A model generated the notes under the pieces. The model made no database searches and was not told the DNA's origin. It worked only from the letters and a program-made list of their open reading frames with translations. Positions 1 through 64,000 of a stretch of 64,000 bases of DNA are shown here, piece by piece (position 1 is the first letter of the stretch; each line of letters opens with the position of its first letter). The position numbers and the translations under genes were made by a program. This DNA is from Natronococcus sp. A-GB7. GTDB taxonomy: Archaea; Halobacteriota; Halobacteria; Halobacteriales; Natrialbaceae. The stretch lies in assembly GCF_029688865.1 (NCBI RefSeq), contig NZ_JARUKV010000024.1, forward strand, positions 1 through 64,000, written 5' to 3'.

Positions 1-1
1 T

Positions 2-157
2 TCGGGTGCTGTCCAACACGTTGCCGGCATGAAAGGCTCGGACACGATCGTCGCGATCAACACCGACCCCAACGCTCCGATCATGGACATCGCCGACTAC
101 GCGATCCACGACGACCTCTTCGACGTCGTCCCCGCGCTCACCGAAGAGTTCCAGTAG
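2..157 (+). CDS. etfA: Electron transfer flavoprotein alpha subunit, C-terminal end (partial)
   Basis: The 51 codons visible before the TAG at 155-157 match the FAD-binding C-terminus of ETF alpha (FixB): a [10 protein letters not shown] stretch, then [10 protein letters not shown] and a DIADYAI motif. ETF alpha binds FAD and, with ETF beta, carries electrons from acyl-CoA and other dehydrogenases to the membrane. The 5' part and any etfB neighbour lie outside the window. The identification rests on this short but characteristic tail. Confidence 0.85.
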
Positions 158-266
158 CCGACCGATCCTCGAGAGCGGTTTCGACAGGGACGTCCCTTAC
201 TGCGCGGGACTCGAGCGATCGTCGACAACCGTCACCTACTTTTTCGCCCTCTCCTAAGCGCGGGTA

Positions 267-1109
267 ATGGAACTTCTGGAGCGCCGACGGGCGCTGATCG
301 AGGAGCGTCTCGTCACGGTTATCGACGGGGTCGAACCCGAGACGCTCAACGAGGAAGTTCGCCACGTCGCGCTCTCGGGCGGCAAACGCGTGCGACCGAT
401 GGTGACCCTTCTGGCCTGCGAAACCGTCGGCGGCGAGCCCGAGGATGCCGTCGACTTCGGCGTCGGCATCGAACTCGTCCACAACGCCTCGCTGGTGATC
501 GACGACATCATCGACCGCTCGGATCTTCGTCGAGGTACCGCGAGCGCCTGGGCCGAGTTCGGCCACGGGCCGGCGATCATCACCAGCGACGGCCTGCTCG
601 GGGAGGCGTTCGCTCTCTTTTCGGCCGACCCCAAGGCCACCCAGGTCGTCGCCGAGTCGATGGTCGAACTCGGCGTCGGCGAGGCGACCGAACTCTCCTC
701 GCAGCCGACGAACGAGGAGGAGTACATGACGCTCGCGAGACGAAAGACCGGCGCGCTGTTCCGGGCCGCGGCCGAACTCGGCGCGATCGCCGCCGACTCC
801 GACCCCTTCACCGTGGAGGCCCTCGGCGAGTACGCCGAACGCGTCGGCGTCGCCTTCCAGATCCGCGACGACGTCCTCGACGCCGTCGCCGATCCCGATG
901 AGCTCGGGAAGCCGACCGGCCACGACGCCGCCCTCGAGCGTCCCTCGGTCGTCCAGGTAACCGATCTCAGTCCCGCGGAGGCCAACGCCCGTGCCCGTGA
1001 AGAGGCCGATCGGGCGATCGACGCCCTCGAGCGGGTCGACGCCGTCGACCGCGAGGCGCGGGAGTACCTGCGCGAGCTGGCGGAGTTCGTCGTCGAGCGC
1101 GAGCAGTAA
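267..1109 (+). CDS. Short-chain polyprenyl (geranylgeranyl/farnesyl) diphosphate synthase
   Basis: A 280-residue trans-prenyltransferase that condenses isopentenyl diphosphate with allylic diphosphates, feeding archaeal ether lipids, carotenoids and quinone tails. Both aspartate-rich motifs are present: DDIID at residues 79-83 and DDVLD at 201-205. GGKRVRP near residue 38 and KTG at 160-162 are also as in the family. It is shorter than typical GGPP synthases (about 330-350 residues), and the sequence after DDVLD is reduced, so chain length cannot be assigned. Convergent with the DUF373 gene. Confidence 0.85.
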   Translation: MELLERRRALIEERLVTVIDGVEPETLNEEVRHVALSGGKRVRPMVTLLACETVGGEPEDAVDFGVGIELVHNASLVIDDIIDRSDLRRGTASAWAEFGHGPAIITSDGLLGEAFALFSADPKATQVVAESMVELGVGEATELSSQPTNEEEYMTLARRKTGALFRAAAELGAIAADSDPFTVEALGEYAERVGVAFQIRDDVLDAVADPDELGKPTGHDAALERPSVVQVTDLSPAEANARAREEADRAIDALERVDAVDREAREYLRELAEFVVEREQ

Positions 1110-1196
1110 CCGCTTTCGTACGAAGTACTATCCGTCGGTTTTGGAGCGTCCGCAAGGAGGGATCGTAGTCGCTCAAAATAGTCACCGCAGACCGTC

Positions 1197-2309
1197 TCAG
1201 GCGCTGTCGGGACGATGTGGCTCCTCGCCGTCGTCCTCCGAGAAATGTGACTCAGCGACCGCGAACGCGAGCGTGCTCACGATCCCCAGTAGCGTGCCCG
1301 CCGTCAGCGCCGTCGCGAGGAAGGTGAGCCCGACGGCACCGAGGAAGTAGGCGCTCACCGCGTAGAGCACGATCGCGATCGAAACGACGTAAAACGGCGC
1401 GTTGAGGTACCGCCACTCGAGGCGGCCCGCGATGTACTCGTCGGTGATCTGACCGAGGCTCGTGGTGACCCCAGCGGCAGCGAACCACTGGACCGAACCG
1501 TACAGCAGTGCCGAGAGCATGACGGGGACGCCGACCTCGCCGGCAGCCTCGGCCTGGACCCGTTCGAGTTCGTTCGCCCCGCTGACGCCGCCCAGAACGA
1601 GCAACGCGGTCGCGACGACGTAGGCGAGGATCGTCGTCCGACCGGCGTACAGCGATCGTCTGGCCCCCTCGACGGCGTCGTCGAGCCGCTCGCCGAGGCC
1701 GAGCCCTCGCGAGATGAGGTAGAGACCGAGTAGCGTCGAGGTCACTCCCAGGACGACCCCGGGCATCTCGAGGACGGTCCCGATCAGCGCCAGCGGGTAG
1801 ATCAGCAGGAGGATCCCGATCGGAATGAGGACCGTCCCGCGGGTCTCGGGATCGTTCAGCACCTGCTTGAACGTGTAGTACATCGACTCGAGGTTCTGGG
1901 CCTGTCTGACGACGACGCGGCGCACGCCGTCGATGGGGACCCGCGAGCGGATGACGGGGATGACGGACTCGTCCTGTGCGCCGTCGGTGACGACCAGCGC
2001 GGTGACGTCCTCGGCGGTCGAGAGGCTCGCGAGGACGGTGTCGACCTCGTCGCCGACCTCGCGGTTGGCGTCGACGTCGCCGTCCTCGTTGCCCGTGACG
2101 ATGGCGACCTCGACGCTCTCGCCTCGAGACGAGAGATCGTCGTAGATGTGAACGCCCTGGAAGGCGACGTTGACGTCGGAGTCCTCTGGGTCCGCGGTCG
2201 CCAGCGCGACGGCCGCCTCCTCGACGGCGTCGCGGCCGATCACCGGCGTCGTAAAGTCGGTCTTGCGGCCGAGGTCGTCGTCGAGGTCGACACACAGGAC
2301 CAGCAGCAT
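1197..2309 (-). CDS. DUF373 family integral membrane protein
   Basis: A 370-residue protein of the archaeal DUF373 family, recognised by the N-terminal LLVLCVDLDDDLGRK followed by TPVIGR. The first ~160 residues look soluble (a Rossmann-like cytosolic domain with repeated TGNEDGD and LVVTDGAQDE strands). The rest, about 165-350, has some six hydrophobic segments. The C-terminus is acidic and cytosolic-looking. Biochemical function is unknown. It shares a 152-nt divergent region with the radical SAM gene to its right. Confidence 0.85.
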   Translation of the reverse strand: MLLVLCVDLDDDLGRKTDFTTPVIGRDAVEEAAVALATADPEDSDVNVAFQGVHIYDDLSSRGESVEVAIVTGNEDGDVDANREVGDEVDTVLASLSTAEDVTALVVTDGAQDESVIPVIRSRVPIDGVRRVVVRQAQNLESMYYTFKQVLNDPETRGTVLIPIGILLLIYPLALIGTVLEMPGVVLGVTSTLLGLYLISRGLGLGERLDDAVEGARRSLYAGRTTILAYVVATALLVLGGVSGANELERVQAEAAGEVGVPVMLSALLYGSVQWFAAAGVTTSLGQITDEYIAGRLEWRYLNAPFYVVSIAIVLYAVSAYFLGAVGLTFLATALTAGTLLGIVSTLAFAVAESHFSEDDGEEPHRPDSA

Positions 2310-2461
2310 CGACTCGTGGTTGGATACCGCGGTATTTGCATCTTCTGACCGACAGACGGGAACGGTTCCGGGCCGCCGGCACGGCCCCGTGGGAACGATA
2401 TGCAGGCTTGCGAGCGTCGTTTCGCACCGCTTTTGAGGCTCCGCCGGTTAGGTACCCTCGA

Positions 2462-3457
2462 ATGATATCGAAGGGCTGTGAGCAGTGCGCGAAAGGCGGC
2501 AAGATGGTGCTGTTCGTCTACGGTTACTGCGACCAGCGCGACTGCTTTTACTGCCCGCTCGGCGAGAACCGCAAGAACGTCACCGACGTCTACGCGAACG
2601 AACGGCAGGTCGAACGCGACGAGGACGTCCTCGAGGAGGCCCACCGGATGGACGCCCTCGGGACCTCGATCACCGGCGGCGAGCCCCAGGAGGCCTTAGA
2701 ACGGACCTGTCACTACCTCGAACTCCTCAAGGAGGAGTTCGGCGAGGATCACCACACCCACCTCTACACGGGGATCACGGGCGGCCGCGAGAACATGCGC
2801 AAGCTTTCGGAGGCCGGCCTCGACGAGATCCGCTTCCACCCACCGTACGAGCTGTGGGGCGAGATGCACGGCACCGAGTGGGAGGAGATCCTCTACATCG
2901 CTCGCGAGGAGGGGCTCACCCCCGCATTCGAGATCCCCGGGATCCGGGCCGAGGAGGAGTTCCTCGAGTTTCTCGACGAGGGCGCCGCCGACTTCTGTAA
3001 CGTCAACGAGTTCGAGATGTCCGACGGGAACTACCGCCGGATGCAAGAGGAGGGGTACGAGCTCAAGGAGGGCCACATGAGCGCCGTCGACGGCTCCCGC
3101 GAGCAGATCCTCGAGGTGATGGGCGACCACGAACGCGTCTACTTCTGTACCTCCGTGTTCAAGGATGCGGCCCAGCACCGCCGTCGGCTGAAGCGGGCCG
3201 CCCGCAACGTCCGCCGGGAGTTCGACGACGTCACCGACGACGGCACGCTCGTCTACGGGAAGACGTACGCCGATCCCCGGCGATTCGCCGAGCTGGGCGT
3301 TCCCGAGGAGTTCTACACGGTCAAGTCGAACCACGTCGAGATCGCCTGGTGGCTCTTAGAGGAGATGATCGAGGAGGGCGACCTCGAGGACGGGGAGATC
3401 GTCGAGCAGTATCCGACGTACGACGGGCAGGTCGTCGAGCGGACGCCGCTGGCGTGA
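2462..3457 (+). CDS. Radical SAM domain protein with a CX4CX2C cluster motif
   Basis: A 331-residue radical SAM protein. The ATG at 2462 is chosen because the reading frame further upstream runs into the divergent gene's promoter and has no conserved sequence. An additional Cys pair lies at residues 6 and 9, before the cluster site at Cys23, Cys28 and Cys31 (C-DQRD-C-FY-C-P). This is one residue longer than the canonical CX3CX2C. The SAM-binding GGE motif follows (SITGGEPQEAL). The C-terminal third is basic and then acidic, without recognised extra domains. The substrate is unknown; conserved haloarchaeal relatives are annotated only as radical SAM proteins. Confidence 0.8.
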   Translation: MISKGCEQCAKGGKMVLFVYGYCDQRDCFYCPLGENRKNVTDVYANERQVERDEDVLEEAHRMDALGTSITGGEPQEALERTCHYLELLKEEFGEDHHTHLYTGITGGRENMRKLSEAGLDEIRFHPPYELWGEMHGTEWEEILYIAREEGLTPAFEIPGIRAEEEFLEFLDEGAADFCNVNEFEMSDGNYRRMQEEGYELKEGHMSAVDGSREQILEVMGDHERVYFCTSVFKDAAQHRRRLKRAARNVRREFDDVTDDGTLVYGKTYADPRRFAELGVPEEFYTVKSNHVEIAWWLLEEMIEEGDLEDGEIVEQYPTYDGQVVERTPLA

Positions 3458-3458
3458 G
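3427..3458. repeat. Direct repeat copy 1 (3' end of the radical SAM gene)
   Basis: 32 nt covering the last codons and stop of the radical SAM gene. It recurs at 3562-3593 with 28 of 32 positions identical. All four differences are G in this copy and A in the other. Confidence 0.75.
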
Positions 3459-3972
3459 TACCGCGAGCGAACAGCGTGAGCGAGGGGATTTTTGGTGGAG
3501 ATTTTTGGAGGAGTGGTTCGCGACCGAAGGGAGCGAATCCGACGAGAAAAAGGTCCACGCGGCAGGTCGTCGAACGGACACCACTGGCGTAAGCCGCATT
3601 TGTGGCCGGGAGCGTGACTCGAGCGACAGTGAGAGTCGCGCGACCCGGGGGAGGGCAGGCAGTCGACCGGCGTGTGGCGAGCGACCACAGAGAACGAACG
3701 CTTCTACCGAGTGCCTCGGGGCTCGAGCTGTCTCACAGGAGCTGTTCGGGCTCGGGCTCGAGTTCGAACTCGAGTCGGTCCGAACGGATGGACGAGAACT
3801 CGGGAGCGTTTTCGATCCCGGAGTCCCCTCTCGGCGTCTGCGAGTGCTCTCTGGTCCTCGAGGCCGGTTTTCACCAACGTGGGACCACCGGTGCCACGAG
3901 GCGTGCGAACGGCAGGGTATCGCGGACGAAGTTGAATCATACCGACCGCGCACTCGAGCCGAAAACGGGCCG
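3459..3972. other. 514-nt stretch without a credible gene
   Basis: No reading frame here looks coding on either strand: start-to-stop frames are low-complexity Arg/Ser-rich shadows. It holds a haloarchaeal intergenic motif (GAGCGAACAGCGTGAGCGAG at 3464-3483), two T-rich tracts (GATTTTTGG at about 3486 and 3500) that could end radical SAM transcription, the repeat copy at 3562-3593, and then about 380 nt in which nothing is recognised. The HTH regulator gene ends convergently at 3973. Confidence 0.6.
3562..3593. repeat. Direct repeat copy 2 (displaced copy of a gene 3' end)
   Basis: Imperfect copy of 3427-3458, 135 nt downstream, including the former stop region as GGCGTAAG. It lies in non-coding DNA. 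The layout suggests a partial duplication of the gene end, or an insertion that displaced the old end. Confidence 0.75.
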
Positions 3973-5289
3973 TCAGTCGAGTTCCGTCGGATCGACTTCC
4001 GGGAGCGTGATGAGGTTCTCGCGGCCGATCCGGAGCTTCTCGATCTCCTCGTCGGCGGCCATCTGCGAGAGCAGCTGGGAGACCTTGGCGTTCGACCAGC
4101 CGGTCTCGGAGACGATCGACCCCTGTTTCATCCGACCGCCGTTTCGCCTGAGCAGCCGGAGAACCCGCTCCTCGTCGCTCAGGAGCACCGGGTCGACCGT
4201 CTCCTCCGCCTCGGTTTCCTCGACGTACGCGAAGGTCTGGCCCGACGACTCTCGAGTAGAGGGTTCGGGACCGCCAGTCGGCTCTCGAGCCGTCCCGGTG
4301 TTGGAAGCGCCCGATTCGGCCCTCCGATCCGGGGCGTCGATCGGGCGATCTCTCTCGGTCGGTGCCGACTGTTCGTCGGATCGGTTCTCGGCGTTCGACG
4401 GGAGGAGCCCGGAAACCCACAGCGCCGGCGACCACTCCGAGTCCGAGGACCACCGCGCCAGTGCGTAGCTTCCCGATCCGATCAGGACCGCGAGAACGAA
4501 CGCCCCACCGAAGAGCAGTTCGGCGCTGGCGGAGAAGAGTCCGGCGCCTCCCGACGAGCCGTCGTCGGCTCCGCGGAGGAAGGTCGCCTCGAGTTCGTCC
4601 TCGTCGAACTGGTGGGGCCCGTCGACGACGAGCGCGCTATCCTGTGGGCTCACCGAGAGGTTGTAGTCGTGGAAGCCGTGGTTCGAGGGCGCCTGAATCA
4701 CGAGACGCTGCTCCTCGGCGAGCGCCGAGAGCCACGGACCGTCGTCGCCCTGGAACGCGTCCCCGACGTGGATCTGCGTTCCGTCGACCGCTGCGAACTC
4801 AGTCCAAGTAAACGAATACGAGAGGACGCCGACCGTCGACCCCGACTCGTTCGATCCGTCCTCGACGGAACGTAGCTGTGGATCGTCCCAGCCGGCGTCT
4901 TCGATCGACATCTCCCGGTCGGTCGCGTCCGCGGCGGTCTCGACGTGGGGTTCGAACAGGCTTCGATCGTAGATGCCCTCGCGTTCGTCCGTCGAAACCG
5001 TCTCGGCGTACTCGAGGAACGCCTCAGCCTCGCTCTCGTCGGTCAGGAGAAACCGGCTCTCGATCGTCCAGACGGCGTCCCCGTTCTGGGAGACGTTGAT
5101 CCGGATCTCCTGGGCCGGATCCGCGGCCTCGAGCATCGACCTGTCGTCGACCGCGGACTGTGTCGTCTGTACCGAGGGCGTGTTCGCTGGTCCCGGTGCA
5201 GTCGCTGTCGATCCGGCGGCGGCCGCTGCGGGGACCGATCCGGCAAGTAACACCACCAGTACGACCGACGCGACGATCGAGACCCGCAT
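3973..5289 (-). CDS. Membrane-anchored winged-helix transcription regulator with exported sensor domain
   Basis: About 438 residues. Residues 1-26 form a signal peptide (MRVSIVASVVLVVLLAGSVP, then AAAAAG). Residues ~30-250 form an exported acidic, beta-rich domain. One membrane segment follows at ~256-276 (FGGAFVLAVLIGSGSYALAR), then an acidic linker and a C-terminal winged helix-turn-helix (VLRLLRRNGGRMKQGSIVSE, then the recognition helix TGWSNAKVSQLLSQM). Earlier in-frame ATGs exist at 5304 and 5322; 5289 gives the best signal peptide and lies about 27 nt after an A/T box. It probably senses an extracytoplasmic cue and acts on DNA. It is divergent from the secreted protein and pilin genes, its likely targets by context only. 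Confidence 0.75.
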   Translation of the reverse strand: MRVSIVASVVLVVLLAGSVPAAAAAGSTATAPGPANTPSVQTTQSAVDDRSMLEAADPAQEIRINVSQNGDAVWTIESRFLLTDESEAEAFLEYAETVSTDEREGIYDRSLFEPHVETAADATDREMSIEDAGWDDPQLRSVEDGSNESGSTVGVLSYSFTWTEFAAVDGTQIHVGDAFQGDDGPWLSALAEEQRLVIQAPSNHGFHDYNLSVSPQDSALVVDGPHQFDEDELEATFLRGADDGSSGGAGLFSASAELLFGGAFVLAVLIGSGSYALARWSSDSEWSPALWVSGLLPSNAENRSDEQSAPTERDRPIDAPDRRAESGASNTGTAREPTGGPEPSTRESSGQTFAYVEETEAEETVDPVLLSDEERVLRLLRRNGGRMKQGSIVSETGWSNAKVSQLLSQMAADEEIEKLRIGRENLITLPEVDPTELD

Positions 5290-5410
5290 ACATACCACCG
5301 ACATTCTCAGAGTAAAAAACACTTTCTATGGGAAAATAAAAAATCACAGCGGCGTTTGAATCGTTTCCGCCCCTCTCGAACGGTCCCGAAACGGCAGTTG
5401 GCCGATCGTA

Positions 5411-5418
5411 TTTTATAT
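5411..5418 (+). promoter_or_regulatory. TATA box for the secreted protein gene
   Basis: TTTTATAT centred about 27 nt before the ATG at 5441. This spacing fits a leaderless transcript and argues against the nearer ATG at 5420, which lies only 2 nt after the box. Confidence 0.7.
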
Positions 5419-5440
5419 CATGGGTTCTTATGCTGTATTG

Positions 5441-6688
5441 ATGAAGAGTGCGATGGCCGTCGTCCTTGCAGGACTACTCGTCCTCTCGGTGCCCGCAATG
5501 GCCGTTTCCGCGGCCGACGGGGAGCCGAACGAGACGGACGGGATAGTTTTCGAGACCGACGAGCCCGACCAGGGAGCGACGTTCGTCGAGGCGAACGGAA
5601 CGACGAACCGACTCGATCCCGGTGAGGAGCAGCGAAGCGAACGGGTCGAGTACGGCAGCGGTCTCGGAACGTCGCTCATGGCCGCGGACGACGAGCTCAG
5701 AGTCGACTACGAACAGGAAACGCTCGTCCGAAGCGGATTCGACAACGCCTCCGACGAGGAGCGCGAGGAGAGGGTCCAGGCGGGGTACGATCGGTTACAG
5801 GAGCGGATCGACGGACTCGAGGAGCGCGAGCGGACGGCGGTGCGGGCCCACGCGGCGGACGAACAGTCGACGGCCCAACTGCTCCAGACGTTCTCGCGGA
5901 ACTACCACGAGTCGGCGACGATCGAACGCGCACTCGACGATCTCGTCACGTACGCGAACGAGATCCCCGGCTACTCGCTCTCGACTCGAGACGACGCGAG
6001 AAAGCTGGAAATGCACCGGAGCGATACCCGATCGCAACTCGAGACGACGACGAGTCAGTCCGGCGACGACCGAAAACCGTTGGCCGTTCGGACCACCGAG
6101 ACCGGCTACACCCTCTCGTTGTTGGACCGGAACTACGTTCGGGAGACGACTCGGTTCGACAGCCGAAACACTACGCAGTCGAACCAGTTCGACGATATTA
6201 CCGACGCACACGGGACGGCCCAGGAGCTGTACCCGTGGGTGTTCGGAGCCGACCACGAGAGTCACTCCTCGGACGCCGTCGAGAGCAGGACGGGACAGCT
6301 GTACCGGATTCAGGCGATCCACGATCAGGGACACCTAACCACGTACCTCGACGGCGGGACGGGCACGGCTTACCGAGAGGTCCAGACGCTCGATTATCGC
6401 CAGTTGCCGACTATCAACAGCAGTCAGTGGCACGACGACGGACTCGTGCTCTCGATCAACGAGACCGCGGCGAACGGTCCGGCCGAAGTCGTCGTGACGG
6501 ACGCCGAAACCGGCGAGCCGGAGCCCGCCTCGGTCTCGGCCGACGGCGAAGACGTCGGCGAGACGGATTCGGACGGTTCGCTGTGGCTCCTCCCGCCCGA
6601 CGGCGAGTACGACCTGCGGGCGGAGACCGACGACGGTAGCATCGAGGGAACCGTCTCGAGTAGCGACGCTCCGAGCGACGACGAGTAG
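5441..6688 (+). CDS. Secreted haloarchaeal protein with Ig-like/carboxypeptidase-regulatory-like tail
   Basis: About 415 residues starting at the ATG placed by the TATA box at 5411-5418. A signal peptide is evident (MKSAMAVVLAGLLVLSVP, then AMAVSAADG). The middle is acidic and probably helical (ERVQAGYDRLQERIDGLEER, then ERTAVRAHAADEQ), then a beta-rich part. The last ~90 residues (VVVTDAETGEPEPASVSADG, then a GSLWLLPPDGEYDLRAE segment) resemble a carboxypeptidase-regulatory-like fold. There is no C-terminal membrane anchor. The stop overlaps an alternative pilin start by 1 nt. No known activity; the context suggests a partner of the pilin or of the divergent membrane regulator. Confidence 0.75.
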   Translation: MKSAMAVVLAGLLVLSVPAMAVSAADGEPNETDGIVFETDEPDQGATFVEANGTTNRLDPGEEQRSERVEYGSGLGTSLMAADDELRVDYEQETLVRSGFDNASDEEREERVQAGYDRLQERIDGLEERERTAVRAHAADEQSTAQLLQTFSRNYHESATIERALDDLVTYANEIPGYSLSTRDDARKLEMHRSDTRSQLETTTSQSGDDRKPLAVRTTETGYTLSLLDRNYVRETTRFDSRNTTQSNQFDDITDAHGTAQELYPWVFGADHESHSSDAVESRTGQLYRIQAIHDQGHLTTYLDGGTGTAYREVQTLDYRQLPTINSSQWHDDGLVLSINETAANGPAEVVVTDAETGEPEPASVSADGEDVGETDSDGSLWLLPPDGEYDLRAETDDGSIEGTVSSSDAPSDDE

Positions 6689-6705
6689 TGGCCGGGACCG
6701 ACTCC

Positions 6706-6712
6706 TTATATA
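6706..6712 (+). promoter_or_regulatory. TATA box for the pilin gene
   Basis: TTATATA centred at 6709, exactly 27 nt before the GTG at 6736. It lies just after the stop of the upstream gene, so the pilin has its own promoter, and it decides the start codon. Confidence 0.7.
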
Positions 6713-6735
6713 CGAAGGCGAGACCAGAGAGCGTC

Positions 6736-7233
6736 GTGTTACGGGGAACACCACGCCGAGTGTACGAGTCCAACGACCGTGGGATCAGCCCCGTGATCGG
6801 CGTAGTGCTGCTGATCGGCGTTACCGTGGCGCTGGCGACGGTCGTCGCGGTCGGGGCCGGAGGGTTGAGTCCGGAATCCCCCAAGAACCCGGTAGCGTTC
6901 GACCTCGCGGCCGACGGCAGCGAGGAGACGATCACGGTCGAACACGTCGCCGGCGATCCGATCGACGTCGAGGAGCTCACGCTGACGGTCGCAGTGAACG
7001 GTGAGCAACTCTCCGAGCAGCCGCCGATTCCCTTTGCCGGCGCCGCGGGCTTCGACCAGGCACCGAGCGGCCCGTTTAACTCGGCAAGCGAGTCGACCTG
7101 GAGCGCCGGCGAACGCTCGACGCTCTCCGTCGCGGGAACCAACGAGCCGACGATCAGCTCCGGTGACACGGTTTCCGTAACCCTCGCCGTCGACGGCCAG
7201 CAGATCGCCGCGCTCGAGACGACGGCCGACTGA
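6736..7233 (+). CDS. Type IV pilin family protein
   Basis: About 165 residues. The archaeal type IV pilin signature is clear: SNDRG, then ISPVIGVVLLIGVTVALATV. Cleavage by the prepilin peptidase (PibD) is expected after the Gly, leaving a hydrophobic N-terminal helix that packs the pilus core. The rest is an acidic, beta-rich head (residues ~50-165). An in-frame GTG at 6688 overlaps the previous stop, but the TATA box at 6706-6712 lies inside that extension and supports GTG 6736. No pilus motor genes (pilB/pilC) are nearby. It ends directly against the convergent methyltransferase stop. Confidence 0.85.
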   Translation: MLRGTPRRVYESNDRGISPVIGVVLLIGVTVALATVVAVGAGGLSPESPKNPVAFDLAADGSEETITVEHVAGDPIDVEELTLTVAVNGEQLSEQPPIPFAGAAGFDQAPSGPFNSASESTWSAGERSTLSVAGTNEPTISSGDTVSVTLAVDGQQIAALETTAD

Positions 7234-7857
7234 CTACTCGGGGGCGCGAGCGACGGTCGTGATCGCGACCTCCGGCTCGTACTCCGGCCCCATAAAGGCG
7301 TGTTTAACGTCCTCGAAACCGGCGGCTTTGAACATTCGGTCGGCCTCGTACTCGTCGTAAAACAGCATCATCGCGTCGGCGAGACGCTGTGCGATCGGGT
7401 TCTCGGGATAGTTCGGCCCGACGACCAGCACCTGGCCACCGGGTTTGAGCACGCGGCGAAACTCCCGAAGTGCCAGTATCGGGTTCGGCCAGTACTCGAT
7501 CGACCCCGACGACCAGACGACGTCGAAGCTGTCGGTCGCAAACGGGAGCCGTTCGGCGTCGCCCCGGTGGAAGTGAACCGGTGGCGCTCGCTTGCCGAAC
7601 TTCGCGTAGGCCTGCTCGAGCTGGTGTTCGCTCTGGTCGATCGCGTACACCTCGTCGACCTGCTCGAGCAGCCCCTCCGTGGCGAAACCGGTGCCACAGC
7701 CGACGTCGAGCACCGTAGCGCCGGGCTCGAACTCGAGCAACTCGAGGGCCTCGCTCCGCATTCGTTCGTTCCAGATAAACGGGTTGATGCGGTCGTACAC
7801 CTTCGAGAGGTACTTGTAGAACAGCCGAGCCCGAGCCTTGTTCTCGAGAACTCCCAT
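7234..7857 (-). CDS. Class I SAM-dependent methyltransferase (quinone-type)
   Basis: 207 residues. Motif I is LDVGCGTGF, the acidic loop is YAIDQSEHQL, motif II is FDVVWSSGSIEYW, and LKPGGQVLVVG follows. The N-terminal FYKYLSKVYDRINPFIW and overall length match haloarchaeal relatives of MPBQ/MSBQ and demethylmenaquinone methyltransferases, so quinone-ring methylation is the likely role, with the substrate unproven. ATG 7857 is chosen over an upstream start at 7971, which would add an unconserved Arg-rich extension. The stop abuts the pilin stop with no gap. Confidence 0.8.
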   Translation of the reverse strand: MGVLENKARARLFYKYLSKVYDRINPFIWNERMRSEALELLEFEPGATVLDVGCGTGFATEGLLEQVDEVYAIDQSEHQLEQAYAKFGKRAPPVHFHRGDAERLPFATDSFDVVWSSGSIEYWPNPILALREFRRVLKPGGQVLVVGPNYPENPIAQRLADAMMLFYDEYEADRMFKAAGFEDVKHAFMGPEYEPEVAITTVARAPE

Positions 7858-7975
7858 TGAAAAGAGGTTTTGATCCGACGGCAATATGTCTGCTGTTCCC
7901 GGTCGATTCGTCGTCGGACAATCGCGGACTACCGCCGACCGACGCCGCGACCGAGCGGGATACTTTCGCAACTAC

Positions 7976-8006
7976 CATATACGCGTTGCTGCAAACGTTC
8001 GTTTGC
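7976..8006 (+). promoter_or_regulatory. ATP synthase operon promoter with palindromic site
   Basis: A CATATA box (7976-7981) predicts a start near 8005. GCAAACG TT CGTTTGC, a perfect 7-bp inverted repeat, fills 7991-8006, between box and expected start and just before the atpH ATG at 8014. Its position fits a repressor operator; no binding protein can be named. Confidence 0.5.
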
Positions 8007-8013
8007 TTAGAGT

Positions 8014-8346
8014 ATGCCGAGGCCACAGGTTCTCGAACGAATTAAGTCGGCGGAAGAGGAGGCCGACGAGATCGTCGCACAGGCAGAAGACGACCGCGAC
8101 GAGCGGATAGCCGAGGCCCGGAAACGTGCCGAGGAGATTCGCACGGAAGCGGAAGAGGAGGCGCGGGATCTCAAGGAGCAGCGCCTCGAGGAGGCGCGCG
8201 ACGAGATCGACGAGGAGTGCGAGCGCGTCCTTCGCGAGGGAGAACAGGAGCGCGAGGCGCTCGCCGAGCGTGCCCAAAGCCGGGTCGACGAGGTGACCGA
8301 CTACGTCGTCGAACTGTTCCAGGAGGACGTTCATGCTCAGACCTGA
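8014..8346 (+). CDS. atpH: A-type ATP synthase subunit H
   Basis: 110 residues, almost entirely charged heptads (RIKSAEEEADEIVAQAEDDR onward), as expected for the peripheral-stalk coiled coil H (E/H heterodimer) of the archaeal A1A0 ATP synthase, which uses the ion gradient to make ATP. First gene of the cluster. Its end overlaps atpI by 14 nt (8333-8346), suggesting coupled translation. Confidence 0.9.
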   Translation: MPRPQVLERIKSAEEEADEIVAQAEDDRDERIAEARKRAEEIRTEAEEEARDLKEQRLEEARDEIDEECERVLREGEQEREALAERAQSRVDEVTDYVVELFQEDVHAQT

Positions 8347-10609
8347 GCGGATGAGCAAAGTCTCGGTGACCGGTTCCAAGGGCGTCATGCCCACGGTCAT
8401 CGAGCGTATCCACGAACTCAACCTGGTTCATCTCTCGGACTACGACGGCTCCTGGGAGGGGTTCGACAACGGCAACCCGATCGAGGGGGCCGACGACGCC
8501 TCCGAGAAGCTGGTTACCGTCCGCGCGCTCGAGAGCTCGCTCGAGCTCTCGGAAGACGACACCGCGCCGGGAACGATCGACGACGACTGGGAGGCGCGAC
8601 TCGAGCGGATCCGAACGCGGATCAACGAGCTCGACGACCGCCGTGGCGAGCTTCGCGAGCAGCACCGAGACGTCGAAGAGCGGATCGATCGGGTCGCCCC
8701 CTTCGCCGAGCTGGGGATCGACCTCGATCTGCTCGGCGGCTACGAGTCGGTCGACGTCCTCGTCGGCGAGGGCTCCGTCTCGGACGTCGAGGCGGCGCTC
8801 GATTCGGCCGAGGAGATCCGGGCGTACGAGACGTTTACCGGCGGTGACGTCGTCGCTGTCGTCGCCGAGCCGGCCGAGGGCGCCGACACCGACGCGCTCG
8901 TCGACGACGCGCTCGTCGGCATCGAGTTCGCTCGTCACCCCGTTCCCGAAACCGAACAGAGCCCCGAAGACTACGTCGCCGAGCTCGAGGCCGAGCGCGA
9001 CGAGATCGAGGGTGAACTCGACGAGATCGACGCGGAGCTCGCGGAGATCAAGGCCAAGGAGGGCTCGTTCCTGCTTCGCGTCGAGGAGGAGCTCACGATC
9101 GAGGTCCAGCGCGCGGAGGCGCCCCTGCAGTTCGCGACCAGCGATCGAGCCTTCATCGCCGAGGGCTGGATCCCGGCCGACGAGTACGAGCGCCTCGTCG
9201 AGGGGCTTCGCGACGCCGTCGGCGACAGCGTCGAGATCGAACAGCTCGAGGTCGCCGACTACGAGGAGCACGAACACGGCGCCGAGGCCCACACGGGCAG
9301 CGGCGGCGACGACGGTGACGGCAACGGCGGCGAGCCGAGCGCCGACTCCGAGACGGAGCAGCCGGCACAGCGCAAGGCCGCCACCGACGGCGGCCAGCCA
9401 CAGTCCGGTCAGGGCAAGGGCGCCGTGACGATGGACGAGGAGCCCCCGGTCATCCTCAACAACCTCACCCCGGCGAAGCCGTTCGAGCTGCTCGTCAAGA
9501 TGGTGAGCCAGCCCAAGTACAGCGAGCTCGATCCCACGCTGCTCGTGTTCCTGACCTACCCGTTCGCGTTCGGGTTTATGATCGGGGACATCGGCTACGG
9601 GATCCTCTACATGCTGATGGGTTGGGGCTGTTGGAAGCTCTTCGACTCCGACGCCGGCAAGGCGCTGGGTACGATCGGTATCTGGGCCGGCGTCTTCACG
9701 ATCCTGTTCGGCTGGCTGTACGACGATATCTTCGGCGTCCACATGGAGTACTTCGTTCCCGAAGGTATCCACGGCGTGATGCAGGACTACCTGTTCGTCG
9801 CGAGCCTCGATAAGGGGCTGCAGGCGACCGAGTGGGCGATCTTCTGGATCATCTTCAGCATCGGCTTCGGCCTGATCCACCTGAACATGGGGCTGATCCT
9901 GGGCTTCATCAACGAGCTCAGCCACGGTCTCAAAGCCGCCGTCTACGAGCGTCTGTCGTGGATCCTCGCGATGAACGGGCTGTTCATCTGGATCTTCAGC
10001 CTTCACCTGGTCGAGGAGAAACCGGACTTCCTCGTCGGCGCCACTGAAGAAGCCGTGCTCTACGACTTCTTCGGCTTTGCAGGGCTTCCCGAGGTCGTCG
10101 GACTCGTCGGACTCGCGATGTTCCTCGTGGGTGGTGTCCTCGTCGCCGTCGGCGAGGGGATCGCAGGCGTCTTCGAGGTCCCCGCGTGGGCCTTCGGCCA
10201 CGTCCTCTCGTACCTGCGGATGGTCGCCGTCCTGCTCGCGAAGGGTGGGATGGCGTTCGCAGTGAACCTGCTCGTCTTTGGTGGCTACACCCAGGACGGC
10301 TACACCGTGTTCAACCTCCCGACGTACGACGTCACGGGGTACGAACAGGACTTCGTTGGACTGGTCCACGTCGGCGACACCGCGTTGATCTCGGCGATCG
10401 GGATCCTCGCCGGCATCGTCGTCTTCGTACTCGGACACATCCTGGTGCTCCTGCTGGGGATTACCGCGGCGGGAATCCAGATGCTGCGCCTCGAGTACGT
10501 GGAGTTCTTCCAGAAGTTCTACCAGGGCGGCGGTGAGGAGTACGAACCGTTCGGTCACGAGAGCAGCGAGGAAGCGGCCTCGGCCTCGGCACAGCCACAG
10601 GCCGACTGA
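8333..10609 (+). CDS. atpI: A-type ATP synthase subunit I (a-subunit)
   Basis: 758 residues. The cytosolic N-terminal half (1-~370) contains coiled coils and a long acidic insert around residues 310-365 (HTGSGGDDGDGNGGEPSADS and on). The C-terminal half has about 7-8 membrane helices from SELDPTLLVFLTYPFAFGFM onward, forming the ion half-channels against the c-ring and the stator anchor. A second in-frame ATG at 8351 is possible. The C-terminus is Ala/Glu-rich. It overlaps atpH and is followed by a 205-nt gap before atpK. Confidence 0.92.
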   Translation: MLRPERMSKVSVTGSKGVMPTVIERIHELNLVHLSDYDGSWEGFDNGNPIEGADDASEKLVTVRALESSLELSEDDTAPGTIDDDWEARLERIRTRINELDDRRGELREQHRDVEERIDRVAPFAELGIDLDLLGGYESVDVLVGEGSVSDVEAALDSAEEIRAYETFTGGDVVAVVAEPAEGADTDALVDDALVGIEFARHPVPETEQSPEDYVAELEAERDEIEGELDEIDAELAEIKAKEGSFLLRVEEELTIEVQRAEAPLQFATSDRAFIAEGWIPADEYERLVEGLRDAVGDSVEIEQLEVADYEEHEHGAEAHTGSGGDDGDGNGGEPSADSETEQPAQRKAATDGGQPQSGQGKGAVTMDEEPPVILNNLTPAKPFELLVKMVSQPKYSELDPTLLVFLTYPFAFGFMIGDIGYGILYMLMGWGCWKLFDSDAGKALGTIGIWAGVFTILFGWLYDDIFGVHMEYFVPEGIHGVMQDYLFVASLDKGLQATEWAIFWIIFSIGFGLIHLNMGLILGFINELSHGLKAAVYERLSWILAMNGLFIWIFSLHLVEEKPDFLVGATEEAVLYDFFGFAGLPEVVGLVGLAMFLVGGVLVAVGEGIAGVFEVPAWAFGHVLSYLRMVAVLLAKGGMAFAVNLLVFGGYTQDGYTVFNLPTYDVTGYEQDFVGLVHVGDTALISAIGILAGIVVFVLGHILVLLLGITAAGIQMLRLEYVEFFQKFYQGGGEEYEPFGHESSEEAASASAQPQAD

Positions 10610-10616
10610 ATCGACG

Positions 10617-10645
10617 ACCGCGTTCGCGGTTCGTTCTTCCTTCGA
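10617..10645 (+). terminator. Possible internal terminator after atpI
   Basis: ACCGCG TT CGCGGT hairpin (10617-10630) followed by TTCGTTCTTCCTTC, a T-rich tail, 8 nt after the atpI stop. It may reduce read-through into atpK, which appears to have its own promoter. Confidence 0.4.
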
Positions 10646-10746
10646 ACTCGACCTATTTTGGTGTCCGGCCCGAAAACGGTGAGACACGTTGGCACCCGTC
10701 TAGAGGTCCGATACGACGGGATAGAAGCTTGGAACTGTTTCGAGAG

Positions 10747-10754
10747 TTTTATGG
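10747..10754 (+). promoter_or_regulatory. Candidate TATA box for atpK
   Basis: TTTTATGG in the atpI-atpK gap, predicting a transcript start near 10778 and a leader of about 37 nt before the ATG at 10815. A separate promoter would suit the many c-subunits needed per complex. Confidence 0.4.
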
Positions 10755-10814
10755 GGTGCGCAGAAACAGATACGGCTGTTCGGAGCAATCGAACCCACAG
10801 CAATTCAGACACCT

Positions 10815-11075
10815 ATGATCGAAACCCTACCAGAACTCGCCACCATCGTACTGCAGAACGGAGACGAAGCGCCCTTCCTCACCGACGTGGGTGCCGCCGC
10901 ACTCGCAGTCGGTCTCGCATCGCTCGCCGCAGGTTACGCCGAGCGAGGTATCGGCGCTGCTGCCGTCGGCGCTATCGCCGAAGACGACGACATGTTCGTT
11001 CCGGGTATCGTCATGACCGTTCTGCCGGAAACGCTCGTCATTTTCGCGATCGTCGCCATTTTCCTGGTCCAGTAA
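10815..11075 (+). CDS. atpK: A-type ATP synthase proteolipid subunit K (c-ring)
   Basis: 86 residues with two membrane helices: GAAALAVGLASLAAGYAERG and, after a polar loop (AIAEDDDMF), VPGIVMTVLPETLVIFAIVA. Glu72 in LPETLVIF is the ion-carrying carboxylate. Several copies form the rotor ring. It sits between atpI and atpE, as usual for haloarchaea, 22 nt before atpE. Confidence 0.92.
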   Translation: MIETLPELATIVLQNGDEAPFLTDVGAAALAVGLASLAAGYAERGIGAAAVGAIAEDDDMFVPGIVMTVLPETLVIFAIVAIFLVQ

Positions 11076-11097
11076 GGACCTCCCCTTCCCCTTTACA

Positions 11098-11679
11098 ATG
11101 AGTTTGGAAACAGTCGTAGAAGACATTCGGGAAGAAGCCCGCGCGCGTGCGGAGCGTATCCGCGACGAGGGCGAGACTCGCGCCGACGAGATCGAGGCGG
11201 CCGCCGAGGAGGACGCCGACGAGATCCGCGAGAACGCGCGACGAGATGCCGAGCGCGAGACCGAGCAACTACGTGAACAGCGACTCTCCAGTGCGAAGCT
11301 GGAGGCGAAACAGAAGCGCCTGGAGGCCCGACGGGACGTGCTCGGCGACGTTCGCGAGAACGTCGAGGAGGAGCTCGCCACCCTCGAGGACGGTCCGCGG
11401 GAAGCGCTGACCCGCGAGCTGCTCGAGGCCGCAAGCGAGGAGTTCGACGACGGGCACGACGTCAACGTCTACGGCCGCGCCGACGACCAAGAGCTGCTCG
11501 AGTCGATCCTCGACGACTACGACGGCTACGAGTACGCCGGCGAGTACGACTGTCTCGGCGGCGTCGTCGTCGAGAGCGACCGGTCCCGGGTCCGAGTGAA
11601 CAACACGTTCGACTCGGTGCTCGAGGACGTCTGGGAGGACAACCTCCGGGAGATCAGCAACCGCCTCTTCGAGCAATGA
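11098..11679 (+). CDS. atpE: A-type ATP synthase subunit E
   Basis: 193 residues. The N-terminal half (1-~95) is a continuous Glu/Arg/Ala coiled coil, and the C-terminal half folds as the globular head that binds A3B3 (DCLGGVVVESDRSRVRVNNT, then FDSVLEDVWEDN). With subunit H it builds the peripheral stalks. The last 4 nt overlap the atpC start (ATGA). Confidence 0.92.
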   Translation: MSLETVVEDIREEARARAERIRDEGETRADEIEAAAEEDADEIRENARRDAERETEQLREQRLSSAKLEAKQKRLEARRDVLGDVRENVEEELATLEDGPREALTRELLEAASEEFDDGHDVNVYGRADDQELLESILDDYDGYEYAGEYDCLGGVVVESDRSRVRVNNTFDSVLEDVWEDNLREISNRLFEQ

Positions 11680-12743
11680 GTGTAGGCGCCTCGAATCCGG
11701 AATACGTGAACGCTCGCGTTCGGTCGCGCCGAGCCTCGCTGTTCGCGGACGAAGACTACCGCAAGCTGATCCGGATGGGGCCGAGCGGGATCGCACGGTT
11801 CATGGAGGAATCGGAGTACGAACGCGAGATCAACGCCCTGGGAGCGCGCTTTTCGGGAGTCGACCTGATCGAGTACGCCCTGAACCGCAATCTCGCAAAA
11901 CACTTCAAGGACCTGCTGGACTGGTCGGAGGGACGACTGTACGACCTCATCGCACAGTACCTCCGGAAGTTCGACGTCTGGAACCTGAAGACGATCATCC
12001 GCGGGGTCTACACCGACGCCGATCCCGAGGCGATCCAGACCGACCTCATCCGCGCCGGGGATATAGACGACCGGACGCTCGACCGACTGGTCGAGGTCGA
12101 CTCGATCGAGGACGCGATCGACGTCCTGTACGGGACGATCTACTACGAGCCCCTCAGCGCGGCCTACAAGGAGTACGAGGAGACGGGCGCGCTCGTTCCC
12201 CTCGAGAACGCGCTCGACCGGGAGTTCTTCGAGCACCTGCTCGACGGCTTCCGTCGACCGAACAGCTACGAGCCCCAGGAGGGCCCCGAGGCGATGTACC
12301 TCGAGTTCCTTCAGGCGGAGATCGACTTCCGGAACGCCCGAAACGCGCTCCGACTGGCGCGAAGCGGCGCCGACCTCGATCCTGCCGAGTTCTACATCGA
12401 GGGCGGCGTGCTGTTCGATCCGGGCGAGCTGAGCCGGCTCGTCGCCGACTACGACGAGCTGGTCGACCACATCGCCGAGAACAAACGCTACGGCGATCGG
12501 CTCTCGGTCGCCCTGGATCGACTCCGCGAGGCTGACAGCCTTATCCAGTTCGAGCACGCAATAGATGCTGCGCTGCTCGAGTACTCGGACCGGCTCTCGA
12601 GTATCTACCCGACCTCCGTCTCGGCCGTGTTCTCGTACATCCTCGCGAAGGAACGCGAGGTCGAGAACATCCGCGCGATCGCACGCGGCCGCGAGGTCGG
12701 GCTCACCGAAAGCGAGATCGAAGACGAGCTGGTGATCCTATGA
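11676..12743 (+). CDS. atpC: A-type ATP synthase subunit C
   Basis: 355 residues, the funnel-shaped d-type subunit joining the central stalk to the c-ring. The family pattern of three alpha-helical repeats is visible, with YEREINALGARFSGVDLIEY near residue 50 and a C-terminal ILAKEREVENIRAIARGREV segment. It overlaps atpE by 4 nt and atpF by 4 nt (ATGA junctions), so translation is probably coupled. Confidence 0.9.
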   Translation: MSVGASNPEYVNARVRSRRASLFADEDYRKLIRMGPSGIARFMEESEYEREINALGARFSGVDLIEYALNRNLAKHFKDLLDWSEGRLYDLIAQYLRKFDVWNLKTIIRGVYTDADPEAIQTDLIRAGDIDDRTLDRLVEVDSIEDAIDVLYGTIYYEPLSAAYKEYEETGALVPLENALDREFFEHLLDGFRRPNSYEPQEGPEAMYLEFLQAEIDFRNARNALRLARSGADLDPAEFYIEGGVLFDPGELSRLVADYDELVDHIAENKRYGDRLSVALDRLREADSLIQFEHAIDAALLEYSDRLSSIYPTSVSAVFSYILAKEREVENIRAIARGREVGLTESEIEDELVIL

Positions 12744-13072
12744 GCCAGGAGATCGCAGTCGTCGGCAGTCCGGAGTTCACCACCGGGTTCCGACTCGCGG
12801 GCGTTCGACGTTTCGAGAACGTTCCCGACGACGAAAAGGAAGAATCGCTCGACGACGCCGCGACGGCCGCCCTCGAGGACGAGGGAGTCGGGATCGTCGT
12901 CATGCACGACGACGACCTCGAATACCTCTCGCGGGGCGTTCGCCAGGACGTCGAAACGAGCGTCGAACCGGTCGTCGTCACCATCGGGAGCGGAACCGGC
13001 GGCGGCGGACTGCGCGACCAGATCAAGCGCGCGATCGGTATCGACCTGATGGAAGAGGACGAACAAGAGTAA
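12740..13072 (+). CDS. atpF: A-type ATP synthase subunit F
   Basis: 110 residues with a CheY-like alpha/beta fold: IAVVGSPEFTTGFRLAGVRR at the N-terminus and GIVVMHDDDLEYL in the middle, ending in an acidic tail. Subunit F sits in the central rotor shaft with D. It overlaps atpC by 4 nt, and atpA follows 3 nt after its stop. Confidence 0.9.
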   Translation: MSQEIAVVGSPEFTTGFRLAGVRRFENVPDDEKEESLDDAATAALEDEGVGIVVMHDDDLEYLSRGVRQDVETSVEPVVVTIGSGTGGGGLRDQIKRAIGIDLMEEDEQE

Positions 13073-13075
13073 ACT

Positions 13076-14839
13076 ATGAGCCAGGCAGAAGACATCGAAT
13101 CCGTCGACGAAGGCGGAGTTATCGAAAGCGTGAGCGGTCCGGTCGTGACCGCCGCGGACCTCGACGCCCGGATGAACGACGTCGTCTACGTCGGCGACGA
13201 AGGACTGATGGGCGAGGTCATCGAGATCGAAGGGAACCTGACCACGATTCAGGTCTACGAGGAAACTTCGGGGGTCGCTCCGGGCGAACCCGTCCAGAAC
13301 ACGGGCGAACCGCTCAGCGTCGACCTCGGACCGGGAATGCTCAACGCCATCTACGACGGCGTCCAGCGCCCCCTCGACGAGCTCGAGGAGAAGATGGGCT
13401 CGGCGTTCCTCGACCGCGGGGTCGACGCGCCCGGCATCGACTTCGAGCGCGAGTGGGAGTTCACCCCATCCGTCGCCGAGGGCGAGATCGTCGAACCCGG
13501 CGACGTCATCGGGAAGGTTCCCGAGACGGCGAGTATCACCCACAAGGTGATGGTGCCGCCGACCTACGAGGGCGGCGAGATTACTTCGATCGAGACCGGC
13601 GAGTTCACGGTCGAGGAAGTGATCGCCGAACTCGACTCCGGCGAAGAGATCACGATGCACCAGGAGTGGCCCGTCCGCCGGGCCCGTCCGTCCGACGAGA
13701 AGGAGACGCCGACGGAACCGCTGGTCTCCGGCCAGCGGATCCTCGACGGCCTGTTCCCGATCGCGAAAGGCGGGACCGCGGCGATTCCCGGTCCCTTCGG
13801 CTCCGGGAAGACGGTCACCCAACACCAGCTCGCGAAGTGGGCCGACGCCGACATCGTCGTCTACGTCGGCTGTGGCGAGCGTGGCAACGAGATGACGGAA
13901 GTCATCGAGGACTTCCCCGAACTCGAGGACCCGAAGACGGGCAAGCCGCTGATGTCCCGGACGTGTCTCATCGCGAACACCTCCAACATGCCGGTGGCGG
14001 CCCGCGAGTCCTGTATCTACACGGGGATCACCATCGCGGAGTACTTCCGCGACATGGGGTACGACGTCGCGCTGATGGCCGACTCCACCTCCCGGTGGGC
14101 CGAGGCCATGCGCGAGATCTCGAGCCGGCTCGAGGAGATGCCCGGCGAGGAGGGGTACCCCGCCTATCTCGCCGCGCGGCTCTCGGAGTTCTACGAGCGC
14201 GCCGGCAAGTTCCAGCTGATCAACGGCGACGAGGGATCGATCTCGGTCATCGGCGCCGTCTCCCCGCCCGGCGGGGACTTCTCGGAGCCGGTCACCCAGA
14301 ACACGCTGCGTATCGTCAAGACGTTCTGGGCGCTCGACGCCGACCTCGCGGAACGACGCCACTTCCCGTCGATCAACTGGAACGAGTCGTACTCGCTGTA
14401 CCGCCAGCAGCTCGACCCGTGGTTCCGAGAGAACGTCGCCGACGACTGGCCCGAGCGGCGCCAGTGGGGCGTCGACGTGCTCGACGAGGAGGGCGAGCTC
14501 CAGGAGATCGTTCAGCTCGTCGGCAAGGACGCCCTGCCGGAGGACCAGCAGCTGACCCTCGAGGTCGCTCGCTACCTGCGCGAGGCCTGGCTCCAGCAGA
14601 ACGCGTTCCACGACGTCGACACCTACTGCGATCCGGAGAAGACCTACCGGATGCTCGGCGCGATCAAGACGTTCAACGACGAGGCGTTCGAGGCCCTCGA
14701 GGCCGGCGTCCCCGTCGAGGAGATCCAGGACGTCGACGCCGCACCCCGGCTCAACCGGATGGGCGTCGCCGACGACTGGAACGAGTTCATCGACGAGCTC
14801 GAATCGGACCTCAAGGAGCAGATCAGAGCACTGTACTAA
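13076..14839 (+). CDS. atpA: A-type ATP synthase catalytic subunit A
   Basis: 587 residues. Walker A GPFGSGKT is at residues 239-246. The family-specific non-homologous insert lies before it (about 110-210). Catalytic-subunit hallmarks are [11 protein letters not shown] and [23 protein letters not shown] is made or hydrolysed at the A/B interfaces of the A3B3 hexamer. No intein interrupts the P-loop, although inteins occur at this gene in some archaea. One base separates it from atpB. Confidence 0.95.
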
Positions 14840-14840
14840 C

Positions 14841-16259
14841 ATGAAAGAGTACCAGACAATCACGGAAATCAGCGGTCCGCTGGTGTTCGCCGAGGTCGAC
14901 GAACCCGTCGGATACGACGAGATGGTCGAGATCGAGACGCCGCAGGGCGAGACCCTGCGCGGACAGGTCCTGGAGTCGAGCGACGGGCTCGTTTCGATCC
15001 AGGTGTTCGAGGGAACGGGCGGGATCGACCGCAACGCCTCAGTCCGATTCCTGGGCGAGACGATGAAGATGCCCGTCACCGAGGACCTGCTCGGGCGGGT
15101 ACTCGACGGCTCCGGGAACCCGATCGACGGCGGTCCGGAGATCGTCCCCGAGGACCGCGTCGACATCGTCGGCGAAGCGATCAACCCCTACTCCCGAGAG
15201 TACCCCGAGGAGTTCATCCAGACCGGCGTCTCCGCCATCGACGGCATGAACACGCTGGTCCGGGGTCAGAAGCTGCCGATCTTCTCCGGTTCGGGGCTAC
15301 CCCACAACGAACTCGCACTGCAGATCGCCCGTCAGGCGTCGGTGCCCGAAGAGGAAGAGGGCGACGACGACGAGGAGGGCTCCGAGTTCGCGGTCATCTT
15401 CGGCGCGATGGGGATCACCCAGGAGGAGGCAAACGAGTTCATGCAGGACTTCGAGCGCACGGGCGCACTCGAGCGCTCGGTCGTCTTCATGAACCTCGCG
15501 GACGACCCGGCCGTCGAGCGCCAGGTTACGCCGCGACTCGTGCTCACCACGGCCGAGTACCTCGCCTTCGAGAAGGGGTACCACGTGCTGGTCATCCTGA
15601 CGGACATCACCAACTACTGCGAGGCGCTGCGCGAGATCGGTGCGGCCCGCGAGGAGGTTCCGGGTCGGCGTGGCTACCCCGGGTACATGTACACCGACCT
15701 GGCCCAGCTCTACGAGCGTGCGGGCCGGATCGAGGGCAAGGAGGGGTCGGTCACGCAGATTCCGATCCTCACGATGCCCGGCGACGACGACACCCACCCG
15801 ATTCCGGACCTGACCGGCTACATCACGGAGGGACAGATCGTGATGGATCGGGACCTGAACAGTCAGGGTATCGAGCCACCGGTGAACGTCCTGCCGAGCC
15901 TCTCGCGGCTGATGGACGACGGGATCGGCGAGGGGCTGACCCGCGAGGACCACGGCGACGTCTCCGACCAGATGTACGCCGCCTACGCGGAGGGTGAGGA
16001 CCTGCGCGACCTCGTGAACATCGTCGGTCGCGAGGCCCTGTCCGAGCGAGACAACAAGTTCCTCGACTTCGCCGACCGCTTCGAGACGGAGTTCGTCCAG
16101 CAGGGGTACGACACCAACCGCTCGATCGAGGAGACCCTCGATCTCGGCTGGGACCTGCTCTCGATGCTGCCCAAAGAGGCTCTCAACCGGATCGACGAGG
16201 ACCTCATCGAGAAGTACTACCGCGAAGAGGAAGCCGAGACCGCCGAAGTCGAGGCCTGA
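14841..16259 (+). CDS. atpB: A-type ATP synthase regulatory subunit B
   Basis: 472 residues. It is homologous to A but, as expected for B, has a degenerate P-loop ([19 protein letters not shown] instead of GXXXXGKT). [20 protein letters not shown] and the [15 protein letters not shown] motif are present. A short acidic insert ([14 protein letters not shown]) follows the P-loop region. It is the last gene of the contiguous atpHIKECFAB run; atpD comes after an unrelated gene. Confidence 0.95.
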
Positions 16260-16272
16260 ACGGCCGAGACGT

Positions 16273-16306
16273 CGCGAGCGCGGTCGCGGTTCGCGGTTCC
16301 GATTTT
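16273..16306 (+). terminator. Candidate terminator after atpB
   Basis: CGCGA GCGCGG TCGCG hairpin (16273-16288), GC-rich sequence, then a T5 tract (GATTTTTCG near 16302). Archaeal transcription often stops at such T tracts. Confidence 0.4.
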
Positions 16307-16415
16307 TCGACGCTGCCCACACGTGCAGCAAGCGTGGATCGATTGCCGACGGAGCCGTTCGGCCGTCGGACTCGAACGAACCGACTGCGGCTACGCGGAA
16401 CTGTGCGAGCGGGCG

Positions 16416-16445
16416 GCCGAGAACGCGGTCGACTGCGTTCTCGGC
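16416..16445. repeat. Strong inverted repeat between atpB and the phosphatase-family gene
   Basis: GCCGAGAACGC, an 8-nt loop, GCGTTCTCGGC: an 11-bp perfect stem. A second, interrupted palindrome (GGACCC C GGGTCC) follows at 16447-16459. It lies about 105 nt before the next start codon and is not followed by a T tract. Confidence 0.6.
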
Positions 16446-16550
16446 TGGACCCCGGGTCCCATCCGAACTCTCCTGCCACAACTGGTCGTTTCGAGAGAGC
16501 GGACCGTCGACTCCGCAACCGTTACCCGACTGGTCGTCGGCATCGAACGT

Positions 16551-17321
16551 ATGGCACCCGTTCGGGCGTCTACGTTCAACGTCCGATACGACGACCCCGC
16601 GGACGAGTACCCGTGGGACGAGCGGCGCTCGCGAGTTCTCGAGACGATCGACCGGATCGGCCCGGATCTGCTGGGCTGTCAGGAGGCACTCGCCCACCAG
16701 TACGACGACCTGCGGGACGGCCTCGAGGCGTACGACTGGCACGGCGTCGGTCGCAGGGACGGCGAGCGCGCGGGGGAGTTCGTCCCGGTCGCGTGGCGAC
16801 GGTCACGGTTCGAGCGCCTCGAGACGGGTGCGTTCTGGCTCTCGGAAACGCCGGCCGAACCGAGCGTCGGGTGGGATGCGTCCCTGCCCCGGGTCGCCAC
16901 GTGGGTTCGCCTGCGGGACCGGGAGAGCGACGAGACGGTCTGGTTCTGTAGCGTCCACTTCGACCACAGCGGCGAGCGGGCACGCCTCGAGTCCGCACGA
17001 CTGCTGCGTCGGCGGGCGACGGACCGCCTCGAGCGGGGAGACGTGCCGGTCGTGACCGGGGACGCGAACTGTACGGTCGGATCAGTGCCCCACCGGACGC
17101 TGACGACGGGCCCGCTCGCGGATGCCCGCCGTGTCGCGAACGAGCGGTCGGGTCCTGCCGGAACGTTCCGTGGCTTCGACGACGGTGTCGGCGATCGGAT
17201 CGACTACGTGTTCGTTCCGTCGGCCGTCGACGTGCGGCGGTATCGAACGATCCCTCCGAACGAGGCGACGCCCCGATCGGACCACCTGCCGGTGGTCGCC
17301 GACCTCGAACTCGAGGAGTGA
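16551..17321 (+). CDS. Endonuclease/exonuclease/phosphatase (EEP) family hydrolase
   Basis: 256 residues starting at ATG 16551; the open frame upstream covers the hairpin region and is not conserved-looking. EEP fold motifs appear in order: ASTFNVRYD (Asn for Mg), LLGCQEALAHQ (metal Glu), VHFDHSG, GDANCTVGS (catalytic Asp/Asn), DRIDYVFVP and the C-terminal SDHLPVVADLEL (catalytic His). Such enzymes cleave phosphodiesters in DNA, RNA, lipids or inositol phosphates; the substrate is unknown. It interrupts the ATP synthase cluster between atpB and atpD. Confidence 0.85.
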   Translation: MAPVRASTFNVRYDDPADEYPWDERRSRVLETIDRIGPDLLGCQEALAHQYDDLRDGLEAYDWHGVGRRDGERAGEFVPVAWRRSRFERLETGAFWLSETPAEPSVGWDASLPRVATWVRLRDRESDETVWFCSVHFDHSGERARLESARLLRRRATDRLERGDVPVVTGDANCTVGSVPHRTLTTGPLADARRVANERSGPAGTFRGFDDGVGDRIDYVFVPSAVDVRRYRTIPPNEATPRSDHLPVVADLELEE

Positions 17322-17377
17322 CGTGTCCGGTCGCGTCGGGAGTGCGAGCGCGAGAACCCGATCGCCCGAGCCGGCAA

Positions 17378-17396
17378 AACTGTAAACAGTTATCCG
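17378..17396 (+). promoter_or_regulatory. atpD promoter with palindrome
   Basis: AACTGT AA ACAGTT, a perfect 6-bp inverted repeat (17378-17391), runs into GTTATCCG, a weak TATA-like box about 27-30 nt before the atpD ATG at 17422. A dimeric regulator could overlap the box here. Confidence 0.45.
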
Positions 17397-17421
17397 ACTG
17401 GGAGCGCAAATCCTCCACAAG

Positions 17422-18177
17422 ATGGCCAAGGACGTCAAACCGACCCGCAAGAACCTGATGGAGATCGAAGACCGGATCGAACTCTCCGAACGCGGGCACG
17501 GGACCCTGGAGAAGAAACGGGACGGGCTGATCATGGAGTTCATGGACATCCTGGACAAGGCCCAGGACGTCCGCGGCGACCTCGCCGACGACTACGAGGA
17601 CGCCCAGAAGAAGATCAACATGGCCCGGGCGATGGAGGGCGACGTCGCGGTTCGGGGCGCCGCGGCGGCCCTGCAGGAACACCCCGAGATCACCACCGAG
17701 TCGAAAAACATCATGGGCGTCGTCGTCCCCCAGATCGAGTCCTCGCGAGTCTCGAAGAGCCTCGATCAGCGCGGCTACGGGATCATGGGCACCTCCGCGC
17801 GCATCGACGAGGCCGCCGAGGCCTACGAGGACCTGCTCGAGAGCATCATCCTCGCCGCCGAGGTCGAGACGGCGATGAAGAAGATGCTCCGGGAGATCGA
17901 GACCACCAAACGCCGCGTCAACGCACTCGAGTTCACGATCCTTCCCGACCTCTACGAGGGCCAGGAGTACATCGAGCAGAAACTCGAGGAGAAGGAACGC
18001 GAGGAGACCTTCCGCCTGAAGAAGATCAAGGACAAGAAAGAACAGGAGGAAAAGGAGGCACAGCAGGCCGAAGACGACGTCGAGGAGACCGAGGAGGCCG
18101 CGACCGGCGACACCGCGGGCACCGAGTCCGAGGAGATGGGGCAGTCGACCGCCGGCGGCGTCCCCGGCGGCGACTGA
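17422..18177 (+). CDS. atpD: A-type ATP synthase subunit D
   Basis: 251 residues. The N-terminal [20 protein letters not shown], then [13 protein letters not shown], and the C-terminal half ([20 protein letters not shown], then [10 protein letters not shown]) form the antiparallel coiled coil of the central rotor shaft. A long acidic haloarchaeal tail (about 40 residues) follows. It is separated from atpB by an EEP-family gene and seems to have its own promoter. The DUF6276 gene starts 6 nt after its stop. Confidence 0.93.
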
Positions 18178-18183
18178 GCCGCG

Positions 18184-18588
18184 ATGGCCTGTTCGGCGTG
18201 TGGGTCCGACGCGACGATCGCACTCTCCCTTTCTGCCGAGTATCGCGACTACGCACCGTCGAACGCCACGGCGATAGGCGTCTGTACGCGCTGTCTCACG
18301 GTCGATCCGATCGGAAGCGACGCTGACCCGACTATCGAACCCGACTTCTCCCGGATCAGCGACGCCTTCCCGACCCGTTCGGAGCGAGCGGTTCCGTTGC
18401 TCCTCGCGATCGACCTGTCGTCATCGCTGGCGACCAACCGGTCCGCAATCGAGTCGCTACTCGAGGACGTCGAACGCGCCGGCACGGACCCGCTGCTGGC
18501 GATCGATCGACTGCTCGCGGATCCGACCCTCGAGCCAGCGGTCGACCTCGAACGGCGACGCCACCAGCTCGAACAGCTGCTGTACTAG
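18184..18588 (+). CDS. DUF6276 family protein with zinc-ribbon-like cysteines
   Basis: 134 residues, probably co-transcribed with atpD (6-nt gap). Two Cys pairs (CSACGS at residues 3-6 and CTRCL at about 34-37) could bind zinc. The rest is helical and acidic. The pattern matches the haloarchaeal DUF6276 family, whose function is unknown. Confidence 0.7.
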   Translation: MACSACGSDATIALSLSAEYRDYAPSNATAIGVCTRCLTVDPIGSDADPTIEPDFSRISDAFPTRSERAVPLLLAIDLSSSLATNRSAIESLLEDVERAGTDPLLAIDRLLADPTLEPAVDLERRRHQLEQLLY

Positions 18589-18606
18589 AAGAGCGATCTC
18601 GCGGGG

Positions 18607-18999
18607 TTACTTCGCCGTTGGCGTCACGTTGTTGCTGACGGCCTGCTTGACCTGGAGTGCCGCGCTCGCGGCCAGTCCGCGGGCGACCTCGTCGCGCTCG
18701 TCGGCCGAGATGAGTTCCTCGGTCGGCTCCTCGAGATCGGGCTGGAAGCCGGCGCTGACGGGGTGGCCGATCGGCGGCTGGACGGCGACGGTTACCTGAA
18801 AGCCGGCCTGGCCGCCGGCGACGTCGGCGTCGACGACGTACTCGTTGGGCAGGAACTCGCGGGTTCGGGCGGCGATCCGCGACACGTCGCGACTGAGCGT
18901 CCGCCGTTGCGTACTCGAGAGCTCCGGAACGTCCGCCGCGGCGCGCTGACCAGCACCGGTCTCGCCCGGCAGCCCTGCATACGGCGTATTTCCGTTCAT
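18607..18999 (-). CDS. DUF5811 family protein
   Basis: 130 residues, starting MNGNTPYAGLPG. The pattern of a short N-terminus, RTLSRDVSRIAARTREFLPN, then EYVVDADVAGGQAGFQVTVA and a C-terminal ASAALQVKQAV matches the haloarchaeal DUF5811 family, of unknown function. No membrane segment or motif. Downstream of and codirectional with the arginine decarboxylase gene (58-nt gap). Confidence 0.7.
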   Translation of the reverse strand: MNGNTPYAGLPGETGAGQRAAADVPELSSTQRRTLSRDVSRIAARTREFLPNEYVVDADVAGGQAGFQVTVAVQPPIGHPVSAGFQPDLEEPTEELISADERDEVARGLAASAALQVKQAVSNNVTPTAK

Positions 19000-19057
19000 G
19001 AGAAGTTGTATCCTGTGCATAGGGGCCACAGGTAAAAAGCGTTCGCCTTCGGGCAGC

Positions 19058-19537
19058 TCAGCAGATCGGCTCGCTCTCGCCGTAGACCGCAAGCGCCAGC
19101 GCGGTCGTGTACGTCCCGGCGTCGGCTCGGCTGCTCTCGACGACGACGCTCGGCTCGTCGAACGTCCAGTCGCGCAGCTCCTGGCCCGCCTCAAGCCCCT
19201 CCCGAACGCGTCGTTCGACGTCGTCGCGGTCCATCTCGCCGGCGGTCTCGTAGAACAGTCCCGGCCCGTCGTCGACGGACTGGTTCCAGGCGAGTGCGGC
19301 ACTCGCCCGACCCGGTCCGGCGGTAGTCGCACGGGCCTCGACGACGGTCAGGCGCTCGCCGGCGGGGCCCAGATCGGGCGCGGTGCCGACGGCCTCGACG
19401 GCGGTAGCGGCCGGAATAACGGACGACACCGCGACGAGGTTGTAGTTCTCGACTCCTGCGTCGGCCAGCGCGGCGTCGTAGGAGGCCATCTTCGTGGGTC
19501 CCGAACCGGTTCCCCAGACGACTCGGATCATGCTCAT
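19058..19537 (-). CDS. pdaD: Pyruvoyl-dependent arginine decarboxylase
   Basis: 159 residues. The proenzyme self-cleaves at a Ser-Ser bond inside NLVAVSSVIPA, giving a beta chain and an alpha chain with a pyruvoyl group. It decarboxylates arginine to agmatine, used in archaea for polyamines and for agmatidine at the wobble base of tRNA-Ile2. GTGSGPTKMASYDAAL at the N-terminus and ALAWNQSVDDGPGLFYE are typical. ATG 19537 is chosen because upstream codons are unconserved and a TATA-like CTTACG lies about 27 nt before it. Confidence 0.9.
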   Translation of the reverse strand: MSMIRVVWGTGSGPTKMASYDAALADAGVENYNLVAVSSVIPAATAVEAVGTAPDLGPAGERLTVVEARATTAGPGRASAALAWNQSVDDGPGLFYETAGEMDRDDVERRVREGLEAGQELRDWTFDEPSVVVESSRADAGTYTTALALAVYGESEPIC

Positions 19538-19744
19538 GGCCGGGGTAGGGCTCCCGCGGCGTAAGGCGTTGCGATCCGGAGCCGAACCGAGTGTGTACCG
19601 TCTCGTCCGGTGGCCGGAAGGAGGGCTCGAGCTGAGGCGGGGCGCACCCGACTCGACGGAGGCGTAAACCCTTCCTCGCTGTTCGAGAGAGAACTCTCTC
19701 GAGACGGTTCGCTTCACGAACCCGCGCAGAATAACAGATCGGTG

Positions 19745-20974
<1,230 letters not shown>

Positions 20975-21000
20975 CTGTTATGGGTCGATTAGTTTTCGAC

Positions 21001-21006
21001 GATAAA
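21001..21006 (-). promoter_or_regulatory. TATA box for pan
   Basis: TTTATC on the minus strand, centred 27-30 nt from the pan ATG at 20974, consistent with a near-leaderless transcript. Confidence 0.5.
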
Positions 21007-21094
21007 TGTGCCTTTGGGTCGCGGTGGGATTGCGCGGCGGATTCCGTCGTCCGAGGGCGGACACGACGTTGTCCACACTCGAATCAACACCCCG

Positions 21095-22051
21095 TTACTC
21101 GAGGTCGAGTTCGGAGACGGGGTACTCGAACAGTCGCTCGTCGGTTTCGGCGCAGGTGATCGCGATAACGTCGTGGGAGCGACAGCAGGACTCGACGGTC
21201 TCCTCGCCCATGACGACCTCGCCCCCGCCCGTCGGACAGGTCTCGAGGAACAGTCGCAGGCTGTTGAGCAGCTCGCCCCTCGCTCGCGGGTCGTAGGCCG
21301 CCCAGTCGTCGTCCCACGACTCGAGGACGCGGGCGGCGGTGACGTCGGCGACGAGGGCGGCCCGTGACGGCCACTTGCCGAGCAGCCGTCCGTCCCGCCG
21401 GAGCGTTCGCGCGTCGTCGCCGTGGCCGGTGATCTCGAACGCGCCCTGCTCGGCGTCGAATCCGAGGGCTACCGCGGCGTCGGTCCCCTCGAGCGCGTCG
21501 GTATCGAGGCGACCGATCTCGTCGCTCCAGGCGGTCTCGAACGGCTCGGTCAGACAGAGGTCGTCGATCTCCTCGCAGGGTTCGACGACGCTCTCCTCGA
21601 GGAAGTAGCGCTCGGGTTCAGGTGGCTGCGGTCGGTCGGGCTCGTCCCCGGTGTCGCTGATCGGAGGATCGCCGGCCGAATCCGCGCTCGGCCCGTCGGC
21701 GTCGGCCTCGGCCTCGGGACCGACGTCCTTCGGACTCGTCTCGTCGACTCGCGACTCGCCCGCGACGAGTCCGCCGTGAATTTCGGGCTCCGTTTCCTTG
21801 CCGAACAGCCGGAGCACCCGTTCCGGAAGGTACCGCTTGGTCAGTTCGGGCGTCCCGGGGACGAGATACCCGCGAAGGTAGATCGCGGCGGCCGACGCTC
21901 CGACGACGGCGGCACCCGCGATTCTCGACCTGCGTGCGACGGCCGTCCCGATCGCGCCGGCGATGGCGAGGTTGAGCACCGTACACGGCGTACACCGGTT
22001 CTCGCCGGTGTACTCCGGTTGCCGGAGGCGATCGACGATGGTCTCTCGCAT
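21095..22051 (-). CDS. Conserved haloarchaeal membrane protein of unknown function
   Basis: 318 residues. A CTPC motif (NRCTPCTVL) opens a hydrophobic region of one or two membrane segments (VLNLAIAGAIGTAVARR; IAGAAVVGASAAAIYLRGYL). An acidic, low-complexity linker (~105-150) is followed by a C-terminal globular domain with three Cys (ETCPTGGGEVV, VESCCRSHDVIAITC). The clustered Cys could bind metal. No family function is recognised. Divergent from the small membrane gene at 22193. Confidence 0.7.
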   Translation of the reverse strand: MRETIVDRLRQPEYTGENRCTPCTVLNLAIAGAIGTAVARRSRIAGAAVVGASAAAIYLRGYLVPGTPELTKRYLPERVLRLFGKETEPEIHGGLVAGESRVDETSPKDVGPEAEADADGPSADSAGDPPISDTGDEPDRPQPPEPERYFLEESVVEPCEEIDDLCLTEPFETAWSDEIGRLDTDALEGTDAAVALGFDAEQGAFEITGHGDDARTLRRDGRLLGKWPSRAALVADVTAARVLESWDDDWAAYDPRARGELLNSLRLFLETCPTGGGEVVMGEETVESCCRSHDVIAITCAETDERLFEYPVSELDLE

Positions 22052-22164
22052 TCTTCAGTAGCATCTCCCGGCGATCGTATCGCTCTTTCGGTGGGTTCGA
22101 TCCGCGAGGCCGCGATCGACGGCCGTCGGTCGACTCCGTTCGGCCGACGGCGGCGGGGTAACGG

Positions 22165-22170
22165 TTATAT
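22165..22170 (+). promoter_or_regulatory. TATA box, small membrane protein gene
   Basis: TTATAT, centred 26 nt before the ATG at 22193, indicating a leaderless transcript. Confidence 0.6.
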
Positions 22171-22192
22171 GACCTGTCGAAGTATTTTCACT

Positions 22193-22645
22193 ATGGCTCG
22201 TTTCCAGCGCCGTCTCGCACTCCCTCTCGGGGTCGGAATCCTCCTCTCCTCGGCCGGGTTTCTCGCGCTCGCCGACCCGTCAGGCTGGCCGTCGATCGTC
22301 GGCGCGGTCCTGCTCTGTCTCGCCGGCCTCGCGTTCGTCCTCTCGAGCGCGACCGACCGACTCCGGATCGCCGGGCGAGCGGTCGGATGGCAGCAGGCAA
22401 ACGGCGTCGGGACGATACTGCTGGCGATCGGCTGGCTGCTCACCGCGGTACCGACTGTCGGCTCGTCGCCGCTGTTCGGAGTCGTAGTGGGAGTCGGTGC
22501 GCTGTCGCTCGCCTTCTTCGGCGTCCAGACGCTAACCGACGGTCCGCACGTCGACCTCGAGCGCGAGCCCTCCCGCGGGCGACTCGTCGGCGTGCTGGCG
22601 CTGGTGGTCGTCTCCGTCGGGCTCGGGGTCGCGGTTGCGATCTGA
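22193..22645 (+). CDS. Four-helix membrane protein, unknown function
   Basis: 150 residues with four predicted membrane helices: LALPLGVGILLSSAGFLALA, SIVGAVLLCLAGLAFVLSSA, a pair around GTILLAIGWLLTAVPTV and LFGVVVGVGALSLAFFGVQT, and possibly a fifth, LVGVLALVVVSVGLGVAVAI, at the C-terminus. The start is fixed by the TATA box at 22165-22170. No family recognised. Confidence 0.7.
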   Translation: MARFQRRLALPLGVGILLSSAGFLALADPSGWPSIVGAVLLCLAGLAFVLSSATDRLRIAGRAVGWQQANGVGTILLAIGWLLTAVPTVGSSPLFGVVVGVGALSLAFFGVQTLTDGPHVDLEREPSRGRLVGVLALVVVSVGLGVAVAI

Positions 22646-22723
22646 GCCGTCGGGATCGGTCGTCCCGCCCGTGACGTCTCGAGGACGAAACGGTTAATCG
22701 GCCCCACCTGCGTTCGTCCGAAC

Positions 22724-22894
22724 GTGAACCGGGAACGCCGACGGCCGCTGATCGTCGCCTCGCACGGAGTCGCCGGGATCGCGCTGGTCGGCTACGGACT
22801 TCTCGCGGGCGAAATACTCGCCGTCGGCTTCGGAGCGGTACTGGTCGCTATCGGGGTCGCGTACCTCCGGCTCGATCTTCGAACTGAACGGTAG
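22724..22894 (+). CDS. Small membrane protein (56 residues)
   Basis: GTG start at 22724, stop TAG at 22892-22894. A basic N-terminus (NRERRRP) is followed by two hydrophobic segments (LIVASHGVAGIALVGYGLLA and ILAVGFGAVLVAIGVAYLRL), then a charged end. Codon use has strong G/C third positions, and a TTAAT box near 22694-22698 lies about 27 nt upstream. Unknown function; convergent with pepF, 13 nt apart. Confidence 0.6.
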   Translation: MNRERRRPLIVASHGVAGIALVGYGLLAGEILAVGFGAVLVAIGVAYLRLDLRTER

Positions 22895-22907
22895 CGTCGA
22901 AAACGGC

Positions 22908-24698
22908 CTACGCCAGCAGGTCCTCGAGCTCGTCGAGCCGTCGGCCGTAGGTCTCGAGCGCGCGGTCGACGGGTTCGGAGGAACTCATGTCGACGCCGGC
23001 GATCCGCAGCAACTCCAGGGGGTACTCCCGGGAGCCCCGCCGGAGGAAGTCGAGGTAGTCCTCGGCGGCGTCCGGATCGTCGTCGATGCCGTCGACGATC
23101 GCCAGCGCGGCGGAGATCCCCGTCGAGTACTGGTAGACGTAGAACGCCCGGTAGAAGTGAGGGATGCGCATCCACTCGCGGGCGATACGGTCGTCGGTCT
23201 CGGCGGGCTCGTAGTACCGTTCCTTGAGCCCGCCGTAGATCTCGTCGAGGCGGTCGGCGGTGAGCGGTTCGCCCGCCTCCTCGAGTCGGTGGGCCTCGTG
23301 TTCGAACTCGGCGAACAGCGTCTGACGGTACAGCGTCGAGCGAACCCGCTCCAAGAACTCGTTGAGGACGTGCTTGCGGAAGTGGGGATCCTCGACGGTC
23401 TCGAGCAGGTGGTTCGTCAGCAGGGCCTCGTTGACCGTACTCGCGACTTCGGCCACGAAGATCTCGTAGTCCGAGTAGACGTAGGGCTGTTCCTCCTTCG
23501 CGAGTTCGGAGTGCATCGAGTGGCCCAGCTCGTGGGCCAGGGTGTACATCGAGGCGATGTCGTCCTGGTAGTTCATCAGGATAAAGGGCTGGGTGTCGTA
23601 CGTGCCCCCGGAGTAGGCGCCGGACTGCTTGCCCTCGTTCTCGTAGACGTCGACCCATCGGGACTCGAGCCCGTCGGCGACGCGGGACTGGTACGCCTCG
23701 CCGAGCGGCTCGAGGGCGTCGACGACGTACTCGGCCGCCTGATCGTACCCGACGTCTGGGCCCTCGTCGGCCGTCAGCGGCATGTACAGGTCCCACATTC
23801 GCAGCTCGTCGACCTCGAGGGCCTCCCGTTTGAGGTCGGCGTGGCGGTGGAGCTTCTCGAGGTTGTCGTTGACGCTGTCGACGAGCGTGTCGTAGACCTC
23901 GACGGGGACGTTCGGGCCGTCGAGGGCGGCCTCGCGGGCGGTGTCGTAGTCGCGGGCCCGGGCCATCTTGACGTCGGCCTTGACGCTGTTCTTGTAGGAG
24001 GCGGCGACGGCGTTGCGGACGTCGCTCCACTCCTCGAAGTAGGCCTCGTAGACCTCCCGTCGGAACGCACGGTCGGGCCGCTTGAGCAGGTTCGTGAAGT
24101 TGCTCTGTGTGATCTCGACGGGCTCACCCGAGGGGTCCTCGACCGTCGGGAACGACATGTCCGCGTTCGAGAGCATGTTGTACACCTCCCCCGTCGCCCC
24201 CGTCACCTCGCTCAAGTCGGCCAGCAGCGCCTCGACCTCCGCCGATCGCGTGTGGGGTTTCATCCGCAACACGTCGTCGACGTAGTGGTCGTAGGTCTCG
24301 AGTTCCGGCTGTTCGTCGACCATCGCGTCGAACTCCTCGCGAGTCAGCGCCTGGAGCTCGGGCTCGATGAACGACGCCGCGGACTGGGCGTCGGCCGCGA
24401 GCGACTGCGCCCGGGCGGTCATCGCCTGATACTCCTGGTCGGTGGTGTCCTCGTCGCGTCGCATCCGGGCGTACGAGAAGACCGTCGCGACCTCCCGCAT
24501 GATCTCGTTGCGAAGCTCGAGCACGGCGTACAGCGTTTCGGCGTCGTCGGTCGCCTCCCCCTCGTAGCCCGCGAGTTCGTCGACGCGCTCGGTGACCGCC
24601 TCGTAGGCGTCCTCCCAGTCGTCGTCGGTCGCGTAGATGCTCTCGAGATCCCACGTGTACTCCTCGTCGATCTCGGAGCGCTCTGGAACGGAACTCAT
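22908..24698 (-). CDS. pepF: Oligoendopeptidase F (M3 family metallopeptidase)
   Basis: 596 residues, full length for PepF. The zinc site HELGH is at residues 389-393 (LAHELGHSMHSE), and the third ligand Glu lies in IFVAEVASTVNEALL about 25 residues later. The N-terminal helical domain with LKRPDRAFRREVYEAYFE is typical. A cytosolic zinc endopeptidase that cleaves short peptides, plausibly finishing proteasome products. Divergent from the M28 peptidase gene, 92 nt away. Confidence 0.93.
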   Translation of the reverse strand: MSSVPERSEIDEEYTWDLESIYATDDDWEDAYEAVTERVDELAGYEGEATDDAETLYAVLELRNEIMREVATVFSYARMRRDEDTTDQEYQAMTARAQSLAADAQSAASFIEPELQALTREEFDAMVDEQPELETYDHYVDDVLRMKPHTRSAEVEALLADLSEVTGATGEVYNMLSNADMSFPTVEDPSGEPVEITQSNFTNLLKRPDRAFRREVYEAYFEEWSDVRNAVAASYKNSVKADVKMARARDYDTAREAALDGPNVPVEVYDTLVDSVNDNLEKLHRHADLKREALEVDELRMWDLYMPLTADEGPDVGYDQAAEYVVDALEPLGEAYQSRVADGLESRWVDVYENEGKQSGAYSGGTYDTQPFILMNYQDDIASMYTLAHELGHSMHSELAKEEQPYVYSDYEIFVAEVASTVNEALLTNHLLETVEDPHFRKHVLNEFLERVRSTLYRQTLFAEFEHEAHRLEEAGEPLTADRLDEIYGGLKERYYEPAETDDRIAREWMRIPHFYRAFYVYQYSTGISAALAIVDGIDDDPDAAEDYLDFLRRGSREYPLELLRIAGVDMSSSEPVDRALETYGRRLDELEDLLA

Positions 24699-24790
24699 GA
24701 ACGAACGTTCGGAATGAAGCTGGTAAAGGGTATCGAAGCCCCACGTCGACCACCCGACGGCTTTTGATCGTCGCCGCGAAACGGCGGGGT

Positions 24791-26179
24791 ATGGACGACG
24801 CCGACGGATCGACGACTCGCGAGCACGACCCGACCCTCGAACGAGCGCTCGGCCGCGCGTGGACCGACGACCGTACCTGGAGGCTGCTGAGTCGACTGAC
24901 CGCCCTGCCCGACCGAATGGGCGGCTCCTCGGGTGAACGGCGGGCCGCGGAGATCGTCGGCGACAGCCTCGAGGAGGCGGGGCTCGCGGACGTTCGGATC
25001 GACGAGTTCCCGATGCAACGCTGGCAGCGGGGAACGACCGAGTTCGCGGTCACCGACGTCGGTGACGAGACCGACGCCCCCGCGGGCGACCGCTCCTTCG
25101 AGGCGATCGCCCTGCCGTACTGTCCGCCGGGCGACCTCGAGGGGCCGCTGGTCGACGTCGGCTACGGCACCCCCGAGGAGATCGACGAGGTCGATCTGCG
25201 GGGCGCGATCGCGGTCGCGAGCACGACGACCCCCTCGGATCGGCGGTTCGTCCATCGAATGGAGAAGTTCGGCCACGCGGCCGCCGCCGGCGCCGAGGCG
25301 TTCGTCTTCGCCAACCACGTCCCCGGGCAGCTGCCGCCGACGGGCGCGCTGAAGTTCGACGCCGAGGCCGCGATCCCCGGCGTCGGCGTCAGCGCCGAAA
25401 CCCACGACTGGCTCGTCGAGTACGCAAAGCGGGACGCTCGAGCCCGACTGCGCGTCGACGCCTCGACGGCGGACGGCACGAGCCGGAACGTCCACGGGAC
25501 TCTGGGTCCGGAAACCGACGAGGAGGTCCTCGTCCTGGCTCACTACGACGCCCACGATATCGCCGAGGGCGCACTGGACAACGGCTGCGGGATCGCGACC
25601 GTCGCGGGTGCGGCATCGATCCTCGCCGACCTCGAGGACGACCTCGAGTGTCGGGTCCGGATCGCCGGCGTCGGCTGCGAGGAGATCGGGCTGCTGGGCG
25701 CCGAGGCGCTGGCCGAGGACCTCGACCTCGAGTCGGTCCGGGCGGTCGTCAACGTCGACGGCGCCGGACGATTTCGGAACCTGAAGGCGCTCTCCCACGC
25801 CTCGGAGCCGCTAGCGGAACTCGCCGAGGACGCGACCGAGTCGGTCGGCCAGCCGATCGTTCACGACCGGGATCCCCACCCGTTCAGCGATCACTGGCCG
25901 TTCCTGCGGGCGGGCGTCCCGTCGCTACAGCTCCACAGCGAGCCGGCCGACGGCGGCGAGCGAGGGCGAGGGTGGGGTCACACCGCGGCCGACACCCGCG
26001 ACAAGGTCGAACCCCGCAACCTCCGCGAACACGCGATGCTGACCGCGTTGCTGATTCGTGAGCTGACCGGGACCGAGGTCCCGCGGGTGTCGGCCGACGA
26101 GCTTCGCGAGCGCTTCGAGGACCAGAACTACGTCCCCGGAATGCGGGCGGCCGAGGTCTGGCCCTCGGCGTGGGAGTAG
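24791..26179 (+). CDS. M28 family zinc aminopeptidase-like protein
   Basis: 462 residues, starting at ATG 24791. Metal-site motifs in order: LAHYDAHD, EGALDNGCG, GCEEIGLLGAEAL, VNVDGAGRF and FSDHWPFLRAGVPSLQLHS, as in M28 peptidases with two zinc ions. The central insertion (residues ~100-230, with RGAIAVASTTTPSD and the FVFANHVPGQLPPTGAL region) resembles a protease-associated domain. No signal peptide is seen, so it is probably cytosolic. Confidence 0.85.
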   Translation: MDDADGSTTREHDPTLERALGRAWTDDRTWRLLSRLTALPDRMGGSSGERRAAEIVGDSLEEAGLADVRIDEFPMQRWQRGTTEFAVTDVGDETDAPAGDRSFEAIALPYCPPGDLEGPLVDVGYGTPEEIDEVDLRGAIAVASTTTPSDRRFVHRMEKFGHAAAAGAEAFVFANHVPGQLPPTGALKFDAEAAIPGVGVSAETHDWLVEYAKRDARARLRVDASTADGTSRNVHGTLGPETDEEVLVLAHYDAHDIAEGALDNGCGIATVAGAASILADLEDDLECRVRIAGVGCEEIGLLGAEALAEDLDLESVRAVVNVDGAGRFRNLKALSHASEPLAELAEDATESVGQPIVHDRDPHPFSDHWPFLRAGVPSLQLHSEPADGGERGRGWGHTAADTRDKVEPRNLREHAMLTALLIRELTGTEVPRVSADELRERFEDQNYVPGMRAAEVWPSAWE

Positions 26180-26253
26180 CCGACCCGCTTCGGCGGGCGA
26201 GCATATGCAGGCTGTAGCGGTTTGTCCGCAGTTGGCAAAGATCGAAGGAGAAC

Positions 26254-26415
26254 ATGACATTCGATCCACCAGTTACGTGTCCGATCTGCGAGGAGGTTCT
26301 GGAGCTAGATCGCGATCTCGAGGATCATCTCGTCGAAAAACACACGCAGCGGGAGGTCGCTGGGTACGTCGTCTCCCGGGAGGATCGAACCGAGCCCGAA
26401 GCGCTCGTCAGGTGA
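26254..26415 (+). CDS. C2H2 zinc-finger mini-protein (53 residues)
   Basis: ATG 26254 to TGA 26413-26415, preceded by a strong ribosome-binding site (GAAGGAG, 26244-26250). The protein has Cys9-Pro-Ile-Cys12, then His25 and His30: C-X2-C-X12-H-X4-H, a classic C2H2 finger (CPICEEVLELDRDLEDHLVE, then KH). The tail is charged and short. It probably folds around one zinc and may bind nucleic acid or protein. Small zinc-finger proteins are frequent in haloarchaea; the partner is unknown. Confidence 0.75.
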   Translation: MTFDPPVTCPICEEVLELDRDLEDHLVEKHTQREVAGYVVSREDRTEPEALVR

Positions 26416-26437
26416 CGGCCCTCGAGCGGATCCGTTC

Positions 26438-26683
26438 TCACCCTCGCATCTCCGCGTCGACGGCGGTTCGGACGACTCGCGCAACGCCCAGCATGACGAG
26501 AAAACAACCGGCGAACGTCAGCGTCGCGAACAGGAACAGCCCGACGGCGATCGGACCGCCCTCCGACTGGGCGAACAGCGTCGAGATGACGAATCGGTAA
26601 GTGAGAGCGACGAGCACGACGCCCGCGGCGACGTAGATCGACGCGCGCCAGTAGGCGCCGTACTCCTCGGGGGAGAGTTCCAT
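26438..26683 (-). CDS. Small two-helix membrane protein
   Basis: 81 residues, starting MELSPEEYGAYWRA. Two hydrophobic helices follow: SIYVAAGVVLVALTYRFVIS and IAVGLFLFATLTFAGCFLVM. No motif that points to a function. It lies 58 nt downstream of truA on the same strand and may be co-transcribed with it. Confidence 0.65.
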   Translation of the reverse strand: MELSPEEYGAYWRASIYVAAGVVLVALTYRFVISTLFAQSEGGPIAVGLFLFATLTFAGCFLVMLGVARVVRTAVDAEMRG

Positions 26684-26741
26684 GCTCCGTCGATCGAACG
26701 CGGGGGCCAAAAACGCTCTCCCGCGTGCGGTCGAGCGGGAG

Positions 26742-27590
26742 CTACCGCAGGCCGTCACGGAGCTGCCCCACCACCCGCGAACCGGTCCGGCGCTCGATGC
26801 GGCGACGGTCGAACACCGCTCGAGCGCTCGCCGCAGCGTCCTCGTCGACCTCGAAGGCGAGATCGGGATAGTCCACGGCGGAAAGCACGAGCGGTTCGGG
26901 CGGAGCGGGGGCGATCCCCTCGTGGCCGGGCAACGGCTCGGGCTCGAGTGCGCGCTCGAGGTCGCCGAACGACCGCTCGCCCGTCCCGACCGACCGCGCG
27001 AGCGAGACGAGCCGTCGAACGAGCTCGCGGGCGAAGCCGCCAGCGGAGACGTCGACGACGAGGTAGTCGCCGTCCCGGCTCGCCTCGAGGGTCGGCGAGC
27101 GCTCGGTGTTGCGGTCGTCGGGCGTGAGGTTGTGGAAGTCGTGGGTGCCGGACAGCGCGTCGCAGGCGGCCCGAAACCGGTCGCCGTCGACGGCGGCTCG
27201 AGCGGGCTCGTTCCCCTCACGGCGATTCGCGGGCGGTGCGTACAGGTGATACGTGTACTCGCGTCGGGTAGCGTGGTGGGTCGCGTGGAACCCGTCGGAC
27301 GCGTCGGCGGCCGCCCACGCCCGAACGTCGGCGGGGAGCTCGCCGTTGAACGCTCGCGGCGTCAGCCAGTCGGGCGCCTCGAGGGCGACCGTCTGGGCGA
27401 GCGCAGAGACTCCCGCGTCGGTCCGCCCGGCAGCGGCGTAGCCGACTGGTTTCCTCGCGTCGGGATCGAGAACCCCCAGATCTCGCAGCGCGTCGAAAAG
27501 CGCGTCCTCGACGGTCGGCACGTCGGGCTGGCGCTGGAAGCCGTAGTAGTCGCTGCCGTCGTAGGCGATCCGAAACGCGCGCAGGTCCAT
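26742..27590 (-). CDS. truA: tRNA pseudouridine synthase A
   Basis: 282 residues, starting MDLRAFRIAYDG. The catalytic aspartate is Asp58 in GRTDAGV. FHATHHATRREYTYHLY and the later FARELVRRLVS segment are also TruA-like. It isomerises U38-U40 in the anticodon arm of tRNAs. ATG 27590 is used; longer upstream frames cross a region overlapping the GST-like pseudogene on the other strand. Confidence 0.92.
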   Translation of the reverse strand: MDLRAFRIAYDGSDYYGFQRQPDVPTVEDALFDALRDLGVLDPDARKPVGYAAAGRTDAGVSALAQTVALEAPDWLTPRAFNGELPADVRAWAAADASDGFHATHHATRREYTYHLYAPPANRREGNEPARAAVDGDRFRAACDALSGTHDFHNLTPDDRNTERSPTLEASRDGDYLVVDVSAGGFARELVRRLVSLARSVGTGERSFGDLERALEPEPLPGHEGIAPAPPEPLVLSAVDYPDLAFEVDEDAAASARAVFDRRRIERRTGSRVVGQLRDGLR

Positions 27591-27730
27591 CGACTGGACC
27601 CAGCGGTCCCGGGATGTTAGCCTCGTCGAACCCGACACGGGTGGCTCGAGCCGGTCGATCGACCGCCCTCCACTCGCCGGCTGAACCCTGTCCCCCCGGT
27701 TCGGCAACTCGTTCGCGAGATCCTCAACCA

Positions 27731-27978
27731 TACCAGGCCGAGGGCTGTCCGCACAGCACCGAGGTTCGCGAGACCTCACCGACCTCGGCTGCGCGTACGT
27801 CGTCCACAATCCGCGCCTCCCCGGCGACGAGGGCGGCGACGCGCTCAACGAGCGGACCTACCACGAACTGACCGTGCTGGGAGACGACGAAATCCCCTCC
27901 CTCGTCGACGCGGACCGCAACGAGGCGTTCTCCGAGAACGAGGCGATCGTCGCCTTCCTCGAGGAACAGTACGGCTGA
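27731..27978 (+). pseudogene. Frameshifted thioredoxin-fold (glutaredoxin/GST N-terminal-like) gene
   Basis: Two frames together give one protein. From 27731, YQAEGCPHSTEVRET reads in frame to 27775. The rest, LTDLGCAYVVHNPRLPGDEG and on to the IVAFLEEQYG end at 27978, lies in another frame. A single missing C in the CCTCACC run at about 27775 explains the break (GAGACCTCACC for expected GAGACCCTCACC). The start is also lost: the expected ATG position reads ATC (27719-27721), and one further base seems missing before TACCAG. CPHS matches the monothiol-like active site of haloarchaeal GST-N-domain proteins (about 85 residues). Confidence 0.75.
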
Positions 27979-27987
27979 CGGGCGGCA

Positions 27988-28800
27988 TCAGTCGTCCTCG
28001 AGCGCGTCGACGAGCCGACACAGCTCGGAGACGGCGGCGTCGACGAGCGCCGCGCCGGTCTCTGCGGTCGCGACGGTCGGATCACCGATGTTCCCGGTAG
28101 GTGTCAGCTCGTCCATATCCTCGGCCGTGAGCGACCAGCCGACCTTGTTGTCGCCGAGGGCGTCGTAGTCCGTAAGCGGCAGCGACTCCCGAGGCGGGTC
28201 GACGCGTTCGGCCCGATCCATCCGGACGAGTTCGGGGAAGAGCTCGAGCATGATGCTGGTCTCGAACTCGGAGGCGTGAAAGGAGACCTCGCCGGTACGG
28301 ATTTCTTCGGCGACCTCCGCGAATAGTTCGACCAGCGGCGCGTGAAACGCCTCGATTCCGTGCTCGGACCGCAGCTCCCGGACGACGATCTCGAGTTCGG
28401 GATCCTGAGCGAGGTAGTGGCCGTTGAGCAGGACGACGCTCTCGATCCCCCAGCGGCCCGCGGAGGCACAGACGTCGGTGACGTACCGCTGAAACGTCTC
28501 CGAGGAGAGCGTGAACGTGCCCGGCTTGAACGTGTGGTGGGGGCTGACGCCGTACCAGATCGGCGGGGCCAGCAGGGCGGGGCTGCGCTCGGCGACTCGT
28601 TCCCCGATCGCCTCGGGCATGTAGACGTCGACGCCCAACGGGAGGTGGTGGCCGTGTTGCTCGGTCGTGCCGACCGGGAGCAACAGCGTTGACGTGGACT
28701 CGAGTGCGTCCTCGATCTCTCGCCAGGTCATCTCGGCAACGCGGTACGGATCCTCGGTCGTGCGGGCCGAGTCGGTCGTGCGGGTCGAGTCGTCGGTCAT
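27988..28800 (-). CDS. Creatininase family metal-dependent amidohydrolase
   Basis: 270 residues. The metal-binding signature GTTEQHGHHLPLGVD supplies Glu47, His49 and Asp58; VVLLNGHYLAQDPELE (Asn-Gly-His) and HASEFETSIML (Glu) complete the site. The family includes creatininase, MftE peptidase and the archaeal deformylase ArfB of riboflavin/F420 synthesis. The exact substrate cannot be assigned. It lies 64 nt downstream of a sulfatase gene on the same strand and may share its transcript. Confidence 0.85.
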   Translation of the reverse strand: MTDDSTRTTDSARTTEDPYRVAEMTWREIEDALESTSTLLLPVGTTEQHGHHLPLGVDVYMPEAIGERVAERSPALLAPPIWYGVSPHHTFKPGTFTLSSETFQRYVTDVCASAGRWGIESVVLLNGHYLAQDPELEIVVRELRSEHGIEAFHAPLVELFAEVAEEIRTGEVSFHASEFETSIMLELFPELVRMDRAERVDPPRESLPLTDYDALGDNKVGWSLTAEDMDELTPTGNIGDPTVATAETGAALVDAAVSELCRLVDALEDD

Positions 28801-28864
28801 ACGCTGCCTTCGCATCCGAGGCCAAAATCGGTTCGGAGCGCGGACCGGGACGACTCCGCGACGT

Positions 28865-30214
28865 TCAGTCCTGCTCGTCGCCCATCGTCGGGTGGATCTC
28901 CTCCCAGTCGCTCGGCCGAACGGGGCCCTCGAGCAGCGGGTCGTCCGTCTCGAGCATCCACCCGATGAGCTCGTCCCGGAGTCGGTTTCTGACGTCCTCG
29001 TGGTCGGGATCGTCGGCGAGGTTCTCCCGCTCGTGGGGGTCGGCCTCGAGATCGTACAGCTCGACGTAGGGACGTTGCTCGCAGTAGTACTCCTCGCGGA
29101 CCTCGCTGCCGGCGGCGCTCTCGTAGATATCCTTCGTCAGATAGACCCCGGGGAGGTGCCAGAAGTTCCGGACGTACTTGTACCGCTCCGTCCGAACCGC
29201 CCGGATCGGGTTGTACCGATCGTGCCAGGTCATCCCTGCGAACAGCCGCTCTCGGGGCTCGTACTGTTCCTCACCCTCGTCGACGAGACGGCCGCGAAAA
29301 CTCCGTCCGGCGACGTTCGCGGGACTCTCGGCGCCGGCGAACTCCAGTAGCGTCGAGAAGACGTCGACGTTACTGACGAGGTCGTCGACGGCGTCGGGCT
29401 CGAGTTCGCCCGGGTACCGCATCGCCAGCGCGGCGCCGATGCCGGCGTCGTAACAGCAGCCCTTCGCCCGCGGGAACGCCAGCCCGTGTTCTGTCGTGAA
29501 GACGACGAGCGTCTCCTCGGCGAGGTCCGCCTGCTCGAGGGTGTCGAGCACTGTCCCGACGCCGTCGTCGAGCGCCTCGAGCATTCCCTGTACTTCGGCG
29601 ATGTCGCTGCGAATCCCCGGTCGGTCGGGGAGGAACGGGAGCGGCTCGACGCGCTCCGGATCGGGCGTCTCGTAGCGGTCGGCTTCGAACCTGAACCCGT
29701 CCTCTTCCTCGACCCGGTGGAGTTCGAAGAAGCCGACGGAGGCGAAGAAGGGGGTTTCGTGCTCGCCCGCCGAGAGCACCGACGCGACCTCCTCGCCGAC
29801 CTCGCGGGCGCGGGCGGTCTCGTGAACTGACGGCGGCGTATTCGCCCGCAGCGGCTCCTCGACGTGTTCGTGATCGTAACCGAGTCGGTCTGGGTACTCG
29901 GTAATATGCTGGAGACCGAACCGGTGGGTCTCGTAGCCGGCCTCGCCGAGTAGCTGCGGGAGCAGGCGTTCGTCGGGGCCGATCTCCCAGTCGCCGTGGG
30001 CGAGCCCGAGCATCCCGTTCTGGTGGGGGTGGCGTCCGGTCATCAGGCTCGAGCGACTCGGCGAACACTGCGGGGCCGTCACGAAGTGTCGGTCGAAGCG
30101 GGCCCCCTCGTCGGCGAGCCCGTCGATCCGCGGCGTGTCGACGGCCGCGCCGTAGCAGCCGAGGTAGCGCCCCAGATCGTGGCAGTGCATCAAGAGGATG
30201 TTCGGCGGGGCCAT
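28865..30214 (-). CDS. Sulfatase (formylglycine type)
   Basis: 449 residues. The catalytic signature is CSPSR at Cys50, which formylglycine-generating enzyme would convert to the active aldehyde. Metal-binding Asp/His residues sit at HCHDLGRYLGCYGA near the N-terminus and in VVFTTEHGLAFPRAKGC. No signal peptide, so a cytosolic location is likely. It hydrolyses sulfate esters of unknown identity. No formylglycine-generating enzyme lies in this window. Divergent from the Thr-type relative at 30371. Confidence 0.87.
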   Translation of the reverse strand: MAPPNILLMHCHDLGRYLGCYGAAVDTPRIDGLADEGARFDRHFVTAPQCSPSRSSLMTGRHPHQNGMLGLAHGDWEIGPDERLLPQLLGEAGYETHRFGLQHITEYPDRLGYDHEHVEEPLRANTPPSVHETARAREVGEEVASVLSAGEHETPFFASVGFFELHRVEEEDGFRFEADRYETPDPERVEPLPFLPDRPGIRSDIAEVQGMLEALDDGVGTVLDTLEQADLAEETLVVFTTEHGLAFPRAKGCCYDAGIGAALAMRYPGELEPDAVDDLVSNVDVFSTLLEFAGAESPANVAGRSFRGRLVDEGEEQYEPRERLFAGMTWHDRYNPIRAVRTERYKYVRNFWHLPGVYLTKDIYESAAGSEVREEYYCEQRPYVELYDLEADPHERENLADDPDHEDVRNRLRDELIGWMLETDDPLLEGPVRPSDWEEIHPTMGDEQD

Positions 30215-30356
30215 CGCTCCGGCGTACGCAACCGGAGGGAGTAAGCGTTGGGCCGGCGACAGCCTGATCGGTCGGCGGCGGAGACGGTCACTCGACCCGA
30301 TCCGAACCCCTGAATCCCCTGCATTAGCCGGGTCTGGCGCCTTCCCGACGAGAGGC

Positions 30357-30366
30357 GGAGGTGATC
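30357..30366 (+). promoter_or_regulatory. Extended Shine-Dalgarno site for the second sulfatase-like gene
   Basis: GGAGGTGATC, an uninterrupted match to the typical archaeal 16S 3' end (anti-SD GATCACCTCC), 4 nt before the ATG. Most genes in this window lack any such site. Confidence 0.7.
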
Positions 30367-30370
30367 TATC

Positions 30371-31855
30371 ATGAGCGAACCCAACGAGCGTGACGGAGAG
30401 TCACACACGAACGTTCGGAACGTCGTTCTCGTCGTTCTCGACACCGCTAGAGCGAAAAGCGTCAGCCCGGAGACGGCACCGACGCTGACGACGCTCGCCG
30501 AAGAGGGGACGAGCTTCGAGAACGCGTTCGCGACCGCGCCGTGGACGCTGCCCTCACACGCCTCGATGTTCACCGGCTGCTACCCGTCCGAACACGGCGC
30601 CCACGGCGGGCACACGTTCCTCGACGACGACTTCCGGACGCTGGCGGAGGCCGTCTCGGAGGGCGGGTACGAGACCGTCGGCGTCTCGAACAACACCTGG
30701 ATCACCGAGGAGTTCGGCTTCGACCGCGGGTTCGACGACCTCCGGAAGGGCTGGCAGTACATCCAGTCCGACACCGACATGGGTGCCGTCGTCAGGGGCG
30801 AGGACGTCCGCGAGAAGCTCCAGGCGACCCGCGACCGACTGTTCGAGGGGAGCCCCCTCGTCAACGCGGCGAACGTCCTCTACAGCGAGGTGCTCCAGCC
30901 CGCCGGCGACGACGGCGCCTCGCGGTCGGTCGACTGGATCGGCGACTGGCTCGAGGGGCGGGGCGACGACCCCTTCTTCCTGTTCTGTAACTTCATCGAA
31001 CCTCACGTCGAGTACGACCCGCCGCGGGAGTACGCCGAACGCTTCCTTCCCGACGACGCGAGCTACGAGGAGGCGACTGCGATCCGACAGGACCCCCGGG
31101 CCTACGACTGCGAGGACTACGACCTCACCGAGCGGGAGTTCCGGCTCCTTCGCGGACTCTACCGGGCCGAAGTCGCCTACGTCGACGACCAGCTCGCGCG
31201 GCTTCGCGAGTCGCTCGAGTCGGCCGGCGAGTGGGAGGACACCCTGCTGGTCGTCTGTGGCGACCACGGCGAGCACATCGGCGAGCACGGCTTCTTCGGC
31301 CACCAGTACAACCTCTACGACACGCTGATCAACGTTCCGCTGGTCTGTCACGGCGGCCCCTTCACCGGCGGCGGCAAACGGCGGGAGCTGGTCCAGTTGC
31401 TCGATCTCCCCGCGACGCTGCTCGAGACGGTCGGAATCGACGACCCGGAGCTGCTCGAGCAGGGTCACGGGCGGTCGTTCCACCCCGACAGCGATAGCGG
31501 GCGACGGGACGCCATCTTCGCGGAGTACGCCGCCCCCCAGCCCTCTATCGATCGCCTCGAGGCGCGCTTCGACGAGATTCCCGACCGCGTGCGGGCGTTC
31601 GATCGCCGACTCCGGGCGATCCGTACCCGCGACGAGAAGTACGTCTGCGGCGACGACGGCTTCGAGCGCTACCACGACCTCGAGGGTGATCCCGACGAGC
31701 GGACCGACCTCGCGGCCGACCGCCCCGAGCGCGCGCGGGAGCTACGGACGCGACTCGAGGAGCGCTTCGACTCGCTCGAGACGTCCGAGGCGGGCGGGGA
31801 GGTCGAGATGCAGGCCGGAACCAGGGAACGGCTGGCGGATCTGGGGTATCTCTAA
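30371..31855 (+). CDS. Sulfatase-like alkaline-phosphatase-superfamily hydrolase with Thr in place of the Cys
   Basis: 494 residues. The metal-binding N-terminus is NVVLVVLDTARAKS. The nucleophile motif is WTLPSHAS with Thr59 where sulfatases have Cys or Ser (CXPXR). The His-containing GDHGEHIGEHGFFGH segment is intact. With Thr, formylglycine cannot form, so phosphodiesterase or transferase chemistry, as in Thr-nucleophile superfamily members, is more likely. Cytosolic by sequence. It starts after an extended Shine-Dalgarno site, divergent from the Cys-type sulfatase. Confidence 0.8.
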   Translation: MSEPNERDGESHTNVRNVVLVVLDTARAKSVSPETAPTLTTLAEEGTSFENAFATAPWTLPSHASMFTGCYPSEHGAHGGHTFLDDDFRTLAEAVSEGGYETVGVSNNTWITEEFGFDRGFDDLRKGWQYIQSDTDMGAVVRGEDVREKLQATRDRLFEGSPLVNAANVLYSEVLQPAGDDGASRSVDWIGDWLEGRGDDPFFLFCNFIEPHVEYDPPREYAERFLPDDASYEEATAIRQDPRAYDCEDYDLTEREFRLLRGLYRAEVAYVDDQLARLRESLESAGEWEDTLLVVCGDHGEHIGEHGFFGHQYNLYDTLINVPLVCHGGPFTGGGKRRELVQLLDLPATLLETVGIDDPELLEQGHGRSFHPDSDSGRRDAIFAEYAAPQPSIDRLEARFDEIPDRVRAFDRRLRAIRTRDEKYVCGDDGFERYHDLEGDPDERTDLAADRPERARELRTRLEERFDSLETSEAGGEVEMQAGTRERLADLGYL

Positions 31856-31883
31856 CGGCGGGTGAGCGGAAGCGTTCGGCGCA

Positions 31884-34301
31884 CTAGTCGTCCAGTCGAG
31901 ATGAACGGTGACCGTCCACGACGGTACGCGGATCGCGTTCGCTTCCGGCTCGGAGCGTAAACGAGAACGTCGCTCCCTCACCGGGTTCGGAGTCGACCCA
32001 GATCTCGCCTCCGTGGCGCTCGACGATCCGCTGACAGAGCGCCAGCCCGATACCGGTCCCCTCGTACGCCCCGTGACTGTGGAGGCGGTCGAATACCGTG
32101 AAGATACGGTCCTGATCCTCGGGATCGATCCCGATCCCCTCGTCGTCGACTGAAATCACCCAGTCGTTGTGTCTCCGGTCGGCGCTCACGCGTATCCGCG
32201 GCGGCTCGTCGCCGCTGTAGGTGATGGCGTTGTCGAGCAAGTTCTGGAACAGCTGTCGGAGCTGGCTGGCATCGCCCTCGAGACGCGGCAGCTCCTCGAC
32301 CGTAACTTCGGCGTCGGTTTCGACGATCCGAACGTGGAGATCCTCGAGCACGTCCTCGACGACGGCGTTCAGCTCGACCGATTCGGCTGGATCGCTCAGC
32401 GTATCCACCCGGGAGTACTCGAGTAGCCCCTCGATCATCTCGCGCATTCGGTCGGCGCCGTCGATGGCGAACTCGAGAAACGCTTCGCCGTCGTCGTCGA
32501 GGTCGTCTCGGTATCGGCGCTCGATGAGTTGGAGATAGCTCGACACCATACGCAAGGGTTCTTGCAGGTCGTGGCTGGCGGCGTAGGCGAACTGTTCGAG
32601 GCGCTCGTTGGACACCTCGAGTCGTCGCTCGAACTGCTTGCGCTCGGTGATATCGGCGAGGGCGCCAGGGAACGATACCGGAGTACCGTCGTCGTCGTAC
32701 TCGACGTGGCCGCGCGCAACCACCCACCGGAGGTCGTCGTCGTCGTCCCAGACGCGGTACTCCTGTCTGTACTCTTCGCCCGATTCGATAGCGTCCTCGA
32801 CCTTCCGTTCGACACGTTCGCGATCGTCCTCGTGGATGGCCGAGGTGAACTGGTCGAACGAGATGCCCTCGGTGGCCACCTCGGGATCGATCCCGAACGT
32901 CTTGGCGAACGACGCACCCGTGACCATCCGGTCGTCGGGAATGTTCCACTCCCAGGTTCCGACGGCGCCGGCTTCTGCCGCCGCTTCCAGCCGCTCTTTT
33001 GCATCCTCGAGATACCGCTCGCGTTCGACCCGCTCGGTCACGTCGTTCGCCGTCCCCAACCATCGGATGATTTCGCCGTCCTCGTCCAGGAGCGGCGTCG
33101 CACGCGAGACGATCCAGGCAACTGTGTCGTCATTGCGAACGACTCGGTGTTCCAACTCGAAGCTGCTTTTCGTGCGAATGGCTCCGTCGATGGTCCGCCG
33201 AACGCGCGGCCGGTCTTCGGGCGGAACGTACTTATCGACCCACGACGGCCCTTGCTCGTTGACGTCCGCGATGAAATCCGCTCCCTCTAAACTGTGCACC
33301 TCGCTCCAGTCTGCGTTCGTACTGAACACCGCGTCCGACGTGGTGGTGACCAGCGCCCGGAAGCGTTCTTCGCTCTCGCGCAGCTGTTCGTACGCCTCGC
33401 GTTTTGCCTGTTGGAGTAGCTCCTGTCCGCGCAACACGATATCCGTGGCGAGCTGTGACTCCGCCGTGTCGGGTTCCTGTAGCAGCTCCTGCTCGCCGTC
33501 CGCCTGGAGTTCCTGGACGATCGGAGTGACGTCCTCGACACTGTGGATAATGTAATCGATCTCGCCCGTCGTGGTGAACACGGGCGAATTAGTCGGGCTC
33601 CACCAGCGCTCTTCGAACTCGTCGCCGTCGGACGTGCGGTCGGGGATCGGATAGTGCGTCACCGGCATAACGTCGGCCTCTCCGGTTTCCGCTACTCTCT
33701 CGAGGGATTCGCGCAGGTTTTCGACGCCCTCGGCTGGATCGTCGGGATTGTTCGGAAAGATCTCGAACAGCGACTTCCCCAGGATCTCCGCTCGATCGGT
33801 CATCGTCGCGTCCAGATAGGCATCGCTCACGGCCACGGCTTCGTAGTCGCCGGGCTGTACGATGAGATAGTTGCCGGGGACGTTCTCGAACAGTCGACGA
33901 AAGGTCGCTTCGGTGGTTTCGGTTTCCCCCCGATTACGTTCATCAGTTTCGCGAACGGTTCCGACCGCTCCCTGTGCGGGATCACTCGCGTCGAGCACGT
34001 TTACCCGCAGTTCACAACGAACCCGTTCCCCTTCGGCCGTTTCCAGGGTGAGCTCGAGCGGCTCGCCTCGCTCGGAGTCGTTCGCTCGGAGACGGTCGAT
34101 CTCGCGTTCGATCGTCTCGCTGCCGTCGCCGAAGAGCGCGGACACGTGCTCGCCGAGCAGTTCCTCTCGTGTGTACCCGGTCATCTCGACGATGACGTCG
34201 TCGACCGAGGCGAGGTGGCCGTCGGCGTCGAGTCGATAGATCCCGTCGTCGACCGTCTCGACGAGGGTACGATAGTGCTGGAGGGCCTCGGTGTCATCCA
34301 T
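31884..34301 (-). CDS. Multi-PAS sensor histidine kinase
   Basis: About 805 residues from ATG 34301 (MDDTEALQHYRTLVE); an in-frame ATG at 34346 adds 15 residues. Four PAS domains can be traced: ~5-110, ~115-255, ~310-430 and ~440-560. HisKA follows with the phospho-acceptor His577 (AASHDLQEPLR), and HATPase_c has NLLDNAI, DEGIGID and GTGIGLAL. No membrane segments, so it is a cytosolic kinase, presumably sensing light, redox or ligand through PAS. The partner regulator is unknown; a single-domain response regulator lies about 10 kb away. Confidence 0.92.
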   Translation of the reverse strand: MDDTEALQHYRTLVETVDDGIYRLDADGHLASVDDVIVEMTGYTREELLGEHVSALFGDGSETIEREIDRLRANDSERGEPLELTLETAEGERVRCELRVNVLDASDPAQGAVGTVRETDERNRGETETTEATFRRLFENVPGNYLIVQPGDYEAVAVSDAYLDATMTDRAEILGKSLFEIFPNNPDDPAEGVENLRESLERVAETGEADVMPVTHYPIPDRTSDGDEFEERWWSPTNSPVFTTTGEIDYIIHSVEDVTPIVQELQADGEQELLQEPDTAESQLATDIVLRGQELLQQAKREAYEQLRESEERFRALVTTTSDAVFSTNADWSEVHSLEGADFIADVNEQGPSWVDKYVPPEDRPRVRRTIDGAIRTKSSFELEHRVVRNDDTVAWIVSRATPLLDEDGEIIRWLGTANDVTERVERERYLEDAKERLEAAAEAGAVGTWEWNIPDDRMVTGASFAKTFGIDPEVATEGISFDQFTSAIHEDDRERVERKVEDAIESGEEYRQEYRVWDDDDDLRWVVARGHVEYDDDGTPVSFPGALADITERKQFERRLEVSNERLEQFAYAASHDLQEPLRMVSSYLQLIERRYRDDLDDDGEAFLEFAIDGADRMREMIEGLLEYSRVDTLSDPAESVELNAVVEDVLEDLHVRIVETDAEVTVEELPRLEGDASQLRQLFQNLLDNAITYSGDEPPRIRVSADRRHNDWVISVDDEGIGIDPEDQDRIFTVFDRLHSHGAYEGTGIGLALCQRIVERHGGEIWVDSEPGEGATFSFTLRAGSERDPRTVVDGHRSSRLDD

Positions 34302-34502
34302 CTCTCCCCAGAACGTCAGTTCGGAAGACCCGGCCCGGTCGTTCATATATTTCCTAGAGACCCTCGACTCGGATAAGGCCCGTGTTCGGACCGTTCCCCG
34401 CACTGTTCGGCAATCCGAGATCGAACGGTACTGCACCGAAAGATATTTTCTATGACACGATCGCGTGCTCCGCCGGGGTGGCGACAGCGCTCACGGCTAC
34501 CG

Positions 34503-34508
34503 TTATAC
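34503..34508 (+). promoter_or_regulatory. TATA box for the P1B-type ATPase gene
   Basis: TTATAC centred 27 nt before the GTG at 34533, which it therefore supports as the start codon. Confidence 0.6.
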
Positions 34509-34532
34509 TCCTTCGTCCTCTTATCAGAAGAC

Positions 34533-37055
34533 GTGTCCGATACCCGCGCGGAGACGAGCAGTTGTCGGCTCTGTGGCGCCGACGTCGGCGACGGTGAGCG
34601 GTTCTGCTCGAGGGGCTGCCGGGAGATCCACGAGACCCTCGGCGAGCCGCCCGAGGACGGAAGCGACGAGCAGCCCGCCGACGCGACGGGCTCGAGCGCC
34701 ACAGCCGACGACGCGGCCCGCGCGTTCTTCCGGATCGACGGGATGTACTCCGCGCTCTGTGAGGCCTACCTCGAGTCCGTCGCCGAGAAACGGGAGGGTG
34801 TCCGTGAGGCGACCGCAAGCTACGTCACCGAGACGGTGCGGGTCGACTACGATCCCGCGCTGACCTCGGCCGACGAGCTCCGCTCGGCCCTGACCACGAC
34901 CGGGTACACGGCCTACCGCCGGGACGGGGTCGCCGGCAGGGACTCGTCGGCGGAGGGCGACGGGGACGGCGGGGACCGCGGGAACGACTCGAGCGAGACC
35001 ACCCACCGCTCCCGGGAGATGACGGGGCTGCGCAAGCGGCGCAGCGAGGACGTCCTCGAGATGCGCTACGTCGTCGGGATCGTCTTCGGCTCCTTTCTGC
35101 TGGTGCCGTACGTCACCATCCTCTACCCGGTCTACCTCGCGGACATCGTCGACTGGCGGTTTCTCGCACCGTACGAGGGGGCGTTCGCGACCCTCGACGG
35201 GCTGATACTGCTGCCGCTGTTCCTGTCCGTCACCGGCGCCGTTCTCTACCTGAGCGGGATGCCCCTGCTCCGGGGCGCCTACGTCAGCCTGCGGCTCCGC
35301 CGGCCGAACACCCAGCTGCTGGCCGCCGTCACCGTCGTCGCCGCCTTCGCCTACGGCACCGTCGCGCTCGCGCTCGGGCGCAACGACGTCTACTACGACC
35401 TGACGATCCTGGTCGCAGCGACGGTGATGGCGGCGCTGTTCTACGAGGCGACGGTCAAACGGCGGGCGCTGGCCCGGCTCACCGACCTCACCGTTTCGGA
35501 CGTCGGCGAGGCCCGTCTCCTCGAGGCCGACGGGACGACCCGGACGGTGCCGACCGAGCGGCTGGCCGCGGGCGATCGGCTGCTCGTCCGCGAGGGCGAG
35601 CGGATCCCGGTCGACGGCCGGCTCGCGGAGGGGAGCTGCACGGTCGACGAGGCGGTCGTCACCGGGGAGTCGCTCCCGGTCTCGAAAGGGGCGGGCGACG
35701 ACGCCGTCGGCGGCTCGCTCGTCGTCTCCGGTGCAGCGGTCGTCGACGCTGCCGACAGAACCGAGAGTAGCCTCGAGCGCCTCACCGAGACGGTCTGGAA
35801 CCTCCAGAGCGCGACCCACGGGGTCAGTCGGCGGGCCGACCGCCTCGCCGCGCGTGCGACCCCGCCGGTCGCCCTCGCCGTGGCAGGCGTCGGCGCGGCC
35901 GCGCTCGCGCTGGGCTGGGACGCGCCGATGGCCGTCACGGCCGTTCTGGCAACCGCGATCGTCGCGACCCCGTGGGCGCTCGGCCTCGCGGCCCCGGTTT
36001 CGGTCGCGACGAGCATTCAGGAGGCGCTGGATCGGGGGATCGTCGTCTTCGACGAGACGGTGTTCGAACGGCTCCGGGAGGTCGACGTCGTCGTCTTCGA
36101 CAAGACGGGAACGTTGACGACCGGCGAGATGCGGGTGCTCGAGGCCGACGCGCCACCGGAGCTGCTCCGGGCCGCGGGCGCACTCGAGGATCGGGCGGCC
36201 CACCCGGCCGCGACCGCGATCCGAGACGCCTTCTCCGGCTGGAACGAGTCCGGAGACGGCGAGGACGGAGCCGACGCGGGGGAAACGGCCGTCGGGGACG
36301 GTGCCGACACTCCGCCGACCGTCCGGGAGTTCGACTCCCACGAGACCGGCGTCGAGGGCGTCGTCGACGGACGACGGGTGCTGGTCGGTCACCCGGACCT
36401 GTTCCGCGAGCGGGGCTGGACGCTCGAGGGTGATCTCGCCTCACGGGCTGCGACGGCTCGCGAGCGCGGTCGGCTCCCGGTCCTCGTCGGTACCGACGGC
36501 CGGGCAAGCGGGATCATCGTCGTCGGGGACGAGCCCCGCAGCGAGTGGGTCGAGAGCCTGACCCGGCTCCAGGACGCGGGCGTCGAGGTCGTCGTTCTCA
36601 CCGGCGACGACACGGCTGCGAGCGCGTTCCTCGAGCGGCGGGCCGACCTGGCACACGTCTTCGCGGACGTCCCGCCGGCCGGCAAGACCGCGGCGATCGA
36701 GCGGCTGGCGGCGGACCGACGGGTGGCGATGGTCGGCGACGGGACCAACGACGCGCCTGCGCTGGCCGCGGCGGATCTGGGGATCTCGCTGGGCGGGGGC
36801 ACCGCGCTCGCCGCCGACGCCGCCGACCTCGCGATCCTCGGGGATGATCTGGCCGGCGTCGAGCGGGCGATCGCGCTCGCTCGAGCCGCGGGAGATCGCG
36901 CCACTCAGAACCTCCGGCTGGCGCTTTCGTACAACGCGATCGTGATTCCGATCGCACTGGCCGGACTGTTGAGCCCGCTGATGACGGCGGCCGCGCTCGC
37001 GGTAACTGTCTCGCTCGTCGCCGCGAACGCCTCGCGGCCGCTGCTCGACCGGTAG
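34533..37055 (+). CDS. P1B-type (heavy-metal) ATPase with altered metal site
   Basis: About 840 residues from the GTG at 34533. N-terminus: a four-Cys module (Cys11, Cys14, Cys25, Cys29; CRLCG...FCSRGC) like that of CcoI/FixI-type copper ATPases. Then a degenerate HMA domain with GMYSALC at 70-76 (Ser for the first metal-binding Cys). ATPase motifs are intact: TGESLPVSKG, DKTGTLT (Asp523), HP in AAHPAATAI, GDGTNDAPAL. The membrane metal motif CPC reads TPW (479-481), and the usual MXXSS in the last helix is not seen (VTVSL). It is a P1B pump by architecture, but its transported ion is uncertain. Confidence 0.88.
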   Translation: MSDTRAETSSCRLCGADVGDGERFCSRGCREIHETLGEPPEDGSDEQPADATGSSATADDAARAFFRIDGMYSALCEAYLESVAEKREGVREATASYVTETVRVDYDPALTSADELRSALTTTGYTAYRRDGVAGRDSSAEGDGDGGDRGNDSSETTHRSREMTGLRKRRSEDVLEMRYVVGIVFGSFLLVPYVTILYPVYLADIVDWRFLAPYEGAFATLDGLILLPLFLSVTGAVLYLSGMPLLRGAYVSLRLRRPNTQLLAAVTVVAAFAYGTVALALGRNDVYYDLTILVAATVMAALFYEATVKRRALARLTDLTVSDVGEARLLEADGTTRTVPTERLAAGDRLLVREGERIPVDGRLAEGSCTVDEAVVTGESLPVSKGAGDDAVGGSLVVSGAAVVDAADRTESSLERLTETVWNLQSATHGVSRRADRLAARATPPVALAVAGVGAAALALGWDAPMAVTAVLATAIVATPWALGLAAPVSVATSIQEALDRGIVVFDETVFERLREVDVVVFDKTGTLTTGEMRVLEADAPPELLRAAGALEDRAAHPAATAIRDAFSGWNESGDGEDGADAGETAVGDGADTPPTVREFDSHETGVEGVVDGRRVLVGHPDLFRERGWTLEGDLASRAATARERGRLPVLVGTDGRASGIIVVGDEPRSEWVESLTRLQDAGVEVVVLTGDDTAASAFLERRADLAHVFADVPPAGKTAAIERLAADRRVAMVGDGTNDAPALAAADLGISLGGGTALAADAADLAILGDDLAGVERAIALARAAGDRATQNLRLALSYNAIVIPIALAGLLSPLMTAAALAVTVSLVAANASRPLLDR

Positions 37056-37161
37056 CGCTCGAGCGTCGTCGCCGCTATCGGGTTCGCCTCGAGATCGCAA
37101 AGCGGCAACCGGGCGGGGCAAGGCCAACCTACAGGACGGAACGCCCGCATCTCGCGGACGA

Positions 37162-38409
37162 ATGGCCGACGATACCCTCGGGCGACGACGGAGCTACGGG
37201 ATCGTCGTTGCCGCGACGCTCGCCTACACCTGCCTGATGTTCGTCTGGTTCTCGCTGCCGGCGTACCTCTCGACGATCATCGCGGAGCTCGAGCTATCGG
37301 GGACCCAGGCCGGCGTCGTCGCGGGCGCAGTGCCGCTGACCTACATCCCGCTGGCGCTGTTCTCGGGGCTGGCGGTCGATCGGATCGGTCCCGGACGGAG
37401 CCTCGCGGCCGGCGCGGCGATCTTCGGCGTCGCGCAGGCGGGCCGGAGCGTCGCCGAGGGGTTTCCCTCGTTGCTGGCGCTCACCCTGCTGCTCGGGGTC
37501 GGCGCGACCGCGATCACGTTCGGCCTGCCGAAGCTCGTCTCGACGCTGTTTCCGCCGAGTCGGACGGGGTTTCCGTCCTCGATCTACCTCGTCGGCGCGT
37601 CGGCGGGGACCGCGCTCGCCTTCGGGGTCGGACGACCGATCCTCGGCCCGTGGCTCGGCGGCTGGCGTCCCCTCTTTCTCTGGAGCGGGCTCGTCGCGGT
37701 CGGCTACGGACTCGGCTGGTACCTCCTCGCTCGACGACTGCGGATCGACGAGCGTTCCGCGGCCAACGACGCGAGCGAGCGGACGCCCGGCGACGAGAAC
37801 GGGTCGCCGCTCGAGTCGATTCGGCGGGATCTCCGGCTGATCCTCACCCACCGGGAGCTCCAGCTCGTGGTCGTCGTCGGCACGATGTACCTGCTGGCGA
37901 GCCACGGGATCCAGGGCTGGCTCCCGACGGTGCTCGAGTCCCGGGGCATTTCGCCCGGACTCGCGGGCCAGACGACGAGCCTCTTCGTCGCGGCCTACGC
38001 CGTCGGCATCTTCGCGGTACCGGTGCTGGCCGACCGCTACGAGGCGCGACCGACGGCCCTGATCGGCTGCGGCGCGGTGTTCTGTACCGGGATGATCGGC
38101 GTCGTCCTCGCGGACGGGATGGGGATCACGCTCCTGTCGGGGATCGTCGTCGCCGGGATCGGCGTCGGCGGGCTCTCCCCGCTCGTTCGGGCGATCCCGC
38201 CGGCGCTCGAGGGGATCGGGGCGCGGCTGACCGGGACCGCCGTCGGCTTCATCTTCGCGGTCGGCGAGATCGGCGGCTTCCTCGGCCCGGTACTGATCGG
38301 GACGATTCACGACCTGACGGGCTCGTACGCCCTCGGACTCGGCGTGATCGCGACGGCGGGAATCGTGGTGGCGTTCGCGGGCGCGACGCTGCGTCGGCTC
38401 GCCGACTGA
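37162..38409 (+). CDS. MFS transporter (CynX/NimT-like)
   Basis: 415 residues with about twelve membrane helices in two halves. The half-sites are VDRIGPGRSLAAGA after helix 2 and ADRYEARPTALIGCG after helix 8, as in major facilitators. The central cytosolic loop (~195-235) is charged. The overall pattern is closest to the cyanate/nitrate-type CynX branch; the substrate is not predictable. It starts 107 nt after the P1B ATPase. Confidence 0.85.
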   Translation: MADDTLGRRRSYGIVVAATLAYTCLMFVWFSLPAYLSTIIAELELSGTQAGVVAGAVPLTYIPLALFSGLAVDRIGPGRSLAAGAAIFGVAQAGRSVAEGFPSLLALTLLLGVGATAITFGLPKLVSTLFPPSRTGFPSSIYLVGASAGTALAFGVGRPILGPWLGGWRPLFLWSGLVAVGYGLGWYLLARRLRIDERSAANDASERTPGDENGSPLESIRRDLRLILTHRELQLVVVVGTMYLLASHGIQGWLPTVLESRGISPGLAGQTTSLFVAAYAVGIFAVPVLADRYEARPTALIGCGAVFCTGMIGVVLADGMGITLLSGIVVAGIGVGGLSPLVRAIPPALEGIGARLTGTAVGFIFAVGEIGGFLGPVLIGTIHDLTGSYALGLGVIATAGIVVAFAGATLRRLAD

Positions 38410-38568
38410 GAGCGTGCGTGGGACTGCGCCCGCTTTTATCGGCTGTTGAGCGCAGTTCCGCTCTGTCTCCACCTGACTCGTTTTCGACTCCGCGTCGGGA
38501 CCGCCGCCACTCGTGGACGGGATTCCGTCTCGAAAGGTGCTAAAGGGGCTCCGGTTCGTAACGTCAGT

Positions 38569-39723
38569 ATGGCCAGTATCCGTATCGGCTCGGCGTTCGG
38601 CATTCCGATCAAGCTCGGCGTCTCGTTTCTCCTCGTCGTTCCGCTGTTAGCCTACCTCATCGGCGTCCAGATGGAGCTTACTGTCGAGTTGCTCAACGAC
38701 ACCTTCGGCGCGGGGATCGATCCGGCTCCGCTGACCGACGGCGTGACCCCGTGGCTGCTCGGGCTGGCGGCCGCGCTGGGGCTGTTCGTCAGCGTCTTCT
38801 TCCACGAACTGGGGCACTCGATGGCCGCGCGCCGCTACGGCCTCGAGACCCAGTCGATCACGCTGTGGTTCCTGGGCGGACTCGCGCAGTTCGCCGAGAT
38901 GCCCGAGGACTGGCACAAGGAGTTCGTCATCGCGATCGCGGGCCCGATCGTCAGCGTCGCGGTCGGAGTCGTCTGTTACGTCGGCTTCGTCCTGTTGCCC
39001 GCCGAACTGCCGGCCGCGCTGTTCGTCCTCGGCTACCTGGCGATACTCAACGTCGTGCTGGCGATCTTCAACATGCTGCCGGGGTTCCCGATGGACGGCG
39101 GCCGGGTGCTTCGGGCGCTGCTCTCGCGGAACCGCTCCCGGCTCGAGGCGACGCAGATCGCCGCCGGCGTCGGGAAGGGGTTCGCGCTCCTGCTCGGGTT
39201 TGCGGGGATCATCACGTTCAGCATCTTCTGGATCGCGATCGCCTTCTTCATCTACATCGCCGCCTCGAGCGAGACCCAGCAGATCTTCATCGAGACGGCC
39301 TTCGAGGGGCTGACCGTCGCGGATCTGATGACCCCGGCGCCGAAACTCGACACGGTCTCGCCGGATCTCTCGCTCGATCGGCTCCTCGAGCGGATGATGC
39401 GCGAGCGCCACACCGGCTACCCCGTCCTCGACGACGGTGAACTCGTCGGCATCGTCACCCTCGAGGACCTCCAGGAACGAGCCGACGACGACGATACCGT
39501 CGTCGCGGACGTGATGTCGACCGACCTCGTCACCGCCGCGCCCGCCGACGAGGCGACGACCGCGCTGCGGACGATCCAGCGGGAGGACATCGGACGGGTC
39601 CTCGTCGTCGACGCCGACGGCTCGCTGGCGGGGCTGATCTCGCGGACGGACCTGATGAAGGCCCTGGAGATCGCCCAGCGGAGCCGGTCGATCCCGGCCG
39701 AGCCGCGTTCGCTCGAGCAGTGA
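38569..39723 (+). CDS. Site-2 protease family metalloprotease with CBS pair
   Basis: 384 residues starting at ATG 38569. Membrane helices surround the zinc motif HELGH (79-83, FFHELGHSMAARRYG) and the third ligand in LPGFPMDGGRVLRALL. Two CBS motifs follow at the C-terminus (VADLMTPAPKLDTVSPDLSL; VADVMSTDLVTAAPADEATT), usually adenine-nucleotide-binding switches. It cleaves membrane proteins within the bilayer; substrates are unknown. Confidence 0.9.
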   Translation: MASIRIGSAFGIPIKLGVSFLLVVPLLAYLIGVQMELTVELLNDTFGAGIDPAPLTDGVTPWLLGLAAALGLFVSVFFHELGHSMAARRYGLETQSITLWFLGGLAQFAEMPEDWHKEFVIAIAGPIVSVAVGVVCYVGFVLLPAELPAALFVLGYLAILNVVLAIFNMLPGFPMDGGRVLRALLSRNRSRLEATQIAAGVGKGFALLLGFAGIITFSIFWIAIAFFIYIAASSETQQIFIETAFEGLTVADLMTPAPKLDTVSPDLSLDRLLERMMRERHTGYPVLDDGELVGIVTLEDLQERADDDDTVVADVMSTDLVTAAPADEATTALRTIQREDIGRVLVVDADGSLAGLISRTDLMKALEIAQRSRSIPAEPRSLEQ

Positions 39724-39826
39724 GCGTCCGTCGCGGCTACGACCGCGGTCCTCGCCGGCGACGGTTCGACTGCCGGGCGTAGCTCTTTGGGGCGCGTGCT
39801 CGTGGTACGAGCGAACGCGGCGTACG

Positions 39827-41233
39827 ATGAGCACCATGGACAGTCACAATCCAGCGACCGGCGAGCGACTCGAAACGTACGACGACCACGACGAGAGCGA
39901 CATCGAGGGGATCCTCGCGAGCGCGGACGACGCTTTCGAGCCGTGGGCCGACACCCCGATCACCGAGCGCCAGCAGCTGCTCGAGCGGGCCGGCGAGCTC
40001 GTCCGGGAGCGCGAGGACGAGTACGCCGAACTGATCAGCGAGGAGATGGGGAAACCGATCGCCGAGTCCCGCGCTGAGCTCGAGAAGTGCGCCTGGGTCT
40101 GTGACTTCTACGCCGAGCGCGCCGACGAGTTCCTCGCCGACGAGGCCCTGGGCAGCGAACCCCACTCGCGGACGTTCGTCTCCTACGAGCCGCTGGGAGC
40201 CGTCCTCGCGGTGATGCCCTGGAACTTCCCGTTCTGGCAGGTGTTTCGGTTCGCCGCACCCCACCTGACCGCTGGCAACGTCGGGCTGCTCAAACACGCC
40301 TCGAACGTTCCGGGGTGTGCGCTGGCGATCGAGGAGATCTTCGAGGACGCGGGCTACCCCGAGGGCGTGTTCTCGACGCTGCTTGCCGGCTCGGACGCGA
40401 TCGAGGACGTGATCGCCGACGACCGTCTCGACGCCGTCACCCTCACCGGCAGCGAGGGCGCCGGCCGCGCCGTCGCCGAACAGGCGGGCGGCGAGCTGAA
40501 GAAACACGTCCTCGAACTCGGCGGGAGCGACCCGTTCGTCGTCTGTGCGGACGCCGATATCGAGGCCGCAGCCGAGACCGCGGCGACCGCCCGGACGATC
40601 AACTCCGGCCAGTCCTGTATCGCCGCCAAGCGCTTCATCGTCGTCGACGAGGTCTACGACGAGTTCCTCGACCGGTTCGTCTCGGAGATGGAGTCCCTCG
40701 AGATCGGCGACCCGCTCGAGTCGGACACCGACATCGGTCCCCAGGCCCGCGAGGACCTCATGGACGACCTTCACGAGCAGGTCGAGGCGAGCGTCGAGGC
40801 CGGCGCGTCCCTCGAGTGCGGCGGCGAGCGCCTCGACCGGGAGGGATACTACTACCCGCCGACGGTTCTCTCGGAGCCCCCGCGTGACAGCCCTGCGGCC
40901 GACGAGGAGGTGTTCGGCCCGGCTGCGGCCGTCTTCCGGGTCGAGGACGAGGACGAGGCGATCGAGCTCGCCAACGACACCCGCTACGGGCTCGGCGGCT
41001 CGGTCTGGACCGAGGACCTCGATCGCGGGGAGCGACTCGCTCGCGAGGTCGAGGCCGGCTGCGTGTTCGTCAACGAGCTCGTCAAGTCCGACCCGCGCCT
41101 GCCCTTCGGCGGCGTGAAGGCGTCGGGGCACGGCCGCGAGCTCGCCGAGGCGGGAATCCACGAGTTCGTCAACCGCAAGACCGTCTGGGTCCAGTCAGCC
41201 GGCGCGGACGACGGCGTTCCCGACACCGAGTGA
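39827..41233 (+). CDS. NAD(P)-dependent aldehyde dehydrogenase (succinate-semialdehyde type)
   Basis: 468 residues. Catalytic Cys264 in SGQSCIAAKRF, general base Glu230 in LELGGSDPFVV, and cofactor-binding MPWNFPFWQVFRFAAP. The close spacing and the INSGQSCIAAKRFIV pattern resemble succinate-semialdehyde dehydrogenases of the short type, so oxidation of a semialdehyde is probable but the substrate is not proven. It is followed 57 nt later by the ThDP enzyme gene. Confidence 0.9.
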   Translation: MSTMDSHNPATGERLETYDDHDESDIEGILASADDAFEPWADTPITERQQLLERAGELVREREDEYAELISEEMGKPIAESRAELEKCAWVCDFYAERADEFLADEALGSEPHSRTFVSYEPLGAVLAVMPWNFPFWQVFRFAAPHLTAGNVGLLKHASNVPGCALAIEEIFEDAGYPEGVFSTLLAGSDAIEDVIADDRLDAVTLTGSEGAGRAVAEQAGGELKKHVLELGGSDPFVVCADADIEAAAETAATARTINSGQSCIAAKRFIVVDEVYDEFLDRFVSEMESLEIGDPLESDTDIGPQAREDLMDDLHEQVEASVEAGASLECGGERLDREGYYYPPTVLSEPPRDSPAADEEVFGPAAAVFRVEDEDEAIELANDTRYGLGGSVWTEDLDRGERLAREVEAGCVFVNELVKSDPRLPFGGVKASGHGRELAEAGIHEFVNRKTVWVQSAGADDGVPDTE

Positions 41234-41290
41234 CGACGGCCGTCCCACGAAGGTATCACACTCATGCGTCCCGGGCGAGTCGAGTGAGCC

Positions 41291-42874
41291 GTGCCAACAG
41301 CATCCGATCTACTCGTCGACTGCCTCGAGGCCGAGGACGTCGAGTACGTCTTCGGGCTCCCGGGCGAGGAGGTCGAGGATCTGCTCTTCTCGCTTCGCGA
41401 CTCCTCGATCGAGTTCGTCCCGACCCGCCACGAGCAGGGCGCGGCGTTCATGGCCGACGTCCACGGGCGGCTCACGGGCGACGCCGGGGTCTGTCTCTCG
41501 ACGCTCGGCCCCGGCGCGACGAACCTCATCACGGGCGTCGCCGACGCCCAGCTCGACAAGAGCCCGGTCGTCGCGATCACCGGCCAGGGCGGACGTGAAC
41601 GGCTCCACAAGGAGAGCCACCAGGCGCTGGACATCGTCAACGTCTTCGAACCGATCGTCGAGTGGAACGCCCAGATCGCCGAACCCGAGATCGTCCCCGA
41701 GTCGGTTCGCAAGGCGTTCAAGCTCGCCGAACTCGAGAAACCCGGCGCCACCCACCTCGAGTTCCCCGAGGACGTCGCGGGCGAGGAGATCGACGCGGAG
41801 CCGATCCCCGTTCGAGATTCGGTTCGCCGCCCGGATCCCGACGACGCGTCGGTCGAGCGGGCCGCGACGCTGCTCGAGGACGCCGAGCGGCCGCTCCTGC
41901 TGGCGGGCAACGGCGCGGTCCGCACTCCGGCGGCGGACGGCATCCGCGCGCTCGTCGACCGCCCCGAGCTGCCGGTCGTCGCGACCTACATGGGGAAGGG
42001 TGCGATCTCGGACCGCGAGCCCGCCTCGCTGCTGACCCTCGACTCCGGACCGAACGACGAGGCCGCGCGGGCGATCGAGCGGGCCGACTGCGTGATCGCG
42101 GTCGGCTACGATATCGCCGAACACGACCCCGAGGGGTGGAACCCCGACTGCGAGAAGCAGGTCGTCCACGTCGACTACGAGCCTGCGGAGGTGTACCGCC
42201 ACTACAACCCCGATGTCGAGATCGTCGCCGACGTCGGCGCGGCCCTGGAAGCGATCGGCAACCGGCTCCCACCGGAGTCGTGCTCGCTGTGGTGTCGCGA
42301 CGCCCACGATCGGATTCTCGAGGCGACTACTCGAGCGCCCGAGGACGACGATCCGGTGACGGTCCGTAACGCCCTCCCCTCGCTCCGGGAGACGATGGCC
42401 GACGAGGACGTCCTCGTCTCCGACGTCGGCAGCCACAAGATGGCCATCGCGCAGTCGTACCCGACCTACGAACCGAACACCTGCGTGATCTCGAACGGGC
42501 TGGCGAGCATGGGGATCGCCGTTCCGGGCGCGCTCGCGGCCGACCTCGCGACCGATTCGAACGTCGTCGCGGCCACCGGCGACGGCGGCTTCCTGATGAA
42601 CGCCGCCGAGATCGAGACCGCGAGCAGGCTCGACTGCGGCTTTACGATCGTCGTCTTCGTCGACGACGACTACGGGCTGATCTCGGAACAGCAGATCGAA
42701 CACCGTGGCGAGTACACCGGCACCGCGCTCTCGAACCCGGATCTGGTCGCGTTCGCCGAGAGCTTCGGGATCGACGCCTACCGCCCCGAGGGCTGGGACG
42801 AGATCGACCGGACCTTCCGGGAGACCGTCCCGTCGGACGAGCTCTCGCTGATCGAGATTCGACTCGAGGCGTAG
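41291..42874 (+). CDS. Acetolactate synthase large-subunit-like ThDP-dependent enzyme
   Basis: 527 residues with a GTG start. ThDP-enzyme domains: N-terminal PYR domain with the activating Glu48 (TRHEQGAAFMAD), a central domain, and a C-terminal PP domain with GDGGFLMNAAEIETASRLDC. The sequence is acetolactate-synthase-like (ALS large chain), but no small regulatory subunit gene is adjacent. A catabolic ThDP enzyme (2-oxoacid decarboxylase or related carboligase) remains possible, especially beside an aldehyde dehydrogenase. Confidence 0.82.
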   Translation: MPTASDLLVDCLEAEDVEYVFGLPGEEVEDLLFSLRDSSIEFVPTRHEQGAAFMADVHGRLTGDAGVCLSTLGPGATNLITGVADAQLDKSPVVAITGQGGRERLHKESHQALDIVNVFEPIVEWNAQIAEPEIVPESVRKAFKLAELEKPGATHLEFPEDVAGEEIDAEPIPVRDSVRRPDPDDASVERAATLLEDAERPLLLAGNGAVRTPAADGIRALVDRPELPVVATYMGKGAISDREPASLLTLDSGPNDEAARAIERADCVIAVGYDIAEHDPEGWNPDCEKQVVHVDYEPAEVYRHYNPDVEIVADVGAALEAIGNRLPPESCSLWCRDAHDRILEATTRAPEDDDPVTVRNALPSLRETMADEDVLVSDVGSHKMAIAQSYPTYEPNTCVISNGLASMGIAVPGALAADLATDSNVVAATGDGGFLMNAAEIETASRLDCGFTIVVFVDDDYGLISEQQIEHRGEYTGTALSNPDLVAFAESFGIDAYRPEGWDEIDRTFRETVPSDELSLIEIRLEA

Positions 42875-42973
42875 TCCGCTCCAAGGTCGCAAAACGAGCG
42901 AGTCGGCCGCGGGCGACGGTTCCTCGCGGGAGCTACCGCTTCGGACGCGGCGTTTCTCCTGCAAACCCTAGCC

Positions 42974-42980
42974 ATTACTA
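42974..42980 (+). promoter_or_regulatory. TATA-like box for the HTH regulator
   Basis: ATTACTA centred 25 nt before the ATG at 43002. Confidence 0.4.
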
Positions 42981-43001
42981 CATCGGAACTTATGAGAAAT
43001 T

Positions 43002-43640
43002 ATGGCGATCGAGGCGGCCTTCGACGTGTCGGGGGAGCGGTTTCCGCTGGCGTGCGTGTTCGAGGAGCTCGCTGACGCGACGGTCGAACTCGATCGGATC
43101 GTCCCGACGAACGGGGAGACCATCCCCTACTTCTGGCTGGGCGATCCGAACGTCGAGTCGTTCGATCCGAACGCGGTGTCACACCCGGATCTCCGGGCGA
43201 TCAGCGTCGTCGAAACCGTCGGCGAGGAGGCGCTGGTACGGGTCGAGTGGGATCCCGACCGAAAGAACCTCCTGACGGTGTTGCTCGAGTCGCCGGTCGT
43301 TCTCGTCTCCGCGGTCGGAACGAGGCGGCGCTGGTCCTTCGAAATCCGGGGCGACGACCGCGAGGCCCTCGCCGCGTTCCAGTCGGCCTGCCGCGAGGCG
43401 GCGATCCCGATCGATCTCACGCGGCTCCAGCCGCTCTCGTCGCGCACGGACGAGAGCGACGCCCTCACGCCCGCCCAGCGCGAGGCGGTGCTCCTGACCT
43501 ACGAGTGCGGCTACTTCGACTCGCCGCGACAGGCCACCCAGGCGGAGCTCGCCGCGGAACTCGACATTACGCGCCAGTCGGTTTCCTCGCGGTTACAGCG
43601 TGGACTCCGGCGGCTCGTCGGAAACACGATGTTCGACTGA
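43002..43640 (+). CDS. Bacterio-opsin-activator-type HTH (HTH_10) transcription regulator
   Basis: 212 residues. A putative N-terminal sensor region (1-~150) is followed by the C-terminal HTH: LTPAQREAVLLTYECGYFDS, then PRQATQAELAAELDITRQSV and SSRLQRGLRRLV. This is the haloarchaeal Bat-type HTH_10. It presumably regulates nearby or distant genes in response to an unknown cue; an operator is not identified. Confidence 0.85.
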   Translation: MAIEAAFDVSGERFPLACVFEELADATVELDRIVPTNGETIPYFWLGDPNVESFDPNAVSHPDLRAISVVETVGEEALVRVEWDPDRKNLLTVLLESPVVLVSAVGTRRRWSFEIRGDDREALAAFQSACREAAIPIDLTRLQPLSSRTDESDALTPAQREAVLLTYECGYFDSPRQATQAELAAELDITRQSVSSRLQRGLRRLVGNTMFD

Positions 43641-43665
43641 ACCGACGCGGCGCACATAGAAAGGA

Positions 43666-43723
43666 TGCTGCACACGCAGCAGTACGTTCAACCGTTCGAA
43701 ACGCTGCCATACGGTAATGGCAG
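43666..43723 (+). promoter_or_regulatory. Tandem hairpins before the response regulator gene
   Basis: TGCTGC ACAC GCAGCA (43666-43681) and CTGCCAT ACGGTA ATGGCAG (43704-43723), both perfect stems. A TTTTATCC box follows at 43737-43744, so the hairpins may end the HTH gene transcript or act as operators. The response regulator mRNA would then have a leader of about 86 nt. Confidence 0.4.
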
Positions 43724-43853
43724 ACGGGTTTGAGTTCATTTTATCCGAACACTCGTGGGGAAAACTGAGCTGGCAGCCGCGGCGAACGAGGGCAGCGGTC
43801 ACATGCGAGACGTCGACGAACGGGGACGAGCGGTCGATCGTTCGAGGAGAACG

Positions 43854-44285
43854 ATGATCCCCTCCCGGGAGGTGCTCCTGGTGGAGGACAATCCCGGCGA
43901 CGTCCGGCTTGTGCGGGAGGCGTTCGCGGCGACCGACGGCGATCACGAGCTTCACGCGGTGCCGACCGGCGAGGACGCCTTGCGGTTTCTCGAGCGACGA
44001 GCCGAGGACGGCGACGAAGCGCTGCCCGACCTCGTCCTGCTGGATCTGAACCTACCCGGAACCAACGGCGGGATGATCCTCGAGCGAATTAGAGAGTCGC
44101 CGGAGCTCCGACGGCTCCCCGTTATCGTGCTAACGAGTTCGGAGGCCAGCGAGGACGTCGAGGCGTGTTATCGACGGGCCGCCAACGCCTACCTGACGAA
44201 ACCGATCGCACCCGACGATCTCGTCTCGATGATCAGGAGCGTCGAGGCGTTCTGGTTCGATCGCGTTCGGCTTCCGCCGCAGTAG
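43854..44285 (+). CDS. Single-domain response regulator
   Basis: 143 residues of receiver domain only: acidic pocket Glu11/Asp12, phospho-acceptor Asp64 in LVLLDLNLPG, Thr94 in VLTSSE and Lys116 in LTKP. It resembles Rcp1-like regulators that pair with soluble PAS/GAF kinases. The ATG at 43854 has a GAGGAG site 5 nt upstream. No DNA-binding domain, so output is by protein contact. Confidence 0.88.
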   Translation: MIPSREVLLVEDNPGDVRLVREAFAATDGDHELHAVPTGEDALRFLERRAEDGDEALPDLVLLDLNLPGTNGGMILERIRESPELRRLPVIVLTSSEASEDVEACYRRAANAYLTKPIAPDDLVSMIRSVEAFWFDRVRLPPQ

Positions 44286-44338
44286 ACCGACCCGTTTCGG
44301 CGGTATCTCTTTGCCCGTCGGCGCGTTCAGGGCGGAAC

Positions 44339-45802
44339 GTGTTCCACGGCGAGGAGTTCTGGCTCGTTCGCTTCCTCTTCCAGCGCGGGCTGGCGCTACT
44401 CTACCTGCTCGCCTTCCTCGTCGCCGCCGTCCAGTTCCGGCCGCTGGCCGGCGAAAACGGCCTGTTCCCCCTCGAGTGGTACGTCGACGGCGTCGAGTTC
44501 CGGGAACGACCCAGCCTCTTTTATTTCGTCCCCAGCGACCGCGCGATCGGGGTCGCGGCCTGGACCGGGGTCGGCCTCTCCGCGCTGGCGTTGTTCGCCG
44601 TTCCGTACCAGCTTCCCGACGGGTACGCGACGCCCGCCTCGATGGCGCTGTGGGCGACGCTGTGGCTATTGTACCTCTCTTTCGTCAACGCCGGCCAGCT
44701 CTTCTACGGCTACGGCTGGGAGTCGATGCTGCTCGAGACCGGCTTTCTGGCGATCTTCCTGGGCGCCGGCTCGGCCTCCCCGCCCGCGGTCGTCTTCCTC
44801 CTGCTCCAGTGGGTACTCTTTCGCAACATGTTCGGCGCGGGACTCATCAAGATCCGCGGCGACGACTGCTGGCGCGACCTCTCCTGTCTGGACTACCACT
44901 ACGAGACCCAGCCCATCCCCAACCCGGTGAGCTGGTACGCCCACCACCGCTCGAAGCTCTTTCACCGACTCGAGACTGTCGGCAACCACGTCCTCGAGCT
45001 GGCGATCCCGTTTCTCTACTTCGCACCCCAGCCCGCCGCGGCGCTGGCCGGCGCGGCGACGATCGGCTTCCAGGGCTGGCTGATGGTCACCGGCAACTTC
45101 GCCTGGCTGAACGCGCTGACGATCGTGCTGGCGATCGCGACCTTCAGCGACGGGATCCTCGAGGCGCTGCTTCCGGTGACGGCGCCGGCGACGACCGCGA
45201 CGCCGCTGTATCTCGAGGCCGCGGCCGTCGTCGTGGCGGTGGTCGTCCTCGCACTGAGTGTCTACCCCGTCCGGAACATACTCTCCGAACGACAGGCGAT
45301 GAACACCGCCTTCGACCCGCTGCACCTGGTCAACACCTACGGCGCGTTCGGATCGGTCACGCGCGATCGCTACGAGCTCGTGATTCAGGGGACCGGCGAC
45401 GAACGAGTTACGGACGATACCGAGTGGGAAACGTACCGGTTCCGGGGAAAGCCGACGGATCCCGAGCGACGGCCGCCCCAGATCGCCCCCTACCACCTGC
45501 GGCTGGACTGGCAGCTCTGGTTCGCGGCGATGTCGCCGACGCCGCGTCGCAGCCCGTGGGTGTTGCGGCTCCTCCGACGGCTGCTCGAGGAAGACGACCC
45601 TACGCGCTCGCTGCTGGCCGAGGATCCGTTCGCGGGCACTGATCGGTCACCCGAGCGGATCCGGGTGCTCCGGTATCGCTACCGGTTTACGACGCCCGAA
45701 GAGCGCGCTGAAACGGGCGCATGGTGGCACCGGGAACGGGTCGGCACCTACGTCGATCCGGTTTCGCTCGAGGAACTGCGCGTTCGGCGGTTCGGCCCGT
45801 AG
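44339..45802 (+). CDS. Lipase maturation factor/HTTM-like membrane protein
   Basis: 487 residues starting at GTG 44339. Multiple membrane helices occupy the N-terminal 340 residues. The conserved LMF motif is here as LIKIRGDDCWRDLSCLDYHYETQPIPNPVSWY (with the C-X6-C pair); the C-terminal part has FDPLHLVNTYGAFGSVTRDR and then YELVIQGTG. In animals LMF aids folding of lipases; in archaea the role is unknown. A DCC-family thiol protein follows about 0.7 kb downstream on the other strand. Confidence 0.85.
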   Translation: MFHGEEFWLVRFLFQRGLALLYLLAFLVAAVQFRPLAGENGLFPLEWYVDGVEFRERPSLFYFVPSDRAIGVAAWTGVGLSALALFAVPYQLPDGYATPASMALWATLWLLYLSFVNAGQLFYGYGWESMLLETGFLAIFLGAGSASPPAVVFLLLQWVLFRNMFGAGLIKIRGDDCWRDLSCLDYHYETQPIPNPVSWYAHHRSKLFHRLETVGNHVLELAIPFLYFAPQPAAALAGAATIGFQGWLMVTGNFAWLNALTIVLAIATFSDGILEALLPVTAPATTATPLYLEAAAVVVAVVVLALSVYPVRNILSERQAMNTAFDPLHLVNTYGAFGSVTRDRYELVIQGTGDERVTDDTEWETYRFRGKPTDPERRPPQIAPYHLRLDWQLWFAAMSPTPRRSPWVLRLLRRLLEEDDPTRSLLAEDPFAGTDRSPERIRVLRYRYRFTTPEERAETGAWWHRERVGTYVDPVSLEELRVRRFGP

Positions 45803-45852
45803 GGCGAAGTCCGCGCCGAAGAAACGGACGGACGAACGTGCTCGAAAGCGCC

Positions 45853-45871
45853 CGGGGTGCCGACCACCCCG
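45853..45871 (+). terminator. Candidate terminator after the LMF gene
   Basis: CGGGGTG CCGAC CACCCCG, a perfect 7-bp stem, then TTTAG. It lies 50 nt after the stop. Confidence 0.4.
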
Positions 45872-46000
45872 TTTAGTGAGATATTTACGCGAAACGCCGC
45901 ATGTGAGGGCGTCACAACCGACACCGATGAAACGGGTAACCGCCGACTAACGTCAGGAAACAACCACATAACAATACTCGTGACTTCCATCGTTAGTAAT

Positions 46001-46273
46001 ATGAGCGAGGAGATCACCGTCGGACTGACGGACGGACGGGAGATCACGGTCGACGAACTGACGGTACTGGATCGGGACAACGGTTCGTGGATCCGGTGTG
46101 TGCGATCCGAGCCGAGTCGGCGGATGGAGTTCGACGAGACGACGACGTACTACCACCTCGAGCACGACGTCGACTACGTCGTCGCGGACGGCACGGACGA
46201 CCGGGAGGTAGACGCCGTCGTCGACCGCCAACCGAACCTCGCCGCAGCGCCGACCGACGCCGCTCGCCGATGA
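46001..46273 (+). CDS. Small acidic protein, unknown function
   Basis: 90 residues starting MSEEITVGLTDGREITVDEL, largely beta-strand-like and then acidic. No family recognised. An ATAACAATACT box lies about 27 nt upstream. It overlaps the next small gene by 4 nt (ATGA). Confidence 0.6.
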   Translation: MSEEITVGLTDGREITVDELTVLDRDNGSWIRCVRSEPSRRMEFDETTTYYHLEHDVDYVVADGTDDREVDAVVDRQPNLAAAPTDAARR

Positions 46274-46428
46274 TCGAGCTTCCGAGCCTGAGCGTCCTGC
46301 TGATCGGTAGCGGCGCGTACCTCGTGGCGGTCGCCGCCGTCCTCCGGTCGCTGGGTCGAACACGGACGCCCCGCTGGCGGACCGAGCGCTCGAGCGAGGG
46401 TCCAGTGGAGAACGAGGTCTCGCCGTAG
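46270..46428 (+). CDS. Small membrane protein (52 residues)
   Basis: The ATG overlaps the previous TGA. One hydrophobic helix (LSVLLIGSGAYLVAVAAVLR) is followed by a basic then acidic tail (TRTPRWRTERSSEGPVENEV). The coupled start suggests the two products act together. Unknown function. Confidence 0.55.
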   Translation: MIELPSLSVLLIGSGAYLVAVAAVLRSLGRTRTPRWRTERSSEGPVENEVSP

Positions 46429-46476
46429 CTCGCCGTCGGGCCTGGAACCTCGAAGACCGGTCGAGCGCGCCGCCGC

Positions 46477-46854
46477 CTACTCCTCCCGCCGGACCGGTGG
46501 GGTCTTCGAGAGGTACTGTCCCCAGAAGTCGCGGTTGTCCGCCACCCGTCGGTACCCCTGCTCGCGGAGGCGCTCGTAGTCCTCGAAGTTCCGGAGGAAT
46601 CCGACAGCTTCTCGCACGACCCCGGCGTCGTCGACTCGAGCCAGCCCCTCCTCGAGCGAGGCGCCACAGGAGTGGACCGCGTCGTCGGTCACGAAGTGCG
46701 AGCAGTTCTCGTAGTCCTCGGGCAGTCGCTCGCGTAGCTCCGGGGTGAGGTCGGTGAAGCCGACGATGCGGACGTCGGTTCGGTCGTCGAAGAACTCCGC
46801 CCACCACGTACAGAAGCCGCAGTCGTCGTCGAAGACGAGCGTCGGTTCGGTCAT
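46477..46854 (-). CDS. DCC (DUF393) family thiol protein
   Basis: 125 residues. The DCC signature is DDDCGFCTWW, with Cys12 and Cys15 in a CXXC pair. DCC proteins are short thioredoxin-like proteins often found with HTTM or LMF membrane proteins, so a redox partnership with the LMF-like product nearby is plausible. Confidence 0.85.
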   Translation of the reverse strand: MTEPTLVFDDDCGFCTWWAEFFDDRTDVRIVGFTDLTPELRERLPEDYENCSHFVTDDAVHSCGASLEEGLARVDDAGVVREAVGFLRNFEDYERLREQGYRRVADNRDFWGQYLSKTPPVRREE

Positions 46855-46939
46855 CCTATCGAAAATCTTCGACGTCGGATCACTTAGCTTCTCGGCCGAC
46901 GAGCCCGAGATACTTGGCTCGGGCGACCAACCGGTCGGT

Positions 46940-47134
46940 ATGGAGCGATTCGTCGGTCTGATCGTCGCCGGCGGGCTCGCCCTCGTCGCCGGGCTCTGGC
47001 TGCTCGCGCTCCTCGAGTCGGGAGCTATGGGCTGGCTGCTCGGACTCGCGCTGACGGCCCTCGGAACGGCCGCGTTAGGCGTCGGGATCGCGAGCGAACT
47101 CGAACCCGAGATCGAGCTCGGACGGGAGCCGTAG
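46940..47134 (+). CDS. Small membrane protein (64 residues)
   Basis: Starts MERFVGLIVAGGLALVAGLW. Two hydrophobic helices (GLIVAGGLALVAGLWLLALL and GWLLGLALTALGTAALGVGI), then an acidic tail (SELEPEIELG). Divergent from the DCC gene, 85 nt apart. Function unknown. Confidence 0.6.
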   Translation: MERFVGLIVAGGLALVAGLWLLALLESGAMGWLLGLALTALGTAALGVGIASELEPEIELGREP

Positions 47135-47272
47135 ACCGGTAGTCACCGTCACTCGAGGAAGGGCACCGAACCCGGACGGCTCCGTGAGAGCGCGATCCGA
47201 CGCTCACCGTGTCGCTCGAGCCGACAGTCACCGTGCCGGAACGTTCTTGGCGCCGACGGCCGATCCCGAACC

Positions 47273-48508
47273 ATGAGCGTGCGGTCACTGACGGAGCCGG
47301 AGGTGCTAGCCGGCGCCAAGGGCCGGCTCTTTCCGGACGGTGACGGGCCCGCCTACGCGGTCGCGGACACGCAGTTCGCCCGCGAGGAGTGGCTCCCCGG
47401 ACGAGCCGTCGACCCGGAGATCAGAGACCGGCTGGCGCCGTTCAACCACGTCCGGATCGGCGGCGGCTACCCGGATCTCGTCGGCGTCGGGCGTCTCGAG
47501 CCGGAGCTCGTGGCCGTCGACCGACTCGGCGACGAGCCGCCGCTGGTCGCCGTGGAGGCGAAGGGGTACGCGAGCGACGGTGTCGACACCCAGCGCGGGA
47601 TCGTCCAGGCGTACGACCGCCTCGGGGAGGCCAACGCGGCCTACCTCGCGGCGCCCGCATCGGCCGTCTCCGAGACCGACCGAACGCTGGCGCGGGAGCT
47701 GAACGTCGGCGTGCTCGGCGTCGAGTCCGACGGCGGGGTGGCGCCGCTCGAGGTGCCACGCGTGGTCGGGAACAAGACGACGACCGAGGCGACGGCGATC
47801 CGGTTCCAGGCGAGCGCGCAGGGCGTCGCGAACCAGTCGTTCGGCCTGAACCATCCGAAGAACTATCTAGGGTATCCGCTGGCCCACTACGCCGACGGCG
47901 ACACCGAGACGCTGCTGGCGACGTACGACGTGGTCGGTGCAGTCGACGACGCCCGACGGGGCGCCGCGTTCCTCGGACTGCTCGAGGAGGCGCCGAGCGG
48001 AGCGGAACTCACCTCGCTCGGCGAGGAGGTCGTCCGGTTCGCGAAGCGAAACTACGGGTCGGTCGAGGAAGCACTCTCGGAGTTCGAGGCGTGGTACCGC
48101 TCCCGGAAGCGGTTCGTCGACCTGGCGCCGGCCTGGGGACAGCTCGCCCGTCGGGTCCTCTTCGACTACCCCGCGACCGAGCTGCTCGTGACCGAACTCC
48201 AGGGGCTCCACCGGGACGGGAGCCGCGAGCCGTCGCTCGTCGGGTTCGTCACCTACCTCCACGAGCTGCATCCGACGTTCGCCGTCGAGCTATTCGTCCG
48301 GGGCGACCGTTCGGTTCGGCGCCGTGCGCTGACGACCGACGGCGACCTCCGCCGGGAGCCCCTCGAGGACGGCGCGACCTACCACGCGCCGACGGTGTTC
48401 CAGCTGAAGACGATGCTGTACCACGTCGGGATCCTCACCGAGCGCGGTCGCGAACCACACCGACTCGAGCCGACCAGCGACGTCTGGGCGCTTCGCGAGT
48501 CGGTCTGA
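47273..48508 (+). CDS. PD-(D/E)XK nuclease-like protein with helical C-terminal domain
   Basis: 411 residues. The nuclease pattern is visible as GGYPDLVGVG (Asp68), then LVAVEAKGYA (Glu95, Lys97) about 25 residues later, followed by a GIVQAYDRLGEANAAYLAAP segment, as in restriction and Holliday-type cores. The C-terminal ~200 residues are helical, with two winged-helix-like pieces (for example HAPTVFQLKTMLYHVGILTE). No methyltransferase or helicase genes are adjacent, so it is a stand-alone candidate defence or repair nuclease. Named family not recognised. Confidence 0.7.
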   Translation: MSVRSLTEPEVLAGAKGRLFPDGDGPAYAVADTQFAREEWLPGRAVDPEIRDRLAPFNHVRIGGGYPDLVGVGRLEPELVAVDRLGDEPPLVAVEAKGYASDGVDTQRGIVQAYDRLGEANAAYLAAPASAVSETDRTLARELNVGVLGVESDGGVAPLEVPRVVGNKTTTEATAIRFQASAQGVANQSFGLNHPKNYLGYPLAHYADGDTETLLATYDVVGAVDDARRGAAFLGLLEEAPSGAELTSLGEEVVRFAKRNYGSVEEALSEFEAWYRSRKRFVDLAPAWGQLARRVLFDYPATELLVTELQGLHRDGSREPSLVGFVTYLHELHPTFAVELFVRGDRSVRRRALTTDGDLRREPLEDGATYHAPTVFQLKTMLYHVGILTERGREPHRLEPTSDVWALRESV

Positions 48509-48671
48509 GACGGACCGGTAGGGTGCTCGTACCGCGACGGCCGGCCCGTCGATCGGCGCCACACCGTTCCCGTCCGCTGGAACCACCCTCGAGAAAGCGC
48601 CGTCTAGGGACGGTTCGCCGGCCCATACTTATGCCGTCGAGAGTGTCACCGGCGATTATGCGCTCAGCCGG

Positions 48672-49907
48672 GTGGACGGACGGACGGTGGGGATCGAACG
48701 CGAGGACGAACCGATCGGGTGGTCGACCGTGACGGACGAGTATCCGATCGCGACGGGCGGCTCGTTTCCGGGCAAGGAGCGGGTGCTGGCCGAGTTCGAA
48801 CGGATGCTCGACGGCGACGCGCGGCTGACGATGGGCGAGCACTGCGACGCGTTCGAACGCGAGTTCGCCGACTACGTCGGCCGCGAACGCGGGATCGTTA
48901 CCAACTCGTGTACGTCGGCCCTCGAGTCAGTTTTCCGCGCGCTCGAGGGGCGCGGCGAGGAGGTGATCGTCCCGATCCAGACGTTCGCCGCGAACGCCTC
49001 GTCGGTGTTGACCGCCGGCTACGAGCCCCGGTTCGCCGACATCGAGCCCGACGATCACAACATCTCGCTCGAGTCGGTCGCCGAGCTGATCGGCGACGAC
49101 ACCGCGGCCGTGGTCGCCGTCCACTTCGCGGGCAACGTCTGCGAACGGACGGCCGAGCTCCGGGAACTCTGTGAGGCCCACGACGCCGTCCTGATCGAGG
49201 ACTGCTCGCACGCCCACGGCGCGACGATCGACGGCCGACCCGCGGGGAGTATCGGGCACGCCGCCTGCTTCTCGTTCTACGCGACGAAGGTGCTGACCAC
49301 CGGGGAGGGCGGAATGGTTCTAACCGATGACGCGTCCCTCGCGCGACGGGTGGCGGCGATTCGAAACCGGGGGCTCGACCCCGACGCCGACGATCCTCGG
49401 TTTACCCACCTCGGAAGCAACTACCGCCTCTCCGAGTTCGCGGCCGTCCTCGGTCGGAGCCAGCTCGAGCACGTCGAGGAGTTCGTCGCCTACCGCAACG
49501 AGATCGCCCGGATCTACGACGATCGGCTGTCGGAACTCGCCGAGCGGGGGATCGCCGAGCCGATCTCGCCGCCGTCGACCGTCCGCTCGAGCTACTGGCG
49601 CTACCCCGTCGCGCTCGAGCCCGGCTGCGACCGGACTCGCGTTCGGGACCGCCTCGAAGCCGAGGGGATCACGATCGACTGGGCGTACGATCCGCCGCTA
49701 CACCGCCAGCCGTTCGTCACCGACCGGTACGACACCGACGGCGTCGCACCCGAGGGGACCGCGGCGATGGGACGGCACGTCTGTCTCCCGATCCACCGGG
49801 ACCTCTCGCTCGAGGACGCGAAACACGTCGGCGAACGGGCCGTGAGGGCGATCCGTCGGGCGCGATCGGAGCCGACGACCGCAAAACGGGGCTACGAGAG
49901 TCGGTAG
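48672..49907 (+). CDS. DegT/DnrJ/EryC1/StrS aminotransferase
   Basis: 411 residues. PLP Lys206 in CFSFYATKVLTTGEGGMV; LIEDCSHAHGA supplies the PLP-contacting Asp. These enzymes aminate keto sugars in cell-surface or polysaccharide pathways. No other sugar-nucleotide genes are nearby, so the substrate is open. The GTG at 48672 follows a TATA-like CATACTT box; an alternative GTG at 48729 gives a 392-residue protein closer to usual length. The end overlaps the GH13 gene by 16 nt, tail to tail. Confidence 0.88.
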   Translation: MDGRTVGIEREDEPIGWSTVTDEYPIATGGSFPGKERVLAEFERMLDGDARLTMGEHCDAFEREFADYVGRERGIVTNSCTSALESVFRALEGRGEEVIVPIQTFAANASSVLTAGYEPRFADIEPDDHNISLESVAELIGDDTAAVVAVHFAGNVCERTAELRELCEAHDAVLIEDCSHAHGATIDGRPAGSIGHAACFSFYATKVLTTGEGGMVLTDDASLARRVAAIRNRGLDPDADDPRFTHLGSNYRLSEFAAVLGRSQLEHVEEFVAYRNEIARIYDDRLSELAERGIAEPISPPSTVRSSYWRYPVALEPGCDRTRVRDRLEAEGITIDWAYDPPLHRQPFVTDRYDTDGVAPEGTAAMGRHVCLPIHRDLSLEDAKHVGERAVRAIRRARSEPTTAKRGYESR

Positions 49908-51565
49908 ACGCCGGCCTCGTACGGTCGCAGCTCGAGCGTCTCGCCGAACGACGTTTCCTCCTCGTAGTTGCCGATCAATCGGTTCGCGACCTCGCCCTCG
50001 AGGTCGAGGTCGACCTCGGGCCGGCCGTCGAAGAAGTTACAGACGACGAGCAGCCGTTCGTCCTCGAGGCTGCGCTCGTAGGCGAACACCTCGGGATGGT
50101 CGGCACACAGGAGTTCGTACTCGCCGTAGACGAGCGTCTCGTGCTCCTCGCGGAGGGCGAACAGCTCGCGGTAGTAGTGCCAGATCGAGTCGGGATCCGC
50201 GCGGGCGGCTTCGACGTTGATCTCGTCGTAGTTGTCGGTGACGCCGAGCCAGGGCTCGCCGTCGGTGAAGCCGGCACGAGCGTCGTCGGACCACTGCATC
50301 GGGGTCCGGGCGTTGTCCCGCGAGCACTCCTCGAGTACCGGACGGACGTCTTCGAAGGAGTCGTACCGATCGCTCTCGAGGGCCTCCTCGAGGAAGTTTT
50401 GTGCCCAGACGTCCTCGACGTCGGACGGGTCCTCGAAGCTCGTGTTCGTCATCCCGATCTCCTGGCCCTGGTAGAGAAACGGCGTTCCCCGAAGGGTACA
50501 CAGCACCGTCGCGAGCATCTTGGCGGACTCCTCGCGGTACTCGCCGTCGTCGCCGAACCGGGAGACCGTTCGGGGCTGATCGTGGTTGCTGAAGTACAGG
50601 CAGTTCCACCCCTCGCCGGCCAGCGCCTCCTGCCAGCGGCTGACGATCTCCTTGAGCTCGAGCAGGTCGAGGTCGACGGGATCGTACTTCCCGCCCTCGC
50701 CGCGGTCGACGTTCATGTGCTCGAAGTGGATCGCCATGTTGAGCGCCCGATCGTCGCCGATGTATGCCGCAGCGTCCTCGGCCTCCATCCCGACCGTCTC
50801 GCCGACGGTCATCGCGTCGTAGTCGGCCAGAGCTTCCTCGTGCATCTCCCCCAGGTAGGTCTCGAGGTTCGGCCCGTTGACGTAGTGTTCGGCGCCGACG
50901 GGGAGACCGTCGGTTTCGGGGTCGCCGTCTGGCAGCTCCTCCGGCTTGGAGATGAGGTTGATAACGTCCATCCGGAAGCCGTCGATCCCCTTCTCGAGCC
51001 ACCAGCGCATCATCTCGAAGACGTCCGAACGAACGTCTGGGTTCTCCCAGTTCAGATCGGGCTGGCTCTCGTCGTAGAGGTGCAAAAAGTACGCCTCGCG
51101 CTCGTCGTCGTAGCGCCAGGCCGACCCCCGGAAAAACGACTCCCAGTTGTTCGGCGCCGGGCCGTCGGGCTCGCCCTCGCGCCAGACGTAGTGATCCCGG
51201 TACTCCGGATCGCCGTCCCGCGAGCGGACGAACCACTCGTGTTCCTCGGAGGTGTGGTTGACGACGAGGTCCATGATTAGGCGCATGTCCCGGTCGTGAA
51301 GCTCCTCGAGCAGGCGCTCCCAGTCGGCCATCGTCCCGAAGCGGGGGTGAATCGCCCGGTAATCCGCGATGTCGTACCCGTTGTCCGCCATGGGTGACTC
51401 GTAGACGGGGTTGAGCCAGACGACGTCGACGCCCAGCGCCTCGAGGTAGTCGACCTTCTCGACGATCCCGGGGATGTCGCCGACGCCGTCGCCGTCGCTG
51501 TCGTTGAAACTGCGCGGATAGATCTGGTAGACGATCGCTTCCTTCCACCACTCGCGTTCGGACAT
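49892..51565 (-). CDS. GH13 alpha-glucosidase (oligo-1,6-glucosidase-like)
   Basis: 557 residues. GH13 regions: LIMDLVVNH, GFRMDVINLI (nucleophile Asp200), GETVGM (acid/base Glu256), and FSNHDQPR (Asp329). The QIYPRSFNDSDGDGVGDIPG entry loop and MTNTSFEDPSDV region fit oligo-1,6-glucosidase/alpha-glucosidase enzymes. No signal peptide, so cytosolic hydrolysis of maltose- or isomaltose-type sugars is likely. Confidence 0.9.
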   Translation of the reverse strand: MSEREWWKEAIVYQIYPRSFNDSDGDGVGDIPGIVEKVDYLEALGVDVVWLNPVYESPMADNGYDIADYRAIHPRFGTMADWERLLEELHDRDMRLIMDLVVNHTSEEHEWFVRSRDGDPEYRDHYVWREGEPDGPAPNNWESFFRGSAWRYDDEREAYFLHLYDESQPDLNWENPDVRSDVFEMMRWWLEKGIDGFRMDVINLISKPEELPDGDPETDGLPVGAEHYVNGPNLETYLGEMHEEALADYDAMTVGETVGMEAEDAAAYIGDDRALNMAIHFEHMNVDRGEGGKYDPVDLDLLELKEIVSRWQEALAGEGWNCLYFSNHDQPRTVSRFGDDGEYREESAKMLATVLCTLRGTPFLYQGQEIGMTNTSFEDPSDVEDVWAQNFLEEALESDRYDSFEDVRPVLEECSRDNARTPMQWSDDARAGFTDGEPWLGVTDNYDEINVEAARADPDSIWHYYRELFALREEHETLVYGEYELLCADHPEVFAYERSLEDERLLVVCNFFDGRPEVDLDLEGEVANRLIGNYEEETSFGETLELRPYEAGVYRLS

Positions 51566-51651
51566 GGGGACGGCTACCCGCCGGCGGGTATAGTAGCTGT
51601 GGCTCTCGGCTCGAGAGAGTGGCGAAAACGGACGGCGTCTCGGTCGTCGGG

Positions 51652-51756
51652 CTACGCTTCGTCGGCGTCGTCCGCGTCGGAGTCGGCATCGGGGTCGGTC
51701 TCATCCTGTCGCGATCCGTCCTCGGGAATCTCCTCGGTTTTCTCGTCGTCAGTCAT
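51652..51756 (-). CDS. Very small acidic protein (34 residues)
   Basis: ATG 51756 to 51652: a short, very acidic chain (MTDDEKTEEIPEDG..., D/E-rich throughout). It may be a real micro-protein or a chance frame; no domain can be seen. Included with low confidence. Confidence 0.4.
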   Translation of the reverse strand: MTDDEKTEEIPEDGSRQDETDPDADSDADDADEA

Positions 51757-51947
51757 ACGTCGGAACCACTGGACCGACGGTTCTGAAGCTTCGCCCGGAG
51801 TTCGACGGGTCGGGGCTCGGAGTTTTAGTCGAAAGCAGTCGATGTCGGGATCGCGACCTCGAGAAGCCTCATGGGAAATCAGCCAGATGGAGTGGCTTCC
51901 GAACAAGTCATTTTAATAAAGGTTCCCTGACCATCTGTCACACAGTA

Positions 51948-53024
51948 ATGGACGAAACGGAGGTGGCGGAATACGCCCGACACAGTCAGACGATTATCGA
52001 CGATGCACCCCAGATGGACGAAGCTAATACGAAGGCTGCTGTTCTGCGTGATTTTTTGGATCTCCTTGGGTGGGAGATACCTGCTAATACTAAGCTGGAA
52101 TACTCTGTTAAAGTTGGCACACGGTCCTACAAGGTTGATTATGCGCTCCTCCTCGAGGGGGCTCCGGTCGCATTTTTCGAAGCGAAAGGAGTTGATACGG
52201 CTCTGAGCAGTAATCATCGTGAGCAACTCGGCACCTACATGAAGAACGAGAACGTGAATTGGGGAATTCTTTCGAATGGCAAGCAATATCAGTTCCTCCG
52301 TCGCGAGGTCGTCGATACGAACGTAAAGGTGCAGGTCCTCGCAGAGGCCGATCTCAAGCGATTGTCCGAGCAGATTACTATCCTGCGAGCGTTCACCAAA
52401 GACGCGATTCAAGCAGGCGATTCGGAAAAAATAGCTAACCGTATTGAGGAACTGAAAGCTGCTCGAACAAGCCTTGAGAAGAACAAGGATGATCTCTCAA
52501 CTGCTATTACTGAAATACTGACCGAGGATGTTTCGGACACGATCTCTACGTTGGCAGAGCCGAGAGCGAAGGAGATGATCGACGACCTTGTTCAGGAGAT
52601 TGACGCCGAGATCAACACAGACCGAACTCGGTCACAAAGTGAAGAAGTCGATACGTCATCAGTTGAAACAGACGGTTCAGATGAACAAGGCTATATTGTC
52701 AAAATCCACAACGGCGGAGAGACTCTCACTAGGTTTAGTGATACTGTGCAGAGCGACGTGATGGCAGCGGTTGTGAATTATCTGCTCGAGAACTACGATC
52801 TGAGTTCGGAGATAGAACCGTTGCCGTACATTCCAGGCAGAAAAAAGGCAATTATCAATGACGAACCTTCTTCACCACATGACGAGCAAGCGATGAGAAA
52901 TCATCGCGAATTGAGTGGTGGACACTACCTGGATACTCACATGAGTGGGAAGAATAAGAAGAGGTACCTACAACGTTTCACTGAGATGTGTGGGCTTGAC
53001 GCATCTTTCGCTGGAGAGTGGTGA
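51948..53024 (+). CDS. Type I restriction R-subunit N-terminal-like nuclease, stand-alone, AT-richer than its surroundings
   Basis: 358 residues. The N-terminal half matches the HsdR_N-type nuclease core: MDEANTKAAVLRDFLDLLGW, then YKVDYALLLEGAPVAFFEAKG with Asp64, Glu78 and Lys80. Then a charged coiled coil (~135-215) and a C-terminal region without recognised domain. Base and codon use differ strongly from the neighbours (many A/T third positions), suggesting recent transfer. No hsdM/hsdS, helicase motor or toxin partner is nearby. A TTTTAATAAA box at 51911-51920 fits a promoter. It lies near the tRNA-Arg 3' end. Confidence 0.8.
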   Translation: MDETEVAEYARHSQTIIDDAPQMDEANTKAAVLRDFLDLLGWEIPANTKLEYSVKVGTRSYKVDYALLLEGAPVAFFEAKGVDTALSSNHREQLGTYMKNENVNWGILSNGKQYQFLRREVVDTNVKVQVLAEADLKRLSEQITILRAFTKDAIQAGDSEKIANRIEELKAARTSLEKNKDDLSTAITEILTEDVSDTISTLAEPRAKEMIDDLVQEIDAEINTDRTRSQSEEVDTSSVETDGSDEQGYIVKIHNGGETLTRFSDTVQSDVMAAVVNYLLENYDLSSEIEPLPYIPGRKKAIINDEPSSPHDEQAMRNHRELSGGHYLDTHMSGKNKKRYLQRFTEMCGLDASFAGEW

Positions 53025-53066
53025 ACACCTCTCTCCACCTGTAGAGCAGGGGCGCGACGAGAGTGA

Positions 53067-53085
53067 GCGAACGCACCGCGTTCGC
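53067..53085. terminator. Hairpin between the nuclease gene and tRNA-Arg
   Basis: GCGAACGC ACC GCGTTCGC, a perfect 8-bp stem, 42 nt after the nuclease stop and 40 nt beyond the tRNA 3' end on the other strand. It is a GCGAACGC-type haloarchaeal intergenic repeat and could end transcripts from both sides. Confidence 0.45.
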
Positions 53086-53125
53086 GAGCTACGTCCCGCT
53101 CGAGAGGCGAGAGAAACGAGCCGAG

Positions 53126-53198
53126 CGGGCGCGACGGGATTTGAACCCGCGACATCTTGGTCCGGAACCAAGAACTCTGTCCACTGAGCTACGCGCCC
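53126..53198 (-). tRNA. tRNA-Arg (anticodon CCG)
   Basis: 73 nt, intronless. Acceptor GGGCGCG pairs with CGCGCCC, discriminator G. The D stem is GCUC/GAGU, the anticodon stem CTTGG/CCAAG encloses the loop TTCCGGA (anticodon CCG, reading CGG), and the T arm is GCGGG-TTCAAAT-CCCGT. A TTATAC box at 53226-53231 lies about 30 nt upstream. CCA is not encoded. Confidence 0.93.
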
Positions 53199-53225
53199 TC
53201 GTGTCTACACATACCGATACCGATC

Positions 53226-53231
53226 GTATAA
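53226..53231 (-). promoter_or_regulatory. TATA box for tRNA-Arg
   Basis: TTATAC on the minus strand, about 30 nt upstream of the tRNA 5' end. Confidence 0.6.
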
Positions 53232-53251
53232 CGGTTGCTCTTTTTTACTGC

Positions 53252-53566
53252 TTACAGCGAGGACTCGGCGTCGGGAGCGTCGGTGACCGCCCCGTCCGGC
53301 GACGCCGGCTCCGACAGCGCGATCTCGAGCCCGCCCTCGCGGGAGTCGACGGTAACCAGCCAGCCGGCGTACCGGAACGACAGCGATCGGAACCCGGAGG
53401 TCGGATCGCAGATCGAATCCAGCGTGTCGGGGTCGATCGCGTCGTAGAGGGGCTCGAGCGCGATCGGGTCGACCTCGTCGACGCGAGCGACTAGCTCGAC
53501 AACCGCCGTACTCGTTCGTCGATCCTCGGTTGCAGCCACACTCGTCGTCGGTCGGTGAGAGGTCAC
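53252..53566 (-). CDS. HalOD1 output-domain protein
   Basis: 104 residues. The HalOD1 pattern STAVVELVARVDEVDPIALE, then PLYDAIDPDTLDSI, is followed by FRYAGWLVTVDSREGGLEIA. HalOD1 domains are haloarchaeal output modules of signalling systems; this is a stand-alone copy. No kinase or receiver is adjacent. Confidence 0.82.
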   Translation of the reverse strand: MTSHRPTTSVAATEDRRTSTAVVELVARVDEVDPIALEPLYDAIDPDTLDSICDPTSGFRSLSFRYAGWLVTVDSREGGLEIALSEPASPDGAVTDAPDAESSL

Positions 53567-53661
53567 TACTAACGGTGAGAGGAGCAGGAGTAAAGAAAAT
53601 GACCCAATATTCCGGCGTGGAACTGACAGAGAAGATGGATTAATGCGGCGATCCGGTCGCG

Positions 53662-54561
53662 TTACTCCCGTCGGGGGACCTCGTGGCGGCCGAACCCGTA
53701 CCGGAGGCGGCTCGCCAGCCGTCGGGAGAACCGTCCCTCGTCGGCTCGCGACCCGAACCGCTCGGAGAGGGCGGTGTAGATCAGCGGCAACGGCACCTCC
53801 TGTTCGAGGGCCTCCTGGACCGTCCAGGTGCCCGTCGAGCCGCCCTCGATGCGGTCGGCGACGGTGCCCAGGTCGGTTCCCTCCTCGCGGAACGCCTCCT
53901 CGCAGAGCTCGAGCAGCCAGGAACGGATCACCGCGCCGTTGTTCCAGACCGAGGCGACCGACTCGAGGTCCAGATCGTACCGACCCTCGTGGAGCAGCTC
54001 GAACCCCTCACCGTAGGTCTGCATCAGCGCGTACTCGACGCCGTTGTGAACCATCTTGACGTAGTGGCCCGATCCCGCGGCCCCCATCCGTCCGTGACCG
54101 TCGGGACCGGTCGCGACGGCGTCGAAGACGGGCGTGAGTTCGTCGTAGGCCCACTGCGGCCCGCCGACCATCAGCGAGAAGCCGAGTTCCGCACCCGCGG
54201 GACCACCGGAGGTGCCGCAGTCGAGGTACGCCGCCGAGCAAGCCTCGGCCCGGCGAACGGAGTCCTCGAAGTAGGAGTTGCCGCCGTCGACGACGACGTC
54301 GTCGCCGTCGAGGTGGGGATCGAGATCCTCGAGGGTCGCGTCGACGGCCTCACCCGCGGGGACCATCAGCCAGATCCGCTTCGCCTCGCCGAGTCGATCC
54401 GCCAGGTCCGAGACGGAGTCGGCCGGCTCCGCGCCAGCGTCGGCCGCGGTGGCGACGGCTTCCGGATCGAGGTCGAAGGCGACGACGTCGTGGCCCGCCT
54501 CGAGCACCCGCTCGACGACGATCTGTCCCATGCGTCCGAGTCCGATAACGCCCAGTTGCAT
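53662..54561 (-). CDS. gnd: 6-phosphogluconate dehydrogenase (short, decarboxylating type)
   Basis: 299 residues. NAD(P)-binding GVIGLGRMG at the N-terminus, VVVDGGNSYFEDSVRRAEAC, the substrate-binding CGTSGGPAGAELGFSLMVGG and catalytic Lys in GSGHYVKMVHNGVEY. It converts 6-phosphogluconate to ribulose-5-phosphate, an oxidative route to pentoses known in haloarchaea. The length fits the short archaeal/bacterial type rather than the ~470-residue form. Confidence 0.9.
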   Translation of the reverse strand: MQLGVIGLGRMGQIVVERVLEAGHDVVAFDLDPEAVATAADAGAEPADSVSDLADRLGEAKRIWLMVPAGEAVDATLEDLDPHLDGDDVVVDGGNSYFEDSVRRAEACSAAYLDCGTSGGPAGAELGFSLMVGGPQWAYDELTPVFDAVATGPDGHGRMGAAGSGHYVKMVHNGVEYALMQTYGEGFELLHEGRYDLDLESVASVWNNGAVIRSWLLELCEEAFREEGTDLGTVADRIEGGSTGTWTVQEALEQEVPLPLIYTALSERFGSRADEGRFSRRLASRLRYGFGRHEVPRRE

Positions 54562-54678
54562 GCCTCCGGATGGGCGGGGGCCCGAAGTAGTGGTTGTGGT
54601 TCGTCACGGGCAGAGACACTCGAGACCGAACCGCGAAACGAAAGTTCGTCGCCGTTGCAGAAAAGCCGACCGTCGGCG

Positions 54679-55110
54679 TCAGTGGATCGGTTGCTCGAGG
54701 CGAGCCCAGCCGATCGCGTCGAGCACGACGATCCGACCGTCGTGTTCGACGTAGACGCCGTTGTACTCGCCCCGATCGGCCTCGTAGTACGGCAGCGAGT
54801 CGCGGATCGTGTCGACGACCGACCAGGCACCGTCGCGCTCGAGGGTGACGTGTTCCCACTCCTCGCGGGCGTCGTTGCGCACCGCGCGCTCGAGTGCCCG
54901 CCGCGCGCCGGGAATCTCCGCGAGTCGACGCGTCGACGCGTCGACGACGGTTGCACCCTCGGGAACCTCGTCGACGACCTTGGCGCCGAGGTTTGCCTTC
55001 GAGCGTCCCGTTTCGGTCGGCGAGCGATCGGTCTGAAGGACGTACCCGGCGGCCGCGGCGGTCCCCACCGCGAGCAGCGACAGGGCCATCCCTTTGCCCC
55101 TGAGCATCAT
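54679..55110 (-). CDS. Membrane-anchored protein, unknown function
   Basis: About 143 residues. An N-terminal hydrophobic helix (GMALSLLAVGTAAAAGYVLQ) anchors a charged exterior or interior domain. Start choice among ATGs at 55116, 55110 and 55107: an ATACTTAG box at about 55132-55139 supports 55110. No family recognised. Confidence 0.6.
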   Translation of the reverse strand: MMLRGKGMALSLLAVGTAAAAGYVLQTDRSPTETGRSKANLGAKVVDEVPEGATVVDASTRRLAEIPGARRALERAVRNDAREEWEHVTLERDGAWSVVDTIRDSLPYYEADRGEYNGVYVEHDGRIVVLDAIGWARLEQPIH

Positions 55111-55192
55111 ACACATACCTCTCAGTAGCTAACTAAGTATCTTTCGTAACAATCTTCTTTTCAAATACATTCAGCAAAGAACTACAGGTTCG

Positions 55193-55657
55193 TTACACGA
55201 TCGCGGCGACGTTGGTCGTGATCGCTCCGGCGACGACCAGGAGGAGAACGGCGACGACCGCCCCCGCCCGGTACAGCGGCAGGGCGTTCGCCGCGGGTTC
55301 GCGGAGCTTCTTCCCGTTGAGTCCGGACTCGAACCGTTTCGCGCCCACCTCGACGAGCCCCGTGAGGACGAGCCAGAGCGCGACCATCGCGAGCACCAGC
55401 TGCCCGTTGATCGTGTTGAACAGCCCCTCGGCCGTGTAGCGAGTTCCAGCGAGGTGACCGCCACTGAGCAGCAGGACGAGCGCGCTCACACGCGATATCG
55501 TCGTCAGCTTGCTCGAGATCGTCTCGAGGGGTTTCGTCGTGTTGAACGCCCCGTCTCGAGCCAGCGGGAGGACGACGAACGCGACGTAGAAGACGCTGCC
55601 GGCCCAGAGCGCGGCGAAGACGAGATGGGTCGTCTGGGCGAGAAACGTGTCGACCAT
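55193..55657 (-). CDS. CopD-like four-helix membrane protein
   Basis: 154 residues with four membrane helices. An early His (TTHLVFAALWAGSVFYVAFV) and GGHLAGTRYTAEGLF in the middle resemble the CopD/DUF4149 superfamily of small membrane proteins linked to copper or heme. Function not established. Confidence 0.65.
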   Translation of the reverse strand: MVDTFLAQTTHLVFAALWAGSVFYVAFVVLPLARDGAFNTTKPLETISSKLTTISRVSALVLLLSGGHLAGTRYTAEGLFNTINGQLVLAMVALWLVLTGLVEVGAKRFESGLNGKKLREPAANALPLYRAGAVVAVLLLVVAGAITTNVAAIV

Positions 55658-55705
55658 ACCGGAAGGCTTCGCGAGCGGCAGTATCAGCGTTCCGACTTCT
55701 CCCGG

Positions 55706-56260
55706 CTACTCGAGCCAGTCGGGAAGCCATGCGACCAGCCGTCGCCGAACCAGGACGTAGCCGAGCGAGACTGCGAGACAGCCCGCGATAGCCGAGACGA
55801 CCCACCCCTCGAAGACGAGCAGCGCTGGCACCGCGAGCGCGAGAGCGAGGACGCCGTCCTCCGGCGCGCCGTCGTAGCGGACCCACCGTCGCGGACGCAG
55901 CCACCGACTGCGGACGTGGTCGTAGACAGCGCGGTCGCCGGCGTCGGTCCAGGGGTCCATCTCCGGTCCATCCCCGAGGACATCGCTCGCGGCGTGGAGC
56001 CAGGCGGCGACGACTGCAGCGGCGACCGCGACGACGGGACTCGAGGGAACCACCACCGCGGCGCCGACCGCGACCGCGGCGACGGGCAGGCCGGCGACCG
56101 GGAAGTGCAGACTTCGGCGGTGCTCGAGGACGAGATCGAGATCGGGTGCGAGCCCGCCAACGATCGCACCAACGGCAAGTGGGGTCGAGAGCGTCGGAAC
56201 GGCAGCGGCGACCGGGGCGACGAGGGCGAGTCCGGCGAAGACGTGGGTGGTCGCCATCAT
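55706..56260 (-). CDS. DUF457 family membrane-bound putative metal-dependent hydrolase
   Basis: 184 residues. The metal-binding N-terminal ATTHVFAGLALVAP, then VGGLAPDLDLVLEHRRSLHF with His/Asp residues, and HAASDVLGD match the YdjM/DUF457 family. About six helices. The family's reaction is not established. A relative occurs at 59978. Confidence 0.75.
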   Translation of the reverse strand: MMATTHVFAGLALVAPVAAAVPTLSTPLAVGAIVGGLAPDLDLVLEHRRSLHFPVAGLPVAAVAVGAAVVVPSSPVVAVAAAVVAAWLHAASDVLGDGPEMDPWTDAGDRAVYDHVRSRWLRPRRWVRYDGAPEDGVLALALAVPALLVFEGWVVSAIAGCLAVSLGYVLVRRRLVAWLPDWLE

Positions 56261-56261
56261 C

Positions 56262-56585
56262 TCAACGCTCCGGCGACCCCGTCGCAGTTCGGGTCTCCGT
56301 GCTCCGATCGTAGACGATCACGACGGTGAGCGCGGCCCCGACCCAGATCCCGATCCAGAGGGCGATCGCGGGACCGGCCGCTCCGATCGTCCCCTGCTGG
56401 AGCGAGAACAGGGCGAGATAGCCGAGCAGGACCGTCGCGAGGGCGAGGACGGGGACGGCGATTCCGAGGGCGAGCCAGCCGACGTACCGCCACCGACTCG
56501 TCGGCTCGTGTCCACAGTCGGGACAGCGAGCCGCCGCTCGAGGACGCTGCGATCCGCACCGTTCGCACGGCTCCGTCCCGGACAT
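56262..56585 (-). CDS. Zinc-ribbon two-helix membrane protein
   Basis: 107 residues. Two CXXC pairs (CERCGS at residues 7-10; CPDCGH at 21-24) form a zinc ribbon, then two membrane helices. The gene starts 54 nt after the VOC-protein gene's stop on the same strand. Unknown function. Confidence 0.7.
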   Translation of the reverse strand: MSGTEPCERCGSQRPRAAARCPDCGHEPTSRWRYVGWLALGIAVPVLALATVLLGYLALFSLQQGTIGAAGPAIALWIGIWVGAALTVVIVYDRSTETRTATGSPER

Positions 56586-56639
56586 CGCGTTCGAGTTCGC
56601 CGCCGATCGCCTTCGTTCTGTCGGCCGCGTAACCTGTCC

Positions 56640-57107
56640 TCAGTCCGACCGCTCCGGAGCGAGCCCCTTCTCCTCAAGCTCCGCGATCGCCCCGTCGGTC
56701 TTCTCGAGTTCGTCGAGACCCATCCCCTCGAGGACGTGGCCGGCCTTCGTGAACTGGATTTCGGAGTACTCGACGAGCTGGACGCGGTTCCCCCACGGAT
56801 CGTGAAACTCGAGGCCGGGGACGTCGAGGCGCTCGACGCCACAGTCCTCGAGTCGCCGTTCGGCGGCGTCGGCGTCGTCGACGACGAGCCCGAAGTGACG
56901 CTGGCCGTCCCGGCCGGTGTCGTCGCTCTCGGCGAGCGCGATGAACTGATCGCCCATGTCGAGAAAGGCCTTCGAGTCGGATCGACTTCGCAGTTCGAAC
57001 GCGAACAGATCCTCGTAGAACTCGAGCGCGTCGTCGATATCGCCGACCTCCAGTGCGACGTGGTTGATACCGACGAGCGAGGGTCGTTCCGTTTCCGCGT
57101 CAGTCAT
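56640..57107 (-). CDS. VOC/glyoxalase family protein
   Basis: 155 residues. The VOC fold pattern is clear: INHVALEVGDIDDALEFYED, FLDMGDQFIAL, HFGLVVDDADAAERRLEDCG and FHDPWGNRVQLVEY. The metal-binding His/Glu positions look partly present. The substrate is unknown. ATG 57107 is chosen as the usual N-terminus. Confidence 0.83.
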   Translation of the reverse strand: MTDAETERPSLVGINHVALEVGDIDDALEFYEDLFAFELRSRSDSKAFLDMGDQFIALAESDDTGRDGQRHFGLVVDDADAAERRLEDCGVERLDVPGLEFHDPWGNRVQLVEYSEIQFTKAGHVLEGMGLDELEKTDGAIAELEEKGLAPERSD

Positions 57108-57161
57108 GCGCGAACGGTCGTCGCGGACAGCCGTCAATCCCCTGCCGGCAGCCTGGCGCGG

Positions 57162-57644
57162 CTACTCGAGGTTTTCGCCCTGATAGCTGCCGTCGTAGGC
57201 GCCCTCGTGGTCGGCCTCGGCGAGTACGAGTTGGGCGATGCGGGCGCCCCGGGCAATCTCGACGTCGTGGTGGACCTGTAACAGCCCCTCACCCCGACCC
57301 TCGTAGCCGGCGTCCCAGACGGCCGTGTTGAGCATACAGGAGTTGCGCATCAGCGACGAGCGCGGGTAGACGAAGCCGACGTGGCCCTCGGGGATCTCGA
57401 TGCGCTCGTCGTAGCGGGCGACGTAGGCGCCCTCGGGCAGGTAGTAGGTGTCCGGCGCCTTCTGCTCTAACTCCTCGAGCGGGCGGGCTACCCGGTCGCC
57501 GATCTGTTTGCCGTCCCGGCCGATCCGACCGGGCTCGAGCTGTTCGAAGACGACGTCGAGCGTGAGGTCAACGCCGTTGGGCTGGATCTGATCGTCGCTC
57601 GTGGGGGAGACGTACTCCGCGACGAAGGCGCCGGAGCGGAACAT
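57162..57644 (-). CDS. dUTPase/dCTP-deaminase superfamily protein
   Basis: 160 residues starting MFRSGAFVAEYVSP. The superfamily motif is PRSSLMRNSCMLNTAVWDAG, then YEGRGEGLLQVHHDVEI. The catalytic Glu of dCTP deaminase (TLEL) is absent (GLLQV), so dUTP hydrolysis is more likely than deamination. Such enzymes keep dUTP low. Divergent from aconitase, 233 nt apart. Confidence 0.75.
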   Translation of the reverse strand: MFRSGAFVAEYVSPTSDDQIQPNGVDLTLDVVFEQLEPGRIGRDGKQIGDRVARPLEELEQKAPDTYYLPEGAYVARYDERIEIPEGHVGFVYPRSSLMRNSCMLNTAVWDAGYEGRGEGLLQVHHDVEIARGARIAQLVLAEADHEGAYDGSYQGENLE

Positions 57645-57843
57645 AGCGTCGATACGCTCCGGAGTTGAAAAAAGCGTATCCGTTCGGATCGGCCGTGGCA
57701 GGGCGTTACGGGACACGATCGAGGGGGTCGCCGTCGGTCGGCTGCGCGCGAGTGCACGAACGGTCAGCAGTGTGGCAATACTTACGCGAAACCCCGTCGA
57801 ATGCCCGGAAATAACACGGTCGTTCCCGATAGAAACACGCTGG

Positions 57844-57850
57844 ATTTATC
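57844..57850 (+). promoter_or_regulatory. TATA box for aconitase
   Basis: ATTTATC centred about 31 nt before the ATG at 57878. CCGAA A TTCGG (57862-57872), a small palindrome, lies between box and ATG. Confidence 0.5.
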
Positions 57851-57877
57851 AAGGCGGAAAGCCGAAATTCGGATGCT

Positions 57878-59833
57878 ATGGGACAGACTCTCACCGAAAA
57901 GATTCTCGACGACCACCTCGTCGAGGGCGAACTCGAGACCGGCGAGGAGATCGGGATCGAGATCGACCAGGTACTTACCCAGGACACGACCGGAACGATG
58001 GTCTGGCTCCAGTTCGAGGCGATGGGACTGGACGAGGTCCAGACCGAGATCGCCGCGCAGTACTGCGACCACCAGACCTATCAGTTCGACTTTAAGAACA
58101 CCGACGACCACCGCTTCCTGCGTTCTGCAGCCGGCACCTACGGGGCCCACTTCTCTCGCCCCGGTAACGGTATCTGCCACAACGTTCACCGCGAGAACTT
58201 CGCCGCGCCCGGCAAGACGCTGCTCGGCTCGGACTCCCACACGCCGACCCCCGGCGGCCTCGGCGAGCTCGCCATCGGCGCCGGCGGGATCGACGTCACC
58301 GTCGCTATGGGCGGCGCACCCTACTACATCGAGATGCCCGAGATCGTCAACGTCCGACTCGAGGGCGAGCTCCCCGAGTGGGCCACCGCGAAGGACGTCA
58401 TCCTCGAGATGCTGCGACGGCTCTCCGTGAAAGGCGGCGTCGGCAAGATCCTCGAGTACACCGGCCCCGGCGTCGAGACGCTCACCGCACCCGAGCGGAT
58501 GACGATCACCAACATGGGGACGGAACTCGGCGCGACGACGTCGATCTTCCCGACCGACGAGCAGACCGAGGACTACTTAGAGCGCGTCAACCGCGGCGAC
58601 GAGTACGTCGAGCTCCAGCCCGACGACGACGCCGAGTACGACGACGAGATCGTCGTCGATCTCTCGGATCTCGAGCCGCTGATCGCCACGCCCTCGATGC
58701 CGGACAACGTCGTCCCCGTCAGCGAGGTCGAGGGCGAGTCCGTCGAGCAGGTCATCGTCGGCTCCTGTACGAACGGCGGCTACGAGGACATCCTCCCCGT
58801 CGCCAAGATGCTCGAGGACCGCCAGACCTCCCTCGAGACCGAGACGATCGTCGCCCCCGGCTCCAAACAGGCCTCCGAGATGCTCGCCCGCGAGGGCTGG
58901 GTCGCGGAGATGATGGCCGCCGGCGTCAACTTCTCCGAGGCGACCTGCGGTGCGTGTATCGGGATCGGCCACGTCCCCGCCTCCGATTCGGTCTCGCTGC
59001 GCACCTTCAACCGCAACTTCGAGGGCCGCTCGGGTATCGAGGACGACAACGTCTACCTCTGCTCGCCGGAGGTCGCCGCCGCCGCGGCGCTCGAGGGCGA
59101 GATCACCGACCCGCGCAACCTCGACGACGTCGAGGCGCCCGGCGTCGAGCTCCCCGACGAGTACGACGGCTCCAAGACGGACCTCATCGCTCCCGACGAG
59201 GCCGTCGACGACGAGCTCATCAAGGGTCCCAACATCGGCGACGTCCCGATCCGCGACGAGCTCGGCTCCGAAATCTCCGGCGAGGCCCTGCTCAAGATGG
59301 AGGACAACATCACGACCGACCACATCATCCCTGCAACGCAGGACATCCTGATGTACCGGTCGAACGTCCCCAAGCTCTCCGAGTTCACCCTTAGCCGCGT
59401 CGACGACACGTTCGCCGACCGCGCGCTCGAGGCCGACGGCGGCTTCCTCGTCGCCGGCGAGAACTACGGCCAGGGCTCCTCGCGAGAGCACGCCGCGCTC
59501 TGCCCGATGTATCTGGGCATCGAGGGCGTCCTCGCACAGAGCTTCGCCCGGATCCACCGCGCGAACCTCTTCAACTTCGGTATCGTCCCGCTGACGATCG
59601 ACGAGGACACCTACGAGTCGATCGACCAGGGCGACGAGATCGAGATCGTCGACGACGTCTACGAGGCCGTCACGAGCGGCCAGGAGGAGTTCACCGTCCG
59701 CGTCAACGGCGAGGAGTTCACCGCGACGCTCGACGCCTCCGAGCGCGAGCGCTCGATCCTCGCGGCCGGCGGCAAGCTCTCCTGGACCCGCGACCAGGCC
59801 GAGGACAGCGGCGCCGCGCCCGCCGACGACTGA
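57878..59833 (+). CDS. acn: Aconitate hydratase
   Basis: 651 residues, the compact aconitase type without the long bacterial linker. [4Fe-4S] Cys in VGSCTNGGYEDI and TCGACIGIGHVPA; SDSHTPTPGGLGELAIGAGG and the C-terminal swivel domain with GQGSSREHAALCP are typical. It isomerises citrate to isocitrate in the TCA cycle. Confidence 0.95.
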   Translation: MGQTLTEKILDDHLVEGELETGEEIGIEIDQVLTQDTTGTMVWLQFEAMGLDEVQTEIAAQYCDHQTYQFDFKNTDDHRFLRSAAGTYGAHFSRPGNGICHNVHRENFAAPGKTLLGSDSHTPTPGGLGELAIGAGGIDVTVAMGGAPYYIEMPEIVNVRLEGELPEWATAKDVILEMLRRLSVKGGVGKILEYTGPGVETLTAPERMTITNMGTELGATTSIFPTDEQTEDYLERVNRGDEYVELQPDDDAEYDDEIVVDLSDLEPLIATPSMPDNVVPVSEVEGESVEQVIVGSCTNGGYEDILPVAKMLEDRQTSLETETIVAPGSKQASEMLAREGWVAEMMAAGVNFSEATCGACIGIGHVPASDSVSLRTFNRNFEGRSGIEDDNVYLCSPEVAAAAALEGEITDPRNLDDVEAPGVELPDEYDGSKTDLIAPDEAVDDELIKGPNIGDVPIRDELGSEISGEALLKMEDNITTDHIIPATQDILMYRSNVPKLSEFTLSRVDDTFADRALEADGGFLVAGENYGQGSSREHAALCPMYLGIEGVLAQSFARIHRANLFNFGIVPLTIDEDTYESIDQGDEIEIVDDVYEAVTSGQEEFTVRVNGEEFTATLDASERERSILAAGGKLSWTRDQAEDSGAAPADD

Positions 59834-59857
59834 TCGCGACGCAGTAATCTCCCGTTC

Positions 59858-59863
59858 TTTTTT
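59858..59863 (+). terminator. T6 tract after aconitase
   Basis: CGTTC followed by TTTTTT-type tract, 25 nt after the stop. Such tracts can end archaeal transcripts. Confidence 0.45.
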
Positions 59864-59977
59864 GCGCCGACCGAGAGTCCCGCGTCCCGGTTCAAGCGGA
59901 ACCTACTCGCCAGTCTCCGGCTTCGCCCTCTGGTTACGAATCCCGTAACTACACGCCGCGGACGGCTACGGACGGCC

Positions 59978-60538
59978 ATGTGGCCCTGGGGACACCTCGG
60001 CGTAGCCTACCTCCTGTACTCGCTGTACGCACACGGCCGGTTCCGGCGAGCGCCGCGAGCCGAGCCGGCGCTCGCGGTCCTGGTCGGCTCGCAGTTCGCC
60101 GACCTGATCGACAAGCCGCTGGCGTGGTGGGTCGGCATCCTACCCAGCGGCCGCTCGCTCGCCCACTCGCTGTTCTTCGCGGCGGCGCTGATCCTCGTCG
60201 TTTACGCCGTCGGATTCGTCCTCGGCCGCCTCGAGACCGCGACCGCGTTCGTCGTCGCACACCTCTCGCACCTTTTGGCCGATATCCCGCCGCGAGCGTT
60301 TCTCGGCTATCCGTTCGAGACGGAGTTTCTGGTCTGGCCGCTGCTCGAGCAGCCGACGTTCCGGTACGGCGAGCGACTGTTCGAACCGCCCGCAATCGTC
60401 GAACTTGTCGTTGGCCCGTTTACGAACCCCGCGGTGTTCTTCCTCTTCGAGTGGGTCCTGTTCGGCGCGGCGATCGCGCTGTGGTACGTCGACGGCTGCC
60501 CGGGACTCGAGTACGTTCGCGGTCGACGCCCGACGTGA
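59978..60538 (+). CDS. DUF457-like membrane-bound putative metal-dependent hydrolase
   Basis: 186 residues. GHLGVAYLLYSLYAHGRF at the N-terminus, VGSQFADLIDKPLAWWVGIL, SLAHSLFF and VVAHLSHLLADIPPRAF carry the His/Asp pattern of the family. About five helices. A second paralogue of the gene at 55706, with low overall similarity. Confidence 0.72.
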   Translation: MWPWGHLGVAYLLYSLYAHGRFRRAPRAEPALAVLVGSQFADLIDKPLAWWVGILPSGRSLAHSLFFAAALILVVYAVGFVLGRLETATAFVVAHLSHLLADIPPRAFLGYPFETEFLVWPLLEQPTFRYGERLFEPPAIVELVVGPFTNPAVFFLFEWVLFGAAIALWYVDGCPGLEYVRGRRPT

Positions 60539-60612
60539 GGGCGTCTCGAGCCGATCGGGCGTGCCGACGGGAACGAACACGGTCTTGTACGCGCGGCCGA
60601 TAGCTCGAGCGA

Positions 60613-61533
60613 ATGCCCTCCGATCACGCGAACGCGGGTTACCGACGGCTGTTCGACCGCGAGGGACTGACCTTCGGCGCGGGCTTTCCCCTGACCGGGG
60701 CGAACCGCTCGACGCCCGATCCCACCACCGAAATCGAACTCGCGACCCTCGCCGAGGAGCTGGGGTTCGACGGCCTCTGGGCGCGGGACGTCCCCACCTA
60801 CTGGCCGAAGTTCGGCGATGCGGGCCAGACGTTCGATACCTGGCCGTGGCTCTCTCACGTCGCGGCCCACACCGACGAGATCGCGCTGGGGACCTCGAGC
60901 GTCGTCCTCCCGCTTCGCCACCCGCTGCACGTCGCGAAGTCCGCAGCGACGGTCGATCGACTCTCGGACGGCCGCCTCGTGATGGGGATCGCTTCGGGCG
61001 ACCGCGACCCGGAGTACCCCGCCTTCGGGGTCGACCGCGAAAATCGAGGCGAGCTGTTCCGGGAGGGGTGCGAGGCCCTGCGAACGGTCTGGCGGGAGGA
61101 CTACCCCGAACTCGAGGGGCGGTGGGGCCGGCTCGAGGGCGAGCTCGACGTCGTTCCGAAGCCCAGCAGCGGAACGATCCCCCTGCTACCGACCGGGAAC
61201 TCGAGGCAGGCAGACGACTGGATCGCCGAGCACGGCGACGGCTGGCTGTTCTATCACCTGCCGGAGTCGACCCTGGAGAGCTACATCGCACAGTGGCGCG
61301 AGGCGACCGAGGACAAACCGTTCGCGATCGCGGTTCGAGTCGAACTCACGGACGATCCGACCGCCGACCCCGAACCCCTGCATCTGGGCTATCGGGCCGG
61401 CGTCGAGTGGTACCGCGACTACTTCCGCCGGCTCGAGTCCTACGGCCTGGATCACGCCATCATCGGCCTGCAAAACGAGGACCGCGAGCGAGCGTTCGAG
61501 CGGTTCGCGGACGAGATCATCGACGAACTGTAG
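60613..61533 (+). CDS. LLM-class flavin-dependent oxidoreductase (TIGR03571-like)
   Basis: 306 residues. Luciferase-like TIM barrel: FGAGFPLTGANRS near the N-terminus, LGFDGLWARDVPTYW, LPLRHPLHVAKSAATVDRLS, then GIASGDRDPEYPAFG. It resembles the TIGR03571 subfamily of F420/FMN-dependent LLM enzymes. Substrate unknown. Confidence 0.83.
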   Translation: MPSDHANAGYRRLFDREGLTFGAGFPLTGANRSTPDPTTEIELATLAEELGFDGLWARDVPTYWPKFGDAGQTFDTWPWLSHVAAHTDEIALGTSSVVLPLRHPLHVAKSAATVDRLSDGRLVMGIASGDRDPEYPAFGVDRENRGELFREGCEALRTVWREDYPELEGRWGRLEGELDVVPKPSSGTIPLLPTGNSRQADDWIAEHGDGWLFYHLPESTLESYIAQWREATEDKPFAIAVRVELTDDPTADPEPLHLGYRAGVEWYRDYFRRLESYGLDHAIIGLQNEDRERAFERFADEIIDEL

Positions 61534-61547
61534 GCCGGCGACGGGCG

Positions 61548-62984
61548 CTACGTCGGGTACCGATTGCGCCACGGCCGCCGTCGCTCGAGGGCGGCGCTGG
61601 CCGCGAGGACGTCGGCGTCGCCGAACCGCTCCCCGGCGAGCTGGAGTCCAACGGGTAGGCCGTCGACGAACCCGGCGGGGACCGAGGCAGCGGGGTGGCC
61701 GGTGAGATTGTACGGCTGTGTGAGCACCCAGCCCCGCCGCGGGCCGACGTCGACGCCGTCGATCGTTTCGGGGGGTTCGCCGTGGGGGAACGGGGTCGTC
61801 GCCAGTGTCGCCGACGCGATCAGGTCGCACTCCTCGAAGCGGTCCTGCAGGCCGTCGAAGACCCGCGAGCGGACGGCGTCGGCTCGTGTGAGTTCCCGCA
61901 CAGTTGGCGGTGTCGCGTCCAGTACGGTCTCGACGAACGCGTCGTGCAGTCGATCTCGGTCTCCCTCGCGCGGATCGAACCCCCGCTCCTCGAGGTCGTC
62001 GAGGGTCGCCTGCCAGCGGACCGTCGCCATCGTGTAGAACGCCTCGAGGATCTCCTCGCGGTCGTGACCCAGGTCAGGGTCGCCCCTCTCGACGGTCGCG
62101 CCGGCTCGCTCGAGGGCGCGGACGGCGTCGTCGATCGTCTCCCGAACTGCGGGCTCGAGCGGGTAGATCCCCAGGTCGGGGCTGTAGGCGATCCGCAGGT
62201 CGTCGATCGGGCGGTTGACGGCTGCGAGGTAGTCGTCGGTTGCGGGCACGGAGTGGGGGTCGTCGCGGTGAGGGCCCGCCATCGCCGAGAGCGATCGTGC
62301 GGCGTCCTCGACGGTGCGGGTCATCGGACCGACGTGGTAGAACGGCGTGTGGCTCGCGAAGGCGTTGGGGCGATCGACGTTCGGCACCAGCCCGTACGTG
62401 GGTTTGTGTCCGTAAACGCCGCAGGCGCTGGCCGGGATGCGGATCGAACCCCCGGTATCGGAGCCCGGCGCGAGCGGGACGAGGCGGTCGGCCAGCGCCG
62501 CCCCCGCCCCGCCCGAGGATCCCCCGGCGGTGCGCTCGAGGTCGAAAGGTGTGCTCGTCGGGCCGGCGACGCGGTTGTCCGTCGTCGTGCCGACGCCGAA
62601 CTCGGGCGCGTTGGTCTTGCCGACGACGATCGCGCCCGCGGCCTTCAGGCGGTCGACGTAGGCCGCGTCGGCGTCGGCGACCCGATCCTCGAACAGCAGC
62701 GAGCCCGCGGTGGTCTCGACGCCCGCGACGTCGTCGATGTCCTTGATGGCGACGGGAACGCCGTGGAGCGGGCCCAACGGCTCGCCGTCCTCGAGTGCGC
62801 GCTCGGCCTCGGCAGCCGCCTCGCGGGCCGACTCCTCGGCGACGGTGACGAACGCGTTCGTTCGCTCGTTTCGCTCGCGGATGCGCTCGAGGTGGTCGTC
62901 GACGACCTCCGCGGGGGACAGCTCCCCGTCTCTGATCCCCCGCACGATTCCGGCCGCGGAACGCTGCGTGCTCTCTTCGCCCAT
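61548..62984 (-). CDS. Amidase-signature family amidase
   Basis: 478 residues. The catalytic triad Lys81 (VAIKDI), cis-Ser156 (GGSSGG) and Ser180 (DTGGSIRIPAS) is complete. The Gly/Ser-rich signature is canonical. It hydrolyses an amide; GatA of the tRNA amidotransferase shares the fold, but no gatB/C is here, so a general amidase is preferred. An earlier in-frame GTG at 62996 is possible. Confidence 0.88.
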   Translation of the reverse strand: MGEESTQRSAAGIVRGIRDGELSPAEVVDDHLERIRERNERTNAFVTVAEESAREAAAEAERALEDGEPLGPLHGVPVAIKDIDDVAGVETTAGSLLFEDRVADADAAYVDRLKAAGAIVVGKTNAPEFGVGTTTDNRVAGPTSTPFDLERTAGGSSGGAGAALADRLVPLAPGSDTGGSIRIPASACGVYGHKPTYGLVPNVDRPNAFASHTPFYHVGPMTRTVEDAARSLSAMAGPHRDDPHSVPATDDYLAAVNRPIDDLRIAYSPDLGIYPLEPAVRETIDDAVRALERAGATVERGDPDLGHDREEILEAFYTMATVRWQATLDDLEERGFDPREGDRDRLHDAFVETVLDATPPTVRELTRADAVRSRVFDGLQDRFEECDLIASATLATTPFPHGEPPETIDGVDVGPRRGWVLTQPYNLTGHPAASVPAGFVDGLPVGLQLAGERFGDADVLAASAALERRRPWRNRYPT

Positions 62985-63073
62985 AGTGACCGTCACACGA
63001 ACGGACGGATAAGCGTGATTCCGGCGGCTTCAACCGCACGGAGCCCGACGGCCGACGGGCATCCGGCGCCCCG

Positions 63074-64000
63074 TCAGAACCGGTCGATCGCAAACGGCTC
63101 GATGGGGTGGTCGGTCTCCCCGTCGAGCGCCAGCTCCGCGAGGATCTCGCCGATAACGCTGGCGAACTTGAAGCCGTGGCCGGAGAAGCCGGCGCCGACG
63201 GCGACCTGCGGATAGTCGGGCAGCGTATCGAGGACGAAGTCGTCGTCGGGCGTATTGGTAAAGAGGCAGGTCCCCAGTCCCATCGTCGGTCCGGCGCCGT
63301 CGGGGAAGTACGTCTCGGCAAACTCCCGGAGGAGCCGCTCGTCGGTCTGGGTCGGTTCGCGCTCGAAGGCGTCGGGGTCGACGGTCTCCTCGCGGTGGTT
63401 GTATCGGCCGAGCTTGAACCCGGGAACGTCGTGGACCGGGAAGCCGTAGTACCGACCCTCGGGAACCTCGATGTTCCAGACCGGAAACCGCTCGCGCTCG
63501 AAGTAGTCGGGCTCGGTCGGCTGAAACCACGCCAGCACCTGTCGCTCGGGGACCAGCACCGACTCGAGGGCGTCGACGAACCGTCCCGCCCACGCACCGG
63601 CGGTGACGACGAGGCGGTCGGCCTCATAGCTGTCGTGGTCGGTCTCGACGCGGACGCCGTCGCTCGTCGGGCGCCAGTCGACGACCCGCTCTCGGGCTCG
63701 GATCGTCGCCCCCGCCCGGTGGGCGCGCTCGACGTGGGCAACGGTGCAGGCCTCTGGCTCGAGGAAGCCCCCGTCGGGTTGGTAGATCGCCTCGTACCCC
63801 TCCGGCAGCCGGTAGCCGGGGTAGCGGTCGGTCAGCTCGGCGCTCGACAGTTCCTCGTACTCGAGGCCGTGTTGCTCACAGGAGCGCCTCGAGCCCGCGA
63901 CCAGCTCGCCGTCGGCGGGTCCGGCGTCGACCGATCCCGTACGGTAGAACAGCTGCCGACCGGTCGCACGCTCGAGGTCGTCCCACAGCTCGGCGGCTCG
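63074..64000 (-). CDS. FAD-dependent sarcosine/N-methyltryptophan oxidase-like protein (partial)
   Basis: The frame is open from its stop at 63074 to the window end, so the N-terminus, with the FAD-binding GXGXXG, is missing. About 308 residues are seen, including LVVTAGAWAGRFVDAL and GAGFSGHGFKFASVIGEI, as in MSOX-type oxidases. The covalent-flavin Cys lies in LGTCLFTNTPDDDFVLD. It would oxidise an N-methyl amine and give peroxide. Confidence 0.87.
   Translation of the reverse strand, partial: RAAELWDDLERATGRQLFYRTGSVDAGPADGELVAGSRRSCEQHGLEYEELSSAELTDRYPGYRLPEGYEAIYQPDGGFLEPEACTVAHVERAHRAGATIRARERVVDWRPTSDGVRVETDHDSYEADRLVVTAGAWAGRFVDALESVLVPERQVLAWFQPTEPDYFERERFPVWNIEVPEGRYYGFPVHDVPGFKLGRYNHREETVDPDAFEREPTQTDERLLREFAETYFPDGAGPTMGLGTCLFTNTPDDDFVLDTLPDYPQVAVGAGFSGHGFKFASVIGEILAELALDGETDHPIEPFAIDRF

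Follow-up and report, generated by a model that had tools for sequence, protein, structure and literature searches.

The ATPase gene and its surroundings

The 64,000-nucleotide stretch of Natronococcus DNA analysed here (the window) carries a gene for a P-type ATPase whose M4 motif has tryptophan in place of the second cysteine of CPC, and which we refer to, together with its relatives, as an xPW ATPase (Table 1). An ATG at 34452 offers an alternative, longer start; the start at 34533 is supported by a 92%-identical orthologue (L009) that has only 839 codons between stops. The protein matches PF00122, PF00702 and PF00403, and its score of 385.9 bits against TIGR01525, the general heavy-metal ATPase model, lies above the cutoff of 346.25. 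This score, an eight-helix transmembrane architecture and the HMA domain are those of a P1B heavy-metal ATPase. Scores fall below the cutoffs of the copper subfamily model TIGR01511 (343.9 bits, cutoff 397) and the cadmium subfamily model TIGR01512 (273.4 bits, cutoff 313.5). An AlphaFold2 model (pLDDT 82.2, pTM 0.79) contains the P1B helix set MA, MB and M1-M6, with M4 broken at 479-482; its top match in the PDB is LpCopA (4bbj), and KdpB appears among the fold matches.

The original prediction, made from the sequence of this stretch, was that the ATPase catalytic motifs are intact while the residues of the metal path are altered. The catalytic part of that statement stands, given that TGES, DKTGT, HP and GDGTND are all present, and the motifs of an active P-type ATPase (DKTGT, TGES, GDGxND and HP) are found in the xPW clade described below.

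Table 1. Positions in the window of the ATPase gene, its motifs and domains, and the neighbouring sulfatase-family genes
Feature	Coordinates	Strand	Remarks
xPW P-type ATPase gene	34533..37055	+	840 aa, GTG start, translated without stop
N-terminal four-Cys module, C11xxC14-x10-C25SxGC29	34563..34619	+	alignment
HMA domain, SxxC (S73, C76) not CxxC; motif GMYSALC	34728..34910	+	PF00403, E 5.9e-10
Helix MA, residues 166-202	35028..35138	+	model secondary structure; tightened, including Y179, F185, F188, P192
T260 replacing entry methionine (AfCopA M158 equivalent; NMD to NTQ)	35310..35312	+	T in 51/60 versus M in 41/42
C369, new invariant A-domain Cys, 8 residues before TGES	35637..35639	+	A/G in CPC clade
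TGES dephosphorylation motif, 377-380	35661..35672	+	near-invariant in alignment
TPW (479-481) at CPC position, in M4 helix break	35967..35975	+	codons acc ccg tgg; AlphaFold2 model
DKTGT phosphorylation motif, 523-527	36099..36113	+	invariant in alignment
HP motif, N domain, 557-558	36201..36206	+	invariant in alignment
GDGTND hinge motif, 735-740	36735..36752	+	invariant in alignment
Y800-N801 of M5, sole surviving copper-site part	36930..36935	+	59/59 members with a residue there
Helix M6 (815-834) without MxxSS	36975..37034	+	822 = V/L/A, 826 = G/A
Sulfatase-family gene	28865..30214	-	adjoins the next
Sulfatase-family gene	30371..31855	+	adjoins the previous

Upstream of the ATPase gene are two sulfatases and a PAS histidine kinase, and downstream is an MFS transporter. 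The kinase gene (850 aa, 31884-34436, minus strand) sits between sulfatase and ATPase and is missing from the corresponding locus of a sister strain (L038). One sulfatase gene has a CSPSR motif of the formylglycine type and the other reads TLPSH at the same place, which makes the TLPSH protein unlikely to be a classical sulfatase. At about 10 Natrialbaceae loci the second sulfatase gene remains in the neighbourhood of the ATPase. A sulfatase was rejected as a functional partner, given that no more than 8 of the 96 distinct members have one immediately upstream, and these are all Natronococcus- or Natronorubrum-like, which amounts to local synteny.

Altered residues of the metal path

P1B ATPases carry cysteine or histidine in the M4 motif (CPx, SPC or TPC). 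Neither is found in the window protein, which reads T479-P480-W481, as originally noted. At position 481, tryptophan is present in 60 of 60 aligned members of the xPW clade and cysteine in 42 of 42 members of the CPC sister clade. The P1B-1 copper triad of CPC, YN and MxxSS is thereby reduced to YN alone. Helix M6, which reads SPLMTAAALAVTVSLVAANASRP, contains none of the motifs MxxSS, MSxST, DxG or HEGxT, bearing out the earlier reading that MxxSS is absent from the last helix, and the xPW clade as a whole has kept none of the M6 class motifs of P1B ATPases. The equivalent of AfCopA M711 is V/L/A822 (V in 27 members, L in 17, A in 10 and F in 2; M in 42 CPC sisters), and positions 825-826 are T/S/G and G/A, against SS in 42 of 42 sisters. 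A Zn/Cd (P1B-2) assignment is likewise not supported, with TIGR01512 below its cutoff and no DxG in M6, and neither the P1B-3 combination (CPH with MSxST) nor that of P1B-4 (SPC with HEGxT) occurs in the window protein.

Changes of the same kind are seen nearer the entry and the N-terminus. Two methionines of helix MA are replaced by S/T187 and L190. The HMA pair is SxxC, as had been read from the window, and position 73 across the clade is S in 47 members, A in 6 and C in 4, with C76 retained in 58 of 60. The HMA motif of four xPW ATPases (L066, L132, L137 and L141) is GMHAAHDE, which lacks both cysteines. The window N-terminus has the form CRLC-x10-CSRGC, where the second half corresponds to CCxGC in the sister clade; C11, C14, C25 and C29 are retained in 52-56 of 60 xPW members, and position 26 is S in 52 of them versus C in 42 of 42 sisters. 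The proposed resemblance of this module to CcoI/FixI holds at the level of the family, through a weak PF12156 match in the sister clade (E 0.0084), and fails for the window protein itself, which has no such match.

The alignment shows that, in the xPW clade, the second cysteine of CPC has become an invariant tryptophan, the Met-Ser-Ser of M6 has decayed and the entry methionines have been replaced. The soft ligands that are lost are those at the T260 site, MA positions 187 and 190, C479 and C481, M822 and S826, and HMA C73. New conserved positions have also appeared. Helix MA has the new invariants Y179, F185 and F188, and C369 is kept in 60 of 60 aligned and 91 of 91 scored members. S490 is near-invariant (58/60), and hydroxyls are conserved at T260 and T267 (51/60 each) and at S494 (48/60). 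A simple two-cysteine sensor formed by C76 and C369 was considered and rejected: the proteins of L066 and L070 lack C76 yet keep C369.

Origin and distribution of the xPW clade

In a tree of xPW and CPC ATPases that leaves out the motif columns, all 60 xPW sequences form one group (support 100), with a single change between tryptophan and other residues. This group joins haloarchaeal CPC ATPases, to which it is 42-50% identical. The M4 motif of the 96 distinct members is SPW in 74, CPW in 14, TPW in 4 and APW in 4, with tryptophan in 96 of 96. Family alignment had been proposed as a way of asking whether TPW is conserved in a clade; Pro-Trp defines the clade, and TPW as such does not. Judged from this alignment, the clade signature is P-W, with the first position free among small residues and TPW the version of the window lineage. 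The threonine is a recent S-to-T change, as indicated by SPW in the nearest relatives of the window. CPC at the same locus, which had been named as the finding that would point to recent loss or error, was not seen: orthologues carry SPW, CPW, TPW or APW, and CPC is confined to paralogues. Sequencing error or recent loss is also rejected by the invariance of the tryptophan in the 96 distinct members.

About 65 of the 73 Natrialbaceae genomes sampled have an xPW ATPase, counted by at least 52% identity to the query, a range that always corresponded to xPW in the loci that were read. Outside this family, members are sporadic and often plasmid-borne, and a phylum sample of 158 genomes gave no match at E 1e-90 among those from outside Halobacteria. 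The window genome encodes seven other P1B ATPases, two of which are CcoI-like CPC paralogues (L002 and L003). All of these other paralogues keep the M6 motif of their class, with MSxST and HEGST in the CPH and SPC proteins.

An 843-aa CPW protein is 100% identical between Haloarcula and a genome of another family; loci with this ATPase are L058, L118 (H. marismortui pNG600) and L133. Profile scores for the CPW ATPase are equal in five genomes of three families (G088, G215, G305, G330 and G346). The identity across two families indicates recent transfer, the equal scores point likewise, and together this suggests a very recent spread of a copper island carrying the CPW ATPase. The Haloarcula-type CPW group retains the full CxxC of the HMA domain. 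In a distant haloarchaeon (L138), the frame of a P1B-2 type (CPCAFVVS) ATPase is followed directly by that of an SPW ATPase, so that the two touch (6264-8610 and 8581-10981, plus strand), and the HMA motif of the SPW protein is without any cysteine.

Constraint on the ion path and the headpiece

The dN/dS of the xPW ATPase is 0.11-0.26. Constraint along the protein was measured as weighted column entropy in the xPW clade versus the CPC sister clade, whose mean pairwise identities are equal (0.572 and 0.577). Entropy is raised in M1, M3, M4, M5 and M6, with M6 the most relaxed (+0.82 bits), and lowered in the first P-domain segment (-0.59), in helix MA (-0.72 bits) and in the HMA, A and N domains. 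Taken together, the ion-path helices M1 and M3-M6 change by +0.55 bits versus -0.23 for the headpiece, with a p value of 6e-28 that is descriptive since columns are treated as independent. When the ligand columns are left out, the contrast between core helices and headpiece still has a (descriptive) p value of 2e-26. Two CPC subclades compared likewise gave 0.04 versus 0.06 (p 0.69), random halves gave -0.02 +/- 0.05 against the observed 0.79, and the inversion is seen in both xPW subgroups. No invariant polar position was found in the M6 core of the xPW clade. The dN/dS values and the entropy shifts indicate an ATPase that is under selection and whose ion path is held less tightly, and at the level of sequence they show strong purifying selection on the headpiece.

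Genomic context

At least three copper, zinc or respiration genes surround the ATPase in 21 of 57 xPW loci with long flanks, compared with 1 of 30 CPC loci and 0 of 20 random loci, the last being chromosomal stretches, such that plasmid position is uncontrolled. Furthermore, many xPW islands are related by transfer, and the 21 loci do not equal 21 independent events. The islands include genes for halocyanin, multicopper oxidase, a CPH Cu-ATPase, a P1B-2 ATPase, CDF and DsbA/B proteins, COX15, SCO, oxidase subunits and cydAB. This context belongs to the plasmid members; it is absent around the chromosomal Natrialbaceae copies, and no metal gene is near the window copy.

In 22 of 57 loci, which are plasmid copper islands, the ATPase has as its neighbour a polytopic membrane protein (about 400 aa) that carries a conserved CTCGCCGP motif (L050:10993-12195, minus strand; L047, L049, L052, L054, L058, L118, L142 and others). 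It has no Pfam match and did not occur in the 30 CPC loci or the 20 random loci compared alongside. As a general partner it was rejected, because the window genome and almost all of its relatives lack it, and no partner common to all xPW lineages was found.

Discussion

The xPW ATPase is unexplained by the existing P1B classes, and our literature searches on P1B ATPases without CPC or CPx found nothing relevant, nor any mention of an SPW, TPW or CPW motif in this sense. The lineage arose within the group formed by CcoI/FixI (CopA2-type P1B-1) and the haloarchaeal CPC ATPases, and shares their architecture of HMA domain, eight transmembrane helices and headpiece, with a similar N-terminal Cys module. 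Unlike them, it has xPW for CPC, no MxxSS, a mostly SxxC HMA motif, no entry methionine, the new C369 and an inverted pattern of constraint. CopA (LpCopA 4bbj, AfCopA 7r0g) is its best fold match and shares the broken M4 and the YN of M5, but the other Cu+ ligands of CopA are all missing. The P1B-5 motif is TPC, and in P1B-3, P1B-4 and P1B-5 pumps the third position is His or Cys, never Trp, and M6 carries a class motif, unlike xPW. In P1B-3 (CPH) and P1B-4 (SPC), the residues flanking the proline can vary with metal class (class list, PMC7558416). The comparison with KdpB is one of analogy only, as no KdpA/C-like partner was found next to xPW genes. In the KdpFABC complex, KdpB is a P-type ATPase for which a partner subunit supplies the ion path.

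We put at slightly less than one half the probability that this is a P1B-derived ATPase that does not pump thiophilic metals through the canonical site and acts instead as a conformational or regulatory ATPase. Under such a scheme the ATP/phosphoenzyme cycle would still run, Cu+ or another thiophilic metal would no longer pass the canonical M4-M6 site, and the output would be conformational, relayed by way of the two N-terminal parts that became more constrained, helix MA and the HMA domain. Candidates for sensing metal or redox state are C369 and C76 of the HMA domain. The protein may thus serve as a regulatory or accessory ATPase descended from a CcoI/FixI-like cuproprotein-assembly ATPase, with copper and respiratory functions perhaps still served in the plasmid lineages. 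There is precedent in that CcoI C417A/C419A does not translocate Cu and retains ~70% of its ATPase activity (PMC8475189), which means that hydrolysis need not be coupled to transport. Given also that ATPase activity in CcoI seems to be regulated by its N-terminal site 1 (PMC8475189), it is plausible that a CcoI-like protein gave rise to an uncoupled regulatory descendant. Even so, several features count against a non-pumping ATPase. The hydroxyls of T260, T267, S490 and S494 align with the entry side and YN is retained, which could constitute a re-purposed substrate site. The lack of a partner common to all lineages and of metal genes around the window copy, and the persistence of C369 where C76 is lost, weigh on the same side. 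Moreover, a P-type ATPase without a transported substrate would be unusual.

In the rival view of a retargeted pump, a hydroxyl-lined entry (T260, T267, S479, S490 and S494), W481 and YN would serve the export of protons, of hard cations, or of polar or organic ones. Positions 479, 490 and 494 are spaced for one face of M4, the Ser/Thr residues at 260, 267, 490 and 494 are conserved, W481 and YN are invariant, and the protein is under purifying selection. We nevertheless consider this less likely than a conformational or regulatory role. Known P1B retargetings keep an invariant polar M6 motif, as do the CPC, CPH and SPC pumps of this very genome, whereas M6 is here the most relaxed helix and its core lacks an invariant polar position. 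On account of this relaxed M6 without a class motif, and of the tightened MA, HMA domain and headpiece, we favour a conformational or regulatory role rather than retargeting. Since the ion path, M6 included, has loosened instead of being specified anew, movement of a metal by a new site becomes the least favoured of the three options originally offered (the others being another substrate and an assembly factor of altered chemistry).

Residual handling of copper at low affinity, with YN, W481 (through a cation-pi contact) and the remaining cysteine of CPW members as Cu+ ligands, draws on the descent from a CcoI-like copper clade, on the halocyanin, multicopper oxidase and Cu-ATPase genes beside plasmid members, and on the one M4 cysteine of the CPW proteins, to which the Haloarcula type adds an intact HMA CxxC. 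In AfCopA, Cu+ enters at M158 with the CPC cysteines and is bound with high affinity at CPC, YN and MxxSS, and mutations in any of these three impair binding, which is lost in CPC or MxxSS mutants (PMC9433437). CcoI with alanine at both CPC cysteines loses transport (PMC8475189). Most xPW members, that of the window included, have no cysteine at either position and no M6 methionine, and the genome has seven other P1B pumps. Residual Cu+ transport is accordingly improbable overall, least likely for the window protein and somewhat more open for CPW members with an intact HMA motif. A decaying paralogue or sequencing artefact without function, to which the lost metal ligands might point, has almost no probability left: the dN/dS values, the single ancient origin, the invariant catalytic motifs and the presence in most genomes of the family speak against it, and conservation across the clade rules it out.

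P1B ATPases are classified and annotated through the M4 motif, and RefSeq names for xPW proteins are ‘cation-translocating’ or ‘heavy metal translocating’. What these names cover is a monophyletic clade, nearly universal in Natrialbaceae, in which the ion path has lost nearly all its soft ligands and the ATPase core has tightened. More tentatively than for the protein itself, we propose that the clade may be a non-pumping P1B lineage, retained by many haloarchaeal genera as an ATPase with a conformational or regulatory role in copper and respiratory physiology. The clade would represent either a natural separation of ATP hydrolysis from metal transport or a new substrate class, and both alternatives are directly testable, the CPC paralogues in these genomes serving as controls.
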